From: Verrucomicrobiaceae bacterium
GTDB taxonomy: Bacteria > Verrucomicrobiota > Verrucomicrobiia > Verrucomicrobiales > Verrucomicrobiaceae
Length of the DNA stretch: 64,000 nt
Direction of reading: 5' to 3'
Assembly (NCBI GenBank): GCA_027487315.1
Contig: JAIYDW010000233.1
Coordinates: 1-64,000, forward strand
Position numbers and translations under genes: made by a program. Below are positions 1 to 64,000 of this stretch, in pieces. The notes under the pieces were generated by a model, which did not search any database, was not told the DNA's origin, and worked only from the letters and a program-made list of their open reading frames with translations. The first letter of the stretch is position 1, and every line of letters starts with the position of its first letter.

Positions 1-694
1 CGAAGGGGAAATACACAGCGAACATCCAGATCGCCACGAAGAGCATGACGGCGATGAACTTCATGCGTTCCGCGATCGCACCAATGATCAGCGCAGGAGT
101 AATGATCGCGAAGGTCAGTTGGAACATGCTCCACATGGCATCACTGATCCACCAGTAGCCCGCACCCGAAGCATAAGGGGAAACGCCGTCCAGGAACTTG
201 TAGGTCATGTCGCCGATGAACGCGTTGCCGGCGCCAAAGGACAGGCTGTAACCACAGGCCCACCAGAGGATGGTCACCAGGCCCGCGATGCCGAAGCACT
301 GAGCGAAGACCGAGAGAACGTTTTTGCTGCGGACCAAGCCACCGTAGAAGAGAGCCAAGCCAGGAAGAGTCATGAACAACACCAGGGCGGTGCTGACCAT
401 TTGCCAGGCATTGTGGCCAGGACCAGGACCAGCGATGTTGGATTTCCACGTCACATCACCATCTTTGCCAGCCTGACCGTTGGTCACATACTTTTCCAAG
501 TCGAAAATGCGCTGCTCCAAAGTGGCGGCCGCCGGTTCTGCTGGCGCAGCCTCAGGTGCGGCCGGGGCTTCAGCGGCTGGTGGGGCTGCGGCATCTTGTG
601 CCATCAGTGAGGTTTCCATGGAACTGCCAAACATGCCAGCTGTGAGAACAGCGGCTAGTAGGCATCCAATCCAACTTTGTTTTTTAATCAGCAT
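1..694 (-). CDS. amt: Ammonium channel Amt, N-terminal part (runs off left edge)
   Basis: Amt/Rh family channel that moves ammonium across the inner membrane. The first 231 codons are visible. Residues 1-25 resemble a signal peptide. Residues ~33-57 are an Ala/Pro/Glu-rich linker, followed by a short amphipathic stretch (TLEQRIFDLEKYV). The first family helix starts near residue 95 and ends in LFYGGLVRSKN (residues 115-125). WWACGYSLSFG and ITPALIIGAIAERMKF follow in the order expected for the family. The ATG is the only start that gives the signal-like N-terminus. A sigma-54 promoter lies 64 bases upstream, which fits nitrogen control. The extension of about 94 residues before the first helix is longer than the short signal peptide of classical AmtB. 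Base composition is balanced, unlike most neighbours. The frame is open to the window edge. Confidence 0.95.
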   Translation of the reverse strand, partial: MLIKKQSWIGCLLAAVLTAGMFGSSMETSLMAQDAAAPPAAEAPAAPEAAPAEPAAATLEQRIFDLEKYVTNGQAGKDGDVTWKSNIAGPGPGHNAWQMVSTALVLFMTLPGLALFYGGLVRSKNVLSVFAQCFGIAGLVTILWWACGYSLSFGAGNAFIGDMTYKFLDGVSPYASGAGYWWISDAMWSMFQLTFAIITPALIIGAIAERMKFIAVMLFVAIWMFAVYFPF

Positions 695-757
695 AGCGTT
701 TTAGAGTGCGTTGGTGTGATGTTTTAAGTCGGCTTGTGCCGCTTAGTGCGATTAGGA

Positions 758-774
758 AGCAATGGGTGTGCCAA
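758..774 (-). promoter_or_regulatory. Sigma-54 promoter of amt
   Basis: Read on the minus strand, the site is TTGGCAC-ACCCA-TTGCT. It carries an exact TGGCAC (-24) and TTGC (-12) with the required 5-base spacing. Transcription would start near 748, leaving a leader of about 54 bases before the amt ATG at 694. Sigma-54 control of ammonium channels is well established, so sequence and context agree. No clear NtrC site was recognised in the rest of the 695-935 gap. Confidence 0.8.
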
Positions 775-935
775 GTGGGTTTTGAATCTTTTAATTGTTT
801 GTTTGTGCTGGGGGATGAAGGGCTGAAACGCCGGTGGCATAAAGGATGGAAGATGGGGTAAAAAGTGAGGACGAGTGGGGGAGAACTGGTGTGCAATGCA
901 TGTGACAAAGCGTTTTTGGTGGTTTACAGGAGGCT

Positions 936-1412
936 ATGACAAGAGTTGGAATTGGCTATGATGTGCATCCGTTTGCGGAAGGGCGGCGGTTGGTGCTGGG
1001 CGGTGTAGAGATTCCGCATGAGCGGGGTTTGCAGGGGCATAGTGATGCGGATGTGCTGAGTCATGCGATTGCGGACGCGGTGTTAGGGGCGCTTGGGTTG
1101 CCGGATATTGGGCATTATTTTCCGCCTTCTGATGCTTCGATTGAAGGGATCTCGAGTTTGAAGATCCTGGAGCGGTGCGCGGAGTTGAGTGCGGAGAAGG
1201 GGATGCGGATTGTGAATGTGGATGCGTCACTGGTTGCGGAGGCTCCGAAAGTGAAGCCGCATGCGGAGGCGATGAAGATCCATATCGGGAAGGCGTTGGG
1301 TATCGGGGCGGATGATGTGGGGGTGAAAGCCACAACGAATGAGCGGTTGGGATTTGTCGGGAGGGAAGAGGGCATTGCGGCGATGGCGGTGGCGTGTGTG
1401 GAGTCGATTTGA
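936..1412 (+). CDS. ispF: 2-C-methyl-D-erythritol 2,4-cyclodiphosphate synthase
   Basis: Fifth enzyme of the MEP isoprenoid pathway, cyclising CDP-ME-2-phosphate to MEcPP in the cytosol. At 158 residues it has the usual family length. The N-terminal GIGYDVH motif supplies metal ligands D8 and H10, and GHSDADVLSHA contains the third (H42). GHYFPPSD and the C-terminal KATTNERLGFVGREEGI are family signatures. An AGGAGG ribosome site sits just before the ATG. ispD follows after 20 bases, so the two MEP genes probably form one operon. The order ispF then ispD is the reverse of E. coli. Confidence 0.97.
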   Translation: MTRVGIGYDVHPFAEGRRLVLGGVEIPHERGLQGHSDADVLSHAIADAVLGALGLPDIGHYFPPSDASIEGISSLKILERCAELSAEKGMRIVNVDASLVAEAPKVKPHAEAMKIHIGKALGIGADDVGVKATTNERLGFVGREEGIAAMAVACVESI

Positions 1413-1432
1413 ACCAGTCCAATAGAGATTGA

Positions 1433-2128
1433 ATGATGCTGAAAACGGGCGTGACGGTGATTGTGGTGGCTGCGGGGAGCAGTCGAAGAATGGGATTCAA
1501 CAAACTGTTGGAGCCGTTGGCTGGGGTGCCGGTTTTACGGCGGTCCTTGATGGCGTTTGAGAAATGTGCGGCCATTGATCGGATTGTTGTGGTCGCGGGG
1601 GCGGAGGTGGGGGAAGTGATTGAGAAATGGCGAATGGAGGGTGGACTAAGCAAGTTGGGAGCAGTGGTGGCGGGAGGGGTTGAGAGGCATGATTCGGTTG
1701 CAGCGGGTCTAGTTGCGCTGGGGGAGGAATGTGAGGTGGTGGCGGTGCATGACGGGGCGCGGCCATTGATTCATGTGGAGCAGATTTCGCATTGCGTGGA
1801 CATGGCGAGGGCGCATGGGGCGGCAGTGTGTGCGCGTCCTTTGTCGGAGACGATCAAGCGGGTGGATTCGAGCGGGGCGGTGGTGGAGGCGGTGGACCGT
1901 GAGGGGGTGTGGGTGATGGAGACGCCGCAGGTGTTCGAGCGTGAGTTGCTGGAGCGGGCCTATGCGGAAGTGATGGACGGGGGCGTGCTGGTGACGGATG
2001 AAGTTTCAGCGGTGCAGCGAATCGGGGTGCGCGTGCAGGTGGTGAACAATGCCTGGGCGAATCCGAAGATCACCTTCCCGGGTGATTTGGCCTTGGCGGA
2101 ATGTCTTTTGGAGGCGTGGTCGAAATGA
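1433..2128 (+). CDS. ispD: 2-C-methyl-D-erythritol 4-phosphate cytidylyltransferase
   Basis: Third enzyme of the MEP pathway; it joins CTP and MEP to give CDP-ME. The glycine-rich nucleotide loop reads VVAAGSSRRMGFNKLL near residues 10-26. HDGARPL (~residue 106), a Thr-Pro-Gln in METPQVF and the C-terminal NNAWANPKITFPGDLALAE (usually N.KIT.P.DL) are present. There are two adjacent ATG codons; the first is taken. The stop overlaps the next gene as ATGA at 2125-2128, which suggests translational coupling to the MFS-acyltransferase gene. Confidence 0.95.
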   Translation: MMLKTGVTVIVVAAGSSRRMGFNKLLEPLAGVPVLRRSLMAFEKCAAIDRIVVVAGAEVGEVIEKWRMEGGLSKLGAVVAGGVERHDSVAAGLVALGEECEVVAVHDGARPLIHVEQISHCVDMARAHGAAVCARPLSETIKRVDSSGAVVEAVDREGVWVMETPQVFERELLERAYAEVMDGGVLVTDEVSAVQRIGVRVQVVNNAWANPKITFPGDLALAECLLEAWSK

Positions 2129-4641
2129 GTGCGGCTGATAAGACCTTGCCGGAACTGGACGAACTGGAGGCGCTTCCTACACGGAATCGGATCTCGTTCG
2201 TGCTGCTGTTGGGATTGGCGGGTTTGAATGCCTTCAATGACAACATCTTGAAGATGCTGCTGGTTGGACTGGCGCCGAAGGTGGTTGAGGGCACGATGGG
2301 GAGGGATATTGGACTTTGGCTGGGGGCGATTATTTTGCTGCCCTATATTCTGTTTGCGCCTTTGGCGGGCTACCTGTCGGATCGTTTTTCAAAGCGCGGG
2401 GTCATATTGGGGATGCTGGTGATGCAATCGGTGGTGTTGCTCGGGGCAGGGGTATCGTTTCGTGCGGCCATGGGAGAGACGAGTGTGAAACTTGCCTTGG
2501 GGATGTTTTTTTTGCTGGCCTTGCAGGCGACGATTTTCAGTCCGGCCAAGATGGGAATCTTGAAGGAGCTTGGGGGTTCGCGCCGGATTGGCATGATGTC
2601 GGGTTGGCTGCAGATGGCGACGATGTTAGGCATTCTGGGAGGGCTTTCGCTTGGGGGCCCCTGGTTTGACTGGTTGTTTGGAAGCGGGATGTCGGCGTGG
2701 GAAGCGGCGGCGTTGCCGGTATGGATCTTGTTTGGCGCTTCGCTGGTGGCCTTGGTGCTCGGGTTTGTGATGCAGCCGACGGAGTCGCAATCGAATGTGC
2801 CCTTTCGGGTGGGGGTGTTGTGGGAGCATTTTGGGAATTTGCGGGAGACGATGGGACAAAAGGGGATGGGAAATGCGCTGCTAGGGGTGGCGATGTATTG
2901 GTTTGTCGGGAGTGTGGCGGCGGCGATGTTTGTGGATGCGGGGATGCAATTGTATCCGAGTCGCGACGATCCGGGTGCAGCGACTTCGGCGTCGTTCATG
3001 ACGTTGATGATTGGGTTGGGAACGGCGGCGGGGAGTTTGTTAGTGGCGGCGGTGTGCCGGCGGAAGGTGCAGTTGGGTGTGGTGCCGTTGGGGGCACTGG
3101 GGATGGCGATCGCCTTGATCGGGGCGGGTCTATGGTCGCCGGCGACATGGATTTACCACGCGAGTTTGATGGCCCTGGGATTGTGCAGTGCGGTTTACAT
3201 GGTGCCTGTGCAGGCATCGATTCAGGATCAGGCCGAGGCGTCGAAGCGGGGGCGCGTACTGTCGTCGATGAACCTTTTGGACAGTGTGGCGGGCATCGTT
3301 GGCGTGTTGGTTTTGTTTGGGCTGAAGAGTGGATTGGGGTTGAGCTTGAGGTGGCAATTTTGGCTGCTGGCGCTCTTGATGCTGGCGGTGGCGGTGATCA
3401 GCGGGAAGATGCTGCCGAGGCATTTGATTCGGTTTGTGGGGCGGGTTTTGATCCGGTTCTTTTATCGGCTGCGGACGATTGGTGAAGAGAAGGTGCCGGA
3501 GACGGGCGGGGTGTTGATGCTGCCGAATCACATCAGTTACATGGATGCGTTGATCCTTTCGACGGCGTTTCGGCGTCCGGTGAGGTTTGTGATTTGGGAG
3601 CCGTTGTATCGGATCAAGCAGGTGACGTGGTTATTAAAGTTGTTTGGGACGGTGCCGATTTCTCCGGAGCGGGCGAAGGATGCAGTCAGGAGTGTTGTGG
3701 AGGCCTTGAAGGCTGGAGAGTTGGTGTGCATGTTTCCCGAGGGGCAGTTAACGCGGCATGGGATGCTGAATGAGATGCAGCGGGGATTTGAGTTGATGGC
3801 GCGAAAGGCTGGGGTGCCGGTGCTGCCGGTGCACGAGGATGGCATGTGGGGTTCGGTTTACTCGTTTGAGGATGGCGGCTGCTTCAAGAAGCTGCCGAGG
3901 CGGATGCGCCGCTCTGTGAGCGTGTGGGTGGGGGAGTTGAAGGCACCGAGAGAGGCAACAGCAGACTGGCTGCGGACGGAATTGTTGCGGTTGGGTGGAG
4001 CTGCGTTTCTGGAGCGGAAGCACTTTGGTCGTGTGCGCAAGGAGGAGTGGCCGCTGTTAGCGAATGGGATGCGGCTGGATGCGGTGGAGTGGCATTTGAT
4101 TGATGAGGTGCCGTGGGTGTGTGATGCGACAGATTCGGTGCTGGTGGGTTCGGTGCGGGCTTATGAGAAGTTGCGGGAGCCGGCGCAGGTGAGGATTGGG
4201 AATGAGGCGGTCAGTGGAGAGAAGGTGGTGGCGGTGGGGACAATCGAGGCGCTGCGGTTGGCCAGAGGGACGGGTGACTGGGGTGGGAGGATGGTGGTGC
4301 GAGCGGTTTGTGTCTCGGGTCGGTCGACTGAGGAGGCTGGTGATTTGGGCGTGCCTGTGTATGGAGCCTGGCTGGAAGAGGGGACGGGTGCCTGGGTGGG
4401 ATTGTGCGTTCCGAATCCGGCGATGGAGGTGGGGCATGAGAGCGAGCAGCAGGGGCAGAGGGAGGGCAGTGCCGGGCGTCTTTTGCCGGGGTGGGCTTGC
4501 GTCATGGGAGAAGAGGGGGCGATTGTGTCGGGATGGCACCCGGGAGATGTGCGTGAAATCCTGTTGCCCGGACTCGTGCTGGATGGGGATGGATTTTTTA
4601 TGCCGATGGAGGGGGGTAAAAACACCTTGCCCCTGTCCTGA
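2125..4641 (+). CDS. MFS transporter fused to PlsC-type acyltransferase
   Basis: A two-domain membrane protein of about 838 residues. Residues ~18-430 are a major facilitator with about 12 hydrophobic helices, similar to the lysophospholipid flippase LplT (GLAGLNAFNDNILKMLL; LSDRFSKR loop). Residues ~450-640 are a 1-acylglycerol-phosphate acyltransferase domain with catalytic NHISYMD (H469, D474) and substrate motif FPEGQLTR. The likely role is import and re-acylation of lysophospholipid, as in LplT-Aas. The acyl-ACP ligase domain of full-length Aas is missing; the last ~190 residues are not recognisable. A frame-compatible start at 2101 exists, but the ATGA overlap with ispD and a GGAGG 11 bases upstream favour 2125. 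Confidence 0.88.
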   Translation: MSAADKTLPELDELEALPTRNRISFVLLLGLAGLNAFNDNILKMLLVGLAPKVVEGTMGRDIGLWLGAIILLPYILFAPLAGYLSDRFSKRGVILGMLVMQSVVLLGAGVSFRAAMGETSVKLALGMFFLLALQATIFSPAKMGILKELGGSRRIGMMSGWLQMATMLGILGGLSLGGPWFDWLFGSGMSAWEAAALPVWILFGASLVALVLGFVMQPTESQSNVPFRVGVLWEHFGNLRETMGQKGMGNALLGVAMYWFVGSVAAAMFVDAGMQLYPSRDDPGAATSASFMTLMIGLGTAAGSLLVAAVCRRKVQLGVVPLGALGMAIALIGAGLWSPATWIYHASLMALGLCSAVYMVPVQASIQDQAEASKRGRVLSSMNLLDSVAGIVGVLVLFGLKSGLGLSLRWQFWLLALLMLAVAVISGKMLPRHLIRFVGRVLIRFFYRLRTIGEEKVPETGGVLMLPNHISYMDALILSTAFRRPVRFVIWEPLYRIKQVTWLLKLFGTVPISPERAKDAVRSVVEALKAGELVCMFPEGQLTRHGMLNEMQRGFELMARKAGVPVLPVHEDGMWGSVYSFEDGGCFKKLPRRMRRSVSVWVGELKAPREATADWLRTELLRLGGAAFLERKHFGRVRKEEWPLLANGMRLDAVEWHLIDEVPWVCDATDSVLVGSVRAYEKLREPAQVRIGNEAVSGEKVVAVGTIEALRLARGTGDWGGRMVVRAVCVSGRSTEEAGDLGVPVYGAWLEEGTGAWVGLCVPNPAMEVGHESEQQGQREGSAGRLLPGWACVMGEEGAIVSGWHPGDVREILLPGLVLDGDGFFMPMEGGKNTLPLS

Positions 4642-4687
4642 ATCCGTGTTCTCTCAAGCTCACTCATTTACCCAACCGACCCCAAAC

Positions 4688-5938
4688 ATGAACGATCGTC
4701 GCGTAGTCATTTCCGGCCTTGGAGTTGTCTCTCCGCTTGGAAACAGCAAGGAAACTTTTTGGAACAATCTGGTGTCCGGAAAGAGCGGCATTCGCACGAT
4801 CCAGTCGATGGATACGACGAACTACGACTGCAAAATCGGGGGTGAGGTGGTGGACTTTGATCCGACACCTTTTTTTAACAATCACAAGGAAGCGCGTAGG
4901 GCGGATCGGTTTTTCCAGTTTGCGATGGCGGCGGCGAAGATGGCGGTGAAGGACAGTGGATTGAATCCAGATGCGGTGGATCCGCATCGCGTGGGGGTGA
5001 TGGTGGGGAGCGGGATTGGCGGACTGGGAACCTTGGAGACGCAGTATCAGATCCTTTTGGAGAAGAGTCCGAGCCGAGTATCGCCGTTTCTGATTCCGAT
5101 GATGATCACCAACATCGCGAGTGGGATGATCTCGGCTGAGTTTGGATTCATGGGGCCGAACATGGTGATCGTGACTGCGTGCGCGACATCGAACAACAAC
5201 ATTGGCGAGGCGTGGCGGATCATTAAGTTTGGGGACGCGGATTGCATCATCTGCGGTGGGGCGGAGGCATCGATCCGGCCATGCGGGTTGGCAGGATTTG
5301 GGAACATGCGGGCGTTGAGCTTGCGGAATGACGATCCGGAGCGTGCGTCACGGCCTTTTGACAAGGATCGTGATGGGTTTGTGATGGGAGAAGGAGCCGG
5401 GGTGGTGGTAATCGAGGAGCTTGAGCACGCGAAGAGGCGTGGGGCGACTATTTATTGCGAGCTGGCGGGTTATGGGGCGACGGCGGATGCGTATCATTTG
5501 ACCTCACCGCATCCGGAAGGACTTGGGGCGATGAAGTGCATGGAGATGGCGTTGCGGCATGCGAAAATGAATCCGACGGATGTGGCTTATGTGAACGCGC
5601 ATGCGACATCGACACCGGTGGGAGACCTTTGCGAGTTGAAGGCGATCAAGAGGACGTTTGGAGACTATGCGACCAACGGGCTGCTGGTGTCAGGGACGAA
5701 GTCGATGACGGGTCACTTGCTGGGGGCAGCTGGCGGGGTGGAGTTGATCGCTTCGATTTATGCGATGCGGGAAGGAGTGGTGCCTCCGACCATCAATGTT
5801 GATAATCTTGATCCGGAAGTGGATGTGGACATTTGCGCGAATGAGGCGCGTCCGGCGAAGATTGATGCGGCGCTGAGCAATTCGTTTGGTTTTGGCGGGC
5901 ACAATGCGGCGCTTTTGGTGAAGAAGTTTGTGGATTAG
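4688..5938 (+). CDS. fabF: Beta-ketoacyl-ACP synthase II
   Basis: Condensing enzyme of fatty acid elongation: malonyl-ACP plus acyl-ACP gives 3-ketoacyl-ACP. At 416 residues it matches E. coli FabF. The N-terminus RRVVISGLGVVSPLG is diagnostic. The nucleophile is C165 in VTACATSNN, and the catalytic histidines lie in NAHATSTPVGD and KSMTGHLLGAAGG. The C-terminus SNSFGFGGHNAALL completes the family pattern. The frame is open further upstream, but only this ATG gives the family N-terminus. No acpP is next to it. The terminator codon is TAG, showing that TAG is an ordinary stop in this genome. Confidence 0.97.
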   Translation: MNDRRVVISGLGVVSPLGNSKETFWNNLVSGKSGIRTIQSMDTTNYDCKIGGEVVDFDPTPFFNNHKEARRADRFFQFAMAAAKMAVKDSGLNPDAVDPHRVGVMVGSGIGGLGTLETQYQILLEKSPSRVSPFLIPMMITNIASGMISAEFGFMGPNMVIVTACATSNNNIGEAWRIIKFGDADCIICGGAEASIRPCGLAGFGNMRALSLRNDDPERASRPFDKDRDGFVMGEGAGVVVIEELEHAKRRGATIYCELAGYGATADAYHLTSPHPEGLGAMKCMEMALRHAKMNPTDVAYVNAHATSTPVGDLCELKAIKRTFGDYATNGLLVSGTKSMTGHLLGAAGGVELIASIYAMREGVVPPTINVDNLDPEVDVDICANEARPAKIDAALSNSFGFGGHNAALLVKKFVD

Positions 5939-5967
5939 AGTCCTGAATCACTGAGGGGAAATCGAGG

Positions 5968-6516
5968 ATGGCGCGCGACATTGTTTATTTTGATCTGGAG
6001 ACGCGGCGGACGGCTGCGGATGTCGGGGGCTGGGGGAAGAAGCATGAGATGGGGATCTCAGTGGCGGTGACTTACAGCAGTCGGGCGCAGGATTACTGCA
6101 TTTACACGGAGGAGGAAACGGGGGACTTGATCAAGCAGTTGGTGAGGGCGGATTTGGTGGTGGGTTACAACCATGTGGGATTCGACTATGAGGTGATGCT
6201 GGGACACACGGTGTTTGATTTTCGAGATCAGCTTAACAGCCTGGATTTGCTGATTGATTTGGAGAAGAAGTTGGGGCACCGGCTGAAGCTGGAAGCGGTG
6301 GCGGCGGCGTCGTTGGGGACGGGGAAGAGCGCGGATGGTTTGCAGGCGATTCGATGGTGGCAGAAGGGGATGATTGCCGAGATTGCGGAGTATTGTTGTT
6401 ACGATGTGAAGGTGACCCGTGAGGTTCACGAGTATGGAGCGAAGCATGGGTTTGTGAAGTATCACGATCGGAACGGGCGGGAGCAGAAGGTTGAGGTGGA
6501 GTGGAGTGTGGATTGA
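5968..6516 (+). CDS. DEDD-type 3'-5' exonuclease / RNase H-like protein
   Basis: A small soluble protein of 182 residues with the DnaQ-like fold. Metal-binding residues can be placed: FDLET near residue 8 (D9, E11), GFDYEV near residue 71 and YCCYD near residue 143, the last being the Y-x3-D form of Exo III. This suggests a 3'-5' exonuclease or ribonuclease, but the substrate cannot be read from sequence. It resembles the YprB-like exonuclease group that often stands alone. It starts 29 bases after fabF and is probably in the same transcript, with no obvious functional link. Confidence 0.75.
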   Translation: MARDIVYFDLETRRTAADVGGWGKKHEMGISVAVTYSSRAQDYCIYTEEETGDLIKQLVRADLVVGYNHVGFDYEVMLGHTVFDFRDQLNSLDLLIDLEKKLGHRLKLEAVAAASLGTGKSADGLQAIRWWQKGMIAEIAEYCCYDVKVTREVHEYGAKHGFVKYHDRNGREQKVEVEWSVD

Positions 6517-6594
6517 GGGGATTAGGCACCTGGGCCAAACAAAAAGTGAATCCTGTGCTGGCGTGGGCGGAGATTTTGGTCATGGTTCGGCGCT

Positions 6595-7392
6595 ATGACG
6601 AGACTCATTCAGCGCGCATTTAGGGGAGATCTTCTTCGGACTGTTCCGATGATTGGAGTGGTCATTTCAAGCGGACTGATGAGCAGTTGCAGCACGGGCA
6701 AGGCGCCGAAGACGGAAGTGATTCAGACGGCGGTTCCGGCACGTGCGTTTTGGCATGGGGATGGGGTTTCCGGGCCGGCGAAGATTGTGATCGATTTGAG
6801 CGAACAGCGGTTGCGCTATTACAAGGGGGGAGAGTTGGTGGGATTGTCGCCCATTTCATCCGGGACGCCGAGTCATCCGACGCCGACAGGATCATTCCGC
6901 ATCACGGAGAAGGACATTGCGCACCGGTCCTCTTGTTACGGAGAGTATGTGGACGCGAACGGGAATGTCGTGAATGGGGATGTGGACTGCCGGGTGGATA
7001 AGAAGCCACCTGGGTGCCATTATGTGGGAGCGAGCATGCGCTATTTCATGAGGGTCAAGGGAGGTGTTGGGATGCATGAGGGGTATCTGCCGGGGTTTCC
7101 GGCATCGCACGGGTGCATTCGGCTGCCAACGCAGATGGCGGCGATTTTTTATGGAGCGACCCCTACGGGGACGCCGGTGCAGATCACTGGCAGTGCTTCG
7201 AACGCGACAGCGGAGCGGCCGATTGCGATTGGCGAGGTGGTGACGGAGGACAAGGTGATTGCGGAGGTGAAGCCTGCAACGACGGTGACGAAAGAAGAGA
7301 GAAAAACTTCGAGGGCTTTGAAAAAGAAGGAGAAAAAGGCGCCGGAGCCGAAGCCTATGCGGGGTCAGACCCAGTATCTAGAGGGGGCTTGA
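6595..7392 (+). CDS. L,D-transpeptidase (YkuD family), secreted or lipid-anchored
   Basis: Peptidoglycan cross-linking or anchoring enzyme of the ErfK/YbiS/YkuD family. The active site is GFPASHGCIRLP with H172 and C174, preceded by the conserved GMHEGYLPG. The N-terminus carries a hydrophobic segment ending in LMSSCS, an imperfect lipobox, so the protein is exported and may be lipidated. Residues ~60-200 form the catalytic domain (KIVIDLSEQRLRYYKGG is the usual entry). The last ~50 residues are Lys/Glu-rich. It is the final gene of the forward run and converges on yidC. Confidence 0.9.
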   Translation: MTRLIQRAFRGDLLRTVPMIGVVISSGLMSSCSTGKAPKTEVIQTAVPARAFWHGDGVSGPAKIVIDLSEQRLRYYKGGELVGLSPISSGTPSHPTPTGSFRITEKDIAHRSSCYGEYVDANGNVVNGDVDCRVDKKPPGCHYVGASMRYFMRVKGGVGMHEGYLPGFPASHGCIRLPTQMAAIFYGATPTGTPVQITGSASNATAERPIAIGEVVTEDKVIAEVKPATTVTKEERKTSRALKKKEKKAPEPKPMRGQTQYLEGA

Positions 7393-7521
7393 GTTAGCCT
7401 GGAAAAGAGTAAACGGAGGCACTCGGTACGGTTCCATGATTGGGCTGCGACAGGTTTGGCGGTGCCTGTGGTGCTTCGGCGCTTTTTGTTTTTGCCGAGT
7501 TTGATGGCTTGAATGTAGTGC

Positions 7522-7542
7522 GGGCAAGCAAGATGCTTGCCC
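7522..7542. repeat. GGGCAAGC hairpin, possible interspersed repeat
   Basis: A perfect 8-base inverted repeat: GGGCAAGC, loop AAGAT, GCTTGCCC, then CCACC. It lies in the 182-base gap between the convergent transpeptidase and yidC genes. No T-run follows on either strand, so it is not a classical terminator. From memory, similar 'gcaagatgc..gccccac' units occur as scattered repeats in Verrucomicrobia and relatives; only one copy was noticed here. Confidence 0.45.
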
Positions 7543-7574
7543 CACCTTGGGGGTCACTGCGTGATTAGAGTGGA

Positions 7575-9401
7575 CTAACCTCCGAGGCGTGGGGGTTTGT
7601 TCTTTTTGTCTTTGGGGGCTTCGTCGCTTTTGTTGCCCATGGGGTTGAAGAAGGGATTTTTGGGTGGGGGACCGGCTTTGGGTTTGCGCTCGACCTTTTG
7701 GAGTTTGGGCTCGGGCATGTAGAGCTTCATGATGTAGGTCTGGAAGATGGAGAAGATGTTTTGAGTGGTCCAGTAGAGGGCGAGGGCGGAGGCGAAGCTG
7801 TAGCAGAAGAAGAGGAACATGAAGGGCATCAGCATGAAGATGCGCTGCTGCATTTTGTCGGCCGTTGCGGGCTGGGGGGTGACCTTCATTTGAAGGAACA
7901 TGGTGATGCCCATGACGATGGGGAGGGGGTTGACATCGAAGCCGGCCCACTGGGTGACGGTGTCGGGCATGGAGAGGTCGGTGACCCAGAGGAAGTCCTG
8001 GCCGCGGAGTTCGGCGGCATTTTGGAGGACGCGGAAGAAGCCAAAGAAGATGGGGATTTGCAGGAACATGGGGAGGCAACCACCGAGGGGGTTGACGCCG
8101 TAGTCGCGGTAAAGCTTCATCATTTCCTGCTGCTGTTTGGCAGGATCGTCCTTGTATTTTTCCTGAAGCTCTTTCATGAGCGGGGCGACGAGGCCCATGC
8201 GCTTCATGGCGTATTGTGATTTGGCTTGGAGGGGCCAGATGACAATGCGGATGAGCAGGGTCATGAGGATGATGGCGACGCCCCAGTTCCCGGACAGGCC
8301 GTGGAACCAGTTCATGATGTTGGTGAGGAGTTTGCTGATGGGGGTGAACCAGCCATAGAACATGACGAAGGAGCGCTGGCCTTCGATGGCTTTGAGGCGC
8401 TGGTATTCTTTGGGGCCGAGGAAGATTTCGTATTTCTTGGTGACGTTGGCGCCTGGGGCGAGGTCGATGGGAGGAAGCGAGATGGCGGCTTCGACCGCGA
8501 AGTCGGAGGCGGAGGCTTTGAGGGTGGAGAATTTGTCCTTGCTGTGATCGATGAGGAAGCGTGAGGCCCAGAGTTTGCCGGGTTCGTCCGGGGTGGCGGC
8601 ATGGGAGACGATGGTGGCGAAGAAGCGGCTCATGACGCCACCGAAGCGGAGGCGTGTGTAGCTTTCGCGAAACTCGGTTTTCTCCTCGCTGAACCAGCCG
8701 CCGGCGAAGGAGTTGGAATCTTTGGTGTCGGCATCGCCGGCGTTATTCCAGAAGAAGCCGGGTTTGAGGAGTTCGTCGGGGCTGAGGGAGGCGGCGGTGC
8801 CGGTGTAGAGGTAGAGTTCGCTGCTTTGGAAGGGGTTGGTGCCGCTGTTGGAGAGGGTGATTTCGAGATTGAGGAGGTGGGGGTCCGAGGTTTCGCCGGT
8901 GGAGGCGGAGAAGACCTTTTTGATTTTGAGTCCGTCGGTGGTGGTGCCTTCGAGGGTGACGCTGGTGTCGTCTTTGGCGGTGATTTGATAGGTGGCGGAA
9001 TCAAGGGCGGTGGCTTCGCGACGGAGCGCACCGACGGGTTCGTGGCGGGTGAGGCTCTTGGAGTATTGATTGAGGATGACGCCTTCGTGGTCGGCGAGGG
9101 TGGCTGTTTTGATGCCGCCGCCAAGCGTGCTGAATTCGTAGGTGACGCTGCCGATGGTGAGGCGATGGGTTTGTTCGGGCTGGGAAGCGGTGGCGGGTGG
9201 GGTGGTGCCTGGAGGAGTGGCGGTGATGCTGGCGGGATCCGTTGGAGCGGTGGCGGGTGCTTCAGGCTGGGCGGCGGCTTTGGCGGCGGCGGCTTGTTTG
9301 GCGATTTCGGCCTGGGCCTGAAGATTGAGCTGGCTGAAGTGCCAGTTTACGGCCATGCCGATGGCACAGATGATGATGACGATCCAGGCTTTACGATCCA
9401 T
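7575..9401 (-). CDS. yidC: Membrane protein insertase YidC
   Basis: Inner-membrane insertase acting with or without SecYEG. At 608 residues it is the long Gram-negative form. The N-terminal helix (WIVIIICAIGMAVNWHF) is followed by an Ala/Pro/Thr-rich linker and a large periplasmic domain to about residue 345. The conserved core then follows: GNWGVAIILMTLLIRI, a cytoplasmic hairpin with MKELQEKYKDDPAKQQQEMMKLY, and GCLPMFLQIPIFFGFFRVL. The tail is basic and proline-rich, a feature linked to ribosome contact in other YidC proteins. It is the last gene of rpmH-rnpA-yidD-yidC, 45 bases after yidD. Confidence 0.97.
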   Translation of the reverse strand: MDRKAWIVIIICAIGMAVNWHFSQLNLQAQAEIAKQAAAAKAAAQPEAPATAPTDPASITATPPGTTPPATASQPEQTHRLTIGSVTYEFSTLGGGIKTATLADHEGVILNQYSKSLTRHEPVGALRREATALDSATYQITAKDDTSVTLEGTTTDGLKIKKVFSASTGETSDPHLLNLEITLSNSGTNPFQSSELYLYTGTAASLSPDELLKPGFFWNNAGDADTKDSNSFAGGWFSEEKTEFRESYTRLRFGGVMSRFFATIVSHAATPDEPGKLWASRFLIDHSKDKFSTLKASASDFAVEAAISLPPIDLAPGANVTKKYEIFLGPKEYQRLKAIEGQRSFVMFYGWFTPISKLLTNIMNWFHGLSGNWGVAIILMTLLIRIVIWPLQAKSQYAMKRMGLVAPLMKELQEKYKDDPAKQQQEMMKLYRDYGVNPLGGCLPMFLQIPIFFGFFRVLQNAAELRGQDFLWVTDLSMPDTVTQWAGFDVNPLPIVMGITMFLQMKVTPQPATADKMQQRIFMLMPFMFLFFCYSFASALALYWTTQNIFSIFQTYIMKLYMPEPKLQKVERKPKAGPPPKNPFFNPMGNKSDEAPKDKKNKPPRLGG

Positions 9402-9446
9402 GAGTATTAAAGAAGGGGGAGGAGTCTGGTGGCTGAGGGGAAAAAA

Positions 9447-9701
9447 TCAAGAGTGGCTATGAGGGTGCTGCGAGGGAGGGACGGGGTCGTCACCTTGGCC
9501 GCCCCAGGGGTGGCAGCGGCCGATGCGGCGAAGGCCGAGCCAGGAGCCGCGTAGGAAGCCGTGGCGTTCGACGGCTTGCAGGAAGTATTCGGAGCAAGTG
9601 GGATGGAAGCGGCAGCCGGAGCCGGGTCCGCCGAGGAAATGGATGACTGGCGAGAGGAAGCGCTGATAGAAGCGGATGAGGAGCCGAACGAGGGGTTTCA
9701 T
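9447..9701 (-). CDS. yidD: Membrane protein insertion efficiency factor YidD
   Basis: A small amphipathic protein of 84 residues that assists YidC-dependent insertion at the inner face of the membrane. It has the family core [21 protein letters not shown] and [15 protein letters not shown], with the conserved Cys residues and the H-P-W-G motif. Its ATG overlaps the end of rnpA by 4 bases, as in many genomes, so translation is probably coupled. Confidence 0.95.
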
Positions 9702-10087
9702 TCGGCAGCGGGAGGGCGAGGCCGGGGGGCGTTGGCGAATTCGGGTCGCAAGATGCCGGAGCGGCGTGCGACATGGAGCCAGTCTTTTTCGAGTTCGGCC
9801 TGGGTGAGTTGGGGGGCGCGCCAGCGGGCGATGATGGCCCAGTGCCAGCCGGGGGCGAGGTGAGGCTGGTGTTTGCGGATAATTTCACGCAAGCGGCGAC
9901 GGACGGTATTGCGCTCGACGGCGCCGCCAATTTTTTTGCCTGTGATGAGACCAAAGCAGAAGTGAGGGAGTTTGTCGACGGGTCTGGCGGAAAGCACCAG
10001 AGACCTACCGGCCTGGGTCTTGCCCTCCTTACGAAGCTGGGCGAAGTCACTGGACTGCTTCAGCCGCAGGTGAGAGGGCAGACGCAT
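9698..10087 (-). CDS. rnpA: Ribonuclease P protein component
   Basis: Protein subunit of RNase P, which matures tRNA 5' ends together with the catalytic RNA (not in this window). At 129 residues it is close to family size. [27 protein letters not shown] (residues ~45-72) contains the conserved RNR-type basic helix, here in the form [11 protein letters not shown]. The N-terminal [15 protein letters not shown] is the usual substrate-cleft strand. It lies 40 bases after rpmH and overlaps yidD by 4 bases. Confidence 0.95.
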
Positions 10088-10127
10088 GGGGGAGAAGCCC
10101 GGAGGAAGGACCGGGCTTCCAGCTCAA

Positions 10128-10307
10128 TCAGCTTTGGGTGTGGCGAGCGTAGTGGACCTCGACGCCTTTTGGAACAAGGCGCTTGCGGCCTTGACGACGA
10201 CGACGGCGGATGATGTCCTGGCCGTTTTTGGTTTTCATTCGGGCGCGAAAGCCGAATTGGCGCTTACGGGTCCGCTTGGAAGGTTGGTAGGTCCTTTTGG
10301 TGCTCAT
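10128..10307 (-). CDS. rpmH: 50S ribosomal protein L34, C-terminally extended
   Basis: L34 of the large ribosomal subunit. The signature reads [20 protein letters not shown] near residues 4-23, then MKTKNGQ, a run of five Arg residues and GRKRL. The protein has 59 residues, whereas L34 is usually 44-46; the surplus is a C-terminal tail after GRKRL ([15 protein letters not shown]). It is first in the rpmH-rnpA-yidD-yidC cluster and has a good -35 box upstream. dnaA, often found next to rpmH, is not in this window. Confidence 0.96.
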
Positions 10308-10392
10308 GGGGTGTTATCGTCGTTGAAAATGGGGGACTGATCGGTTCCGAAAGACAGGCAAAAGGCCAGACGGCTGGATCAGAAGGGCAGGG

Positions 10393-10420
10393 AGGCTAGC
10401 AGGAAGACGGGGGTTGTCAA
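10393..10420 (-). promoter_or_regulatory. Probable sigma-70 promoter of rpmH-rnpA-yidD-yidC
   Basis: On the minus strand a perfect TTGACA (10415-10420) is followed after 16 bases by TAGCCT (10393-10398). This predicts a start about 80 bases before the rpmH ATG. The -10 box matches at only three positions, so the call is moderate. The gap between rpmH and the tRNA gene holds nothing else recognised. Confidence 0.5.
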
Positions 10421-10500
10421 ATGCCGGGCGACGAAATCACCCATTTAATTCACTGATCTTAAAGATCGGGACCTTGATGAAGCCATGTCGTTTTGGGAGA

Positions 10501-10575
10501 TGGTGCGCGGTACAGGGTTCGAACCTGTGACCCCCACCATGTCAAGGTGATGCTCTACCACTGAGCTAACCGCGC
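10501..10575 (-). tRNA. tRNA-Val (anticodon GAC), CCA encoded
   Basis: Read on the minus strand: acceptor stem GCGCGGT pairs with ACCGCGC, followed by discriminator A and encoded CCA. The D arm is GCTC-AGTGGTA-GAGC. The anticodon loop is TTGACAT with GAC at the centre, decoding GUC/GUU valine codons. The T arm has loop TTCGAAC. All stems close without mismatches in the arms checked. It is a single tRNA 193 bases upstream of rpmH on the same strand. Confidence 0.95.
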
Positions 10576-10741
10576 AATCAAGGAAGGGTCGGAAAGGAAG
10601 CAGATAAGGGGAATGTGGCAACCGGTTTTTTGAGGTAGGGAAGAAGAAGGTGAATGAAGGGGTCGATTCCACTGGCGGGCAATTTTTAGAAGAGGTGAAA
10701 AAGGGCTGGTGGGGTGAGTTGTGGAAGCTAGAGTCGCCTGA

Positions 10742-11707
10742 GTGAAAGGTTTTTTTCAACTTTTGGCAGGGGCTGCAGTGATTGGTGTGGCTGGACCATT
10801 GGCGGCGGGATCGATGACGCGCGTGATGTTGAGATCGGGAGCGGAGGTTCGGGGGGAAGTGCTGAAGGAGCGTGAGGAGGCGGTGTTGCTGGATTTGGGT
10901 TACACGGTTTTGACGTTGCCGAAGGCGGAGATCTTGGAGATGAAGGCGGATGCGGAGGGAGAAGAGGGTAAGGGTGCGAGCGGTGAGGGAACGATGAGGA
11001 AGGAAGATTTGGTGTCGCACGAGGCGGGGAGGAAGGAAATGAGTGTGGAGGAGAATGTGAAGCGTGTGGCTGAGGCGGTGGTGCAGATTCAGACGGCGTC
11101 GGGATTGGGCTCAGGGTTTGTGATCAATTCGATGGGGCATGTGGTGACGAACCAGCATGTGATTGCGGGAGAGCAGGAGATTCGGGTGGTGATGTATCGA
11201 CAACGGCCTGGGGGGCTGGAGAAGGTGACTTTCGAGAAGGTCAAAATTGTGGCGATGAATGGCTTTTTGGATTTGGCGTTGTTGCAAATTGATGATGAGA
11301 CGGTGGCGGAGTTGCCAACGGTGGTGGTGGAGGATGATGAGGGATTGGTGCAGGGGGAGCGGGTGTTTGCGATCGGGAGTCCTTTGGGGTTAGAGCGGAC
11401 GGTTTCGCAGGGAATTGTGAGTGTGCGGGCGCGGGAGAATCAGGGGCGGTGGTACATTCAGACGACGACACAGATCAATCCGGGGAACTCGGGTGGGCCG
11501 TTGTTTAATCTGAGGGGGGAAGTGGTGGGAGTGACGAACATGAAGGTGGCCGGGGTGGGTGTTGAGGGGGTGGGGTTTGCGATTCCGGCCGGGTTGATGA
11601 AGCAATTTTTGCAGAGCCGTGAGGCCTTTGCGTTTGATCCGCGAAATGCGAACAGCGGATTCCGATACCTGACGCCACCGACCAGTCAGCCTGCCAAAGG
11701 CGAGTAG
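10742..11707 (+). CDS. Secreted trypsin-like serine protease (DegP/HtrA-like, no PDZ)
   Basis: Periplasmic or surface serine protease of 321 residues. The start is GTG; the following ~24 residues (FFQLLAGAAVIGVAGPLAAG) form a signal peptide. The catalytic triad can be placed: H139 in VTNQHVIAG, D177 in LDLALLQID and S250 in INPGNSGGPLF. Residues ~25-65 form a small domain before the protease core (VMLRSGAEVRGEV). No PDZ domain follows, unlike DegP or DegS, so the protein is probably a simple quality-control or processing protease. The gene ends with TAG. Confidence 0.88.
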   Translation: MKGFFQLLAGAAVIGVAGPLAAGSMTRVMLRSGAEVRGEVLKEREEAVLLDLGYTVLTLPKAEILEMKADAEGEEGKGASGEGTMRKEDLVSHEAGRKEMSVEENVKRVAEAVVQIQTASGLGSGFVINSMGHVVTNQHVIAGEQEIRVVMYRQRPGGLEKVTFEKVKIVAMNGFLDLALLQIDDETVAELPTVVVEDDEGLVQGERVFAIGSPLGLERTVSQGIVSVRARENQGRWYIQTTTQINPGNSGGPLFNLRGEVVGVTNMKVAGVGVEGVGFAIPAGLMKQFLQSREAFAFDPRNANSGFRYLTPPTSQPAKGE

Positions 11708-11766
11708 GTGTCGAGGGTGAACGAAGAGAAGATGCCTGAACCGAAATGCCCCAAAAATCTGATTTC

Positions 11767-13644
11767 ATGAAAAAAACCGTCATCGCGCAATCCCTGTTGG
11801 TCCGCCCCTTGGCGGGAGTGAGTTTTAGTTTGTTGCTGAGCCTGCTGGGAGGGGTATCCGAGGTTGAAGCGAAGGAGGAGTGGTTGCCTTTGCTGCCGGA
11901 GAAAACGATTGCGGTGCTATCGATCAAGAACACGCCTGAGTTGGTGGCGGACTGGGATGGGAGTTCGCTTGGCCGTTTTCTGGAAGATCCGGCGGTGTTG
12001 AAATGGTTGGCACCGCTTTATGAGGAGGGTGAAGCGCCTTGGGACCGAATGCTGAAGGAGGTTTCTGGATCGGGCTTGCGCGAACAGCTTTCCTTCTTTC
12101 CGGGAGCTTCCATGACGGCCTTTTTGCCGCCGAACGAGGAGACGGGAAGTAGTGAGCCGATTTATTTGGCATTGAGTGAGATTGGCGAGAAGAAAGCGGA
12201 GTTGATGGGGAGTTTGGATAAGCAGGCTGAGGTCAAGATGAAGGAGGATGATGAGTTGAAGGTGGGCGAAGCTGAAATCGAGGGGGTGGCGGTTAAGACT
12301 GTCGGTGCTGGTGAGGGGGATGAGGCGAATTGGGTGCTTGCCTGGGCGGAGGTTGATGGAGTGTTGGTCGAGTCGAATGATCGGAAGACGATCACGGAGA
12401 CGATTCAGGGGATGCAGAAAGGTGCGGCGGGTGAGCAGGATGATTTGCGGGCGAATTTTGCCCGGTTTCGCGAGATCGCGGAAGGGGCGGGAGATTTGGT
12501 ACTGTATGTGGATGCGGGAACGCTTCTGGAGAAGGTGACGGAGTCGATGGCAGGGGCTGGCGGTGCTGAGCCGCAGGCGGCGAATCCGTTTTCGCCTGAG
12601 TTGGTGATGGGGGCGTTGAATTTGGAAGAGATTCGGGGCTTTGGGTTGTCGATTGATTTGCAGGAGGGGGCTTCCCGGGTGGACTTAGCGCTGATGCACA
12701 AAGAGAAGCCACAGGGATTGATTGTGAACTTGATGCATGGGGTGGATACGAATGTGGAGTTGCCGGGATTTGTGCCAGCGGACATGGCATCGGCGAGTGT
12801 GAGTCGGTGGAGCCTGTTGAAGTTTTATGATGGGTTGATGAGCACCTTGAATGGCTTCGGGCCGATGGTCGGGGGCATGGTGCAGATGCAACTGGGGGGG
12901 GTGGAACAGCAGATGGGGATCAAGCTGCGTGATGATTTGTTTGCGACGACCGATGATGAAATCATTCAGTTGGGCGCGATGTCGAAAGTGGGTGGCGCAC
13001 CGGGGCAGGTGATGGGGATCAAGTTGAAGGATGCGAAGCGATTTGGGGCGGCCATGGAAGCGATCAAAAAGATGGCGGGGAATGGATTTGGGGTGTTTGA
13101 GGAGGTCGATGTGGCCGGGTTCAAGGTCTTCAAGATCAAGGCCAATCTGGCGGCGGCTCAGCCTGAAGGTGGGGCGAATGAGATGGCGTATACGGTGGCG
13201 AAGGATTACTTTCTTTTTTCCTCCGGCACGATGGAAGCCTTGAACAAAGTGTTGAACCGGATGGCTGATCCTTCGGGCCCCACGCTTTGGGATGATGCGA
13301 GCGTGAAGTCGGCGCTGGCGGCTCTGCCTGCGAATGCGACCGGATTGGGGGTGTCTGATGGAAGTGCGATGGTCAAGACGATGCTGACAGCGATGATGAC
13401 CGCGCAGGGAGCGATGGCGGCTGGCGGAGGGAAGGCGAAGAAAGGAAAAGAGAAAGGGAAGGCCAAGGATGACGAGGGTGAAGAGGAAGGGGCTGAGGCA
13501 GGTGGCGGGCAGTGGTTTGATCCAGATGCGACGCCAGGGGATGAGGTGTTTGAGCGGTATTTTGGAAAGAGTAGCACGGGGAGTTACACTCTTGACGATG
13601 CGGCGCATTATCGAATGGTTTCGCAGCCGGCTGAGGCCCAGTGA
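11767..13644 (+). CDS. Secreted protein of unknown function
   Basis: A 625-residue exported protein. The ATG giving MKKTVIAQSLL and a hydrophobic segment is preferred over an in-frame start 21 bases upstream. The N-terminus after the signal peptide (LLPEKTIAVLSIKNTPELV) and the repeated pattern of strand-rich segments resemble the DUF3352-like proteins common in Planctomycetes and Verrucomicrobia, but no catalytic motif is visible. Residues ~555-580 are a Lys/Glu/Gly-rich low-complexity stretch (KAKKGKEKGKAKDDEGEEE). It starts 59 bases after the protease gene, so co-expression with it is plausible. Confidence 0.6.
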   Translation: MKKTVIAQSLLVRPLAGVSFSLLLSLLGGVSEVEAKEEWLPLLPEKTIAVLSIKNTPELVADWDGSSLGRFLEDPAVLKWLAPLYEEGEAPWDRMLKEVSGSGLREQLSFFPGASMTAFLPPNEETGSSEPIYLALSEIGEKKAELMGSLDKQAEVKMKEDDELKVGEAEIEGVAVKTVGAGEGDEANWVLAWAEVDGVLVESNDRKTITETIQGMQKGAAGEQDDLRANFARFREIAEGAGDLVLYVDAGTLLEKVTESMAGAGGAEPQAANPFSPELVMGALNLEEIRGFGLSIDLQEGASRVDLALMHKEKPQGLIVNLMHGVDTNVELPGFVPADMASASVSRWSLLKFYDGLMSTLNGFGPMVGGMVQMQLGGVEQQMGIKLRDDLFATTDDEIIQLGAMSKVGGAPGQVMGIKLKDAKRFGAAMEAIKKMAGNGFGVFEEVDVAGFKVFKIKANLAAAQPEGGANEMAYTVAKDYFLFSSGTMEALNKVLNRMADPSGPTLWDDASVKSALAALPANATGLGVSDGSAMVKTMLTAMMTAQGAMAAGGGKAKKGKEKGKAKDDEGEEEGAEAGGGQWFDPDATPGDEVFERYFGKSSTGSYTLDDAAHYRMVSQPAEAQ

Positions 13645-13969
13645 TTGGCTGGGCTGGAGGGGCAGCGCTGAGCTTGGTGCTGTTCCTTCGGACTGGTTTG
13701 CGCGGGCTGAGGATTGGACTCTTTGGGAACGTGCTAACTGGGGTTAGTGATGATTTCCACGTGTTTGATTGGGTTGGGGACGATGGTTCGGAGGGGTTGA
13801 CTGTTGTGTTTTGTGGGGTCGAGGTGGATTTTCGGGAAGTGACGAATTCAATTTTGTGAGAATTGTGTCTCAAATATGCCAAGATTATCAATTTTAGAAA
13901 GAATATGCTTTCTTATTGTGTGATTTGGAATAGAGATCATGGGTATTCGACTTTTACCTCTTTGTTGCC
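13645..13969. other. Intergenic region with AT-rich patch
   Basis: 325 bases without a convincing gene. A 72-codon frame starting at 13641 (GTG overlapping the previous stop) has no recognisable protein pattern. From about 13850 to 13935 the sequence becomes clearly AT-rich compared with the G-rich surroundings. It contains the small inverted repeat AGAAAG-AATATG-CTTTCT. This patch probably holds the promoter of the downstream ATPase gene, but no box pair is good enough to mark. Confidence 0.4.
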
Positions 13970-16327
13970 GTGATTGAGCCTTCTTCTTCTGACTCTGAAC
14001 CTCGTAGCGAGGACCCGGTTTTGCCGGGAGTGAATCCATTTGCTGTGGACGTTTGTCCGGGGCCGTATGGGGTGATGGAGGAGGATTCGGTAGGGGCGCT
14101 GAATGCGGATGTTTTGGAGCGTTTGAGTCAGGCTGTGGAGGAGCAGCAGGGGGGGGCTGGCAAGGTGGGGGGGCAGCCTTTGGTGCTTTTGACGGCGCCT
14201 CGGGCTGGGTATGGGAAGACGCATTTGCTGGGTCGTTTGACGGCGTCAGGGGGGCAGCAATGGTTGATTTTGCCGCTGGCCTTCAGGACGGGGGATGAGG
14301 TGACGCGGATCAATGTGGCGCGGCGGGGCTTGGAGGCGTTGGAGAGGGCTGAGAGCGGGGTGACTGGTTGGTCGGTTTTGCGGGAGGTTTCGGCCGGGGT
14401 GACGTCAAGTTTGTTGCGGCAGTTGATTGAGAATGGGAAGCTGCCTTGCGCGAATCCGGAGCAGGCGTTGAAGGTTTTGTCGGGGCCGGTGCATGAGATT
14501 TTCAGTCAGGCAGGACAGGCGCATTTGATTGGGGAGTGGCTGCGGAAGCATGTGGCGCAATTGCGCAAGCCGATGGCGGATTTGGCAAGCCGGATCACGG
14601 GAGTGGTGACACCTGCGGAGGCTGAAGTTTGGTTGCAGGCGTTTGTGGCGCAGGCCTTGGACGGACAGGGAGCGGGTTTGGCATCGCTGAGGCAGTTGGC
14701 GACACAGTCGGAGGAGAGTTGCGGCGTGGCGATGAAATTGATGGGGATTTGGCGGCCGGTGGTGTTGCTGGTGGACCATTTGGATGGGTTTTATCGGAAT
14801 GCGGAGGCGGGGCTTCAAATTGCGACGCTGCTCTTGGATTTGGCGGAGTTGGATGGGCATCCGGTGGTGTTGAGTTTGAATCAGGATGTCTGGCAGGCGA
14901 CGTTTGGGCATCACCTGCCGAGCGCGTTGGAGGATCGGCTGACGGCGTCGCGCTTGCTGTTGCGGGGTTTGACTGAAGAGGAGGCGAGTGAAATGGTGGC
15001 GCTGCGGTTGAATCGAGGGGGGATTGAGCCGAAGTTGGCGCGAGCGTTTGAGGACTTTTTGGATGTGCCCCGGTATTTCATGGGGCGGCCCTTGGGGTCG
15101 GTTTCGGCGCGGGTGTTTTTGCGGCATGCGGCGCAGCAGTGGGCGGTGTATCGGCATTCGATTCCGCATGAAGGGATGCGGCAGGGAGTGGCGAGCGATC
15201 CTGAGGCGTTTTTGGATGAGGATGAGGGGGGCGAAGGGACAATGGGATTGCTGCCGATGGTTCAGGGGCGACCCGGGAGTGTTTTGGATTCGCCTTTCCA
15301 GCTGAGCAAGCCGGAGATTTTCGACGCTGACACGCAGGCCTTGGTGAGGCAGGTGTCAGGCGGGTTGAAGGAGCCGAGAGCGGCATTGCCTCAAGATGAG
15401 GTGCCTGTGGCGAAGGCAGACAGTCCAACGGTGTCGCCTTTCAAGATGGTGGAGTCTGCTTCAGGGGAAGAGGATGGGCCGACCGGGCTATTGAATGAGG
15501 AAGAGGAAGCACCGCTGGTGGAAGGCGGGCCTGCGGAGGCTGTCAATTTGGAGGCGGGAAGGGTGCAGGGGAGTTTTGAGAAGTTGAGGGAGATGCTGGA
15601 CCGGTTGCGGCAATCGAACGGGATTCAGACGCAGTCGAGTGCGACGCCAGCGAAGGTGGAGGAGCGGGTGCGGCCGACGCCGGAGGCGGCTCAACCGGCG
15701 CCTTCAGGGGAAGCGGTGGCGCGAGCGGCATTGATGGGGCGGTTTGAAGCCTTGAAATTGCAGATGAGTGGCGAGGCTGAGGCGCGGCCATTGGATGGGA
15801 CACGGTTGATGGAACTGATTCGACTGGCCGGGCGGCGGTTTCCTTTGGTGCGGCCTGCGGAGCATGAGTTAGCGGGCATGCCGGAGCGGCCTGTGATGGG
15901 GTGGACGCTGAGAGGGGCGGAGATTTTGTTTGCGCCGATGGGGGTGGTCGAAGGCGCGTTTTGGAAGGGGTTGTCGGTGTATGCGGCAGGGAGAGCGGCG
16001 GCGGGCAGGGAGGTGGCCGAGAGCACTGGGGAAGCGGCGCCGAATTTCAAGGTGGTGGTGTTCAAATCGGTGCATGAGAATGGGGCGTGGGGGAGTCTGT
16101 TTTCCGGGCCGCAGTTTCCGGAGACGTTGAAGCCCTGGGTGGATGTGGTGCATTTGGATGGGCGAAGCATTGCGGCGTTGTATGCGATGCAGCGGATCAT
16201 TCGGGAGGCGGAGATGGGGACCTTGCAGGCGGCTCCGCAGCAGGTGATGAGTGTTTTGGCCAGGGAATTGGACTTTTTTTGGAAGCGGATCACGCGTCCG
16301 TTGACGGTGAAACAAGGCACGGACTGA
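13970..16327 (+). CDS. Large P-loop ATPase of unknown function
   Basis: A 785-residue protein with an N-terminal nucleotide-binding domain. Walker A is APRAGYGKTHLL (residues ~76-87) and Walker B is VVLLVDHLDGF near residue 265, an arrangement typical of AAA/ORC or STAND-like ATPases. Residues ~400-600 are acidic and probably disordered. Residues ~590-785 form a second, unrecognised domain. No signal peptide or membrane helix is evident. The GTG start is the first usable codon in the frame; an internal ATG at residue 36 is an alternative. It is followed at 88 bases by purF, with no clear link. Confidence 0.6.
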   Translation: MIEPSSSDSEPRSEDPVLPGVNPFAVDVCPGPYGVMEEDSVGALNADVLERLSQAVEEQQGGAGKVGGQPLVLLTAPRAGYGKTHLLGRLTASGGQQWLILPLAFRTGDEVTRINVARRGLEALERAESGVTGWSVLREVSAGVTSSLLRQLIENGKLPCANPEQALKVLSGPVHEIFSQAGQAHLIGEWLRKHVAQLRKPMADLASRITGVVTPAEAEVWLQAFVAQALDGQGAGLASLRQLATQSEESCGVAMKLMGIWRPVVLLVDHLDGFYRNAEAGLQIATLLLDLAELDGHPVVLSLNQDVWQATFGHHLPSALEDRLTASRLLLRGLTEEEASEMVALRLNRGGIEPKLARAFEDFLDVPRYFMGRPLGSVSARVFLRHAAQQWAVYRHSIPHEGMRQGVASDPEAFLDEDEGGEGTMGLLPMVQGRPGSVLDSPFQLSKPEIFDADTQALVRQVSGGLKEPRAALPQDEVPVAKADSPTVSPFKMVESASGEEDGPTGLLNEEEEAPLVEGGPAEAVNLEAGRVQGSFEKLREMLDRLRQSNGIQTQSSATPAKVEERVRPTPEAAQPAPSGEAVARAALMGRFEALKLQMSGEAEARPLDGTRLMELIRLAGRRFPLVRPAEHELAGMPERPVMGWTLRGAEILFAPMGVVEGAFWKGLSVYAAGRAAAGREVAESTGEAAPNFKVVVFKSVHENGAWGSLFSGPQFPETLKPWVDVVHLDGRSIAALYAMQRIIREAEMGTLQAAPQQVMSVLARELDFFWKRITRPLTVKQGTD

Positions 16328-16329
16328 GA

Positions 16330-16349
16330 TTGTGACGAACAGTTCACAA
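16330..16349. promoter_or_regulatory. Inverted repeat upstream of purF, possible operator
   Basis: Perfect 6-base arms TTGTGA and TCACAA separated by 8 bases, lying between the ATPase stop and the purF start. The arms resemble half-sites of CRP/FNR-type regulators, but the spacing (8 rather than 6) does not fit the standard CRP site. The regulator is unknown. Confidence 0.3.
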
Positions 16350-16415
16350 CCCGTGCTTGCATGAGGGCGATTGACCGCTAAAGAGGCGGCGGGCGAGTGT
16401 CCCAACCATCCATTT

Positions 16416-18362
16416 ATGAGCGACCCAATCCGGCATGAGTGCGGCATTGCCGTGGTGCGGCTACGCAAGCCGCTCGAGCACTATCAAGTCAAACACGGTT
16501 CGGCCCTGTGGGGCTTTCACAAGCTGTATGCGCTGATGGCGAAGCAACGGAATCGCGGGCACGACGGAACGGGGATTGGATGCTGCAAGTTGGACATGCC
16601 TTTGGGGCAGCCGTACATGTTCAGGTTGCGATCTTCGAAGAAGGACGCGTTGGACGACATGTTTGACGAAGCGAGGAAGTCTTATGTGCGGGACATGAGG
16701 CGGCATTTTGACAATGACGACCGGAAAAATGAGGAGCGGTATTTTCGGCCGGAGGTGATGCGGGAGTTTTTTGACTACAGCGGCCAGATTTTGATGGGGC
16801 ATTTGAGGTATGGGACGTCCGGGACGTTTGGAAAGGGAGCCTGTCACCCGTACATGCGGCGGAGCAACTGGCCGACGAAGAGTTTGATGGTGATGGGGAA
16901 CTTCAACATGACGAACACCGGAGAGTTGCATCGCATCATGATTGAGCGGGGGCAGCATCCAATTTACGGGACGGACACGCAGACCGTGTTGGAGGAAATC
17001 GGGTTTCATTTGGACGAGCTGCACACGGATATTTATCGGGCGTTGAAGGAGCACTTCACGGGGGCGGACATTCCGCAGCACATCTCGGAGCAACTGGATT
17101 TAGCGGAGGTGGTGCGAAGGTCGGCGCAGCATTGGGATGGCGGGTATTCGATCTGCGGGACGGTGGGGAACGGGGATATGTTTGTGATGCGTGATCCGAA
17201 CGGGATCCGGCCCTGTTTTTATTACGAGGACGATGAGGTGTTTGTGTTTGCAAGTGAGCGGGCGGCGATTCGGACGGTGTTTGATGCGAGTGAGGACGAG
17301 GTGAAGGAACTGCCTCCGGCACATGTGGCGACCATCAAAGCGGACGGTTTGAAGATGTCTGTGGAGGCGTTTGCGGAGCCGCGTCCATTCAAGCCTTGTT
17401 CGTTTGAGCGGATTTACTTTTCGCGGGGCAATGACTCGACCATTTATGAGCAGCGGAAGGGATTGGGGGAGACGCTTGTGCCGCAGTTTTTGGCGGCGAC
17501 GGATAATGATCTGGAGAACACGGTGGTGAGTTTCATTCCGAACACGGCGGAGACGGCGTATTACGGTTTGATGGACGGGTTGCGGAAGCAGCGGCGCGCG
17601 GATGTGAAGGATGTGTTGATGGAGATGCTGGCGAACGGGCAGTTGGATGAGCCGAAGATTGATGAGTTGATTTTGAGGAACTGGCCGAGGGCGGAGAAGA
17701 TCGCCCACAAGGATGTGAAACTGCGGACCTTCATTTCGCAGGAGGGGGATCGGGATACGATGGCCTCGATGGTGTATGACATCACGTATGGCGTGGTGCA
17801 GGACAAGGACACGCTGGTGGTGGTGGATGATTCGATTGTGCGCGGGACGACGTTGAGGAAGAATCTTTTGCGGATCCTGGTTCGGACGTGTCCGAAGCGG
17901 ATCATTGTGATGTCGACGGCACCGCAGATTCGGTATCCGGATTGTTACGGGATCGACATGGCTGAGATCAGCAAGTTCATCGCGTTTGAAGCGGCGATCG
18001 GGTTAACGAAGGAGCGGGGGGACTGGCATCGATTGGATGATCTGCATCGCGAGGCGAAAGCGGAGTTGTTGAAGCCGCCGGGTGAGATGCGGAACATTGT
18101 GAAGGGGCTTTATGAGCCGTTCACGGACGAGGAGTTGTCTTCGCGGATCAGTCAGATGGTGAAGCCGACGGGGATATCGTGGAATGGCGAGGTGCGGGTG
18201 ATTTACCAAACGGTGGAGGGTTTGCACCGGGCGTTGGGCACGGAGGTGGGGGACTGGTATTTCACGGGTGACTATCCGACACCGGGAGGGTATGAGATGG
18301 TGAACCGGTCGTTTGTGAACTTCATGGAGAAGAAGACGGGACGGGCTTATGATTTGCTGTGA
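16416..18362 (+). CDS. purF: Amidophosphoribosyltransferase (long form)
   Basis: First committed step of purine synthesis: PRPP plus glutamine gives phosphoribosylamine. An N-terminal class II glutaminase domain with nucleophile C9 in HECGIAVV is followed by a phosphoribosyltransferase domain with the PRPP loop VVVDDSIVRGTT near residue 470. The cysteine lies eight residues in, so a short propeptide must be removed. At 648 residues it is much longer than E. coli PurF (505); long forms are known in Bacteroidetes and Verrucomicrobia. The frame is open upstream to a TTG at 16371; the ATG is chosen because it places Cys near the N-terminus. Confidence 0.88.
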   Translation: MSDPIRHECGIAVVRLRKPLEHYQVKHGSALWGFHKLYALMAKQRNRGHDGTGIGCCKLDMPLGQPYMFRLRSSKKDALDDMFDEARKSYVRDMRRHFDNDDRKNEERYFRPEVMREFFDYSGQILMGHLRYGTSGTFGKGACHPYMRRSNWPTKSLMVMGNFNMTNTGELHRIMIERGQHPIYGTDTQTVLEEIGFHLDELHTDIYRALKEHFTGADIPQHISEQLDLAEVVRRSAQHWDGGYSICGTVGNGDMFVMRDPNGIRPCFYYEDDEVFVFASERAAIRTVFDASEDEVKELPPAHVATIKADGLKMSVEAFAEPRPFKPCSFERIYFSRGNDSTIYEQRKGLGETLVPQFLAATDNDLENTVVSFIPNTAETAYYGLMDGLRKQRRADVKDVLMEMLANGQLDEPKIDELILRNWPRAEKIAHKDVKLRTFISQEGDRDTMASMVYDITYGVVQDKDTLVVVDDSIVRGTTLRKNLLRILVRTCPKRIIVMSTAPQIRYPDCYGIDMAEISKFIAFEAAIGLTKERGDWHRLDDLHREAKAELLKPPGEMRNIVKGLYEPFTDEELSSRISQMVKPTGISWNGEVRVIYQTVEGLHRALGTEVGDWYFTGDYPTPGGYEMVNRSFVNFMEKKTGRAYDLL

Positions 18363-18394
18363 GGTTGAGTAATCCGGGCGGCGGTCGTGCCGGA

Positions 18395-19318
18395 TTACCA
18401 GATCTTCCAGGTGTCGCCGAGGGCGGAGTGGACTTGGTGGGGGTTCATGCGCATGCCGAGGTACATGCCGGGGTTGGAGCTGAAGGTGCCGATGAAGTGT
18501 TGGGAGGCGGCGAGGAGCTCGATGGAGGCGAAGAGGTTGAGGAGATGGGAATGGCGAATGGGGGCTGGGAGTTTGAGGAAGTCCGCGTGGACGTAGCCGG
18601 TTTCCTCGGGGGAGCAGAGGGTTTCGAAGGTGAGATGGGGGTAGTAGCTGCGGGCTTCTTCGACAATGGCGTAGTTGTCGGTGCTCAGGAAGAAGTGGCG
18701 GAGGGAGGAGAGAGACTGGGCTTTTTCGATGTACTGGGAGGCGGCGAGCAAGGGGGTTTCAATGTGTTTGTCGCCAGAGCGGATGTGGAGGCCGAGATAG
18801 TCTTTGGGGAGGTCGATGGATTCGGAGAGTTTGGCGACGGCGGCTGAGGTTTCGGGGTTGTAGCGCCAGATCATTTGGATCAGGCGTTGAGCGGCGGCGA
18901 GCAGGTCTAGAGGCGGGGTGTCTGGGAAGGCGAATGTCTGCTGGGCGAAGGCGGGGCTGCGAAAGTGGTTCCAGAGTTCGTAGGTGAGGAAGTCGATGTT
19001 TTGGGATTTTTTGAAATGGGCGATGGTTAACTGGTGATGGAGCGGGGTGCGGCGGCGGGGGTAGCGAGCGTTGAGGGTGCGGTGGGAGTCGTGGAGGGTT
19101 TGGTCGCAGAAGGGGAGGAAGAAGTCGGTCCAGCCGGAGTGGATGCGGAAGTTGGCGTGGCGGGTGTAGAGGACGAAACGGATTTCGTGTTTGAGGCAAT
19201 ACAACATGGCGAGGAGCATGTTGTTGAACTCGGAGAAGAAGCCGCCATCCGCGCCGAGATGGAAGACGAGGGTGCGTTTGAAGGAATTGTTGAGTTCGCG
19301 ATACTGTGTGAGGTCCAT
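18395..19318 (-). CDS. GT23/O-fucosyltransferase-like glycosyltransferase
   Basis: A 307-residue protein resembling the alpha-1,6-fucosyltransferase superfamily (NodZ/FUT8-like). Motif I is LGLHIRSGDKH (~residue 200), equivalent to the GDP-fucose-binding HxRxxDK, and motif III is FIGTFSSNPGMYLG (~residue 275). The N-terminal FHLGADGGFFSEFNNMLLA looks like the donor-side loop (usually G.GSQ). No membrane segment is seen, so it probably acts in the cytosol on a glycan precursor. It follows the spermidine-synthase-like gene with a 6-base gap. The acceptor is unknown. Confidence 0.7.
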   Translation of the reverse strand: MDLTQYRELNNSFKRTLVFHLGADGGFFSEFNNMLLAMLYCLKHEIRFVLYTRHANFRIHSGWTDFFLPFCDQTLHDSHRTLNARYPRRRTPLHHQLTIAHFKKSQNIDFLTYELWNHFRSPAFAQQTFAFPDTPPLDLLAAAQRLIQMIWRYNPETSAAVAKLSESIDLPKDYLGLHIRSGDKHIETPLLAASQYIEKAQSLSSLRHFFLSTDNYAIVEEARSYYPHLTFETLCSPEETGYVHADFLKLPAPIRHSHLLNLFASIELLAASQHFIGTFSSNPGMYLGMRMNPHQVHSALGDTWKIW

Positions 19319-19324
19319 GACTGA

Positions 19325-20101
19325 CTAACTCGGGGAAGTATTGTGTGCGATATAGACGGTGCTGGCGGAGTTTTTTTCGAGGATGGGATTGGGGAAGGTG
19401 ACGATGTGGGAGGTGACGGAGGCGAAGACTTCCTGGAGGGCGGAGGTGAAGGAGGCTTCGGGGGGATCGTCTGACCACATGGCGAAGATGCCGGTGGGGT
19501 TGAGTTGGGCGGCGAGTTGGCGGAGGCCGTCGGGGGTGTAGAAGGGGGCGTGGCGCTCGTGGAGGAGGTTGTCGGGGGAGTGGTCGATATCGAGGAGGAT
19601 GGCGTCGAAGGTGCGGGCAGGTTTTTGGGGGTCGAAGCCGGTGGCGGGGTCGGCGGCGAGGGCGAAGAAGTCGGCTAGGACGAGGTGGCAGCGAGGGTCG
19701 GCGATGAGGCGGGCGCCGAGGGGGATAAGGCCGGATTGATGCCAGTCGATGACGGCGGGCATGAATTCGATGATGTGAAGGGAGGAGACTCGGGGGTCAT
19801 CGAGGACGGCGGCGGCGGTGTAGCCCAGGCCGAGGCCACCGACGACGATGCTGATGTCGGAGGGGTTTGAAAGGGCGGCGAGTCCGAGGGTGGCGAGGGC
19901 TTCTTCGACGACGTGGAAGAGGCTGGACATGAGGAAGCCTTCACCGAGTTTGACTTCGAGGACTTCGAGGACTTCGAGTCCGTCGAGTGAAGCGATGGTG
20001 CGACGGCGAAGGATGAGGTCCCCCATGTCGGTCTGACGAAAGTCGAGTTCGGTGTAGGGGAGTGGCATGGGGGATTTGGTTTTGTGGCCACCGATTGACA
20101 T
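19325..20101 (-). CDS. Spermidine synthase-like methyltransferase-fold protein
   Basis: A 258-residue soluble protein with the spermidine-synthase/class I methyltransferase fold: VVGGLGLGYTAAAVLDD is the nucleotide loop, HIIEFMPAVIDWHQ follows, and FDAILLDIDHSPD is the acidic post-loop strand. Whether it makes polyamines or methylates something cannot be said. A second start 33 bases downstream (MPLPYTELDF) is possible. Near the N-terminus three identical 9-base units encode Leu-Glu-Val three times. It begins 6 bases after prfC and precedes the GT23-like gene. Confidence 0.7.
   Translation of the reverse strand: MSIGGHKTKSPMPLPYTELDFRQTDMGDLILRRRTIASLDGLEVLEVLEVKLGEGFLMSSLFHVVEEALATLGLAALSNPSDISIVVGGLGLGYTAAAVLDDPRVSSLHIIEFMPAVIDWHQSGLIPLGARLIADPRCHLVLADFFALAADPATGFDPQKPARTFDAILLDIDHSPDNLLHERHAPFYTPDGLRQLAAQLNPTGIFAMWSDDPPEASFTSALQEVFASVTSHIVTFPNPILEKNSASTVYIAHNTSPS
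19952..19978. repeat. Three perfect 9-base tandem repeats inside a CDS
   Basis: The unit GACTTCGAG occurs three times in tandem. Read in the reverse-strand gene it encodes (Leu-Glu-Val)3, in frame, so copy-number change would add or remove three residues without a frameshift. Confidence 0.85.
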
Positions 20102-20107
20102 CGGCGG

Positions 20108-21715
20108 CTACGGGGTGGGTTTTTCGTCGGGGGGGTCGGAGAGGATTTCGAGGTCGGGATTTCGATTGGTGAAGAAGCGTTCGGCCCAGGCGTCTTCGAG
20201 GAGGAGGACAGGGCGGTCTTGTTCGTCGTTGGCGAGGGTGGTGCCGGAGGGGAGGTTGACCTCGTCCCAGTGCCAGGAGTCGCCATTTTTATGGCGGAGC
20301 CAGCGGACGACGCGGTAGGGGGCGGGTTCGATGCGGGCTTCGGCGTTGTATTCGGACTGGAGGCGGGCTTGGACGACTTCGAACTGCAGGGGGCCAACGG
20401 CTCCGAGGAGGGGGATGCGCTGCATGTCCTGGGGTCGTGAGTATTGCTGGATGACGCCTTCCTGGAGGAGTTGTTCGAGGCCTTCGCGGAAGCGTTTGTA
20501 GTGGGCGGGGCTGCTGTTGTGCAGGGTGGCGAAGCACTCGGGGATGAAGCGGGGGGTTTCGTCGAAGAGGATGCCGGGTTTTTCGCTGAGGGTGTCGCCG
20601 ATGCGGAGGTCGTAGTTGCCGACGACGCCGACGACATCGCCGGCGTAGGCTTCATCGACGGTCTGGCGGTCTTGGGCGAAGAGGCGTTGGGAGTTGGCGA
20701 GGCGGACGGTTTTGGAGGTTCGCGGATTGTGGACGGTCATGTCCCGTTTGAAGGTGCCGGAGACGATGCGGATGAAGTAGATGCGGTCGCGGTGGCGGGG
20801 GTCCATGTTGGCCTGGATCTTGAAGACGAAGGCGGAGAAGTCGGTGGAGGTGGGTTCGATGAAGTCGTCGCCAGCGAGGCGGGGAGCGGGCGGGGGGGCG
20901 AGCTGGAGGAAGGCGTCGAGGAGGAGTTGGACGCCGAAGTTGTTGTAGGCGGAGCCGAAGAAGACGGGGGTGAGTTGACCTTTGTCGATGAGGGTGCGGT
21001 CGAAGGCATGGCCGGCGCCTTCGAGCATGGCAAGTTCATCGACGGATTCGGCGAGGGCGTGTTCGTCGACTTGGGATTTTATGAAGTCATCGCCGAGAGA
21101 AGCGACGCGGACGGGGGCGCGGAAGGCGCCGCCGGCGGTGCGTTCGAAGAGGTGGACGGTGGAGTCGCGGCGGTCGTAGAGGCCGCGGAAGAGGCGGCCG
21201 AGGCCGAGGGGCCAGTTGATGGCGCAGGCGGGGATGCCGAGGACGGTTTCGAGTTCGTCGATGAGTTCGAGCGGCGGTTTGGCGGGCCGGTCGAGTTTGT
21301 TCATGAACGTGAAGATGGGGACGCCGCGTTTGCGGCAGACTTCGAAGAGTTTGCGGGTCTGGGACTCGATACCGTTGCCGGCGTCGATGACCATGATGGC
21401 GGCATCGACAGCGGTGAGGACGCGGTAGGTGTCTTCGGAGAAGTCTTTGTGGCCAGGGGTGTCGAGGAGGTTGATGACGCAGTCTTTGTATTCGAACTGG
21501 AGGACGGTGGAGGAAACGGAGATGCCGCGCTGTTTTTCGAGTTCCATCCAGTCGGAGGTGGTGGCGCGCTGGTTTTTGCGAGCGGTGACGGAGCCTGCGA
21601 GTTGGACGGCGCCGCCGTAGAGGAGGAGTTTTTCGGTGAGGGTGGTTTTACCGGCGTCGGGGTGCGAGATGATGGCGAAGGTGCGGCGGCGGGAGATTTC
21701 TTGGACGGGGGTCAT
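20108..21715 (-). CDS. prfC: Peptide chain release factor 3
   Basis: Translational GTPase that recycles RF1/RF2 from the ribosome. At 535 residues it has family length. GTPase motifs: SHPDAGKTTLTE (G1), RGISVSSTV (G2), LLDTPGHKDFSEDTYR (G3) and NKLDRPA (G4). The switch region SDWMELEKQRGIS is characteristic of RF3 rather than EF-G. The third-position C bias is extreme, which produces a long meaningless antisense frame. Confidence 0.97.
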   Translation of the reverse strand: MTPVQEISRRRTFAIISHPDAGKTTLTEKLLLYGGAVQLAGSVTARKNQRATTSDWMELEKQRGISVSSTVLQFEYKDCVINLLDTPGHKDFSEDTYRVLTAVDAAIMVIDAGNGIESQTRKLFEVCRKRGVPIFTFMNKLDRPAKPPLELIDELETVLGIPACAINWPLGLGRLFRGLYDRRDSTVHLFERTAGGAFRAPVRVASLGDDFIKSQVDEHALAESVDELAMLEGAGHAFDRTLIDKGQLTPVFFGSAYNNFGVQLLLDAFLQLAPPPAPRLAGDDFIEPTSTDFSAFVFKIQANMDPRHRDRIYFIRIVSGTFKRDMTVHNPRTSKTVRLANSQRLFAQDRQTVDEAYAGDVVGVVGNYDLRIGDTLSEKPGILFDETPRFIPECFATLHNSSPAHYKRFREGLEQLLQEGVIQQYSRPQDMQRIPLLGAVGPLQFEVVQARLQSEYNAEARIEPAPYRVVRWLRHKNGDSWHWDEVNLPSGTTLANDEQDRPVLLLEDAWAERFFTNRNPDLEILSDPPDEKPTP

Positions 21716-21817
21716 GCGGGAGGGGATGGTAGGGCGGGGCGGGGGAAATGCACCCTGAAAATGTTCCAGGTGATCCGGGTGTGCTGGGGGGTTGCGTGAG
21801 AGAGAAGGCTGGGCAGA

Positions 21818-22594
21818 GTGGGTGCCTTGAAGAGATTGAGCCCAGAATCAGATGAAGAGATCCCGCCGCCGATGGGTGAGCCGGGTGATGAAGAGACGAT
21901 GGCGGTGCTGGGGGAGGAGGCGCGGAAGGGGTTGGGGAAGGAGAGGCGGCAGATTGTGATGCTGGTTTTGGTGGTGGCGGCGGTAATGCTGGCGGCGCAT
22001 TTCACGCCGATGCGAGCTTGGCTTCAAAACGCGCAGGAGTGGAAGCGGTATGTGAAGGAGTTTGGCTGGATGAGCCGGGCGATTTTTCTGGGGGGGACGG
22101 CGCTGGCGGTGATGATGGGGCTGCCGAGGTTGCCGCTGTGCGGGGTGGCGGGGCTTTTGTTTGGGTTTTCGGAGGGGGTGGTGCTGTCGCTGGTGGGGTC
22201 GACGCTGGGCGCGTATGGGGCGTTTTTGGGGGTTCGGTATGGCTTTCGCAAGGGGGTGGCGGCGCAGGCGGAGAAGCGGCCGTGGCTGGGCAAGATGTTG
22301 AAGAAGCCCTCGCTGCTGAAGGTGTTCTGGGTGCGGCAGTTGGTGCTGCCGGGGGTGGTGTTGAATGCGGTGCTGGGGGTGGCGGAAACGCGGCACAGGA
22401 TTTTCCTGGCGGGGACGTTTTTGGGTTACATTCCGTTGAATGTAGCGGCGACGTTGGTGGGGAGTGCGCCGGGGAAGGCGAGTCTGTCAGAGACGGTGAT
22501 GCAGTTGATGGCAGCGCTGGCGGTGATTAATGTGGTGGTCTGGCTATTGTGGCGGCGGTTTAAGAAGTCCGGGGTTGAAGCGAAGACAAGTTAG
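21818..22594 (+). CDS. TVP38/TMEM64 family membrane protein (DedA-like)
   Basis: A 258-residue inner-membrane protein with about five or six hydrophobic segments: IVMLVLVVAAVMLAA near residue 45, AIFLGGTALAVMMGLPRLPL near residue 90, then GVAGLLFGFSEGVVLS..GSTLGAYGAF, the core VTT/SNARE-associated motif. Relatives are linked to lipid scrambling and membrane homeostasis. The start is GTG; an in-frame ATG 54 bases downstream is a possible alternative. It overlaps the convergent SGNH hydrolase gene by 4 bases at the 3' end. Confidence 0.85.
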   Translation: MGALKRLSPESDEEIPPPMGEPGDEETMAVLGEEARKGLGKERRQIVMLVLVVAAVMLAAHFTPMRAWLQNAQEWKRYVKEFGWMSRAIFLGGTALAVMMGLPRLPLCGVAGLLFGFSEGVVLSLVGSTLGAYGAFLGVRYGFRKGVAAQAEKRPWLGKMLKKPSLLKVFWVRQLVLPGVVLNAVLGVAETRHRIFLAGTFLGYIPLNVAATLVGSAPGKASLSETVMQLMAALAVINVVVWLLWRRFKKSGVEAKTS

Positions 22595-23715
22595 CGGCCG
22601 AGGGCTTTTTTGAGGGTGGGTTCGAAAATGTCGGCTTGGCGCATGAAGCCGAGGTCGCTGGCGTGGGAGGCGTCGGTGGCGCCTTCGGTGTCGGTGCCGT
22701 AGAGGGCGTCGCCTTGGATGTAATGGAGGTTGGGCACTTTTTCCTGGGAAAGGGTGGTGAAGGCGGCTTTGAGGGCGGCGTGGTTTTCGTCGTGGAACTT
22801 GCTTTTGGCTGGGGTGATCCAGGCGTTGGTGAAGCGGCGGTCTTCGACGAGGACGATGGGGGTGGTGGGGTGAGCGGCGCGGAGTTGTTTAACGAGGGGG
22901 ATGGTGCGTTCGGTGACCATGTCGGGCTGCATGTTGGGGAGGCAGTCGATGACGAAGACGGCGGCGTCGAGGCGGGTGAGGAAGTCGCCGACGGCGGCGT
23001 CCATTTTGCCGTTGCCGGAGAAGCCGAGGTTAACGACGGGGAGGTCGAAGCGGCGGCCGAGAATGGCGGTGTGGACCATGCCGGGGCGGGAGGCGGAGGC
23101 GCCGTGGGTGATGGAGGTGCCGTAGAAGACGATGGGTTTTTCGGTGCGGGGGGCGAGGGATTCGAATTGGGCGTCGGGAGGGACACCGATGGAGAGGGTT
23201 TCGATGCCGTTGTAGAGGGGGAGGTAGGCGGCGTATTCGCGCAGGCCAGGGCGGAGGTCGGTGATGAGAGCGGCGCGGACTTTTTGACCGGTGGGTTTGG
23301 TGACCTGGACCCATTTCCATTTGCCGCCGTCCTGTTCGTCTCGGGCGTAGAGGTCGACGCCGCTGACGCCGGTGGCGGGCATGTGGGCTTTGCCGACGAT
23401 TGCGGAGCGGAGGGTGTAGTCGACCCAGATGGTGTCGGCGTTGGTCTTGAAGCGAGCGACCATGCCGGCGCTGTCGCGGCTGAGGTCCCAGACGGGAATG
23501 GTGACTTTGCCTTCGGCGGAGGCGGGGAGGCGGTCGAAGTAGCGGTGGCGTTTTTCGTCAGGCCAGGCGCGGCCTTCGACGTTCCAGGCGCCAGTGCCGA
23601 CGGGGTGCCAGGTGAGGGCGGGTTCCTTGGGGGGAGCGGGGGCTTTGGTGGGGGCGGGGGTTTGGGCGTGGAGGGAGGCGGCGAGGAGGAGCGTGAAGAG
23701 GTTCAGATGGCGCAT
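22591..23715 (-). CDS. Secreted SGNH/GDSL hydrolase
   Basis: A 374-residue exported esterase or deacetylase. A signal peptide (LFTLLLAASLHA) and a Pro/Ala/Lys-rich linker are followed by an N-terminal beta domain (residues ~30-190). The SGNH catalytic domain follows: block I FYGTSITHGAS with the Ser nucleophile, the Gly block in NLGFSGNG, and an Asp-x-x-His near the end in DASHASDLG. The layout matches the SGNH type 3 proteins with an N-terminal sandwich domain found in carbohydrate-degrading bacteria. It may remove acyl groups from a polysaccharide; the substrate is unknown. Confidence 0.85.
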   Translation of the reverse strand: MRHLNLFTLLLAASLHAQTPAPTKAPAPPKEPALTWHPVGTGAWNVEGRAWPDEKRHRYFDRLPASAEGKVTIPVWDLSRDSAGMVARFKTNADTIWVDYTLRSAIVGKAHMPATGVSGVDLYARDEQDGGKWKWVQVTKPTGQKVRAALITDLRPGLREYAAYLPLYNGIETLSIGVPPDAQFESLAPRTEKPIVFYGTSITHGASASRPGMVHTAILGRRFDLPVVNLGFSGNGKMDAAVGDFLTRLDAAVFVIDCLPNMQPDMVTERTIPLVKQLRAAHPTTPIVLVEDRRFTNAWITPAKSKFHDENHAALKAAFTTLSQEKVPNLHYIQGDALYGTDTEGATDASHASDLGFMRQADIFEPTLKKALGR

Positions 23716-23773
23716 GGTGGGAGAGGAACGTGGGATTTGGGAGGATTTGTCAGGTTTGCAATGGGAAACGAAA

Positions 23774-23805
23774 AAGGCACCTTTCCTTGGGTGGAAAGGT
23801 GCCTT
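23774..23805 (-). terminator. Rho-independent terminator of the kds-lpt-hpf cluster
   Basis: A perfect 13-base stem (AAGGCACCTTTCC / GGAAAGGTGCCTT) with a 6-base loop, followed on the minus strand by TTTTTCG. It lies 20 bases after the hpf stop and closes the reverse operon. On the + side an A-run precedes the stem and no T-run follows, so it acts for the reverse strand. Confidence 0.92.
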
Positions 23806-23825
23806 GTGGGGGTGGTTTTTGGAGT

Positions 23826-24428
23826 TTAGTGGGTGTTCAATTCGGAGGCGAGCACATCGGGTTCGATGATGCCGTATTCGCCGTCTTTGCGGCGATAGAC
23901 GATGGCGAGTTTGTGGGTGTTTTGATTGTGGAAGGCGACGAAGGGGCGGTCGCTGAGGGCGAGGTCGACGATGGCTTCATCCGGGTAGAGAGGAAGCAAG
24001 CGGTAGGGTTCGGCGTGAACGTAGGAGTGTTCGACGTGATCTTCCTCAGTGTTGAGGGATTCCTCGCTGTAGACTTTTTCTTCGAAGGTTTTGATGCTGC
24101 CATTTTTGCGCGGGCGATGGCTTTTGAGCATGCGGGTTTTGAATTTGCGCATGCGGCGGGCGATCTTGGAGATCGATTCGTCGATGGAGGCGTAGATGTC
24201 GTCGGAGCTGGAGTTGACTTCGATGACGATGTGATTGGCGCAGAAGAGGATGATTTCGGCGCTTTGGATGCGCTGTTGGACATCGAGGATGACCTTGGCT
24301 TCCATGATGCGAGGGTAATCGAGGTGGAGGCCTTCGACTTTCTTCAGGGCGTAGTCACGCATGGCTTCGGTGATGTCGACATGACGACCGGTGACGATGA
24401 TGGGTAGGTTGACGTTATGTACTTGCAT
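23826..24428 (-). CDS. hpf: Ribosome hibernation promoting factor, long form
   Basis: Binds the ribosome and promotes inactive 100S dimers in slow growth. At 200 residues it is the long form. The N-terminal S30AE domain (IIVTGRHVDITEAMRDYALKK; AKVILDVQQ; DDIYASIDESISKIARRMRKFK) is followed by a linker and the C-terminal dimerisation domain (RPFVAFHNQNTHKLAIVYRRKDGEYGIIEP). A strong AAGGAGG lies 9 bases before the ATG. It is last in the kds-lpt cluster, as hpf is in E. coli, and a terminator follows. Confidence 0.95.
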   Translation of the reverse strand: MQVHNVNLPIIVTGRHVDITEAMRDYALKKVEGLHLDYPRIMEAKVILDVQQRIQSAEIILFCANHIVIEVNSSSDDIYASIDESISKIARRMRKFKTRMLKSHRPRKNGSIKTFEEKVYSEESLNTEEDHVEHSYVHAEPYRLLPLYPDEAIVDLALSDRPFVAFHNQNTHKLAIVYRRKDGEYGIIEPDVLASELNTH

Positions 24429-24497
24429 GGTTTATGTCCTCCTTGGGTTTTGGGTTGAGTGTTTGTTTTGGATTCGTGATGAATCGAAAGGGTTCCA

Positions 24498-25238
24498 TTA
24501 CATGGTGAAATCTTCGCCGAGGTAGAGGGTGCGGGCGACTTCGTCGTTAACGAGGAATTCTTTGGTGCCGTGGCGTTTGACCTGGCCTTCGTAGATGAGG
24601 TAGGCGCGGTCGACGATGTTGAGGGTTTCGCGGACGTTGTGGTCAGTGATGAGGATGGCGAGGCCGGCTTTGCGGAGCATGCGGATGATGTCCTGGATCT
24701 CGGAGACGGCGATGGGGTCGACGCCTGAGAAGGGTTCATCGAGCATGAGGAGTTTGGGCTCGGTGACGAGCGAGCGGGCGATGGTGAGGCGGCGTTTTTC
24801 GCCACCGGAGAGGGTGAGGGCGAGGTTATCGGCGACGTGGTCGATGCCGAATTTTTCCATGAGCGACTGGGTTTGATCTTTGCGCTCTTTGGCAGTGTAG
24901 TTTTGGGTTTCCATCACAGCGAGGATGTTCTCGCGGACGGTGAGTTTGCGGAAGATGGATTCTTCCTGGGGGAGGTAGCCCATGCCGAGGCGGGCGCGGA
25001 CGTACATGGGTTTGGTAGTGGTTTCGTTGCCGTCGAAGACGACGCGGCCGGCATTGGGACGGACGAGGCCGACGATCATGTAGAAGGTGGTGGTTTTGCC
25101 GGCACCGTTGGGGCCGAGGAGGCCGACGATTTCGCCCTTTTTGATCTCGATGTCGACGCCATTGACGACGGCGCGACCATCGTAGACTTTTTTGAGACCT
25201 TCGGTGTAGAGAAGGCGTTCGTCGTCAGGGGGAGTCAT
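24498..25238 (-). CDS. lptB: LPS export ABC transporter ATPase LptB
   Basis: Cytoplasmic ATPase that powers LPS extraction from the inner membrane with LptFG. At 246 residues it is close to E. coli LptB (241). Walker A GLLGPNGAGKTTTFY (~residue 35), Q-loop MGYLPQEESIFRKLTV, signature LSGGEKRR and Walker B LLMLDEPFSGVDP are followed by a switch histidine in LITDHNVRET; the EESIFRKLTV block is typical of LptB. The frame continues upstream to a GTG at 25334 that overlaps the lptA stop as GTGA; the ATG giving MTPPDDERL is preferred, but the longer form with translational coupling is possible. lptF/lptG are not in the window. Confidence 0.94.
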   Translation of the reverse strand: MTPPDDERLLYTEGLKKVYDGRAVVNGVDIEIKKGEIVGLLGPNGAGKTTTFYMIVGLVRPNAGRVVFDGNETTTKPMYVRARLGMGYLPQEESIFRKLTVRENILAVMETQNYTAKERKDQTQSLMEKFGIDHVADNLALTLSGGEKRRLTIARSLVTEPKLLMLDEPFSGVDPIAVSEIQDIIRMLRKAGLAILITDHNVRETLNIVDRAYLIYEGQVKRHGTKEFLVNDEVARTLYLGEDFTM

Positions 25239-25330
25239 GGGTTCGATAGCGGGCGACCTTTCTGGTCTTTCCCTGGTGGTTGTTGAATTCACGATGGCAC
25301 TCCTCCCAATGACACTTGATATGAATACTT

Positions 25331-26500
25331 TCACTGATCCGGCACGCGGCGCAAGCCTTTCGTTTTGGGTTTGGCGGCGTCTCCTTGGAGAATTTCGGTG
25401 CGGGTGCGACCATTGGAGGACTTGAAATTGCCCTCTGGTGTGATGGTCATGACGGTGCCGGGTTCGTCGGCAATTTGAAGGTTGGCGCCGCGCTGCACTT
25501 GGGGCCAGATGCGAAGGGTGACGATTTTAGTGACGCCGTCGAAGGTGAGGTCCTTGCATTTGCCGACCTGGATATCGCCGGTTTCGGTGTATTTTTCGAC
25601 AATGACCATGGCACCACGGGCGCGGATTTTATCGATGCCGCTTTCTTCGGCTTCGCTGGCTTTTTCCGGGGTGGCGGAGGTGGGGCCTGATTTGGTGGTG
25701 GCGTTTGACTGGAGGGGTTCGGCGGGAACTTGGGTGTTGGTGGGGGTGATTTTGGGGGGGGCGGAAGTTTTGGAGTCGGTCTTTTTCATGAAGACTTCGA
25801 GGTCGTCGCATTCGACATAGAGATCGGTCTTGCCACCCACGATTTTGAAGACGCGGACGTTGCCGGTGAAGATGCCGATGGCACGGTTGGCGTCGAAGAA
25901 GGAGTCGTCGCTGTAGATGAGGGTGCGGTTGGCTTCGACTTTGGCGTCCAGGAGAGGGGTGGGTTTGAGGGGAAGGGGTTTGGGGGATCCGGGGGAGGAT
26001 TGAGAGGCGGGAGGAGGGGTGGCGGGGTTGCCAGCGGGGGGGGGTGAGGAGGGGGCAGGGGTGGTGTTTTGCGCGACGATGACGTTGGCGGCGGTTGGGG
26101 GAGAATCGTCTTCGACGGTTGTCGCCTTGCGGATGGGTTGGTTGAAGGCTTTGCGGCCTTCTTCGCTGAGGTTTGCGAGGGCGGTGGAGAGTTGGGTTTC
26201 GCCAGCGATGGAGCGGGCTTTTTCCATGAGGGAGGCTTCGGGTGGCGTGGCGGTGGCGGCGCGGGCGGCGAGGGGGTTGGGTTGGGTCGAATCGGTGGCA
26301 GAGCGGGCGGCTTCGGCGAGTCGGCTGGCGGCGGCTTGGGCGAGGCGTTTTTGGGCGGCCTGAGCGGATTCGGTATCTTCTTTTTCGCGGCGGCGGTTGG
26401 CGGCATCGAGGATGTCATTTTGCTGGGCTGAAGCCGGGGCGACCTGAAGGTGCAGGGCTAGCAGGAGCAGCGGGAGGAGATGGAGATGAGGAAACTTCAT
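25331..26500 (-). CDS. lptA: LptA/OstA-domain LPS transport protein
   Basis: A 389-residue periplasmic protein. A signal peptide (LHLLPLLLLALHLQVAPASA) is followed by a long Ala/Pro/Thr-rich, probably disordered region (residues ~28-195). The OstA/LptA-type beta domain lies in the C-terminal half (NRTLIYSDDSFFDANRAIGIFTGNVRV; LYVECDDLEVF). Typical LptA is about 185 residues, so this one carries a large extra linker. Position between lptC and lptB supports the role of periplasmic LPS bridge. Its ATG overlaps the preceding stop by 4 bases. Confidence 0.75.
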   Translation of the reverse strand: MKFPHLHLLPLLLLALHLQVAPASAQQNDILDAANRRREKEDTESAQAAQKRLAQAAASRLAEAARSATDSTQPNPLAARAATATPPEASLMEKARSIAGETQLSTALANLSEEGRKAFNQPIRKATTVEDDSPPTAANVIVAQNTTPAPSSPPPAGNPATPPPASQSSPGSPKPLPLKPTPLLDAKVEANRTLIYSDDSFFDANRAIGIFTGNVRVFKIVGGKTDLYVECDDLEVFMKKTDSKTSAPPKITPTNTQVPAEPLQSNATTKSGPTSATPEKASEAEESGIDKIRARGAMVIVEKYTETGDIQVGKCKDLTFDGVTKIVTLRIWPQVQRGANLQIADEPGTVMTITPEGNFKSSNGRTRTEILQGDAAKPKTKGLRRVPDQ

Positions 26501-27162
26501 GGCTGAGGTTTGGCCTGGGGAGCAGGAGCGGGCTGAGGGGTGAGAGAAGGGGTGTAGGGGATGGCTTTTGGAGCGGGTTTTTCGGGGATTGCAGCGGGTT
26601 CTTTTTTGGCTGCAGCGGGCTCTTTGAAGAGCGAGCCGGCGTCGTGGATGATCATGCGAACGTTGCCGGTCATGCGGCCCTGGGAGGAGTGGGTATCGAA
26701 GACGAGAGAGTCGCCTTCGATTTCGTAGTCGACGTTGGTGACCTTGCTGCGGTCGTCACTGCGCAGGATCTGGTTGGTCATGTTGTAGATGGCGGTGGGC
26801 ATGGTGACGACGACATTGTCTTTCGGGGAGTCACCGAAGAGGCGGATAGTCATGATTTCGGCGCGGAGGCGGGTGTCGTCGATGCGGGTGAGGACATCGG
26901 CTTCGACGATGGAGCTGGCTTTGCCTTCTGAGAAACTGGGGATGTAGACGCCGAGGTTGGGGCGTTGGGCGGGGATTTTGCTGCCGAAGGCGGAGAGGCC
27001 GGAGCCTGCGGAGGAAGATTCGGCTGCGGCTGATTCGGAGGAGGATTTGGGCTTCTTTTTTGGCTTGGGTTTGGAGTCGACGGCATGACCGGGCAGCGTG
27101 GCGAGCAGGAGGCTGGCAGCGCAGACGAGGAGCCTATGAAGGAAGGACTCAGGCAGCGGCAT
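26497..27162 (-). CDS. lptC: LptC-like LPS export protein
   Basis: A 221-residue exported or membrane-anchored protein. The start MPLPESFLHRLL gives a good signal/anchor segment (LLVCAASLLLATLPGHA); the frame is also open upstream, inside kdsA. After a Lys/Ser-rich linker comes a beta domain with ADVLTRIDDTRLRAEIM, NQILRSDD and GRMTGNVRMIIHD, which matches the LptC/OstA pattern. The tail is Pro/Ala/Lys-rich. Identity rests on fold-like pattern and position directly before lptA; a second LptA-like protein is the alternative. It overlaps kdsA by 14 bases. Confidence 0.68.
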   Translation of the reverse strand: MPLPESFLHRLLVCAASLLLATLPGHAVDSKPKPKKKPKSSSESAAAESSSAGSGLSAFGSKIPAQRPNLGVYIPSFSEGKASSIVEADVLTRIDDTRLRAEIMTIRLFGDSPKDNVVVTMPTAIYNMTNQILRSDDRSKVTNVDYEIEGDSLVFDTHSSQGRMTGNVRMIIHDAGSLFKEPAAAKKEPAAIPEKPAPKAIPYTPSLTPQPAPAPQAKPQP

Positions 27163-27979
27163 GGACGAGTTGATGAATTTGGGTGAGTTGCTGAAGGAGG
27201 GATTCCAATTGGTCGAGGGGAATCTGGTTGGGGCCGTCGGAGAGGGCTTCGGCGGGGTTGGGGTGGGTCTCGATGAAGACGCCGTCGCAGCCGGCGGCGA
27301 CAGCGGCGCGGGCGAGGACAGGGGCGAGGATGCCGTCGCCACCGGTGCTGGTGCCTTGTCCGCCGGGGCGCTGGACGGAGTGGGTGGCGTCGAAGATAGC
27401 GCGATGGCCGAGTTCGCGCATCCAGTAGAGAGATCTCATATCGGCTACCAGGTTCTGATAGCCAAAGGTGGTGCCGCGTTCAGTAAAAAAGAAATTCTTG
27501 CAGCCGATGCTGAGCAGTTTGTCGGCGATGTTTTGGACGTCCCAGGGAGCCATGAACTGGCCTTTTTTGACGTTGACGGCGCGACCGGTTTTGCCGGCGG
27601 TGAGGATGAGGTCGGTCTGGCGGGAGAGGAAGGCGGGGATTTGGAGGAGGTCGATGAATTCGGCGGCTTGCTCGGCTTCTTCGGGGCTATGGACGTCTGT
27701 GGTGACGGGGACGCCGATGGAGCGGCCGACGTCTGCGAGGAGGGCGCAACCTTTCTTGCAGCCGAGGCCGCGGAAGCTTTTGCCGGAGGTGCGGTTGGCT
27801 TTGTCGTAGGAGGCTTTGAAGATCCAGCGGAGGTTATTGCGGTCGGCGATCACCTTGAGGCGGGCGGCGATGTCGCGAATGAAGGGTTCGCTTTCGATGA
27901 CGCAGGGGCCGAGGATGAAGACGGGTTGGGTGCCGTCCATGACGACGGAACCGATGGTGATCTGGGGGAGAACGGGCAT
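27149..27979 (-). CDS. kdsA: 3-deoxy-8-phosphooctulonate synthase (Kdo-8-P synthase)
   Basis: Condenses arabinose-5-phosphate with phosphoenolpyruvate to Kdo-8-phosphate for the LPS core. At 276 residues it has family length. Conserved blocks: FILGPCVIESE, KASYDKANRTSGKSFRGLG, TDVHSPEEA, AGKTGRAVNVKKGQFMAPWD, RGTTFGYQNLV, DATHSVQRPGG and FIETHPNPAEALSDG. Cys in GPCVIES is the metal-ligand position of the metal-dependent (Aquifex-type) class; E. coli KdsA has Asn there. It lies between kdsD, which makes its substrate, and lptC. Confidence 0.97.
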   Translation of the reverse strand: MPVLPQITIGSVVMDGTQPVFILGPCVIESEPFIRDIAARLKVIADRNNLRWIFKASYDKANRTSGKSFRGLGCKKGCALLADVGRSIGVPVTTDVHSPEEAEQAAEFIDLLQIPAFLSRQTDLILTAGKTGRAVNVKKGQFMAPWDVQNIADKLLSIGCKNFFFTERGTTFGYQNLVADMRSLYWMRELGHRAIFDATHSVQRPGGQGTSTGGDGILAPVLARAAVAAGCDGVFIETHPNPAEALSDGPNQIPLDQLESLLQQLTQIHQLVHAAA

Positions 27980-28098
27980 TTAGGGTGGGAGATGGCGCGG
28001 TATCAGGGGCCCGGGAAGGGTTCTGGTATTGATTTGTTGTTACAGAAAATCAAGGGGAGCACAATCTTCAAGCGTTTAATTTTAGGGGGAATCCGGGG

Positions 28099-29070
28099 TC
28101 AAACCAGTTTGAGGCGGGTGAGGTCCTGGGTATCGACTAGGCCGACGGGGGTGCCTTCGGCATTGACGACGACGATGTCATCGACACGGTGGTGGTCGAG
28201 GGTGGAGAGGACCTCGACGGCGAGTTTTTCGGCTTGGATGGTGACGGGATGGGTGGTGAGGTAGGTGCTGACGGGGTGTTCGGCGATGGCCGGGTTTTTT
28301 TGGAAGGCGCGGACGAAGTCGCCATGGGTGAAGACGCCGGCGAGTTTGCCAGAGGGGGTGGTGGCGATGGCGACGCCGGAGCGGGCGCGAGTCATGGCTT
28401 CGAGGGCGACGCGGACGGTGGTTTCGGGGGTAATGAGGGCGAGTTGGAGGTCTTTGCGCATGACGTCACCGACGCGAGTGAGGAGGGCGCGGCCGAGGCT
28501 GCCGCCGGGGTGGAGGGAAGCGAAGTCTTCGCTGCGGAAGCCGCGGGCTTCTAGAAGGACCATGGCGAGGGCGTCGCAAAGGACGAGCATGGTGGTGGTG
28601 CTGGAGGTGGGGGCGAGATTGAGGGGGCAGGCCTCGCGTTCGACGTGGACGTCGAGGGAGACGTCGGCGTGGCGGGCGAGCATGGAGTCGGCGTTGCCGG
28701 TGAGGGCGACGAGGGTGATTTGGCGGCGTTTGAGGTGAGGGAGGAGCGTTAACAATTCGGCGGTTTCGCCGCTGGCGCTGAGGGTGAAGACGAGATCGCC
28801 TTCGGCGACGATGCCGAGGTCGCCGTGGAGGGCGTCGCCGACGTTGAGGAGGACGGTGGGGGCGCCGGTGCTGTTGAGGGTGGCGGCGAATTTGCTGGCG
28901 ATGTTGCCGCTTTTGCCGACACCACAGACGACGAATTTTTTGCCCGAGGAGAGGGCGGCGAGCATGTGGTCGATGGCGGAAGTGAAGTCGTGGCCGACGC
29001 GGTCTTGGAGGCGCTGGAGTTCGCGGATTTCGAGTTCGATGACGCGTTGTGCTTTTTCGGGATAATTCAT
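28099..29070 (-). CDS. kdsD: Arabinose-5-phosphate isomerase
   Basis: Converts ribulose-5-phosphate to arabinose-5-phosphate, the first step towards Kdo. At 323 residues it matches E. coli KdsD (328). An N-terminal SIS sugar-isomerase domain (VVCGVGKSGNIASKFAATL; LNVGDALHGDLGIV; LSASGETAELL; EACPLNLAPTSSTT) is followed by two CBS domains (residues ~205-320). It is the first gene of the reverse kdsD-kdsA-lptC-lptA-lptB-hpf series, 119 bases before kdsA, and diverges from a GT4 gene with a 100-base gap. Confidence 0.96.
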   Translation of the reverse strand: MNYPEKAQRVIELEIRELQRLQDRVGHDFTSAIDHMLAALSSGKKFVVCGVGKSGNIASKFAATLNSTGAPTVLLNVGDALHGDLGIVAEGDLVFTLSASGETAELLTLLPHLKRRQITLVALTGNADSMLARHADVSLDVHVEREACPLNLAPTSSTTTMLVLCDALAMVLLEARGFRSEDFASLHPGGSLGRALLTRVGDVMRKDLQLALITPETTVRVALEAMTRARSGVAIATTPSGKLAGVFTHGDFVRAFQKNPAIAEHPVSTYLTTHPVTIQAEKLAVEVLSTLDHHRVDDIVVVNAEGTPVGLVDTQDLTRLKLV

Positions 29071-29170
29071 GTGACAGAGAGAGACGGAACGGCAGAATGG
29101 GGGTGCCCGGACCGGGAGGCGCCCAGTAAGCGATCGGGCCGGAGGTTAGACCCAGACCCAGCCAGCATCA

Positions 29171-30337
29171 ATGCCGAATCCCCCGACTGTCGCCGTGTAT
29201 GTGCCCGAGTTTTTGAAGCTCGACATGATGCATGTGTATCGGCAGATTTCGGCGTTTGAAGGGGTGAGGTGTCATGTGTTCACGCACAAGATTGAGAACA
29301 CGGAGCATTTTAACTTTCATGTGAGGCGGTTGCATGTGTTGCCGAAGCCGAAGTTGAGGTGGTGGCGGCGCTGGGTGGCGAAGCATGTGAAGAAGGAGCC
29401 GTGGGAGTTGTTTGACTGGGAGTTGCGGCGGTTTGTGCTGGAGTTGACGCGGGTGGATGCGGGGTTGCTGCATGTGTTTTTCGGGCATATTGCGCCGCAG
29501 TTTCGGACGTTGATGAAGGTGTGGCCGCATCCGGTGGTGGTGTCGTTTCATGGGGCGGATGCGGGGGTGAACATGAACAAGCCGGGGCATTTGAAGGCGA
29601 TGCGGGAGGTGTTTGAATTGGGGGATCGGATGCTGTGCCGGACGGAGAGTTTGGGGCGTGATTTGGTGGCTTTGGGGTGTCCGCCGGAGAAAATTGGGAT
29701 CTGGAGAACGGGGGTGCCGCTGGCGGAATGGCCGTTTCGGCCGAGAGTGGGGCCGGAGGATGGGGTGTGGAAGCTGCTGCAGGTGTGCCGGTTTGTGGAC
29801 AAGAAGGGGTTGGATTTGACGCTGAAGGCTTTTGCAGGTGTGAGGAAGCGGTATCCGGGTGCGGTGCTGACGCTGGTGGGGGACGGGCCGAAGATGGCGG
29901 AGTTGAAGGCGTTGGTGGGGGAGTTGGGGTTGGGGGATGCGGTGGTGTTTCCGGGATTTGTGGATCAGTGGGAAGTGAGGAAACTGATTCTGGCGGGGCA
30001 TGTGTTCATTCATCCGAGTCGGACCTCGGCGGATGGGAATCGGGAGGGGATTCCGAATGCGGCGCTGGAGGCGATGGCGTCGGGGATGCCGGTGGTGGCG
30101 ACGACGCACGGAGGGTTTCCGGAGGCGATTGTGTCTGGGGAGAGCGGGATTCTGGTGGAGGAGAATCGGGCGGACTTGATCGAGCAGGCGATTTTGGAAC
30201 TGCTGGGGGACGAGGCCTTGAGGATGAGGCTGGGGGAAGGCGGTCGGAAGGTGGTGGAGGTGAAGTTTGACCGGGCGGTGCAGGTCAAGGTGCTGGAGGG
30301 CTTTTATCGCGATGCGATGGAGAGGTGTAAAGCGTAA
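29171..30337 (+). CDS. Glycosyltransferase family 4
   Basis: A 388-residue retaining GT-B glycosyltransferase. The C-terminal donor domain shows LLQVCRFVDKKGLDLTLKAF, LTLVGDGPKM, VVFPGFVDQWEVRK and the E-x7-E type block EGIPNAALEAMASGMPVVATTHGGFPEAI (residues ~295-325). The acceptor domain has VVVSFHGADAGV. No membrane helix is seen, so it works at the cytoplasmic face. Its position beside the Kdo/Lpt cluster suggests LPS or exopolysaccharide assembly, but sugar and acceptor are unknown. Confidence 0.88.
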   Translation: MPNPPTVAVYVPEFLKLDMMHVYRQISAFEGVRCHVFTHKIENTEHFNFHVRRLHVLPKPKLRWWRRWVAKHVKKEPWELFDWELRRFVLELTRVDAGLLHVFFGHIAPQFRTLMKVWPHPVVVSFHGADAGVNMNKPGHLKAMREVFELGDRMLCRTESLGRDLVALGCPPEKIGIWRTGVPLAEWPFRPRVGPEDGVWKLLQVCRFVDKKGLDLTLKAFAGVRKRYPGAVLTLVGDGPKMAELKALVGELGLGDAVVFPGFVDQWEVRKLILAGHVFIHPSRTSADGNREGIPNAALEAMASGMPVVATTHGGFPEAIVSGESGILVEENRADLIEQAILELLGDEALRMRLGEGGRKVVEVKFDRAVQVKVLEGFYRDAMERCKA

Positions 30338-30346
30338 TCGGTCCGG

Positions 30347-31027
30347 TTATTGAACCCGGACGAGTTGGGAGGGGGCGAGGCCTTTGATTTGGGGGGCGTC
30401 GCGATAGGATTCGAGTTTGCCGGAGACTTGGAGGCGTTTGCCGGGGAGGTCATCGAGGATCCAGTCGGTGGATTTTTCGAGCATTTGCTTGGAGATGAAG
30501 ATGTTGAAGGTGGTGCCGTCGAACTTGATGAGTTTGTGACCGGAGGCACCGAGGGTGACGACTTCGGTGACGGTACCGACGAGGGTGGCGTCCTGGCCGA
30601 TGAGGGCGTTGATTTGCGCGATGTCGGTGGCTTCGATAGCGGCGCCGGCGACCGGGGCGGTGGCGGGTGTCATGGCCGCTGGGGCGGCGGTGGGGGTGGT
30701 GGGGGTTGTTGAGGTGGCGGCAGCTGGGGTTGTTTGAGGAGCAGGAGTTGGTGCGGGTGCGGATACGGTGGTTGGTGCGGGTGCGGAGGCTGTGGCGAGG
30801 CCGAGGAATTCGATGAGTTTGGCGCGGCTGCGGTCGGAGAGATTGGCGAGGGGGACGGGTTGTTCACGACCGTCTTTGAGGATGAAAGTGACCTGGCCGG
30901 GGACAACGGTTTTGACCGAGGCTTCGAACATGGCGCCTTGGCTGGTGACCCACGTTTCAATGGTTTGCGCTGAGAGGGTGCCGAGGGTGAGGTAGAGGGC
31001 AACGAGTGTCAGGGGAGATTTTGACAT
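30347..31027 (-). CDS. Secreted SHD1-domain protein of unknown function
   Basis: A 226-residue exported protein. A signal peptide (LTLVALYLTLGTLSAQ) is followed by an SHD1-like domain (ETWVTSQGAMFEASVKTVV; VTFILKDGREQPVPLANLS; residues ~23-75), a module frequent in Planctomycetes and Verrucomicrobia. Residues ~78-130 are Ala/Pro/Thr-rich. Residues ~135-226 look like a beta barrel of OB type (IGQDATLVGTVTEVV; GKRLQVSGKLESYRD). No catalytic residues are apparent. It is convergent with the GT4 gene. Confidence 0.6.
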   Translation of the reverse strand: MSKSPLTLVALYLTLGTLSAQTIETWVTSQGAMFEASVKTVVPGQVTFILKDGREQPVPLANLSDRSRAKLIEFLGLATASAPAPTTVSAPAPTPAPQTTPAAATSTTPTTPTAAPAAMTPATAPVAGAAIEATDIAQINALIGQDATLVGTVTEVVTLGASGHKLIKFDGTTFNIFISKQMLEKSTDWILDDLPGKRLQVSGKLESYRDAPQIKGLAPSQLVRVQ

Positions 31028-31087
31028 GGATGGATGATGGGCGAATTGCAGGATTGAGCAAGTGCAATTGCGGTGCCAAGAGGGGCG

Positions 31088-32218
31088 TTATTCTTTGATG
31101 ATCAGGCGATTGACGATGCTGGCGGCACGCTGATAGGCGCCGGGTTCGCCGAGGGTGGCGACGACTCTGGCGAGGTCGGATTGGAGGGCGGAGCGTGCGG
31201 AGGGGTCGCGGGTGAGGCGGAGCATTTCGGCGGCGAGGGAGTCGGGAGTGAGGGTGTGCTGGATGAGTTCCTTCACGACTTCGCGTTTGGCGAGGATGTT
31301 GACCATGCCGAGGTGTTTGATGCGGACGACGGATTTGCCGACGAGGTAGGTGAGCCAGTTGACCTGGTAGACGAGGGCGTAGGGGAGGCCGAAGCAGGCG
31401 GCTTCGAGGGTGGCGGTGCCGGAGGCGACGGCGCCGGCGGTGGCGCGCTGCATGAGGTCGTAGGCGGTGCCCGTTTCGATCCAGGAGGCGGCTTCGGGGA
31501 GGCCGGCGGCTTGCGCCATGGCGGTCATTTCGGCGGCGAGGGTGGGGTTTGCGGCGGAGATGGCGAAGTGGGTATCGGGGTGCTGTTTGCGGATGATTTT
31601 AGAGGCCTCGAGCATGACGGGGAGGAGGCGGCGGACTTCGTTTTTGCGACTGCCGGGGAACCAGCCGATGAGGTTGGGTTCGCGGGGGTCGGAGCGGCGG
31701 AGTTGGGCGGTGCGATCGACCATGGGATGGCCGCCGAACTCGGTGGGAAGGCCGCTGGCTTCGTAGAAGGGTTTTTCGAAAGGGAAGATGCAGATCATGA
31801 GGTCGAGGACCTTGGCCATGACCTTGACGCGGCCTTTTTTCCAGGCCCAGACCTGGGGGCTGATGTAGTAGATGAGTTTGCCGGTGTAACCGCCTTCGCG
31901 GAGGGCTTTGGCGACGCGGAGGTTGAAGCCGGGGTAGTCGACGAGGATGACTGCAGTGGGAGCGGTGGTGAGGATTTGGGAGACGGTTTCGTTGAAGCGC
32001 TGCTTGAAGTAGCCGTACATTTTGAGGACCTCCCAGAGGCCAACGACACCGGCGGTCTCAACCCAATCGGTGATGTTTTCGCCACCAACGGTTTTCATTT
32101 TGGGGCCGCCGAGGCCGCTGAATTGGGTGTCGGGGTTGAGGTCGCGCAGGGCCTGCATGAGGCCTGAGCCGTGGGTGTCACCGCTCAATTCTCCGGCGAT
32201 GATGAAGAGGTGGCTCAT
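31088..32218 (-). CDS. lpxB: Lipid-A-disaccharide synthase
   Basis: Joins UDP-2,3-diacylglucosamine and lipid X to form the lipid A disaccharide at the inner membrane. At 376 residues it is close to E. coli LpxB (382). N-terminal FIIAGELSGDTHGSGLM, then VETAGVVGLWEVLKMYGYF, VILVDYPGFNLRVAKALRE, YISPQVWAWKKGR, ICIFPFEKPFYE and LIGWFPGSRKNEV are all family blocks. The frame is open upstream, but the ATG with family N-terminus overlaps the stop of the Gfo/Idh gene as ATGA, so the two are translationally coupled. Confidence 0.96.
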   Translation of the reverse strand: MSHLFIIAGELSGDTHGSGLMQALRDLNPDTQFSGLGGPKMKTVGGENITDWVETAGVVGLWEVLKMYGYFKQRFNETVSQILTTAPTAVILVDYPGFNLRVAKALREGGYTGKLIYYISPQVWAWKKGRVKVMAKVLDLMICIFPFEKPFYEASGLPTEFGGHPMVDRTAQLRRSDPREPNLIGWFPGSRKNEVRRLLPVMLEASKIIRKQHPDTHFAISAANPTLAAEMTAMAQAAGLPEAASWIETGTAYDLMQRATAGAVASGTATLEAACFGLPYALVYQVNWLTYLVGKSVVRIKHLGMVNILAKREVVKELIQHTLTPDSLAAEMLRLTRDPSARSALQSDLARVVATLGEPGAYQRAASIVNRLIIKE

Positions 32219-33183
32219 GCCGGGGAGGCGAGGGAGGCGTTGCGTTCGATTTGGTCGGTGATTTGAAGAGCGATGCGGAGGGCTTCGGCGCCTTCCTGGC
32301 CGGAGACGACGGGGCGTTTGCCCTGGCGGGCGCATTCGATGAAGGCGGCGATTTCGAGTTTGAGGGGTTCGTCTTTTTCGATTTCGACGGCCTCTCGGAT
32401 GATTTGGTGGCCGTCTTTGCGGTAGATCCAGCCGCTTTGGTCCTGGTAGTCGAGGGAGAGGTAGCAATCGGACTGGAAGACGCGGATTTTGCGCATCTTT
32501 TCGGGGCTCACGCGGGAGGTGGTGAGGTTGGCGATGCAGCCGTTGGCGAATTTGAGGCGGGCGTTGGCGATGTCCTCGCGCTGCATGAGGACAGGGATGC
32601 CGACGGCGTCGACATCAACGAGGGGGCTTTTTACCAGGTGGAGGACGATTTCGATGTCGTGGATCATGAGGTCGAGCACGACGCCGATGTCGATGCTGCG
32701 ATTGGGGAAGGGGGAGAGGCGGTGGGTTTCGATGAAACGAGGGGCGTTGAGGCGCTCTTCGAGTTGGCGGAGGACGGGGTTGAAGCGTTCGATGTGACCG
32801 ACCTGGAGGATGGCGTTGTTGGCCTGGGCGAGGTTGATAAGGAGTTGGGCTTCGGCGTAACTCTCGGTGATGGGTTTCTCGACGAGGACGTGGCGGCCTT
32901 TGGCGAGGAGGATTTCGCCGACGGGGCGATGGTAGATGGTGGGGACGGCGACGGTGGCGGCGTCCACGGAGTCGGCAAAGGTGTGCAGGTCGGGGATGAC
33001 GGGGACGTGGTATTGGGCGGCGAGTTCTTCGGCCCGGGCGGTGTCGGCGTCGTGTATGCCGGCGAAGGTGATGCGGCGATCACTGTTGGCGGCGAGCTCG
33101 GCCATGATGCGGACGTGGTTGCGGCCGATGGCACCGCAGCCGGCGACGCCGATGCGGAAGGGGGGCTGGGACGATGAGGGCAT
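32215..33183 (-). CDS. Gfo/Idh/MocA family dehydrogenase coupled to lpxB
   Basis: A 322-residue NAD(P)-dependent sugar oxidoreductase. The Rossmann loop is GVAGCGAIGRNHV; the family Lys is in VLVEKPITES (~residue 98); LDLMIHDIEIVLHL gives the conserved DxxxHD-type block near residue 175. The substrate cannot be read, but the ATGA overlap with lpxB points to lipid A. The best-fitting known role is GnnA, which oxidises UDP-GlcNAc at C3 for 3-amino lipid A. The partner aminotransferase GnnB is not nearby, so this remains a hypothesis. Confidence 0.8.
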   Translation of the reverse strand: MPSSSQPPFRIGVAGCGAIGRNHVRIMAELAANSDRRITFAGIHDADTARAEELAAQYHVPVIPDLHTFADSVDAATVAVPTIYHRPVGEILLAKGRHVLVEKPITESYAEAQLLINLAQANNAILQVGHIERFNPVLRQLEERLNAPRFIETHRLSPFPNRSIDIGVVLDLMIHDIEIVLHLVKSPLVDVDAVGIPVLMQREDIANARLKFANGCIANLTTSRVSPEKMRKIRVFQSDCYLSLDYQDQSGWIYRKDGHQIIREAVEIEKDEPLKLEIAAFIECARQGKRPVVSGQEGAEALRIALQITDQIERNASLASPA

Positions 33184-33301
33184 GTGGGGGTCAACTAGGC
33201 AAGATCGAGGGCGGGTGCAAGTTGTGGTTGATTGGCGAAGTGAGGGTTTGATTCAGGTGAGGAAGTGGAATGACGGGTTGGAATGAAAAATGAGCCTGGG
33301 C

Positions 33302-33330
33302 TTGCGAGCGGCTTCGGATTGAGATTTAAT
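33302..33330 (+). promoter_or_regulatory. Predicted promoter of the ParDE-like module
   Basis: TTGCGA (33302-33307), a 17-base spacer and TTTAAT (33325-33330). The -10 box matches five of six positions. The predicted start of transcription coincides with the antitoxin ATG at 33337, so the message would be leaderless; the only purine-rich stretch (GAGGG) is too close to the ATG to act as a ribosome site. Confidence 0.5.
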
Positions 33331-33336
33331 GAGGGC

Positions 33337-33495
33337 ATGCCTGACAGGAAGAGCGCCTCAAAGTCGATCAAGTCTGCTGCCGCCCAATTGGTCAGGGATT
33401 TGCCCGATTCTGCCAGCTGGGATGATTTGATGTATGAGATCTTTGTGAGTCAAAAGGTGGAGGCGGGGTTAGCCGATTTGAAAGAAGGAAGGTAG
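33337..33495 (+). CDS. ParD-like antitoxin, probably truncated by TAG
   Basis: A 52-residue protein resembling small antitoxins paired with ParE/RelE toxins: a helical N-terminus, then SWDDLMYEIFVSQKVEAGLADLKEGR, a typical ending before the toxin-binding tail. The frame stops at TAG (33493-33495). Read past this TAG, the same frame stays open for 14 codons (HDHAAILSEFVRAG) and ends in a TGA that overlaps the toxin ATG as ATGA at 33537-33540. This suggests the ancestral antitoxin was 67 residues long and coupled to the toxin. The present product probably lacks the toxin-neutralising tail. Confidence 0.65.
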   Translation: MPDRKSASKSIKSAAAQLVRDLPDSASWDDLMYEIFVSQKVEAGLADLKEGR

Positions 33496-33536
33496 CATGA
33501 TCACGCAGCGATTTTGAGCGAGTTTGTTCGTGCGGG

Positions 33537-33830
33537 ATGAAAATTGTTTGGTCGGATCAAAGTCGAGATGACTTGAGGGCCATCCGAGATTTTATCGGAA
33601 GGGACTCTGAGCACTATGCGCAGTTGCAGATTGAGCGAATCATTCGGCGAATTGAGCGTGTTGCTGGGATGCCGACGATGGGGCACCCCATTCACTAGTT
33701 TCCAAAGTCAGATTTGCGCGAATGTCACGAAGGCGGGTATCGAATCATTTACCGATTTGATGACAGCGAGTTACAGGTCGTCACGCTGGTGCACATGAGG
33801 CAAAAGATGAATCGGAGAAGGATTCGGTAA
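33537..33830 (+). pseudogene. ParE/RelE-type toxin interrupted by one in-frame TAG
   Basis: Ignoring one TAG codon at 33696-33698, the frame encodes a complete 97-codon ParE-like protein. N-terminal KIVWSDQSRDDLRAIRDFI, central QIERIIRRIERVAGMPTMGHPI, then after the stop FPKSDLRECHEGGYRIIYRF and VVTLVHMRQKM. All these blocks sit where ParE toxins carry them (GNYRIIYR; V..V.H.R). The position of the TAG corresponds to the usual E in 'EFP..LRE', so a single base change explains it. fabF and other genes here end in TAG, so recoding is unlikely and the toxin is probably inactive. Confidence 0.8.
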
Positions 33831-33857
33831 GAGGGGGAGGCGGGCCAGCGGCTGGAG

Positions 33858-35312
33858 CTAGCCGCCGAGGCGGGGGCGTTTGAATTTGCTGCCGCCGAGT
33901 TTGGGGCGGCCGCCTTTCATGCCGGGGAAGCCGGGCATGCCCATGCCGCCCATGCCGGGCATGCCACCGGGCATTTTGCCGCCGCCGGGGGCGCCGCCGC
34001 CGAAGAGGCCGCCGGCGAGTTGGGCCATGGCGCCTTTGTTTTTCATGAGGCCGCGCATCATGTCGAACTGCTTGATGAGCTGGTTGACTTCCATGACGGG
34101 GCGGCCGGAGCCGTTGGCGATGCGTTTGCGGCGGGAGCCGTTGAGGAGGTCGGGTTTGGAGCGTTCGGCGGGGGTCATGGAGAGGACCATGGCTTCGACG
34201 TGCTTCATACGTTTGTCGTTTACCGCACCTCCGAGTTCCTTCATTTTGCTCATGCCCGGGATCATGCCGAGGATGCCTTCAAGGGGTCCGAGCTTTTTCA
34301 TGAAGCGCATCTGGGAGAGGAAGTCGTTGAAGTCGAACTTGGCTTCCTCAAAGCGTTTGGCCATGCGGAGGGCCTCTTTTTCATCGATCTCTTCGGCGGC
34401 TTTTTCGACGAGGGAGACGACGTCGCCCATGCCGAGGATGCGCTGGGCCATGCGGTCGGGGTGGAAGACTTCGAGTTGCTCGACTTTTTCCCCAACGCCG
34501 AGGAATTTGACGGGGCAGCCGGTGACCTGACGCATGGAGAGGAGGGCGCCGCCGCGGGCGTCGCCATCCAGTTTGGTCATGATGAGGCCGGTGACGCCGA
34601 TGGCTTCGTTGAAGGTTTTGGCGACGGAGACGGCTTGCTGGCCGGTGGCGGCGTCGGCGACGAGGAGGGTCTCGCTGGGTTGGACAAGGAAGGCGACTTT
34701 TTTGAGTTCGTCGATGAGGGCGCTGTCGATGTCCTGTCGGCCGGCGGTGTCGAAGATGGCGACCACGGAGCCTTGTTGGGCGAGCCATTCGAGGGAGGCT
34801 TTGGCGGCGCGGACGGGATCGATTTCGCCGGGTGCGGGGGCCCAGACGGGGGTGTTGAGGGAATCGCCGAGGACCTGGAGCTGCTTGATGGCGGCGGGGC
34901 GATAGAGGTCGAGGGCGATGAGGACGGGGCGTTTGCCTTGTTTTTTGAGCCAGTTGGCGAGCTTGGCGGAGGTGGTGGTTTTGCCGGCGCCGTTGAGGCC
35001 GACCATAAGGATGCGGTGGGGGGGCTCCAGGTTCAGGGCGGAGGAGCCGCCGCCGAGGATTTTGACGAGTTCGTCGTTGAAGATTTTGACGATTTGCTGG
35101 CCTGGGGAGACGGAGCGGAGGACTTCCTCGCCCATGGCTTCGGTTTTGACGGCTTCGAGGAGGTCTTTGGTGACTTGGAAATCGACGTCGGCCTCGAGGA
35201 GGGCGAGGCGGATGTCCTTCATGGCGTCGGTGATATTCGACTCGCTGATGCGGCCGAGTCCGCGCAGTTTTTTGAAGGCGTCTTCGAGTTTGTCGGTGAG
35301 GAGAGAGAACAT
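33858..35312 (-). CDS. ffh: Signal recognition particle protein Ffh
   Basis: GTPase of the signal recognition particle that delivers membrane proteins co-translationally. At 484 residues it has the N domain (LGRISESNITDAMKDIRLALLEADV), G domain (GLNGAGKTTTSAKLA; DTAGRQDIDSALIDEL; TKLDGDARGGA) and Met-rich M domain (residues ~320-430). The tail is an unusual Gly/Met/Pro repeat ending in basic residues. No SRP RNA gene was found in the window. Toxin-antitoxin modules lie on both sides. Confidence 0.97.
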   Translation of the reverse strand: MFSLLTDKLEDAFKKLRGLGRISESNITDAMKDIRLALLEADVDFQVTKDLLEAVKTEAMGEEVLRSVSPGQQIVKIFNDELVKILGGGSSALNLEPPHRILMVGLNGAGKTTTSAKLANWLKKQGKRPVLIALDLYRPAAIKQLQVLGDSLNTPVWAPAPGEIDPVRAAKASLEWLAQQGSVVAIFDTAGRQDIDSALIDELKKVAFLVQPSETLLVADAATGQQAVSVAKTFNEAIGVTGLIMTKLDGDARGGALLSMRQVTGCPVKFLGVGEKVEQLEVFHPDRMAQRILGMGDVVSLVEKAAEEIDEKEALRMAKRFEEAKFDFNDFLSQMRFMKKLGPLEGILGMIPGMSKMKELGGAVNDKRMKHVEAMVLSMTPAERSKPDLLNGSRRKRIANGSGRPVMEVNQLIKQFDMMRGLMKNKGAMAQLAGGLFGGGAPGGGKMPGGMPGMGGMGMPGFPGMKGGRPKLGGSKFKRPRLGG

Positions 35313-35472
35313 GGCTTAAAGGGGAGGGTAGACTAGGAATGGGCGGGAGGCAAAAGCGGAATCGGTGTGCTTTGCGCTGTTTGCTGTTCGCGGTTTGAAG
35401 GTTGGGGGGCAGGGAGAGGTGCAGAAGGGAGGGCCTGCGATCATGACTGCAATTCGAAGCGTCAGCTAGGCG

Positions 35473-35778
35473 TCACATCTGAAAGTATTCACCGATGCGG
35501 TCGTGAATGACCTGCATTTCTTCGATGGTGAGTGCACCAAGTCTTCGCATCAAGCGCACGGTTGGCACGGATTGAATCTGCTGTAGATGGAAGGCTCCGT
35601 CTTTCAAGAAGGATTTGGCGATACTGATTTCCCAGCGATTGCCACGCAAAGCGGTCGTGTGCGGAATGATCGTTACCAAAGCCAACTCATTGTTGTTTGG
35701 GTATCCAGTCATCAACAGGCAAGGACGGACTTTGCCAGCGAGCCCCAGGTCCACCTGCCAAACCTCACCTGCGGTCAT
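35473..35778 (-). CDS. PemK/MazF-type mRNA interferase toxin
   Basis: A 101-residue endoribonuclease toxin. GEVWQVDLGLAGKVRPCLLM is the conserved N-terminal strand-loop carrying the K-x-RP motif, and LALVTIIPHTTALRG and HLQQIQSVPTVRL follow in family order (strand, catalytic Thr/Ser, I-x-S/T). The frame is intact. The ATG overlaps the antitoxin stop by 4 bases, the standard arrangement. Base composition is balanced, unlike the G-skewed neighbours, which would fit a mobile module. Confidence 0.9.
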   Translation of the reverse strand: MTAGEVWQVDLGLAGKVRPCLLMTGYPNNNELALVTIIPHTTALRGNRWEISIAKSFLKDGAFHLQQIQSVPTVRLMRRLGALTIEEMQVIHDRIGEYFQM

Positions 35779-35963
35779 TTCGCGGCTTCCTCGGCTTCCA
35801 TGGCATCCAACATTGCGAACCCCATGGCTGCGGAGTGCTCACAGACAGCGATGTCGCCAGCTTCAGCTTCAGTCAATTCGATCTCAAACAACCGCAATGC
35901 GACCTCCCGACGTTGTGGGCCGGTTAAAGAGGGAAGTTCTTCGATGACCTGGGTAAAGCTCAC
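35775..35963 (-). CDS. Antitoxin partner of the PemK/MazF toxin
   Basis: A 62-residue acidic protein starting at [31 protein letters not shown] at the N-terminus and a Glu/Ala-rich end ([10 protein letters not shown]). The helical pattern with [16 protein letters not shown] is seen in small antitoxins next to PemK toxins in Planctomycetes and cyanobacteria. The frame is open further upstream, but the promoter and the family-like N-terminus favour the GTG. Predicted transcription starts about 3 bases before it. Confidence 0.72.
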
Positions 35964-35972
35964 TATGGAAAA

Positions 35973-36007
35973 CGGATAGATTTTATTTGCGATACAGTCA
36001 ACCTGTA
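35973..36007 (-). promoter_or_regulatory. Predicted promoter and palindrome of the PemIK module
   Basis: On the minus strand TTGACT (35996-36001), a 17-base spacer and TATCCG (35973-35978). The -35 box sits inside the inverted repeat TACAG-TCAAC-CTGTA (35993-36007), a plausible operator for self-repression by the toxin-antitoxin complex. The -10 match is weak. The predicted start would leave almost no leader before the GTG. Confidence 0.38.
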
Positions 36008-36100
36008 AGGCGCATACAAGTGATGGAGAATTGTTGGGAGAGGGTTGGGTGTGAAAAGGGGTTGCGAAGGGGGCGGGTGTTGGTAACGCTCGGGGCAACC

Positions 36101-37288
36101 ATGATCATTGTTCCCAAAATTCGAGGTTTTATTTGTACGACGGCTCATCCTGAGGGGTGCGCGAAGCATGTGGCGGATCAGATTGCGGTGGTGAAGGGGC
36201 GGGGTCTGATTGAGAAGGGGCCGAAGAAGGTGCTCGTGATTGGATCTTCGACGGGGTATGGGCTGTCTTCGCGGATTGCGGCGGCGTTTGGGTCGAATGC
36301 GGCGACGATGGGGGTGTTTTTTGAGAAGCCGGCGGAGAGTGATCGCTGCGGGACGGCGGGATGGTACAATTCGGCGGCGTTTGAGAAGGAGGCGGCGGCG
36401 GCAGGGCTCTATGCGCGGTCGTTCAATGGGGATGCGTTTTCGGATGAGATGAAGGCGACGGTGATTGAGGCGATCAAGGCGGATCTGGGGCAGGTGGATT
36501 GTGTGATTTACAGTTTGGCGTCGCCGAGGCGGACGCACCCGAAGACGGGGGAGGTTTTCAAGTCGGTGTTGAAGCCGGTGGGTGAGACGTTTGTGGACAA
36601 GAATCTGAACACGACGACGGGGGTGGTGAATGAGGTGAGCATCGAGCCGGTGCAGGGGGATGACATCGCGCAGACGGTGGCGGTGATGGGTGGGGAGGAC
36701 TGGGAGATGTGGATCGATGCGTTGCTGGGGGCGGGTGTGCTGGCGCCGGGGGTGCAGACGGTGTCGTATTCCTACATCGGGCCGGAGGTGACTTGGCCGA
36801 TTTATAAGAATGGGACGATCGGGCTGGCGAAAGAGGATTTGGAGCGGGTGCAGCGGGTGCTGGACGGGAAGCTGGCGGCGTTGGGTGGGAAGGCGTGGGT
36901 TTCGGTGAACAAGGCGCTGGTGACGCAGGCGAGTTCGGCGATTCCGGTGGTGCCGCTGTACATTTCGCTGCTTTACAAGGTGATGAAGGCGGCGGGGAGT
37001 CATGAGGATTGCATTGAGCAGATGGACCGGTTGTTTCGGGATCGGTTGGGGAAAGATGCGCAGCCGGATGAGGCGGGGAGGATTCGTTTGGATGACTGGG
37101 AGATGGCGGATGACGTGCAAGCACTGGTGGGTCAGCGGTGGAAGGAAGTGACGACGGAGAATCTGGCGGAGTTGGCGGATTTTGAGGGGTATCAGACGAG
37201 CTTTTTGAGGTTGTTCGGTTTTGGGCTGGAGGGAGTGGATTATGCGGCGGAGACGGATCCGAATGTGATGGTGCCGTCGCTAGCTTAA
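36101..37288 (+). CDS. fabV: Trans-2-enoyl-ACP/CoA reductase FabV
   Basis: NADH-dependent enoyl reductase for the last step of the fatty acid elongation cycle; it is insensitive to triclosan in characterised members. At 395 residues it has the typical length, 130 more than FabI. N-terminal [19 protein letters not shown], the cofactor loop [32 protein letters not shown], and the active-site block [20 protein letters not shown] with a following Lys (Y-x8-K type) are diagnostic. The ATG with family N-terminus is used; the frame opens upstream. Together with fabF it shows type II fatty acid synthesis. Confidence 0.96.
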
Positions 37289-37330
37289 ACGAGGGTGCAA
37301 CTTTTGGGGGCTGGGTGGGGTTTTAGCGGG

Positions 37331-38167
37331 ATGCTAAAACTCTACGCTTTCGTTTTTGGATGGTTGGTCTGTTCGGGTGTTCAGGGGGCTGAGGCGTGGG
37401 TGTTGAGGGATTGGATGTTGGATGGGCTGCGGCGGGAGGCACTGGTGCATGTGCCGGAGGTGAAGGCGGGGGAGCGGATGCCGGTGGTGTTTGCGTTTCA
37501 TGGGCATGGGGGGAACATGCGGAATGCGACACGGAGTTTTCGGATGGATGAGGTTTGGCCGGAGGCGCTGGTGGTGTGCATGCAGGGGGTGCCGACGCCG
37601 GGGAGATTGACGGATCCAGAGGGGAAGAAGAATGGGTGGCAGTCGGGGGCGGGTGACCAAGGGGACAGGGATTTAAAGTTTTTTGATGCGGTGTTTGCGA
37701 CGATGAAGGCGGAGCATGCGGTGGATGAGGATCGGGTGTTTGCGATGGGGCATTCGAATGGGGGTGGGTTCACGTATTTGCTGTGGGCGGAGCGGGGGGA
37801 GCTTTTTGCGGCGATGGGGCCTTCGGGGTCGGCGGCGAGGCAGTCGTTGGGGTCTCTGAAGCCGAAGCCGGTGATTCATGTGGCGGGGGAGGGGGATCCG
37901 CTGGTGAAGTTTAGCTGGCAGAAGGGCATGATGGAGGCCTTGCGGGTGATGAATCAATGCGGGCCCGGGGAGGCTTGGGAGCAGGATGCGAACTGCACGC
38001 TGTATCCGTCAGCGATTGGGATGCCGGTGGTGACGGCGATTCATCCGGGGGGGCATGAGTATCCGAAGGGAGCGCCGGGGGTGATTGCGAAGTTTTTCAA
38101 GCAGCACCGACGTGTGGCTGCTGAGGCGGCTACGGTTTCGGGTTCAGGCGCCAAATCTGGTAGCTGA
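37331..38167 (+). CDS. Secreted alpha/beta hydrolase, PHB-depolymerase/LpqC-like esterase
   Basis: A 278-residue exported esterase. A signal peptide (LYAFVFGWLVCSGVQGAEA) is followed by the hydrolase fold: VVFAFHGHGGN is the oxyanion loop, and FAMGHSNGGGFTYLL carries the nucleophile S142. Asp in GEGDPLVKF and His in HPGGHEYP complete the triad in the usual order. Similar enzymes act on feruloyl or short-chain esters and polyhydroxybutyrate; the substrate here is unknown. The start codon sits in the loop of TTTTAGC-GGGAT-GCTAAAA (37322-37340). The 3' end overlaps the convergent GT-C gene by 38 bases. Confidence 0.85.
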   Translation: MLKLYAFVFGWLVCSGVQGAEAWVLRDWMLDGLRREALVHVPEVKAGERMPVVFAFHGHGGNMRNATRSFRMDEVWPEALVVCMQGVPTPGRLTDPEGKKNGWQSGAGDQGDRDLKFFDAVFATMKAEHAVDEDRVFAMGHSNGGGFTYLLWAERGELFAAMGPSGSAARQSLGSLKPKPVIHVAGEGDPLVKFSWQKGMMEALRVMNQCGPGEAWEQDANCTLYPSAIGMPVVTAIHPGGHEYPKGAPGVIAKFFKQHRRVAAEAATVSGSGAKSGS

Positions 38168-40022
38168 ACATGGATTCGAGGCCGGGGAGTTGGGCGTGGG
38201 ATTTGAAGTCGCCGCTGGTGGTGACGCGTTGAGTGAGTTCGGGGAGGCGTTCCTGGGTGGTTGCGCCGCCGCAGATGACGGCCATGAGGGGGCGTTTGTC
38301 TTCGCGGGCGAGGCGGATGAGGGCTTCGAGTTGCTCGGGTTTTTCGACGACGACGGCGCGGGGGTCGTAGCTGTGGAGTTGGCGGTCGCTGACGCCGAAG
38401 GTGATGGCGAGGGCTTCGGGGTATTGTTCGCGGTAGCTGGCGACGGCATCGCGGATGGGTTGGCGGTCGTGTTCGACGAAGCGGGAGCGGGCGTCTTTGG
38501 TGGTGATGCCGAAGAGGGCGACGAGGAGCATGATGGCCCCGGGAGCGGTGCGGTCTGACCAGGGCAGGAGGGCGTGGCAGGCGAGGGGGATGGCGAGGCA
38601 GAGGGGGAGCAGGAGGTAGATGAGATACCAGGAGAGCATGGACTGACCGGCGGCGATGTTGTGAGCGATGGCAATGAGGCCGCCGAGGAGAGGGACCCAG
38701 ACGAAGAGGCGGGATGAAGGGGGGCTGATGAGGGCCATGAAGAAGCCGGAGAGAGCGAGGATGGGCAGGGTGTAGCCGAGGAGAGGGATCCAGGAGGGGG
38801 AGACTTGTTGGGCTATCCAGCTGGTGCCGAGATGGAGGTCGGGGAGGGGGTTGGCGTAGAGGATGCCAGCGGCGAGGTGGCTGCCGATATCGCGCGCCCA
38901 TTCGACGCCGATGGGGGTGTTGAGGATTTTTTCACGGCTGAGGAATTCGATCAACTGGGGGAGGGATGGCAGCATCCAGATGAGGACGGGGATGGTGGCG
39001 ATGAGATTGAAGCCGATGAGGGTGCGGATGCGGCGGTATTCGCGGCGGCGGAGGATTTCCCAGAGGGCGAGGAGGTTGAGGGCGACGGCGACGTAGAGGG
39101 AACCAGCGAAGCAGAGGAGGAAGGAGGCTTGGGCGAGGGCGAAGAGGAGCCAGGAGCTGACTTTGTCGCGGCGGAGAGCGTGAAGGAGGGCCAGTAGAGC
39201 GACCATGATGAAGAAAAGCATCATGGAGTAGCCGCGGGCTTCGACGGCGTAGCGGACGTGCCAGGGGTGGAGGGTCAATAGAGCGGCGGCGCCGAGGCCG
39301 ATGGAGGGTTTTCGCATTTCGACGCCGGCGAGAGCGAGGGCGATGATGGTGAAGAGGCCGGCTATGAAAGAGGGGAGGCGGATGACGGTTTCGCTGAAGG
39401 TCTCCTCGGGTTTGCCGCGCAGGAAGTGCCAGGCGTCGAGGCTGAGGCGTGCGAGGGTGGATTGGAGGAGGTGGTTGTTGCCGTTGAAGTTGTGAAAGAG
39501 GGTTTCATCCCAGGTGACTTTTTCGAAGGCAAGGGAGTTGTCGGGCTGAACGACTTGCTCGCCGTGGAAGTAGCGGCGGAGAGCGTATTCTTCGTCGTTC
39601 CAAAGGCTATGGGTGAGTTCGGGAGCGCGGATGACCACGGCACCGGTGAGGATCATCATGAGGATGAGGTGAAAGGCGGGGCCTGAGTGGGAGGGAGGGA
39701 GGCCGGGGCGGCGGGGGGCGTTGCGACCGCCGGGCATCCAAAGGTGAGAGGTCAGGAGGAGGAGGCCGCCGAGGGCGGCGCTAATGGTGCAACCCCACCA
39801 GACGCCGATGATGCCGTGTTCTTTGGCTCGCAGGTCTTTGCCTTCGGCGACGCGTTTGGTGACTTCCTTGCCCCAGGGTTTGGGGCCGTCGATGGCGTGG
39901 TGGAGGCAGAGGCCGGTGAGGAGGAAAAGAGAGAGGAGGAGAGCGATGCCGCTGGTGCCGAAGCGATGGCGCAGGCCGCCCTTTGGTGGTGGGGTGCCTG
40001 AGAGTGAATAATCGTCGGTCAT
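38130..40022 (-). CDS. GT-C family membrane glycosyltransferase (GT39/ArnT-like)
   Basis: A 630-residue multi-spanning membrane protein with about 11-12 helices. The first large periplasmic loop holds LWNDEEYALRRYFHG (~residue 140), matching the catalytic acidic pair of lipid-phosphate-sugar transferases. VRLPSFIAGLFTIIALALAG and the VEARGYSMMLFF block (~residue 265) are further GT39-like features. The C-terminal ~130 residues form a soluble periplasmic domain. The protein probably transfers a sugar from a polyprenyl-phosphate donor to an envelope acceptor. Confidence 0.82.
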   Translation of the reverse strand: MTDDYSLSGTPPPKGGLRHRFGTSGIALLLSLFLLTGLCLHHAIDGPKPWGKEVTKRVAEGKDLRAKEHGIIGVWWGCTISAALGGLLLLTSHLWMPGGRNAPRRPGLPPSHSGPAFHLILMMILTGAVVIRAPELTHSLWNDEEYALRRYFHGEQVVQPDNSLAFEKVTWDETLFHNFNGNNHLLQSTLARLSLDAWHFLRGKPEETFSETVIRLPSFIAGLFTIIALALAGVEMRKPSIGLGAAALLTLHPWHVRYAVEARGYSMMLFFIMVALLALLHALRRDKVSSWLLFALAQASFLLCFAGSLYVAVALNLLALWEILRRREYRRIRTLIGFNLIATIPVLIWMLPSLPQLIEFLSREKILNTPIGVEWARDIGSHLAAGILYANPLPDLHLGTSWIAQQVSPSWIPLLGYTLPILALSGFFMALISPPSSRLFVWVPLLGGLIAIAHNIAAGQSMLSWYLIYLLLPLCLAIPLACHALLPWSDRTAPGAIMLLVALFGITTKDARSRFVEHDRQPIRDAVASYREQYPEALAITFGVSDRQLHSYDPRAVVVEKPEQLEALIRLAREDKRPLMAVICGGATTQERLPELTQRVTTSGDFKSHAQLPGLESMFSYQIWRLNPKP

Positions 40023-40179
40023 GGCTGTAGTGACGCTGGGGGATGCTGCTACGAGTGGGGGGATTTGTCCAATGAAGTCGGAAGGAGGAGTTGGATGAGG
40101 TGGAGGGGATGGCTGATTATTTACAAAAATCGTCCGGCTTCAGGGGCAATCTTTGGGTGGGTTTGGCGTACGTAGTTTC

Positions 40180-43100
40180 ATGACGATGCGTTTTTGTTTG
40201 GCCTTGGGGTTTGTGGTTTGCGGTGCTTTGAGCTGTGGGTTTGGCGAGGAGATTGAAGGGGAGCGGAAGGCGGCGCAGACGGTTTGTCCGACGCCGGAGG
40301 AGGCTCGGAAGAAGATGAGTGTGCCGGAGGGGTATGAGGTGCGTTGTTTTGCGCATGAGCCGATGGTGCAGAATCCGGTGGCGATGACATGGGACCATCG
40401 GGGTCGGTTGTGGGTGGTGGAGGCGTATGAGTATCCGGAGGGGTCGCCGCATCCGGCGCCGTTTGGGGGTGAGGTGAAGGATGATGGGTATCAGACGATG
40501 CCGATGGTGGAGGGGCAGATTCCGCGGGATCAGGTGATCATTCTTGAGGACACGGATCATGATGGGGAGGCGGACAAGCGCACGGTGTTTGTGGAGGGGC
40601 TGAATTTGGCTAGTGCGATTTTGTGCGGGGACGATGGGATTTATGTGGGGCAGCAGCCTCATTTGATTCATTTCATGGATGCGGATGGGGATGACAAACC
40701 GGAGGCGTGGCGGGTGGTGTTGACGGGGTTTGGTCGTGAGGACACGCATGAGTTGGTGAACAGTTTTACTTGGGGGCCGGATGGGTGGTTGTACATGACG
40801 CACGGGGTTTTCACGAACAGCAAGGTGCGGAGTCCGGGGAAGCCGGAGAGTGAGGGGTTTAAGTTTGATGCGGGGATTGGGCGGGCGAGGCCGAAGAGTC
40901 GGGAGAAGGAGGCGGAGTGGGAGTTTGAGGTGTTTGCGGATGGGACGAGCAATCCGTGGGGTTGTGACTATGATGCGGCGGGAAATTTCTTTGTGAGCGC
41001 GTGTGTGATTGATCACTTTTTCCACATGGCTCCCGGGGGGATTTATGTGCGGCAGGGTGGGGCACCGGAGAATCCGTATTCGTATGAGTTGCTGCCGAGC
41101 ATTGTGAAGCACAAGCATTTCCGGGCGGCGTATGCGGGGATTCAGATTTATCAGGGGGGGCGGTATTCGGCGGACACGCATGGTCATGCGTTCATCGGGA
41201 ACATTCATGACAATGCGATTCACGAGGAGGTGCTGACGCCGGTGGGGTCGACGTTCAAGTGCGAGCCGAGGCGGGATTTTTTGAGGGCGAACGATGGGTG
41301 GTTTCGGCCGGTGAGCACGCAGACGGGGCCGGATGGGTTTCTTTGGGTGATGGACTGGTGTGACAAGTATCCGTGCTATCAGAATGCGAAGGCGAATCCG
41401 GAGGGGGTGGATCGGGAGCGGGGGCGGATATGGCGGGTGGTGTATTTGGGGGGAGCTGGTGCGGGGAAGGGCAGCGGGGAGCCGCCTCAAGGCGGGACTA
41501 CAGAACGGGGATCGCTTGCGGCGGGGGAGATGGATTTGAAGAAGCTTTCGACGGGGGAGCTGGTGGAGAGATTGGGGGATTCGAATAACTGGGTGCGGCG
41601 GATGGCGCGGCGGATGTTGGTGGAGAGTTGGAACGGAGAATGGTCGGCGACGACAAAGCCACCCATTCATGAATGGCTGTTGCCGGTCGTTCAAAAAGAT
41701 GTGCATCTGGAAGCGGCATGGACCCTGTCGGTATGTGAAGACGTGACGCCAGATGTTTTGAAAAGTTTGAGTGAATCCAAGGATGGCGGCAAACGAGCTT
41801 GGGCGGCGAAGATTTGCGGGATGTTTCCAAATGACGCTCAGACTGTTTCAGCTTTTGATCCTGTCACTGGGAAAGGCGGTGTTTTAGTCCGGGCAAAAAC
41901 TTTGCCTGTTTTGCATGCCTTAGCTAAAGACTCTGACGCAGCGGTTCGATACGCCGTCACCGTGGCTCTCAGACAATACTCGGAAGTGTCTCTTACGGTA
42001 GATCGCGGGGTCGTCAAAACGTGGATTCCTAAGGTTTGGCAGATTCTCGAATCGTTGCTGAAGAACGGCGACAATGACTCTTCCCAATATGCCTTTGGAA
42101 TGTGGCAGGCAATTGAGCCTCAAATCACTTCCGATCCTACTGGCGGCTTGAAATGGCTGGCGAAGTTGGCTCCGACGACGCAGCCGCTATCGCTGATGCT
42201 TAGCTACAAAGCGATGAGGCGGTTGTGTGACACGCGGAAGGTGGAGAATTTGGATTTGGCGGTGGACTTTTGTGAGCGGATTTCGGGGCATGAGGTTTTG
42301 TTGGCGCATGCTTTGGATGGGTTGGTGAAGGGGCAGGAGGGTGGGGTGATTAAGCCGGGGAAGGATGTTTCGGGGAGTCTGGCGAAGTGGCGGGCGTCGG
42401 GGAATGCGGAGGTGCGGAGGGGGGCTCAGACTTTGGCGGTGTTGTGGGGGGATGAGGCGGCGGTGCGGGAGATGATTGGGGCGTTGGTGGATGAGAAGAA
42501 GTCGGAGGCGGAGCGGGTGGGGGTGTTGCAGTCGCTGCGGATGGTGAAGACGGATTTGGTGCGGGAGGGGGTGGTGCCGCTGTTGAATGAGGGCGTGCCG
42601 ACGGCTTTGGCGGTGGCGGCGATTCGGGCGGCTGCTGACCTGGGTGGGGATGGATTTGTTCAGCCGTTGGTGGGGCAGGCGGCGTCGAAGAATATCGATG
42701 TGCGGTTGGCGGCGCTGGAGGCGCTGGGGGGGCGTGGGGATTGGACGCGGGCGATGCTTAATGCGATTGCGAAGGGCACGGTGAGTGCGAGTGGGTTTCC
42801 GGTGCCGGTGAGGCGGGCGATGGCGACAAGCAAGGACAGGGCGATTCGGGATCAGGCTTTTAAGGTGCTGGGGGCGTGGAAGGATTCGTCGGAGGATGTG
42901 AAGTCGTTGATTGGGCTGAAGAAGGCGGCTGTCTTGAAGGGCGAGCCGGATTTGGCGAACGGGAAGCTGATGTTCACGGTGACGTGCATGGTGTGTCACG
43001 AGTTTCACGGTGGGGGTCAGAAGGTGGGGCCGGATTTGATTGGCAGTGGGCGGAGCAATCTGGATGCGTTGCTGGCGAACGTGATCGATCCGAATCAGAT

Positions 43101-43857
43101 CATCGGCAATGGTTACGAGAATTTCACGGTGTCGACAAAGGATGGGCGGACGCTAGCGGGTCGGGTGGTGGAGGACACGCCGGGGCATGTGAAGCTGATG
43201 GGTGCGGGCGGTGCGGTGCAGGTGGTGGCGAGGGATCAGATCGCGGCGCTGACGAACACGAAGCAGAGTTTGATGCCGATGGGGTTTGGGAATTTACCGG
43301 ATGCGGCGTTTCGGGATTTGATCTGGTATGTGTTGGCGCCGCCGGAGGAAGGGCCGCTGACGGCGGAGAAGCGGGAGCGGTTGATTCATGGGGTGGAGGG
43401 TGAGGAGGCCAAGCCGCCGACGAAGCCGAACTGGCGGGCGATTGATTGGGAGAGTGTGAGCTTGTGGAACCCGGAGTGGAAGGTGTCGGCACCGGATTTT
43501 GAGAGGACGCCGATGAAGCGGGCGGAGTATCACGGGAAGACGAACGTGCTGGTGGTGCATCCGTTTGCTGACATGAAGACGCCGGCGAGTTTTGAGCGGG
43601 TGTGGAAGGTGGAGGCTGGGAAGACGAAGTTGGGGGTGGATGTGGCGGCGGATGATCGGGGGGACTGGGTGATGAAGGCGGTGGTGAATGGGAAGGTGGT
43701 GAAGGAGATGGCGGTGGATGCTGAGAAGCCGAGGTGGAAGCGGGTGGAGGTGGATTTGACGGCGTTTGTGGGGCTGGAGGTGACGGTGCGACTGGAGGCG
43801 CATGCGAGCGGGTGGAACTGGGAGTTTGCGTATTGGCATGGGATTGGGCTGGAATGA
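40180..43857 (+). CDS. PVC-type sugar dehydrogenase/HEAT/cytochrome c protein
   Basis: A 1225-residue secreted protein of the large 'membrane-bound dehydrogenase plus heme' family abundant in Planctomycetes and Verrucomicrobia. A signal peptide (MRFCLALGFVVCGALSC) is followed by a beta-propeller dehydrogenase domain (PEGYEVRCFAHEPMVQNP; TWDHRGRLWVVEAYEYP; residues ~50-420). HEAT-like helices follow (~460-910), then a cytochrome c domain with C936-M-V-C939-H940 and KVGPDLIGSGRS, and a C-terminal beta domain (~1080-1225). It probably oxidises a sugar or alcohol in the periplasm and passes electrons to its heme. About 590 bases in the HEAT part (41,640-42,230) have clearly different composition and codon use. 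Confidence 0.88.
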   Translation: MTMRFCLALGFVVCGALSCGFGEEIEGERKAAQTVCPTPEEARKKMSVPEGYEVRCFAHEPMVQNPVAMTWDHRGRLWVVEAYEYPEGSPHPAPFGGEVKDDGYQTMPMVEGQIPRDQVIILEDTDHDGEADKRTVFVEGLNLASAILCGDDGIYVGQQPHLIHFMDADGDDKPEAWRVVLTGFGREDTHELVNSFTWGPDGWLYMTHGVFTNSKVRSPGKPESEGFKFDAGIGRARPKSREKEAEWEFEVFADGTSNPWGCDYDAAGNFFVSACVIDHFFHMAPGGIYVRQGGAPENPYSYELLPSIVKHKHFRAAYAGIQIYQGGRYSADTHGHAFIGNIHDNAIHEEVLTPVGSTFKCEPRRDFLRANDGWFRPVSTQTGPDGFLWVMDWCDKYPCYQNAKANPEGVDRERGRIWRVVYLGGAGAGKGSGEPPQGGTTERGSLAAGEMDLKKLSTGELVERLGDSNNWVRRMARRMLVESWNGEWSATTKPPIHEWLLPVVQKDVHLEAAWTLSVCEDVTPDVLKSLSESKDGGKRAWAAKICGMFPNDAQTVSAFDPVTGKGGVLVRAKTLPVLHALAKDSDAAVRYAVTVALRQYSEVSLTVDRGVVKTWIPKVWQILESLLKNGDNDSSQYAFGMWQAIEPQITSDPTGGLKWLAKLAPTTQPLSLMLSYKAMRRLCDTRKVENLDLAVDFCERISGHEVLLAHALDGLVKGQEGGVIKPGKDVSGSLAKWRASGNAEVRRGAQTLAVLWGDEAAVREMIGALVDEKKSEAERVGVLQSLRMVKTDLVREGVVPLLNEGVPTALAVAAIRAAADLGGDGFVQPLVGQAASKNIDVRLAALEALGGRGDWTRAMLNAIAKGTVSASGFPVPVRRAMATSKDRAIRDQAFKVLGAWKDSSEDVKSLIGLKKAAVLKGEPDLANGKLMFTVTCMVCHEFHGGGQKVGPDLIGSGRSNLDALLANVIDPNQIIGNGYENFTVSTKDGRTLAGRVVEDTPGHVKLMGAGGAVQVVARDQIAALTNTKQSLMPMGFGNLPDAAFRDLIWYVLAPPEEGPLTAEKRERLIHGVEGEEAKPPTKPNWRAIDWESVSLWNPEWKVSAPDFERTPMKRAEYHGKTNVLVVHPFADMKTPASFERVWKVEAGKTKLGVDVAADDRGDWVMKAVVNGKVVKEMAVDAEKPRWKRVEVDLTAFVGLEVTVRLEAHASGWNWEFAYWHGIGLE

Positions 43858-43866
43858 GGGGGTGGC

Positions 43867-43890
43867 GCACGAAGGCACTGAGGCACGAAG
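43867..43890. repeat. Short tandem GCACGAAG-type repeat
   Basis: Three adjacent 8-base units: GCACGAAG, GCACTGAG, GCACGAAG. They follow the stop of the heme dehydrogenase within a 163-base gap. From memory, 'gcacgaaggcac' repeats are widespread between genes of Planctomycetes and Verrucomicrobia; this looks like a short remnant of one. Confidence 0.45.
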
Positions 43891-44020
43891 GGGTGAGGTG
43901 GGGGGAGGGGTGCAAGCTGGCGGCTTGGGCAAGGGGTGCGGGCTTGTTTGGGGATCTGTGAGGAAATGTTGATGTGGGGGTGGTCCGGGTGTTGGGTGGG
44001 GGCGTATTGTTTTTTCTTTT

Positions 44021-45559
44021 ATGCCTGATGTGACCCTTTCTCCGAACCCGCATGCTGCTTTGATCATTGTGGGGCATGGCTCGACGATGAATCCGGACTC
44101 GAGTGCGCCGACTTATGAGCATGCGGATGCGATCCGGGGTTTGGGGTTGTTTGCGGAGGTGGTGTGTTGTTTTTGGAAGGAGGAGCCGAACATGCGGGAG
44201 GTGTTCGAGATGGTGGAGAGCGAGGTGATTTACATTGTACCGAACTTCATCAGTGAGGGGTATTTTTGCCAGGAGGTGCTGCCTAGGGAATTGAGGCTGG
44301 ATGGGCCGGTGACGAAGCGGGGGACGAAGACGATTTACTATTGTGATCCGGTGGGGATTCACGCGAATATGATGCGGTTGCTGCTGCAGCGGGCGGATGA
44401 GATTGCGCCGGGGGTGCCGAGGGGGGAGACGAGTTTGGTGATCGTGGGGCACGGGACGAGCTTGAATGAGAACTCGACCAAGGCGATTCAGGATCAGGTG
44501 AAGTTGATTCGCGAGGGTGGGCATGGGTTTGCGGAGGTGGTGGATGCTTACATGGAGCAGGCGCCGCTGGTGGCGGAGTGGTCGCAGATGACGACGTCGC
44601 CGAATGTGGTGGTGGTGCCGTTTTTCATTGCGGACGGGTTGCACAGTTACCAGGACATTCCGGTGCTGTTGGGGATCATGGAGGAGACCGGGGCGGCGCT
44701 GAGCGAGGGCGGGAGTTTTGGGAACAATCCGCATGCTTTGCATGGGCGGCAGCTCTTTTACAGCAATGCGATCGGGACGGAGCCGCTGTTGGCGGCGGTG
44801 ATTTTGGATCAGGTGGCGGATTTCAATGCGAAGCATGGGATTGAGGTTCCGACAGGAGAGGTGGGGGGATCGGTGATGGAAGCGAAGTTGGCGGCGATGC
44901 TTGCGGCGGGGAGTGTGCAGGTGGGAGAGGCGTTGATTCAGGGGAATGGGGATGGGGGTTGGGTGATCACTCATGTGAAGGATGCGGTGGCGGTGGCGAG
45001 TGGGGCAGGGGATTGGGAGCGCTGGGGGCGGGCGGAGGATGCTCGGTTGATTGCGCGCAACACGGCGGAGGGGAAGTTTCGGGCGATTCATTCGGCGCCG
45101 ACGATGCGAGGGGGTTGGCGGCTGGATTTGGCGGATGTGGGGGCTGTGAGGCGGGCGCTGGATTATCTGTATCCGGCGGCGTTTGGGGTTTGGATGGGCA
45201 TGGAGGCGGGTGAGGTGAAGGGGACGCCATTGAGGCAGTATTTGGGGAGGCAGACGGGGATGTATCGGTTCAGCAACGGAGTGACGGATGAGCAGATTCC
45301 GGTGATGGCGGTGAAGGAGTGCGGGGGTGGGAAGTGTTTGCGGCGGATTGTTTGGCCGTTGAATGAGGGGGTGCCGCTTTCGGAAGTGGCGGCGGAGAAG
45401 ACGGGGGCTAAGGTGGGGTATGCGAGTGAGCGGGTGGGGGCGACGTGTGTGCCGCTGGTGTGCATCGAGCCGTGTCCGGTGATTGTGGGGGCGGCGAGGA
45501 AGCTGGCGCGGGGGAATTTTGAAGCGAAGGCGGCGGCGGAGGCAGCGGCGGCGGGATGA
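44021..45559 (+). CDS. CbiX chelatase fused to DR2241-type iron-sulfur domain
   Basis: A 512-residue cytosolic protein. The N-terminal half is a duplicated CbiX chelatase: AALIIVGHGSTMNPDS (~residue 14) and SLVIVGHGTSLNENS (~residue 142) each carry the metal-binding His, and NFISEGYF and PFFIADGLHS are the matching second motifs. The C-terminal part resembles the DR2241 4Fe-4S domain, with Cys in VKECGGGKCLRRI and CVPLVCIEPCPV. The protein would insert Co or Fe into sirohydrochlorin for cobalamin or siroheme. No other tetrapyrrole genes are nearby. Confidence 0.85.
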   Translation: MPDVTLSPNPHAALIIVGHGSTMNPDSSAPTYEHADAIRGLGLFAEVVCCFWKEEPNMREVFEMVESEVIYIVPNFISEGYFCQEVLPRELRLDGPVTKRGTKTIYYCDPVGIHANMMRLLLQRADEIAPGVPRGETSLVIVGHGTSLNENSTKAIQDQVKLIREGGHGFAEVVDAYMEQAPLVAEWSQMTTSPNVVVVPFFIADGLHSYQDIPVLLGIMEETGAALSEGGSFGNNPHALHGRQLFYSNAIGTEPLLAAVILDQVADFNAKHGIEVPTGEVGGSVMEAKLAAMLAAGSVQVGEALIQGNGDGGWVITHVKDAVAVASGAGDWERWGRAEDARLIARNTAEGKFRAIHSAPTMRGGWRLDLADVGAVRRALDYLYPAAFGVWMGMEAGEVKGTPLRQYLGRQTGMYRFSNGVTDEQIPVMAVKECGGGKCLRRIVWPLNEGVPLSEVAAEKTGAKVGYASERVGATCVPLVCIEPCPVIVGAARKLARGNFEAKAAAEAAAAG

Positions 45560-45609
45560 AATCTTGAAAAAACAGGCACGAAGCGGGTGGCGGTGGCGTT
45601 GGTGGTAGG

Positions 45610-46551
45610 ATGAAACTGTTTTTTGTTGGAATGGTGCTGGCGATGTTGGGACTGGGCGATGTTTTTGCCCAGGGAGTGCCAGCGGCGGGAGGGGCGGTGA
45701 CGCCGGAGCAGCGGGAGAAGCTACAGCAGTTGTTCAATCCGGAGAATTCGGTGGAAGCGATGGGGAAGGCGCTGGAAGAGGCGGCGAAAGCGGGGTTGGG
45801 GGAGCAGGTGATGCTGGAGGCGCAATTGGTGTGGGGGTTGAGGCGGGGGGATGTGGGGATGTTGACGACGTTGTTGCCGGAGTTGGAGGCATTGGCGAGG
45901 CGATTTGATCCAAAGCTGTCGGCGGGGATTCCAACGGTGGAGGAGTTGCTGGGCTTGGTGAGCTATGTGAAGGCGATGGTGGCAAGAGAGCAGGGGGACG
46001 AGGCTGCTTTTAAGAAGCACATCACGGAAGCGTTTTGGCAGAATCCGACCTCGGCGCAGATGTTTGCGCAGGCGGTGGAATCGATGCGGCGGGAGAAGAA
46101 GATGGACTCGATGAAGCTGGATCTGGAGGTGGTGCTGACGAGTTCGCAGGGGGAGGCGACGACGTTGAAGGATCAGTTGGGAGGGGGGAAGGCGTTGTTG
46201 CTGGATTTTTGGGCGTCGTGGTGCGGGCCGTGCATGGCGCTGATGCCGGAGTTGAGGAAGAAGGGGGAGTTGTTGGGCAAGCAGGGAGTGGTGGTGGTGG
46301 CGATGAATACGGACAGCGAGAATGCGGAGGCGGTGGCGGACAAGGTGCGGAGGGAGAAGGACATGACGATTCCTTGGATGGTGGAGCCGGAGGATCGGCC
46401 GTATTCGACGGTTCTGGAGATCAAATCGATCCCGGCGATGGTGCTGGTGACGCCGGATGGGAAGGTGCAGTTTTTTGGGCATCCGCAGAGTCCGGATTTG
46501 TGGAAGGCCTTGAAAAAAATTGATCCGGGGATTGAGGCGCCGGGGTCTTGA
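45610..46551 (+). CDS. TlpA-like thioredoxin-fold protein, exported
   Basis: A 313-residue periplasmic thiol-disulfide protein. A signal peptide (LFFVGMVLAMLGLGDVFA) is followed by a helical N-terminal part (residues ~25-170, unrecognised). The thioredoxin domain has active site FWASWCGPCMALMP (C205, C208), with the cis-Pro in IKSIPAMVLV. It may reduce apocytochrome cysteines or other envelope disulfides. The ABC ATPase gene follows after 14 bases, probably in the same transcript. Confidence 0.88.
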   Translation: MKLFFVGMVLAMLGLGDVFAQGVPAAGGAVTPEQREKLQQLFNPENSVEAMGKALEEAAKAGLGEQVMLEAQLVWGLRRGDVGMLTTLLPELEALARRFDPKLSAGIPTVEELLGLVSYVKAMVAREQGDEAAFKKHITEAFWQNPTSAQMFAQAVESMRREKKMDSMKLDLEVVLTSSQGEATTLKDQLGGGKALLLDFWASWCGPCMALMPELRKKGELLGKQGVVVVAMNTDSENAEAVADKVRREKDMTIPWMVEPEDRPYSTVLEIKSIPAMVLVTPDGKVQFFGHPQSPDLWKALKKIDPGIEAPGS

Positions 46552-46565
46552 GGCGATAGGGCGGG

Positions 46566-47387
46566 ATGGTATCGAAAAATGCAGAGGTGAAGGAAGGTGA
46601 GACGAAGCGCACTCCGGCGCTGCGGGTGCAGGGATTGGTGTTTCGTCGGGGACGGGAGATTTTGAAGGGTGTGGACTGGACGGTGGGGCGGGGTGAGCAC
46701 TGGTGTTTGTTGGGGCCGAACGGGTGCGGGAAGACGTCACTCATCAATTTGATCACGGGGTATGATGCGGCGACGGCGGGTTCGATTGCGCTGGGGGATG
46801 CGGTTTTTGGACGGACGGACTGGCGGGAGGTGCGGAAGCGGGTGGGGTTGGTGACGAACACGCTGACAACGTTTTTGGAAGAGGGAGAACAGGTCATTGA
46901 TGCGGTGGTGAGTGGTCGGGAGGCGATGCTGAATCTGGGTGGGGCGGGGAATCCAGCGCTGGTGGCGGAGGCGGAGGCGTTGTTGGAGCGGGTGGGGTGT
47001 TTGTATTTGCGGGATGCGTATTGGGGGCCTTTGTCGCAGGGGGAGAAGCAGAAGGTGCTGATCTGTCGGGCGTTGATGTCGCGCTTTGAGATTTTGATTT
47101 TAGATGAGCCCTGCGCGGGGCTGGATCCGGTGGCGAGGGAGCGGTTTTTGAGGTGGTTGCAGGAATTGATGGACGGGGAAGGGTCACCCGCGTTGGTGTT
47201 GGTGACGCATCATGTGGAGGAGATTTTGAGTGGGGTGAGTCATGTGCTTTTGATGAAGGACGGGCTGCATTTTCGGGCGGGGCGTAAGGAGGAGGTGCTG
47301 ACGAGTGAGGCGCTGAGTGCGGTGTATGGGGCGGCGGTGGTGGTGGATGAGGACGGGGGGAGGTATCGGTTGCGGGTGGTGGATTGA
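46566..47387 (+). CDS. ABC transporter ATP-binding protein (ModF/YlmA-like)
   Basis: A 273-residue single ABC domain: Walker A LLGPNGCGKTSLINL (~residue 52), Q-loop replaced by VGLVTNTLTTFLEE, signature LSQGEKQKV, Walker B ILILDEPCAGLDP and switch histidine VTHHVEEIL. The LSQGE signature and TxxLxxF region resemble ModF/YlmA proteins, which often lack a dedicated permease. No permease gene is adjacent, so the transported substrate, if any, is unknown. Confidence 0.85.
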   Translation: MVSKNAEVKEGETKRTPALRVQGLVFRRGREILKGVDWTVGRGEHWCLLGPNGCGKTSLINLITGYDAATAGSIALGDAVFGRTDWREVRKRVGLVTNTLTTFLEEGEQVIDAVVSGREAMLNLGGAGNPALVAEAEALLERVGCLYLRDAYWGPLSQGEKQKVLICRALMSRFEILILDEPCAGLDPVARERFLRWLQELMDGEGSPALVLVTHHVEEILSGVSHVLLMKDGLHFRAGRKEEVLTSEALSAVYGAAVVVDEDGGRYRLRVVD

Positions 47388-47423
47388 TGGAAAGTTTAGG
47401 TGGGCTGAGGGTGTTGTTTGGGG

Positions 47424-48662
47424 ATGCGATTTTTGATTTTAGCGAGTTGGGTTTGGGTGGGTCTTGGTGCGGTGGCGCTAGGGGAGAACTGGGGGATGTG
47501 GCGGGGGCCGAGGTTGGATGGTCGGTCGGATGATGCGGGGTTTCCGGTGGCGGCGACGAGTGAGACGGTGGCTTGGAAGGTGGGGCTGCATGGGGAGGGG
47601 CATGCATCGCCGATTGTGTGGGGGGACAAGGTGTATGTGGTGAGTTGTGATGCGGGGACGGAGGAGCGGTTGTTGATTTGTTTGGACCGGAACTCGGGGC
47701 GGGTGGTTTGGGAGTCAGTGGTTTTGAAGTCGCCGTTGGAGGGGAAACATCGATTGAATAGTCATGCGTCGAGTACGCCAGCGACGGATGGGGAGCGGGT
47801 GTACACGGCGTTCTTGGATCGTGACACGGTGGTGGTTTCGGCGTTTGATTTGGAGGGTAAAAAGGTTTGGGAGGTGAAGCCGGGGACGTTTGCTTCGAAG
47901 CATGGGTTTAGCAGTTCGCCGATTCTGTTTGAGGACAAAGTGATCGTGAACTGTGATCATGATGGGGATGGATACATCGTGGCGTTGGGGGTGACGGATG
48001 GGGTGGAGAAGTGGCGGATTGCGAGGCCGAACAAGACTAGGAGTTACTGTGTGCCGTTGATTCGGGAGTTGGCGGGGCGGATGCAGATGGTGCTCAGTGG
48101 GACGAAGTGTGTGGCGAGTTATGATCCGCGGGATGGCAAGGAGATTTGGATGATCGACGGGCCGACCGAGCAGTTTGTGGCGTCGCTAGTGCATCATGAG
48201 GGGTCGGGTTTGTTGTTCATGACGGGTGGATTTCCGGAGCATCATTTTTTGGCGATTCGGCCGGATGGCGTGGGCAATGTGACGGACACGCATGTGGCCT
48301 GGAGGACGAATCAGGGGGTGGCGTATGTGCCGTCGCCGGTGGTAGCGGGGGATTACTTGTTGAGTGTGTCTGACTCAGGGGTGATGCACTGTTTTGATGT
48401 GCGGACCGGGGAGATTTTTTGGACGGAGCGATTGAGGGAGCATCATGCGTCGCTGGCGGTGGCGGAGGGGAAGGTGTATTTGATCAATGATTTTGGGACG
48501 ATGCGGGTGGTGAAGCCGGGGAAGAGTTATGAGTTGGTGGCGGAGAGTGAATTGGGAGAGAAGGTTTTTGCGTCACCGGCATTCAGTTACGGGCAGATCT
48601 TCGTGCGTGGGGAGCGGCATTTGATTTGTCTGGGGGAACGAAAGGCTGTTGGTGCGGAGTGA
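47424..48662 (+). CDS. Secreted PQQ-like beta-propeller protein
   Basis: A 412-residue exported protein with a signal peptide (FLILASWVWVGLGAVALG) and repeated propeller blades: NWGMWRGPRLDGRSDD, HASPIVWGDKVYVVSCD, LICLDRNSGRVVWES, VSAFDLEGKKVWEV, MHCFDVRTGEIFWTE. The W/F-D-x-x-x-G-x-x-x-W pattern is that of PQQ-enzyme and BamB repeats. No quinone-binding catalytic residues are evident, so it is probably a structural or sensory propeller, as is common in this phylum. A TTG 6 bases upstream is in frame; the ATG is preferred. Confidence 0.82.
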   Translation: MRFLILASWVWVGLGAVALGENWGMWRGPRLDGRSDDAGFPVAATSETVAWKVGLHGEGHASPIVWGDKVYVVSCDAGTEERLLICLDRNSGRVVWESVVLKSPLEGKHRLNSHASSTPATDGERVYTAFLDRDTVVVSAFDLEGKKVWEVKPGTFASKHGFSSSPILFEDKVIVNCDHDGDGYIVALGVTDGVEKWRIARPNKTRSYCVPLIRELAGRMQMVLSGTKCVASYDPRDGKEIWMIDGPTEQFVASLVHHEGSGLLFMTGGFPEHHFLAIRPDGVGNVTDTHVAWRTNQGVAYVPSPVVAGDYLLSVSDSGVMHCFDVRTGEIFWTERLREHHASLAVAEGKVYLINDFGTMRVVKPGKSYELVAESELGEKVFASPAFSYGQIFVRGERHLICLGERKAVGAE

Positions 48663-48723
48663 GGTGGTGGCTGTGACTTGACAATTGGGGGGTCGGCTGG
48701 AATGAGGGGGGCCTCCCGATTTG

Positions 48724-50079
48724 ATGATGACGTTTTATCCTTTGCTAGCCGCAGTCGCTGCTGATGCTGCGCAGCACATTGAACATGCCTTACCCCCGAT
48801 GTGGACGATGGCGCCGTTTGCGATTTTGCTGCTGTGCATTGCGTTGATGCCGTTGTTTGCGCCGCACTTTTGGGAGCATCATTATCCGAAGGTGGCGGTG
48901 GGTTTGGGGTTGGTGGCGGGGTTGTATTATTATTTCGTGAGAGGGGATGGCCATGCGCTGATGCATGCGGGGAATGAGTATGTGAGTTTCATGGCGCTGG
49001 TGGGGTCGCTGTTTGTGATCTCGGGCGGGATCAACATTCGGGTGAAGGGGGAGGCGACGCCAATGGTGAACACGATCTTTTTGGCGATCGGAGCGGTGCT
49101 GGCGAATGTGATTGGGACGACGGGGGCGTCGATGTTGATGATTCGGCCATGGATCCGGATGAACAAGTATCGGATCACATCGCTGCATGTGGTGTTTTTC
49201 ATTTTCCTGGTGAGCAATGTGGGTGGGAGTTTGACGCCGATTGGGGATCCACCGTTGTTTTTGGGGTTCCTGAGAGGGGTGCCGTTTTGGTGGGTGATGG
49301 AGCATTGCTGGCAGGCGTGGGCGATGGCGTGCGCGCTGCTGTTGGGGACATTTTATGTGATGGATACGATCAATTTCAGGAGGGCGCCGAAGGAAGTGCG
49401 GGATCGCGAGACGGCGCATGAGACCTGGTTGTTTCAGGGATTGGGCAACGTGGTGTTTTTGGGGATGGTGTTAGGGGCGGTATTTTTGCCGAAGAGTGTG
49501 CAGGAGATGAAGATCGCGGGGCTGCTGCCGCTGCCGGCGTTGGTGATGCTATTGGCGGCGGTGGGATCTTACTTCACGACGAAGAAAGCGATTCACGAGG
49601 CGAATGACTTCAATTTTGGGCCGGTGAAGGAGGTGGGCTATTTGTTTGTGGGGATCTTTTTGACGATGATTCCGGCGCTGCAACTTTTGCAGAGCGGGAC
49701 GCTGGTGAAGATTGATTCGCCGATGCAGTATTATTTTTCGACGGGGGCGCTTTCGGCGTTTTTGGACAATGCGCCGACGTATTTGTCTTTCCTGGCGGCT
49801 GCGATGGGGGCGCAGGGGATGTCGGTGGATAGCGTGGCGGATGTGCTGAAATTTACGATGGAGCAGGGGGGGTATGTGATTGCGATTTCACTGGGGGCGG
49901 TGTTTTTTGGCGCGGGCAGTTACATTGGGAATGGGCCGAATTTCATGGTGAAGGCGATTGCGGATAAGTCGAAGGTGCGAACGCCTTCGTTTTTGGGTTA
50001 CATCTTGCGGTTTTCGCTGCCGATTTTGGTGCCGATTCTAGTGGTGGTGGGGTTCTTTGTGTTGCGGGGGACGCATTAA
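48724..50079 (+). CDS. NhaD-type Na+/H+ antiporter
   Basis: A 451-residue integral membrane protein with about 12 helices and few loops. Conserved features: MALVGSLFVISGGINIRV, GTTGASMLMIRPWIRMN, FFIFLVSNVGGSLTPIGDPPLFLGFL (the NVGG/GDPP block of the ion transporter superfamily) and FLDNAPTYLSFL near residue 345. It probably exchanges sodium for protons. A perfect TTGACA lies at 48678-48683 but the paired -10 box is poor, so no promoter is marked. Two ATG codons and a TTG are adjacent; the first ATG is used. Confidence 0.88.
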   Translation: MMTFYPLLAAVAADAAQHIEHALPPMWTMAPFAILLLCIALMPLFAPHFWEHHYPKVAVGLGLVAGLYYYFVRGDGHALMHAGNEYVSFMALVGSLFVISGGINIRVKGEATPMVNTIFLAIGAVLANVIGTTGASMLMIRPWIRMNKYRITSLHVVFFIFLVSNVGGSLTPIGDPPLFLGFLRGVPFWWVMEHCWQAWAMACALLLGTFYVMDTINFRRAPKEVRDRETAHETWLFQGLGNVVFLGMVLGAVFLPKSVQEMKIAGLLPLPALVMLLAAVGSYFTTKKAIHEANDFNFGPVKEVGYLFVGIFLTMIPALQLLQSGTLVKIDSPMQYYFSTGALSAFLDNAPTYLSFLAAAMGAQGMSVDSVADVLKFTMEQGGYVIAISLGAVFFGAGSYIGNGPNFMVKAIADKSKVRTPSFLGYILRFSLPILVPILVVVGFFVLRGTH

Positions 50080-50157
50080 GTGATTAGCGAATGCAATGAT
50101 GCGTGGCTTGATGTTGACCTGGTGAGGTGATGTCTGCACTATGAATCGAATCCATCC

Positions 50158-51144
50158 ATGAACCTCCGCGAACAACTGCGCCTGATTTTGCCGCAATGCC
50201 TGCCCAAAGATCCTGCTGAAGCGATCAAGGGGACTGAGTTAATTCGGATGGTGCGGTTGAAGTTGGAAGGGGAGTACAGCGATGCGACTTTGAGGTATCA
50301 TTTCTCCATCTTGTCGTATGATCCGGGGAGTCCGATTGCGAAGGTGGATCAGGGGCAGGGGTATTATCAGCGGCAGACTCGGCGGCCTGGGGCGGTGAAT
50401 GCGACTTTGCAGGGATGGTTCGAGCAGGTGGATGATGCTGAGGCGGCGGCGTGGTTGCGGTTGGACCGGGTGGTGGCGATTTATGAGCGGCTGTGTTTGA
50501 CGCGGTCGTCGTTTCCGTTTGTGCTGAATGGTCGAACTGGCGGTGTGCCGGAGTTGGAGGGGAGCTGGGAGGTGCCGGATTTGGTGGTGGCGGATTGGGA
50601 TTTGGATGAGGGGGATGGCGAGATGAGGAGGTTGGATCAGGGGATGCTGCGTTTGAGGCGGCATTTGGGGGTGCCTGAGGTGGGGGTGACGGGAGTGCAG
50701 TTGAAGTTGGGGACGAGTTTGGAGACGTATGCGGCGGATTTTTTCCAGGCGGTGAGTGCGACGCGATGGACGACGCAGGGGGAGTTGGTGCTGGCGGAGG
50801 CGGTGACAGATGAGGCGTTAGTGGATGGGTTGCGGCAACTGGGGCACGAGTTTGGGTTGGGGGTGGTGTCGCTGGGGATGGATCAGTCGGGGTTGGATAG
50901 CTTGCCATTGCCGGATGAGATTCGGCTGATGGATGAAGCGCGATTTGATGCGGTGCAGGGGCGGCTGCGGGTGCAGCGGTTGACGCCGCCGCATGTGAAG
51001 GGGACGCTGAATTGGACTCTGCTGTCGCGTTTGAGGGAGAAGTATGAGGGGCTGCAGGAGATGACTCGCTGGCTGGGCGATTGCCTGGAGGAGGGGAGTC
51101 CGGAATGGCGGCGGGTGCCGCCGGGGTTTCGGGTGGAGGCTTGA
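50158..51144 (+). CDS. HrgA-like protein: winged helix plus nuclease-like domain
   Basis: A 328-residue soluble protein. Residues ~1-80 look like a winged-helix domain (RLILPQCLPKD; LRYHFSILSYD). Residues ~135-260 follow the pattern of the HrgA/COG2958 group: VPDLVVADWDLDE, GVQLKLGTSLETYAADFFQAVSAT, TQGELVLAEAV, GHEFGLGVVSLG. In that group this part is thought to be a restriction-endonuclease-like fold, often beside restriction-modification genes. No methyltransferase is nearby here. Function is inferred only; catalytic residues were not placed with certainty. Confidence 0.55.
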   Translation: MNLREQLRLILPQCLPKDPAEAIKGTELIRMVRLKLEGEYSDATLRYHFSILSYDPGSPIAKVDQGQGYYQRQTRRPGAVNATLQGWFEQVDDAEAAAWLRLDRVVAIYERLCLTRSSFPFVLNGRTGGVPELEGSWEVPDLVVADWDLDEGDGEMRRLDQGMLRLRRHLGVPEVGVTGVQLKLGTSLETYAADFFQAVSATRWTTQGELVLAEAVTDEALVDGLRQLGHEFGLGVVSLGMDQSGLDSLPLPDEIRLMDEARFDAVQGRLRVQRLTPPHVKGTLNWTLLSRLREKYEGLQEMTRWLGDCLEEGSPEWRRVPPGFRVEA

Positions 51145-51150
51145 CGCCGA

Positions 51151-51873
51151 TTAGGCTCCGTCGCGGATTTGGTAGCGGGCGCGGCGGCTGTTGAGCCAGC
51201 GGATGCCTAGCATGTCGGTGGTGGCGCGGAGGGCGCGGTTGCCGAAGCCGTATTTGCTGACGCCGTGGATGCGGGGGCGATGATTGACGGGGACTTCGGT
51301 GACGCGGAAGTCCATGCTGCGGATGAGGGCAGGGATGAAGCGGTGCATGCCGTTGAAGAGGAGGAGGGCTTCACGGCAGGGTTGGCGCATGATTTTCAGG
51401 GTGCAGCCGGTGTCGCGGACGCCGTCGCCGACGAAGCGTGAGCGGACGGCATTGGCGATGCGGCTTTGGAGGCGCTTGAAGGGGGTGTCTTTGCGTTTGG
51501 CGCGGTAGCCGCAGACGAGGTCGTAGCCGGGGGCTTCGTCGAGTTTGGCGATCATGGCGGGGATGTCGGCGGGATCGTTTTGGAGGTCGCCGTCGAGGGT
51601 GGCGATGAGTTGGCCGCGCGAGTGATGGATGCCGGCGTGCATGGCGGCGCTTTGTCCGGCATTTTTGGCGAAGGCGAGGACGCGGACGCGGGGGCCGCGC
51701 TGGATGCGCTGGAGGGTGGCATCGGTGGAGCCGTCGTCGACCAGGACGAGTTCGTAGTCGATGCCGGTGAGGGCGCGGTCGATCTCCTGCTGGAGTTCGG
51801 CGATGTTGTCCTGCTCATTGTAGAGGGGGACTACGATGGAGAGGGTGGGGCAGGAGGTGTCGGACACGGGCAT
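51151..51873 (-). CDS. Family 2 glycosyltransferase (polyprenyl-phosphate sugar synthase-like)
   Basis: A 240-residue GT-A enzyme: SIVVPLYNEQDNIAELQQEI (N-terminal strand), ELVLVDDGSTDATL, ATLDGDLQNDPADIPAM (DxD-like site) and GVRDTGCTLKIMR are typical of dolichyl/undecaprenyl-phosphate mannose or glucose synthases. It lacks the C-terminal membrane helices of the ArnC type. It probably charges polyprenyl phosphate with a sugar that the neighbouring GT-C transferase uses. The frame opens upstream into the GT-C gene; the ATG 22 bases after that gene's stop is used. Confidence 0.88.
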   Translation of the reverse strand: MPVSDTSCPTLSIVVPLYNEQDNIAELQQEIDRALTGIDYELVLVDDGSTDATLQRIQRGPRVRVLAFAKNAGQSAAMHAGIHHSRGQLIATLDGDLQNDPADIPAMIAKLDEAPGYDLVCGYRAKRKDTPFKRLQSRIANAVRSRFVGDGVRDTGCTLKIMRQPCREALLLFNGMHRFIPALIRSMDFRVTEVPVNHRPRIHGVSKYGFGNRALRATTDMLGIRWLNSRRARYQIRDGA

Positions 51874-51895
51874 GAGGCGGGTCGGTAAAAAGGGG

Positions 51896-53473
51896 CTAAA
51901 GCTGGGGCGGTTGGTAGCCGTAGCAAGCGAAGATTTTGATTTGGCGGACGGGTTGTCCGGCGTGGACGACGTGGGCGGTGGTGAGGAGTTCGGTGCGGGT
52001 GAAGGCTGCGCGGATGGCGGGGGGAGGGGAGCCGCGCTGGGTGTCGTCGGTGACATAGAGGGCGTCTTTTTGCGCGAAATGGCTGGAGCCGTCGGGTTGA
52101 CGGGCGTCGTAGCGGGGGAGGTGGGCGAAGGGATGGGTCCAGTCGGAGGGGTTTTGGATGGGGTGGACGCGGGGGTGGGTGGGGGTGGGCCAGAGGCAGG
52201 GGGCGTCGGAGGGGAGGGATTGGTTGAGGGCGGCGGCGAGGCGCCAGTGGGAGGCGATGACGAAGTAGCGGCCTTCCTGTGGGGATTTCAATTGGGTGTC
52301 GATGAGCACATCGGCGACAAGGCGTCCAGTCTGGGTCCAGCCGCGCTGGGTGCCGGAGGGGTCGCGGGTGAAGAGGTGCAGGAAGGGCGAGTCGGAGCGG
52401 TCGAGACGGGATTCGAATGACCAAGGGAGGCCAGCGGCGCGGACGAAGTCGGTATTGACGAGGAAGACGCTTTGGAGGGCGGCGAGGACGAGGGTGATGG
52501 TGCGCCAACTGATGCGGTCTTCGGTTTGGAGGAGGGGGCTGACGACGAATTGATGGCCGGCGAGCATGGAGGCGAAGACGAGCCAGGCGGGCCAGCCGGT
52601 GTCGGGCCAGGGGGTCTGGGAGCGCCAGAAGAAATCGGCGAGGGCCAAGGGGAGGGCGTAGGCGAGGATGAGGGAGTGGGTGGCGGAGGCGGTGGGGCGG
52701 AGCCAGAGGCCGAGGACGGCCCATAGAATGACGACAAAAAGGAGCGGGGAGGCGAAGACGACGGCTCGGAACCAGGAGGGGATGATGCGGAGGTCGGGCA
52801 TCCAGAGGGAATAGTCCCAGAAGGGCCAGTGGTGGAGGGATTGCCAGCGGACCCAGAGAATGAGGGGGAGGATGGAGAGGGAGAGGAAGAGCCAGAAGCC
52901 GCGACCGCGCCAGAGAGCGCTGTGTCGGCTAGGGCGGTAGAGGAGAAAGGCGGAGAGGGCGAGGACAGGGGCGAGGCCGGGGGAGGTGAGGAGAAGGGCG
53001 GCGACGCAGAGGCCAGCGGCGGACCATGCTTTGGAAACCTCTGGCCCGAAAGCGATGGCACGGGGGAGGAGGAGAGGGAGGGCGGTGAGGCCGGTGAGGA
53101 CGACGATGGCGGGGGTCCAGGAAACAGAGGCGAGATTGAAGCCGGGGAGGAGGTTGAGCACGACGACGGTCCAGCCGGCGATGGTGCGGTCGTAGTGGCG
53201 GGCGGCGAGGTGCCAGGCCATGAGGGAAGTGGCGAGGGCGAGGAGGGGGGCGAAGAGGCGGAGGCCGAACTCGCCGTGACCGCCGATGAGCATGGAGAGG
53301 CGTGAGAGCCAGGCGAGGAGGGGACCCTGGAGGGTGAAATCGGCCGCGAGGGGTTGGCCGGTGCGCATGGCGGTGAAGGCTTCTTCGGGGGAGAGGCCGA
53401 GGGTGGGCAGCAGGGCCAGTCGCCACAGGGTCATGAGACCGAGGGAGGCGAGGAGGAGGTGCTGGCGGCGCAT
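51896..53473 (-). CDS. GT-C family membrane glycosyltransferase (GT39-like)
   Basis: A 525-residue multi-pass membrane protein. The first periplasmic loop carries LGLSPEEAFTAMRTGQPLA with an acidic pair, as in GT39/ArnT-like enzymes, followed by FTLQGPLLAWLSRLSM and RLFAPLLALATSLMAW. Residues ~385-525 are a soluble C-terminal domain. Adjacent to the GT2 gene (22-base gap), which would supply the lipid-linked sugar donor, it forms a plausible two-gene glycan modification pair. Confidence 0.8.
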   Translation of the reverse strand: MRRQHLLLASLGLMTLWRLALLPTLGLSPEEAFTAMRTGQPLAADFTLQGPLLAWLSRLSMLIGGHGEFGLRLFAPLLALATSLMAWHLAARHYDRTIAGWTVVVLNLLPGFNLASVSWTPAIVVLTGLTALPLLLPRAIAFGPEVSKAWSAAGLCVAALLLTSPGLAPVLALSAFLLYRPSRHSALWRGRGFWLFLSLSILPLILWVRWQSLHHWPFWDYSLWMPDLRIIPSWFRAVVFASPLLFVVILWAVLGLWLRPTASATHSLILAYALPLALADFFWRSQTPWPDTGWPAWLVFASMLAGHQFVVSPLLQTEDRISWRTITLVLAALQSVFLVNTDFVRAAGLPWSFESRLDRSDSPFLHLFTRDPSGTQRGWTQTGRLVADVLIDTQLKSPQEGRYFVIASHWRLAAALNQSLPSDAPCLWPTPTHPRVHPIQNPSDWTHPFAHLPRYDARQPDGSSHFAQKDALYVTDDTQRGSPPPAIRAAFTRTELLTTAHVVHAGQPVRQIKIFACYGYQPPQL

Positions 53474-53482
53474 GGAAGGGGT

Positions 53483-53511
53483 TGAAACAAAGCAGTTACG
53501 CTGTTATTGAA
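53483..53511 (+). promoter_or_regulatory. Predicted promoter of the LolA-like gene
   Basis: TTGAAA (53483-53488), a 17-base spacer and TATTGA (53506-53511). A perfect 8-base inverted repeat, ACAAAGCA (53488-53495) and TGCTTTGT (53523-53530), flanks the -10 region and could be an operator. The leader before the ATG at 53589 would be about 70 bases. Confidence 0.42.
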
Positions 53512-53588
53512 TAGAGCGCACATGCTTTGTGTCAAAGGAGTGCCGATCTCTGAATTAGAGGTTCGTGGTGCGTTTAGGATTTTGAATT

Positions 53589-54281
53589 ATGAATGTTCGT
53601 CTTTTTGTTTTGTGTGCGTCGATGGTGGTTGGAATTGGAGGCGGAGTTTGTGCAGCCGATCCGGAGCCGACGGCAGAGGAGATTATGAGGTTGGTGCGGA
53701 TGAGTTATGCGCTGCAGGACTACAAATTGAAGGGGACGCTGCGTGATGACACTTCCGGGAAGAAGGAGCCGTTTGAATTGACGATGCAGCAGCAGACGAT
53801 TCGGTTTCGGTTTGTGGAACCATCAGAGATTGTGGATTTGGATTTGGGGACACAGCCAGCGACGTTGAGCCGGGTGGTGCCGGGGGGGAAGTCGTCGGTG
53901 CCGGTGGCGTCGTACGGGGAGTCGGTGCGCGGGATGGCGATGAATTTTGAGGATTTGTCCCTGCGCTTCACGTATTGGCCGAATCCGAAGTTGATGGGGA
54001 CGGACACGATTAAGACGCAGAAGATGTGGGTGGTGCGGGTGGTGAATCCTGATGGCAAGGGGCCGTATGGGACGGTGGACATGTGGGTGCACCAGGGTAG
54101 CGGTGGGGTGGCGAAAATGGAGGCGTATGATGCGAAGGGGTTGAAGATGAAGAAGTTCGAGGTGGTGTCGGTGCAGAAGGTGAATGAGGTGACGATTTTG
54201 AAGGAAATGAAGGTGGAAGCGTATGATCCGCCGGGTTCAAAAAGTGCCCGCCGGACTTACATGAAGCTGGACAAGGAGTGA
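53589..54281 (+). CDS. LolA-like outer membrane lipoprotein-sorting protein
   Basis: A 230-residue periplasmic protein with a signal peptide (FVLCASMVVGIGGGVCAA) and the LolA/LolB-like half-barrel pattern: TAEEIMRLVRMSYALQDYKLKG, FELTMQQQTIRFRFVEP, LSLRFTYWPNPKLMGTDTI, ILKEMKVEAYDP. It resembles the 'outer membrane lipoprotein-sorting protein' group frequent in this phylum, which has an added C-terminal segment compared with E. coli LolA. It may carry a lipid or lipoprotein across the periplasm. The kinase gene follows after 59 bases. Confidence 0.72.
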   Translation: MNVRLFVLCASMVVGIGGGVCAADPEPTAEEIMRLVRMSYALQDYKLKGTLRDDTSGKKEPFELTMQQQTIRFRFVEPSEIVDLDLGTQPATLSRVVPGGKSSVPVASYGESVRGMAMNFEDLSLRFTYWPNPKLMGTDTIKTQKMWVVRVVNPDGKGPYGTVDMWVHQGSGGVAKMEAYDAKGLKMKKFEVVSVQKVNEVTILKEMKVEAYDPPGSKSARRTYMKLDKE

Positions 54282-54340
54282 AAAAAACGGGATAAAAGCT
54301 GTCCCCGCCTTGTTTTGGCGGTGCCAAAGAAGACCTTCCG

Positions 54341-56911
54341 ATGATGAATCGGCCCGACCCTAACTCGCTGCGCTTAGCTCCGGTCATCCGCGATCATGAA
54401 ACGATCCGGCAGATTGGGCGTGGGGCGTTTGGAGAGGTTTGGTTGGCGAAGAGTGCGACCGGGGTGTTGAGAGCGGTGAAGGTGGTGTGGCGTGAGGACT
54501 ATGACCATGAGGAGTCGTTTGAGCGGGAGTTTGAAGCGCTGAAGCGGTATGAACCGATCTCGCGCAAACATCTGGGTTTGCTGCCGATTCTTCAGGTTGG
54601 GCGCAATGAGGAGGCGGGATTTTACTACTATGTGATGGAGTTGGCGGACGATCTGGAGCAGGGGCGGGAGATTGATCCGGCGACATACAAGCCGCACACC
54701 TTGGGATTGCAGATGCGGCGTGATAAGCGGTTGAAGGTGACGGAGTGCATCGCGCTGGGGTCGAATGTGGCGGAGGCGCTGGGGTATTTACACCGGAAGA
54801 AGTTGATTCACCGGGATGTGAAACCCTCCAATTTGATTTTCTTGGATGGGCAGTGGCGGTTGGCGGATATTGGATTGGTGGCGTTGCTGGGGCAACGGAG
54901 TTATGTGGGGACGGAGGGGTTTGTGGCGCCTGAGGGACCGGGGACTGCGGCTTCGGATATGTTTAGTCTTGGGATGGTGTTGTATGAGGCAGCAACGGGG
55001 AAGGATCGGTTGGATTTTCCGGATTTGCCTTCGGCTTCGGGTTCAGGTGAGAAGTTGGAGTTATGGAGGAGGCTGAACCAGGTGATCTGCAAGGCCTGTG
55101 CGACGAAGGCTTCGAAGCGGTATGAATCGGCGGATGAGATGGCCTTGGCGTTGAGGGGCGAGATGCTGCCTTCGGCAAGGCGGACGATGTTTTGGACGGC
55201 GGGAATCGGAGCGTTGGCCGTGGCGGTGGTGTTTGGGATGTGGTTGGCGAGTTCCAATCGCGGGCGGGCTTTGCGGTCGGTGGAGGTGGGGCCAGCGATG
55301 GTCAAGATTTTATCTGAACCGCCGGGAGCGGAGGTTTTTTCGGGCGAGTCTTTGTTGGGGGTGACGCCATTGGAGTTGACGCCGCCGCAGGGATTGCCGG
55401 TGCTGTATCAACTGCGGATGGCAGGGCACAAGCGATTGGAGATCGAGCACTTGCCGAGCGAGGATGGCGATGATGCGGAGTATCATTTGAAGCTGGAGTC
55501 GTCGCGATTGCCGCAAATCGGAGAGTTGTGGAAGAATAGTTTGGCGATGGAGTTCAAGCCGCGCGGGGGAGGGCATGCCAGCATGACGCCGGTTCAGATG
55601 AGTGTGTTTCGCGAGTTTTTGGGTGAACAAAGGCGGCCGTTTGAGGGGCGTGTGGTGCGGTTTTTGCAGGGGACGGATCGTGAGCAGATTTACATTGTGG
55701 TGGTGCCGGTGGCGGATGCGGAGGCGTTCCGATTTTGGCTGACGGATAGGGATCGGTCGGCTGGGTATCTGAGTCAGGAGCATTTTTATGAAGTGGAGCC
55801 GTTTTACTTTGTAGAGAATGCGGTAGCGACTGAGGACATGCCGGATATGCCCGGGAATGGGGCGGAGGAGACTGGGAAGGACTGGCAGGCGTTTTATTTG
55901 AGGGTGAGCAAGCAGACGTATGGGACCGTGGTGGTGCGATCGGCGCCTGAGGGGGTGAAAGTGTATCAGAACGAGCAGTTGTTGGGGGAGACGCCATTGG
56001 AGTTGCCCCGGGTGAGATCTGGCGCGGTGGAGTATGAGTTGAGGGAAGAGGGTTTCACGGACTTGGTATTGGAGGGGGAGGTGAAGGAGGCGGATTATTT
56101 GGAGTTGTTTGCGGACATGGACGCGAAGAAGGGGGTTAAGTTTGGGAGGGAGTGGAAGAACACACTGGGGATGAAGTTTGTGCCTCTGGGAGATGTTTTG
56201 ATGTCGGTTTGGGAGACTCGGAGACGTGACTACCTGGAGTTCACGAAGGAGACGGGTGGCAAGCGGCCAGGGGGAGGGGAGGGGATTGAGACGAAATCGG
56301 CGACCCAACCGGTGATGAACATTTCGCGAGAGGAGGCGCGTGCTTTTTGTGCGTGGCTGACAGACCGGGAACGGACTTCGGGTTTGATTGGACCGGGGGA
56401 TGCGTATCGGTTGCCGACAGACGAGGAGTGGAGTCGGGCGGCGGGGTTGCCCTTGGAACGCGGGGCGGATCCGGCACAGCGGAGTGGTCGGATTCGAGGC
56501 ATCTATCCCTGGGGGTTTGAATGGCCACCACCGTCGCATTACGACAACTTTGCGGATGTGACGGCGGTGCAACGTGCGGGTGCAGATTCGGCGATACCGG
56601 GTTACGATGACCGGTTTAGTTTTACCGCTCCTGTGACCGCCCTGCAGCAAAATGAAAATGGGTTGATTGGATTGGCGGGCAACGTGTCGGAATGGGTGGA
56701 TACCGATTTTGACCTCAAGGCGGAGGTATCTGAAACCACTGGATCTGCGAATGGCGTTGGGACGGTGCGCGGGGGGAATTGGCGCAGCCACTCGCAAGAA
56801 GAGTTGCTGGCTTCGACGCGACTGGCGTTGGCGGCGGAGGCACGCCGAAACACGGTGGGTTTTCGGGTGATCTTGTCGCGTGCGCCTGCTGTTTCCCAGG
56901 TGGGTCGCTGA
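54341..56911 (+). CDS. Ser/Thr protein kinase with PEGA and FGE-like domains
   Basis: An 856-residue single-pass membrane kinase. Cytoplasmic kinase domain (residues ~20-275): GRGAFGEVWLA, ATP Lys K47 in RAVKVV, catalytic LIHRDVKPSNL (H157-R-D159), LADIGLVA in place of DFG, and VAPEGPG. The membrane helix is at ~285-307 (AGIGALAVAVVFGMWLA). Outside lie two PEGA repeats (ILSEPPGAEVFSGESLLGVTP; VVVRSAPEGVKVYQNEQL), each followed by an FGE/sulfatase-modifying-factor-like segment. The second is full length (WKNTLGMKFVPLGD to GFRVILSR); the first (WKNSLAMEFKPRGGG) is a shortened copy. The catalytic Cys of true FGE enzymes is absent (RGGNWRSHS), so the domain probably binds a ligand. Confidence 0.88.
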   Translation: MMNRPDPNSLRLAPVIRDHETIRQIGRGAFGEVWLAKSATGVLRAVKVVWREDYDHEESFEREFEALKRYEPISRKHLGLLPILQVGRNEEAGFYYYVMELADDLEQGREIDPATYKPHTLGLQMRRDKRLKVTECIALGSNVAEALGYLHRKKLIHRDVKPSNLIFLDGQWRLADIGLVALLGQRSYVGTEGFVAPEGPGTAASDMFSLGMVLYEAATGKDRLDFPDLPSASGSGEKLELWRRLNQVICKACATKASKRYESADEMALALRGEMLPSARRTMFWTAGIGALAVAVVFGMWLASSNRGRALRSVEVGPAMVKILSEPPGAEVFSGESLLGVTPLELTPPQGLPVLYQLRMAGHKRLEIEHLPSEDGDDAEYHLKLESSRLPQIGELWKNSLAMEFKPRGGGHASMTPVQMSVFREFLGEQRRPFEGRVVRFLQGTDREQIYIVVVPVADAEAFRFWLTDRDRSAGYLSQEHFYEVEPFYFVENAVATEDMPDMPGNGAEETGKDWQAFYLRVSKQTYGTVVVRSAPEGVKVYQNEQLLGETPLELPRVRSGAVEYELREEGFTDLVLEGEVKEADYLELFADMDAKKGVKFGREWKNTLGMKFVPLGDVLMSVWETRRRDYLEFTKETGGKRPGGGEGIETKSATQPVMNISREEARAFCAWLTDRERTSGLIGPGDAYRLPTDEEWSRAAGLPLERGADPAQRSGRIRGIYPWGFEWPPPSHYDNFADVTAVQRAGADSAIPGYDDRFSFTAPVTALQQNENGLIGLAGNVSEWVDTDFDLKAEVSETTGSANGVGTVRGGNWRSHSQEELLASTRLALAAEARRNTVGFRVILSRAPAVSQVGR

Positions 56912-56942
56912 GATTGGGAACGGCGATCGCTGAGAGTGCGGG

Positions 56943-58112
56943 CTAGTATTTGGGGATTTTGGGATCCACTTGTTCGGACCAGGCGGTAATGCCGCCAGCG
57001 ACATTCCAGACGTTGGTGAAGCCATTTTCGAGGAGGAAGGCTACGGCTTTGGCACTGCGACCGCCGAGTTTGCAGTGCACGACGATTTGTTTGTCCTTGG
57101 GGACTTCGTTGGTGCGCAGAGGGAGGCTAGCAAGCGGGATGAGAGTGGAGCCTTCGATGCGGGCCGTTTGAAACTCGTCGGGCTCGCGGACATCGATAAG
57201 GAAGTGTGGGGTTCCGGCTTTGCGGAGTTGGTCGAGGTCTTGGACGGTGAGTGTGGGGACTTGAGGTGGGGGATTCATGGTATTGGGGGAAAAAGAGGGC
57301 ATGCCGCAGAAGCTTTCGTAGTCGATGGGTTCGGTGATGGACGGGCTGGTTCCGCAGACGGGGCATTCGGGGTCGCGGCGGAGGGTGAAGGTGCGGAAGC
57401 GCATGGAGAGGGTGTCCACATGCAGGAGTTTGCCGAGGAGGGGGGTGCCGATGCCAGTGAGGAGTTTGATGGCTTCCAGAGCCTGCATGGTGCCGATCAT
57501 GCCGGGAAGAACGCCGAGAACACCGCCTTCGGCGCAACTGGGGACGAGGCCGGGTTTGGGAGGCACGGGAGACATGCAGCGATAACAAGGGCCTCCGAGG
57601 TGCGGGGCGAACACGGCGACTTGGCCGTCGAAGCGCAGGATCGAGCCGTAGACGTTGGGGATTTTGAGCCAGACAGCGACGTCATTGCTGAGGTAGCGGG
57701 TGGGGAAGTTGTCTGTTCCGTCAATGATTAGGTCATAGCCGGTCGCTATTTTGAGGGCGTTTGCAGCGGTGAAGGGTTCGGGGTGGAGATTGAGGTTGAG
57801 GGTGGGGTGAAGTCCGAGGAGGCGGTCGGCGGCGGCTTCGAGTTTGGGGCGTCCCTGGTCTTGGGTGCTGAAGAGGATTTGGCGTTGTAGGTTGGAGAGT
57901 TCCACACGATCTGGATCGACAATGCCGAGGGTGCCGACTCCGGCGGCTGCGAGGTAGAGGGTGATCGGGGAACCCAGTCCGCCTGCGCCGATGCAGAGGA
58001 TTCGAGCTGCTTTGAGTTCTTTTTGAGCCTGCTCGCCAAACTCAGGAATTGCCAAATGCCGAGCGTAGCGGAGTCGCTCGTCGGCGGTGAGTTCTGGCAA
58101 AGAGGAGGGCAT
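56943..58112 (-). CDS. MoeB/ThiF-type adenylyltransferase with rhodanese domain
   Basis: A 389-residue E1-like enzyme that adenylates and thiolates a ubiquitin-like sulfur carrier (MoaD or ThiS type) for molybdopterin, thiamine or thio-tRNA synthesis. The nucleotide loop is CIGAGGLGSPITLYLAAAGVG, with the arginine finger in ELSNLQRQIL. Zinc ligands lie in CYRC and CPVC. The C-terminal rhodanese domain (residues ~285-389) has the persulfide Cys C347 in VHCKLGGRS. This architecture matches MoeZ/MoeBR. No carrier-protein gene is adjacent. Confidence 0.92.
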   Translation of the reverse strand: MPSSLPELTADERLRYARHLAIPEFGEQAQKELKAARILCIGAGGLGSPITLYLAAAGVGTLGIVDPDRVELSNLQRQILFSTQDQGRPKLEAAADRLLGLHPTLNLNLHPEPFTAANALKIATGYDLIIDGTDNFPTRYLSNDVAVWLKIPNVYGSILRFDGQVAVFAPHLGGPCYRCMSPVPPKPGLVPSCAEGGVLGVLPGMIGTMQALEAIKLLTGIGTPLLGKLLHVDTLSMRFRTFTLRRDPECPVCGTSPSITEPIDYESFCGMPSFSPNTMNPPPQVPTLTVQDLDQLRKAGTPHFLIDVREPDEFQTARIEGSTLIPLASLPLRTNEVPKDKQIVVHCKLGGRSAKAVAFLLENGFTNVWNVAGGITAWSEQVDPKIPKY

Positions 58113-58191
58113 TGGGATGGATTAGAGCGGTTGCTGGACAGGCTCAACCGGAACCTTTTGAGTGCATGAGAAGGGCCTGACTTCAGGGAAT

Positions 58192-58228
58192 AGGCCTGAT
58201 TTTGGGTGGATTTTGTCCAAAACGGCCT
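58192..58228. promoter_or_regulatory. Interrupted hairpin upstream of the cytochrome cluster
   Basis: Arms AGGCC-TGA-TTTTGG (58192-58205) and CCAAAA-C-GGCCT (58217-58228) enclose an 11-base loop. It lies in the 191-base gap between the divergent MoeB-like and DUF2231-cytochrome genes. It may be an operator or a leader structure; there is no T-run, so termination is unlikely. Nothing else in this gap was recognised. Confidence 0.35.
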
Positions 58229-58303
58229 CCTTTGAGACATTCATTGATGTAGGATTTTGCATTGATGGGCCGTTGGTTTTATAGAGTCGTCCCTTTCACA
58301 ACC

Positions 58304-59488
58304 ATGACCCAACCTGTTCCCTCCCCGGTTAAGGCTTCGTATGTCGGCACTTGGATCGCTACCTTGTTGCTCGTCGTTACGTTTGTCTTCGGGTTGTTAT
58401 TGTTTCCGCCGTCGTTTGAAGCGGTGGAAGGAATGCCTGAGCCTTCCCACAATGTGCTTTTTTTGGGACGTTTTCACCCGATCCTGGTTCACCTGCCGGT
58501 GGGAATCTTGGTTTTTCTATTGGTGATGGAGACGCTGTGTTTGAGGCGGTCAGTCGAAGCGAAATTTGGTGAGGCAGCGCTTTTGGCTCTTTGGATTGGT
58601 TCAGCGGGGGCGGTGTTTGCGGTGCTGGCCGGGATTATGTTGTCGCGTGAGGGTGGTTACGAAGGGGGGACTTTCACGTTGCACCAGGGATTGGGAATCA
58701 TTGGGACGGCGGGTATTCTGCTGGGTTTGCTAATGAGATTGGCGGGCATGTCGACGGAGAATCGGAGTTTGGTGGATGGGTATCGGGCTGTTTTGCTATT
58801 GTCTTTTTCTTTGATGGGGATCGGGGCTCACTTTGGAGCGAACATGGTGCATGGCAGCAAATACATGACTCAGTATGCTCCTCCGATGATTGCGGAACAG
58901 ATCACGGGGATGGAAAAGTGGATGCTGTCTTTGGTTGAGGGACCGGCGGAAGGGGGCAAGATCGCGGTGCCGACGCCCAAAGTCGAGGAGCCCGCCGTGG
59001 TGAAGGTTGACACCGCTCCGGTGGAACCTAAGACGCCTGCGATGGTGCCTGAGTCGGCTCCGGCGCCCTCAGTTCCTCCGGTCGTCAAAACGGAGGGGCC
59101 AATGGTTGCGGGAGCGGAAGGGAAATTGGTGTTTGAGCATTTGGTCCTGCCTGTTTTGGAGGAAAAGTGCAACAAATGTCACAATGCGGACAAGTCGAAG
59201 GGTGATCTCCGGTTGGACACGCATGAAATGGTCATGAAGGGCGGTGAGACGGAGGAAAATGTGGTTCCAGGAAAGCCTGATACGAGCCTCTTGATTGCGC
59301 GAATCAAGTTGCCCGAGGACGATGACGAGCACATGCCGCCGGAAGGCAAGCCGCAGATTTCGCCTGAAGAGCTTGCGTTGTTGAGTTGGTGGATTGAACA
59401 AGGAGCCTCCAACACGACGACTGTCAAAGACGCCCAATTGCCACCTGAGACCCAATCGCTGGTCCAAAAATTATTAGCACCATTATGA
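58304..59488 (+). CDS. DUF2231-like membrane protein with planctomycete-type cytochrome c domain
   Basis: A 394-residue protein. The first ~195 residues hold four or five membrane helices of the DUF2231 type (FHPILVHLPVGILVFLLVME is the hallmark). A Pro/Val/Ala/Lys-rich periplasmic linker follows, then a C-terminal PSCyt1-like heme domain with C289-N-K-C292-H293 and the ending HMPPEGKPQISPEELALLSWW. It is probably an inner-membrane-anchored electron carrier. An in-frame start 42 bases upstream is possible. Its stop overlaps the LRR-cytochrome gene as ATGA. Confidence 0.82.
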   Translation: MTQPVPSPVKASYVGTWIATLLLVVTFVFGLLLFPPSFEAVEGMPEPSHNVLFLGRFHPILVHLPVGILVFLLVMETLCLRRSVEAKFGEAALLALWIGSAGAVFAVLAGIMLSREGGYEGGTFTLHQGLGIIGTAGILLGLLMRLAGMSTENRSLVDGYRAVLLLSFSLMGIGAHFGANMVHGSKYMTQYAPPMIAEQITGMEKWMLSLVEGPAEGGKIAVPTPKVEEPAVVKVDTAPVEPKTPAMVPESAPAPSVPPVVKTEGPMVAGAEGKLVFEHLVLPVLEEKCNKCHNADKSKGDLRLDTHEMVMKGGETEENVVPGKPDTSLLIARIKLPEDDDEHMPPEGKPQISPEELALLSWWIEQGASNTTTVKDAQLPPETQSLVQKLLAPL

Positions 59489-61905
59489 TCGAGAGAGATA
59501 CTAGCCTAAAGACTGGGACAGAAATGTTGGTCGTTAACCCTCTGTCTGCCGTGATTCGAAACTGCATCAAAGGGGCAGGATTTGGACGAACAGTGACCGC
59601 GTGGTGTGGTGCGGTGGTTATGGTGACGGCGGGAGGCAGTCTGAGCCATGGGGCAGACGAGGCCAAGGGGCCTTCGCCAGCGATGGTGGAGGCCATTCAA
59701 AAGGTGGAGGCGGCCGGGGCGTCGTTGTTGCCGATTGCATCGGGTGTCTCCAGCTATCGATTCACGGCCTTGAATGTGGCGAAAGAGTTTGGCGATGCAG
59801 GTTTGGATGCGCTTTTGCCTGTAGCAGATAGCATTGTCTCGCTGGATTTGGCGAGGACCCAAGTGACGGATGCCGGTTTGGCGAAGGTGGCCAAGATGAG
59901 TGCCTTGAAGGAACTTCGTTTGGACAACACAGGGATTGGTGATGCGGGTTTGGTTCATCTGACGGGACTGAAGAATCTGGAATACCTGAATGTGTATGGG
60001 AGCAAGGTGACCGATGGGGGAATTCAGAAACTGGCTGGGCTTTCGAATCTCAAGGCGCTTTATGTCTGGCAGACTGGGGTGACAAAAGCGGGGGTGGCGC
60101 AATTGAAGGGCAAACTGCCCAAAGCGCATATCAACAATGGGTGGAGTGCTGAGGATGATGCGAAGGCAGTCACGGCGGCTTCGGTCGCTGCGGCGGCGGA
60201 TACGGGAAAGGTGGAAATCAAGGGTGGCATTGATGCCAAGGCGATGGCGTCTTTGGTGGTTTATAAGGATGTGGTAGCGCCCATTTTGGCCAACAAATGC
60301 AATGGCTGCCATGGGGCAGAGAAGAGCAAAGGGAAGCTCAAAATGCACACCTTTGCTGACCTCCTCAAGGGTGGGAGTGAAGGTGGGGTGACGGTGATTG
60401 CGGGCAAAGCTGCTGAGAGCTTGTTGCTGAAGCGGGTGGCGTTGCCAATGGACGACGATGAACACATGCCACCAGAAGACAAAGAGCAACTGACGAAAGA
60501 GGAAGTGGCCTTGATCCAGTGGTGGATCAACGAAGGGGCATCGGAGAAGCAAACGCTGGATAAAGCCAAGCGTAATGCGGAAGTTGATGGGGCTTTGGCG
60601 GTGGTCTTGAAGAACAAGGTAAAACCAGCTGTGGGAGCAGTTCCTGCAGCATCGACAACAGAGAAACCTGCTGGAAAGCCTGCCGCAGCACCGGAGAAGG
60701 CGACTGCAGTTGCAGCGCCGGCAGCGAATGCGGAGGCTGCTGCGAAGGCGATTGTGTATCGGGATGTGGTTGCGCCGATTTTGGCGGAAAAATGCTACTC
60801 CTGTCACGGGGAAGAGAAGGGGAAAGGCAAGTTGCGGATGCACACGTTTGCGGACCTGAAGAAAGGTGGCAGCGAAGGAGAGGTGAATTTGGTGGCGGGT
60901 AAGTCAGCGGATAGTTTGATGATTCAGCGGATCCTGCTGAGTACTGACGATGATGAACACATGCCGCCCACAGATGAGCCGCAGGTCACCAAGGAGGAAT
61001 TGGCCTTGCTGAAGTGGTGGATTGATAATGGGGCTTCGGAAACGGAGACCGTTGCAGCGGCGAAGAAGACTCCGGAGGTGGAGGGGTTACTGGCCGTTGC
61101 CCTCACGAAGGTGCCCGTTAAGCCGGTCGATTTGGTTCAGAAGATCGAGAAGCCCAAGGCCAAGCCACTGACCGAAGAGCAGAAAAAGAAGGTGGCTGAA
61201 ATCACCACCAAGTTGTCAGCTCTGAACGCGACGCTGATGCCACTGGCGCAAGATACGGAGCAACTGCGATTGAGTGTGATCAATGCGGCGAACCAATTTG
61301 GGGACAAGGAGTTGACTTTGTTGGAGCCGATCGCTGAACAAATTTTGTGGTTGGACCTGGCGCGTAGCCAAGTGACGGATGCGGGTCTGGATACCATTGC
61401 CAAAATGGTTCATTTGGGGCGTTTGCATTTGGAGAATACCCAGGTCACTGACGCTGGGCTGGCGAAGCTTGGAAAATTGGGTGAGTTGGAGTATTTGAAT
61501 CTGTATGGAACAAAGGTGACGGATGGCGGGATTGCGAAACTCGAAGGGGCCAAGGGGTTGAAAAAGTTGTTTGTGTGGCAGACTGGAGTGACCAAGGCCG
61601 GAGCGACGGCTTTGGAAGGGAAGGTGGCTGGTTTGGTGGTCAATGTGGGATTGAGTGAGGCCGAGATAGCAAAGCTTACAGCGCCGCCGCCTGTGCCACC
61701 CCCAGCTCCCAAGGCAGAAGCTGCGAAGCCGGCGCCGAAGCCGCAGGCTGATGCTGCGCCTGCAAAAAAGAAAGGCGAGGGCAAAGGGAAAGGTAAGCCA
61801 AAAGCTGCGGATAGCGCGGTGAAGGCGGCACCAGCACCTGCTCAACCTGTGGTGCCTGCACCCGCTCCCAAACCTGAGGTGAAACCTGAGACCAAAGGTA
61901 ATTGA
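59485..61905 (+). CDS. Exported LRR-cytochrome-cytochrome-LRR protein
   Basis: An 806-residue periplasmic or surface protein with a mirror-like architecture. A signal segment (residues ~30-56) is followed by an LRR block (~65-215; LDLARTQVTDAGLAKVAKM, LEYLNVYGSKVTDGGIQKL). Heme domain 1 (C272-N-G-C275-H276) and heme domain 2 (C437-Y-S-C440-H441) are joined by an Ala/Pro-rich linker. A second LRR block (~555-730) is nearly identical in layout (LDLARSQVTDAGLD; LEYLNLYGTKVTDGGIAKL). The tail is Pro/Ala/Lys-rich. Both heme domains are the planctomycete type (DDDEHMPP). Codon use lacks the strong G skew. The gene is translationally coupled to the DUF2231-cytochrome gene. Confidence 0.85.
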   Translation: MIERDTSLKTGTEMLVVNPLSAVIRNCIKGAGFGRTVTAWCGAVVMVTAGGSLSHGADEAKGPSPAMVEAIQKVEAAGASLLPIASGVSSYRFTALNVAKEFGDAGLDALLPVADSIVSLDLARTQVTDAGLAKVAKMSALKELRLDNTGIGDAGLVHLTGLKNLEYLNVYGSKVTDGGIQKLAGLSNLKALYVWQTGVTKAGVAQLKGKLPKAHINNGWSAEDDAKAVTAASVAAAADTGKVEIKGGIDAKAMASLVVYKDVVAPILANKCNGCHGAEKSKGKLKMHTFADLLKGGSEGGVTVIAGKAAESLLLKRVALPMDDDEHMPPEDKEQLTKEEVALIQWWINEGASEKQTLDKAKRNAEVDGALAVVLKNKVKPAVGAVPAASTTEKPAGKPAAAPEKATAVAAPAANAEAAAKAIVYRDVVAPILAEKCYSCHGEEKGKGKLRMHTFADLKKGGSEGEVNLVAGKSADSLMIQRILLSTDDDEHMPPTDEPQVTKEELALLKWWIDNGASETETVAAAKKTPEVEGLLAVALTKVPVKPVDLVQKIEKPKAKPLTEEQKKKVAEITTKLSALNATLMPLAQDTEQLRLSVINAANQFGDKELTLLEPIAEQILWLDLARSQVTDAGLDTIAKMVHLGRLHLENTQVTDAGLAKLGKLGELEYLNLYGTKVTDGGIAKLEGAKGLKKLFVWQTGVTKAGATALEGKVAGLVVNVGLSEAEIAKLTAPPPVPPPAPKAEAAKPAPKPQADAAPAKKKGEGKGKGKPKAADSAVKAAPAPAQPVVPAPAPKPEVKPETKGN

Positions 61906-61935
61906 GGTTCGTTCGTTTAATTGATATCTCCTTTC

Positions 61936-62568
61936 ATGAACGAATTCCATTCCCGGCGACGGCTTGCCGTTGTCTTTTGTTGTCTTTCAGTTTTGCCCTT
62001 CTCTTCAGCTTGTAAGCGGTTGGGTGAGCGAGTGGAAATCACAGAGACGCGTGAGATTTCCCAGTATGAGGCTGAGCCCAAGCTGTTTGCATACAGCCAG
62101 CAGCGCTTTAGCAATGATCCGTTGTCCTGGGAAACGCCGGCGGGTTGGGTGCAGGCGGAACGGAGTCAGATGCGACCGATCAATTTGCGTTTTGGTCCGA
62201 ATGGGGAGGGAGAATGCTATCTATCGATGCTTCCAGGAGGGGCAGGAGGAACGGTGGCGAATGTGAATCGCTGGCGAAAGCAGATGGGACAGGCTGAATT
62301 GCCCGAAGCTGAGGTGGCGGCGTTGCCGAAGCGGGTGTTGATGGGAATCGAGGGGGTCTTTGTCACTCTGGATGGCTCATACACCAATGTGGGGTCGGCA
62401 GAGGCAACGGCCGATCAACGGTTGATGGGGGTGATCGCTGCGTTGGGTGAGGTGGGTTTGTTTGTCAAGATGGTGGGTCCGAAAGAACTTGTTGTCGCCA
62501 ATGAGCCAGCCTTTAACCAGTTTGTCGAATCGCTGCGTCTGCGGCTTCCACAGGGCGGCGGTAAGTGA
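61936..62568 (+). CDS. Putative lipoprotein of unknown function
   Basis: A 210-residue protein with a lipoprotein-like N-terminus: hydrophobic segment AVVFCCLSVLPFSSAC ending in a Cys at residue 26, giving lipobox SSAC. The mature part contains SWETPAGWVQAERSQMRPINLRFG and ECYLSMLPGGAGG. This pattern of a short beta-rich domain with W-E-x-P-x-G-W recurs in hypothetical proteins of this phylum. It sits between the LRR-cytochrome gene and resB, so a role in cytochrome assembly or in the same electron-transfer complex is likely but unproven. Confidence 0.6.
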   Translation: MNEFHSRRRLAVVFCCLSVLPFSSACKRLGERVEITETREISQYEAEPKLFAYSQQRFSNDPLSWETPAGWVQAERSQMRPINLRFGPNGEGECYLSMLPGGAGGTVANVNRWRKQMGQAELPEAEVAALPKRVLMGIEGVFVTLDGSYTNVGSAEATADQRLMGVIAALGEVGLFVKMVGPKELVVANEPAFNQFVESLRLRLPQGGGK

Positions 62569-62623
62569 ACTGGTCTGGGCCAGCAGTCGTAATGGCTTTG
62601 ATGATTTTATCTTTTTGATTTCC

Positions 62624-63823
62624 ATGAGTTCCTCTTCTTCCCAGTCAACGACGAATCCGTTCGTGCTGCTGTTCCGTTTCTTTTCATCGTTCGGTCTCGC
62701 CGTCACGGTTCTGAGTTTGCTATTGGTGATCACGCTGCTTGGCACGTTGTCTCAATCGGACATTGGTCTTCTCGATAGCCAAAGAAAGTATTTCGATTCG
62801 TGGTCAGTGGTTCATGATTTTCATGTGGGCAGCACGGTGATTCCGATTTGGCTACCAGGCGGCATGGCTTTGATGATGCTGCTTTTTGTGAACATGGCGT
62901 GTGGGGCGGTGATTCGAATGCGGAAGGGGTGGAAGACGATTGGGGTTTTGATTTCGCACCTATCGATCATGTTCATGCTGGCGGCGGGCTATGTGTCCTA
63001 TTTGTTTAAAACGGAGGGGGCATTGCCTCTGTTTGAAGGGCAAAGTGGCGATCTGTATCAAAGCTATCATGACCGTGTGATTGAGGTTCGGAAGTTTGAT
63101 GCGGAGGGGAAGGGTGAAGCGACGACTTTGATGATTCCGATGGAGGATTTTATGGATTTGGAGCCTGGTAAGGCCCGGACCTTTTACAGTAAGGATTTGC
63201 CATTTGAACTCTTGGTGACGGGCTACCAGCGCAATGCGCAAGTGGTGCCGAAGCAAGAAGAGGGGGCTAGTGTCATCGATGGGTTTGGAATTCAACCCGT
63301 GCGTGTCGAGACGACAGACGAGCAAAACTTGAGCGCCCTAGTGGTCACGGTGACGCCGAAGGATGGGGGCGCGGTGGAGCGCGCCATTTTGTGGGAGGCG
63401 GCATTTGAGCCGTTTACAGTGAAAGCGGGTAAAGAGGCTTACACGTTGTCACTGACACGTCGGAAGTGGAAGTTGCCGTTTGCGCTTCGACTGGAGGATT
63501 TTCAGCGTGAACTTCACCCTGGCACCGAGAAGCCGAAACGATACACCAGCCACGTGACCAAGATTGACAATGGGAGTGAGCAGCCGCAGGTGATTACCAT
63601 GAACGTGCCGATGCGTGATCGGGGTTTTGTATTGTATCAAGCGTCCTTCAGCCAGGGCACGTCAGGGGAGCAATCGGTGTTCACGGTGGCAAGCAATCCG
63701 TCGGATCAATGGCCGCTGTGGTCCTGCGTTGCGGTGGCGTTTGGGTTAACGATTCACTTTGTGATGCATTTGGCGCAGTTCCTGAAGAGGACCCTGAAGC
63801 CCAAGGAGAAGGCGGCTGCCTGA
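62624..63823 (+). CDS. resB: Cytochrome c biogenesis protein ResB (System II)
   Basis: A 399-residue membrane protein of the ResB/CcsB family that works with CcsA to deliver heme and attach it to CXXCH motifs outside the inner membrane. RFFSSFGLAVTVLSLLLVITLLGTL is the first helix pair, with further helices at ~80-100, ~110-130 and near 365-385. A large periplasmic domain lies between (residues ~135-360) and ends with VPMRDRGFVLYQASFSQ. The frame opens upstream into the previous gene; the ATG giving MSSSSSQSTTN is used. ccsA follows. Confidence 0.9.
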   Translation: MSSSSSQSTTNPFVLLFRFFSSFGLAVTVLSLLLVITLLGTLSQSDIGLLDSQRKYFDSWSVVHDFHVGSTVIPIWLPGGMALMMLLFVNMACGAVIRMRKGWKTIGVLISHLSIMFMLAAGYVSYLFKTEGALPLFEGQSGDLYQSYHDRVIEVRKFDAEGKGEATTLMIPMEDFMDLEPGKARTFYSKDLPFELLVTGYQRNAQVVPKQEEGASVIDGFGIQPVRVETTDEQNLSALVVTVTPKDGGAVERAILWEAAFEPFTVKAGKEAYTLSLTRRKWKLPFALRLEDFQRELHPGTEKPKRYTSHVTKIDNGSEQPQVITMNVPMRDRGFVLYQASFSQGTSGEQSVFTVASNPSDQWPLWSCVAVAFGLTIHFVMHLAQFLKRTLKPKEKAAA

Positions 63824-63859
63824 TGGTTCGTTAGATCAATTCGACCGCCTATTTGATTT

Positions 63860-64000
63860 ATGAAGACGTTTGTTTTTTTCCTCACACTTCTTGCCTCGAT
63901 TTGCCAGGCACAACTGGTTGATCCTGCTTGGTTGCGCGATCCAGAAGTCGTAGCGGCGTTTCAATCGGTTCCGATTTTGGAAGGCGGGAGGCATAAGCCG
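63860..64000 (+). CDS. ccsA: Cytochrome c biogenesis protein CcsA-like, start only
   Basis: The first 47 codons of a gene running off the right edge. A signal peptide (MKTFVFFLTLLASICQAQ) is followed by VAAFQSVPILEGGRHKP. The 'F..vPvl..GR.KP' pattern begins the periplasmic N-terminus of CcsA/ResC-type proteins of Bacteroidetes and related groups, usually before the heme-handling WWD domain. Its place directly after resB supports the call; the catalytic region is not visible. Confidence 0.65.
   Translation, partial: MKTFVFFLTLLASICQAQLVDPAWLRDPEVVAAFQSVPILEGGRHKP

Follow-up and report, generated by a model that had tools for sequence, protein, structure and literature searches.

Organization of the locus

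The window, a 64,000-nucleotide stretch of Verrucomicrobiaceae DNA, contains two forward-strand genes that overlap by four nucleotides, with the ATG of the second lying on the stop codon of the first (Table 1). The second gene encodes a protein with two LRR blocks flanking two cytochrome c domains, whereas read together with its upstream neighbor it gives the order DUF2231-[Cyt0/LRR1]-[Cyt1]-[Cyt2-LRR2], where the slash marks the gene boundary. All three sequences that we examined from the genus (L001, L002 and L005) retain the -4 start spacing. The 806-aa protein had initially been annotated as exported, and its signal-peptide-like segment agrees with this; homologues carry clearer Sec-like signal peptides. 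Downstream lie a putative lipoprotein gene, for which we found no Pfam match, and genes for ResB and CcsA. The ResB frame is open from 62447, with a likely start, judged by inspection, at 62624. CcsA belongs to a cluster whose representative (cluster 3, L004:6258-8627) matches Cytochrom_C_asm at 1.2e-23.

Table 1. Features of the DUF2231/LRR-cytochrome locus (window coordinates)
Feature	Position	Strand	Details
Upstream gene, DUF2231 + PSCyt1 (Cyt0)	58262..59488	+	408 aa; five predicted TM helices; Pfam, AF2
DUF2231 membrane domain, five conserved His	58472..58855	+	Alignment; AF2 helices; inferred topology
Cyt0 (PSCyt1)	59168..59347	+	CNKCH ... HMPP; Pfam, motif
LRR1-Cyt1-Cyt2-LRR2 gene	59485..61905	+	806 aa; ATG start; Pfam, AF2
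ATGA overlap, DUF2231-Cyt stop and LRR gene start	59485..59488	+	
Signal-peptide-like segment	59587..59655	+	Residues about 35-57; hydrophobic VTAWCGAVVMVTAGG
LRR block 1	59671..60144	+	Residues about 63-220; Pfam, alignment, AF2, Foldseek
Cyt1 (PSCyt1), extra heme domain	60259..60555	+	CNGCH at 60298-60312; late duplicate by trees
Cyt2 (PSCyt1)	60754..61053	+	CYSCH at 60793-60807; in the inner-Cyt clade of one-heme relatives
LRR block 2	61174..61680	+	Residues about 564-732; Pfam, alignment, AF2, Foldseek
Pro/Ala/Lys-rich disordered tail	61681..61902	+	pLDDT <50 for residues 746-806
Conserved downstream gene, putative lipoprotein	61921..62568	+	FSSAC lipobox; cluster 5 in 16 loci
ResB (System II cytochrome c maturation)	62624..63823	+	Pfam ResB 2.9e-16; conserved neighbor
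CcsA gene start	63860..64000	+	Extends beyond the window to contig position 65842; ORF L001:7861-9843

Heme, LRR and membrane domains

Both cytochrome domains of the 806-aa protein proved to be of the planctomycete type, as first annotated. They match PSCyt1 (PF07635) in two stretches with 99.8 bits against a cut-off of 22 (1.3e-28), and keep intact CXXCH motifs (CNGCH at residues 272-276, CYSCH at 437-441) and the conserved HMPP methionine, which places them in this family. Cyt0 of the upstream protein scores 58.6 bits (9.3e-16), with its CXXCH at residue 303. The ligand residues for a predicted covalent heme c are conserved, and the ResB and CcsA genes are adjacent. Among known structures the domain resembles the cytochrome FoxE (E=4e-7 in a PDB sequence search; VIA Z 9.2 over 92 residues at 22% identity).

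The two LRR blocks are identical at 82 of 159 ungapped positions (52%, E=1e-52), a likeness that excludes chance and makes the previously noted similarity a real duplication. Pfam places LRRs in the two blocks, with LRR_4, LRR_6 and LRR_8 scoring above cut-off. Structure prediction, the check that the initial annotation had proposed, returned solenoids: AlphaFold2 (AF2) placed strands about every 24 residues (117, 143, 167, 191 and 215 in block 1; 620, 646, 670, 694 and 718 in block 2) with pLDDT mostly 90-96, and Foldseek matched ribonuclease-inhibitor, NLRP1 and internalin LRR structures. By all three methods the blocks show the repeated LxxLxLxx(N/T) strands and solenoid of the LRR superfamily. 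The helical lead-in proposed for each block was also borne out (AF2 helices at residues 65-76 and 564-579). The WQTGVTKAG motif said to end both blocks is indeed present in each (residues 195-203 and 698-706), but rather than marking the end of a block it forms the family's regular fourth repeat (LxxLxVWQTxVTxAG), whose Trp is conserved in every aligned Verrucomicrobiota LRR block.

Conservation within the blocks is concentrated on the concave face, where mean entropy is 0.31 and 0.12 compared to 1.01 and 1.04 elsewhere (p=2e-4 and 1e-5). The invariant patch is rich in Tyr and Trp (Y167, Y171, Y193, W195 and their equivalents), also holds conserved D, R, H, E and N, and is common to both blocks in every species. 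The near-invariance of these faces implies that they would bind a single, constant partner and not a varying set of ligands.

The upstream protein belongs to the DUF2231 family (PF09990; 39.5 bits against a cut-off of 26.4, 7.1e-10), and its AF2 model has a pLDDT of 83.8. Five His residues (H72, H77, H141, H190 and H197) are each present in 39-40 of 40 sequences and are predicted by the model to sit on the periplasmic face. For the DUF2231 domain, a PDB sequence search gave no match, returning cytochrome chains only, and Foldseek gave nothing at E<0.001. NCBIfam yielded sub-threshold matches only. Comparison with cytochrome b561 gave VIA Z scores of 9.4-10.2, which lie in the generic helical-bundle range as designed bundles and talin scored higher. 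Among the papers searched, none describes a function for DUF2231.

A head-to-tail repeat cut by a gene boundary

We compared the architectures of relatives, writing D for DUF2231, C for PSCyt1, L for LRR and a slash for a gene boundary. Across 107 loci we found DC/LCL (35), DCL (31), DC/LCCL (four) and DCLCCL (three), plus DCLCL, DCCL and others; three more fused DCLCL and two DCLC loci lie beyond this set. The Cyt-then-LRR order is never inverted in any relative, whether in one ORF or two. DUF2231-Cyt-LRR occupies a single ORF in Bacteroidota and Akkermansiaceae, and DCLCL and DCLCCL occur as single ORFs of 960-1236 aa. Most Verrucomicrobiaceae have the split DC/LCL form, and one inner Cyt between the LRRs is the common state. 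DUF2231 is found once per genome in nearly all cases. Extra F5/8-type C, LamG or CHB_HEX_C domains occur in some relatives.

In phylogenetic trees, Cyt0 copies and inner Cyts formed separate clades (support 100/100), and a single clade of C1 copies, the first of each heme pair, was rejected (AU p=0.0004). The LRR2 branch had a support of 99, the LRR1 group a weaker 74. A concatenated tree required two fused/split changes and four heme-count changes, one of the latter being the DCCL row. By these trees, the inner Cyt was duplicated late to give the heme pair, separately in at least three lineages.

Two origins had been suggested for the protein, and neither fits these results. One has a preformed heme pair inserted between the LRR copies. 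It would explain the two neighboring PSCyt1 domains, but we consider it highly improbable, as the inner Cyt shares a clade with the lone inner Cyt of LCL relatives and, by the trees, pairs formed in place on three or more occasions. The other has an LRR-cytochrome unit duplicated and its domain order inverted. It suits the 806-aa protein taken alone, which reads LRR-Cyt-Cyt-LRR, but can be given almost no credence: the first Cyt of the head-to-tail Cyt-LRR series lies directly upstream in the overlapping gene, DCLCL and DCLCCL relatives hold that series within one ORF, one inner Cyt is the common state, and each lineage duplicated its inner Cyt late, a common C1 clade being rejected.

We are instead highly confident that the protein forms the latter half of a DUF2231-(PSCyt1-LRR)n system arranged head to tail, and that it looks mirror-symmetric because a gene boundary cuts the repeat. 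The locus thus shows how such a boundary can make a head-to-tail repeat protein seem mirror-symmetric. The simplest form is DUF2231-Cyt-LRR, and its Cyt-LRR unit is repeated in tandem in Verrucomicrobiaceae (DCLCL). Most genera have the frame divided after Cyt0, so that LRR1 opens a second gene with a signal peptide of its own. A further doubling of the inner Cyt produced DC/LCCL in this genus and, separately, in Verrucomicrobium and one Prosthecobacter-type lineage. The fused state of the single-unit outgroups speaks for fission within the family, but the weakly hydrophobic stretches that fused linkers retain, and the open frame of L003, whose linker holds a signal-peptide-like segment, speak against a simple fission, and either direction may apply.

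Genomic context and proposed function

Single-unit forms are encoded beside PSD1 and DUF1501 genes. Operons of PSD1, DUF1501 and DUF2231-Cyt-LRR were found at 21-23 of the 31 single-unit loci, and in both Bacteroidota and other Verrucomicrobiota the neighbors of DUF2231-Cyt-LRR include PSCyt1-PSCyt2-PSD1 and DUF1501 genes. The same operon type is present in three genomes from other Verrucomicrobiota families, where the LRR blocks reach our in-house profile only and fall below Pfam cut-offs. Verrucomicrobiaceae, whose genomes encode roughly 10-40 or more PSD1 proteins, have a single copy ahead of ResB-CcsA, with the lipoprotein, ResB and CcsA genes conserved downstream. At the window locus we found no PSD1/DUF1501 operon; its neighbors are ResB and CcsA, as elsewhere in this family. 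Across 145 genomes of the phylum, DUF2231-Cyt occurred in 5/7 with strong PSD1 matches compared to 5/138 others. Genome co-occurrence is confounded by phylogeny, in that six of seven negative relatives belong to a single genus and the phylum sample holds few positives. LRR-bearing forms were confined to PSD1 genomes (5/5), and the other five DUF2231-Cyt genomes had LRR-less forms only.

In the mechanism that we propose, DUF2231 would anchor the complex in the inner membrane, where its periplasmic-face His residues may form a site for heme b or quinol. Cyt0, Cyt1 and Cyt2, matured by the neighboring ResB-CcsA, would act as a short periplasmic heme wire, and the concave LRR faces would dock a fixed periplasmic redox partner. 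That partner would most likely be the PSCyt1-PSCyt2-PSD1 and DUF1501 proteins encoded beside the single-unit form, with one multi-unit hub serving many PSD1 paralogues in Verrucomicrobiaceae. The protein may couple ligand binding to electron transfer, as raised in the initial annotation, but its near-constant concave faces suggest a single fixed partner.

We lean slightly towards this account as a whole, in which a tandem origin is combined with a membrane electron-transfer hub whose mechanism we infer. That the protein pair is specifically the membrane electron-transfer partner of PSD1/DUF1501 has a little less than an even chance. Only tentatively do we suggest that the PSCyt/PSD1/DUF1501 systems found in PVC bacteria and Bacteroidota have in DUF2231-(PSCyt1-LRR)n their missing hub for electron transfer at the membrane, with LRR solenoids as docking arms through which one hub would serve dozens of periplasmic PSD1-type redox proteins.

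Three other functions deserve consideration. The concave faces could bind a glycan, either a substrate or a polysaccharide, and couple this binding to electron transfer. The Tyr/Trp-rich patch, the F5/8-type C, LamG or CHB_HEX_C domains of some relatives, and the sulfatases often found near PSCyt genes according to a 2017 survey (PMC5615132) are in its favor, but the patch also holds conserved D, R, H, E and N and is shared by both blocks of every species although lineages would meet different glycans, and the single-unit form has PSD1/DUF1501 proteins as its constant genomic partners; we regard glycan binding as unlikely. A System II accessory role, with the LRRs holding apocytochromes or partner cytochromes during maturation, is suggested by the conserved ResB-CcsA and lipoprotein neighbors in Verrucomicrobiaceae. 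It appears distinctly improbable given that single-unit forms from Bacteroidota and other Verrucomicrobiota accompany PSD1/DUF1501 rather than maturation genes, and that the protein itself bears c-heme motifs. A redox or ligand sensor signaling across the membrane would match the combination of membrane anchor, periplasmic heme and LRR, but has little probability, lacking both a cytoplasmic output domain and a regulator conserved beside the family across phyla.

The proposed electron-transfer role, if true, would add a periplasmic branch that is absent from the literature searched, which also reports no measured function for PSD1 or DUF1501. Each genome of these bacteria carries dozens of "planctomycete-specific" cytochromes, and the survey (PMC5615132) states that nothing is known of their functions. 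DUF2231-Cyt-LRR, conserved as a single copy and in its simplest form found in operons with PSD1 and DUF1501 in two phyla, is a candidate for the electron destination of these expanded proteins.

Comparison with known systems

PSCyt1-PSCyt2-PSD1 (DUF1549/DUF1553) proteins have been described in Verrucomicrobia MAGs (He et al. 2017, PMC5615132), the sole relevant paper in our literature search for PSCyt1 with LRR; LRR is absent from the PSCyt partner domains named in its figure legend. These proteins share the class I-like c-heme domain (CXXCH ... MPP) and commonly share operons with the single-unit relatives, but here PSCyt1 is joined to DUF2231 and LRR without a PSCyt2/PSD1 part. FoxE (PDB 5mab), a putative diheme c-type iron oxidase, resembles PSCyt1 in one cytochrome domain but has neither LRR nor DUF2231. 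Cytochrome b561/Dcytb shares a four-helix membrane bundle with conserved His, at a Z score within the range of unrelated bundles, and differs in that the predicted topology puts the His residues of DUF2231 on a single face, any heme there being putative. The single-unit DUF2231-PSCyt1-LRR proteins of Bacteroidota and Akkermansiaceae (e.g. Pedobacter, L038) have the same order and are homologous in all three domains. They carry one Cyt-LRR unit in one gene beside PSD1/DUF1501, whereas in the system described here two genes beside ResB-CcsA encode two LRRs and three Cyts.

Domain organization of the window locus

The LRR-cytochrome-cytochrome-LRR protein proposed in the initial annotation is borne out by an exported open reading frame in which Pfam finds two PSCyt1 domains (Cyt1 and Cyt2) with LRRs on either side of them, and which carries CXXCH motifs at residues 272 and 437. 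The two LRR blocks (LRR1 and LRR2) are indeed similar (52% identity over 159 residues, ungapped, E=1e-52), and the structure prediction that had been suggested as a check yielded solenoids for both, with a strand every ~24 residues and pLDDT mostly >90 (AlphaFold2), which Foldseek matched to ribonuclease-inhibitor, NLRP1 and internalin LRRs. WQTGVTKAG, described earlier as ending both blocks, does occur in each but is just the fourth LRR repeat; its Trp is kept in all aligned Verrucomicrobiota copies.

There is a 4-nt overlap between the ATG of this gene and the stop of the one preceding it, which encodes DUF2231 and a further PSCyt1 domain (Cyt0), and as one reading the pair gives DUF2231–Cyt0/LRR1–Cyt1–Cyt2–LRR2 (slash, gene boundary). 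On the 3' side lie a putative lipoprotein, ResB and, beyond the window's end, CcsA.

Features of the window and of the loci compared
Feature	Location	Strand	Description
LRR1–Cyt1–Cyt2–LRR2 gene	59485-61905	+	806 aa
DUF2231–Cyt0 gene	58262-59488		DUF2231 and one PSCyt1; upstream of LRR gene
Kinase-like gene	54341-56911	+	856 aa; putative Ser/Thr protein kinase with PEGA-like and formylglycine-generating-enzyme (SUMF)-like segments (inspection)
Adenylyltransferase gene	56943-58112	-	putative ThiF/MoeB type, C-terminal rhodanese domain; divergent from cytochrome operon (inspection)
Cyt-LRR paralogue, same genome	C9:26966-27940 (L121:5967-6941)		325-aa open frame without DUF2231
Open frame, locus L003	1-2919		Cyt0 to LRR1; linker holds complete signal-peptide-like stretch MVSPAGLRRLALAAVAAAGMAATTPAAE
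DCLC protein	L125:6694-8685		another family of window's order
DCLC protein	L129:6014-8155		another family of window's order

Head-to-tail repetition of a cytochrome-LRR unit

Comparison with relatives shows a Cyt–LRR unit repeated head-to-tail, with the gene boundary inside the first unit and the inner Cyt duplicated late. We searched profiles of DUF2231 (D), Cyt (C) and LRR (L) across 107 loci, drawn both from related genomes and from the genome collection. With duplicates removed, the architectures were DC/LCL (35), DCL (31), CL (5), DC/LCCL (4), DCLCCL (3) and LCL (2), with DCLCL, CLCCL, LCCL, DCCL and DC seen once each; loci added later supplied three fused DCLCL (genomes G005, G008, G015) and two DCLC (G038, G051). 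The whole series, from DUF2231 to the second LRR, occurs within single ORFs of 960-1236 aa. Duplication with inverted domain order, one of the two origins first proposed, is contradicted by the constant order in relatives (DUF2231, Cyt, LRR, one or two Cyts, LRR), with no inverted Cyt–LRR unit at any of the 107 or later loci. The DCLC proteins fit an intermediate and are also compatible with direct repetition. LRR-less DUF2231-PSCyt1 proteins of 263-337 aa occur in distant Verrucomicrobiota (L115-L120), with no common neighbour genes evident at these loci.

All Cyt0 copies fall in one group apart from all inner Cyts (those between LRR blocks) with 100/100 support, in a tree of 100 columns whose bootstrap is not fully settled. 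Second LRR copies share a branch (99% support), into which a DCCL copy and a single-unit copy on a long branch also fall; first LRR copies group with weaker support (74). A single clade of the first Cyts of pairs is rejected (AU p=0.0004), and the starred branches of the Cyt tree require three or more changes. In-place duplication of the inner Cyt therefore took place separately in the window's genus, Verrucomicrobium and a lineage resembling Prosthecobacter. The fused or split state changes twice on the concatenated tree, once at L003, whose open frame is either a re-fused gene or contains an internal start. Since the outgroups with a single unit are fused, a gene split, rather than a fusion, may be the derived event within the family.

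Association with PSD1 and DUF1501 genes

Of the 31 loci with the single-unit DCL form, many from Pedobacter, 23 lie near a DUF1501 gene and 21 near a PSCyt1–PSCyt2–PSD1 gene, usually in the order PSD1, DUF1501, DUF2231-Cyt-LRR; three genomes of other families in the window's phylum (G174, G151, G135) have this set as well. In Verrucomicrobiaceae, by contrast, the genes behind the multi-unit forms encode the lipoprotein, ResB and CcsA (clusters present at 16, 17 and 20 loci); this arrangement also recurs in G005, G008 and G015.

Across 57 relatives, DUF2231 was present in 44 of 50 genomes bearing PSD1 versus none of seven without it, nearly always in single copy, and most PSD1 genomes had ~10 to 40 or more PSD1 matches, scoring being limited to about 39 candidates per genome. 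Among 145 phylum genomes, DUF2231-Cyt occurred in 5/7 with strong PSD1 matches versus 5/138 others (Fisher p=1e-5); the LRR-bearing form was found in five genomes, every one with strong PSD1 matches, and the other five had LRR-less versions only and no strong PSD1 match. Neither comparison corrects for phylogeny and few genomes are involved, so this co-occurrence with PSD1 is suggestive only.

The window's own 5.87-Mb genome has 67 PSCyt1 matches and a sole DUF2231, that of the window locus. It also encodes a second Cyt-LRR paralogue, behind which lie an FAD_oxidored protein at a distance of 0.5 kb and, on the opposite strand, a DUF1501 gene at ~5 kb; many relatives have similar proteins (~36% identity).

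A possible electron-transfer hub

Residues on the predicted concave face, assigned from the canonical LRR pattern, are strongly conserved across 47 loci, with mean entropies of 0.31 versus 1.01 for other exposed residues in LRR1 (p=2e-4) and 0.12 versus 1.04 in LRR2 (p=1e-5). Ten of 16 concave positions are the same in both window blocks (D, A, R, N, Y, N, Y, G, W, Q). This conservation suggests that both blocks bind one constant partner.

Five helices are predicted for DUF2231, an odd number that would leave the Cyt in the periplasm, and five histidines, each kept in 39-40 of 40 sequences, would face the periplasmic side in this topology. Fold comparison with cytochrome b561 gave Z ~10, but unrelated bundles score equal or higher, so a heme b site in DUF2231 can only be hypothesized.

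We infer that the system may transfer electrons in the periplasm while anchored in the membrane, its LRRs docking one fixed partner, for which PSCyt/PSD1/DUF1501 proteins are the likeliest candidates; in Verrucomicrobiaceae a single hub would serve many PSD1-type paralogues. The sole survey of these cytochromes in the literature searched (PMC5615132) states that their functions are unknown, and LRR is absent from the partner domains in its figure. Among known proteins, one domain of FoxE resembles the PSCyt1 domain.
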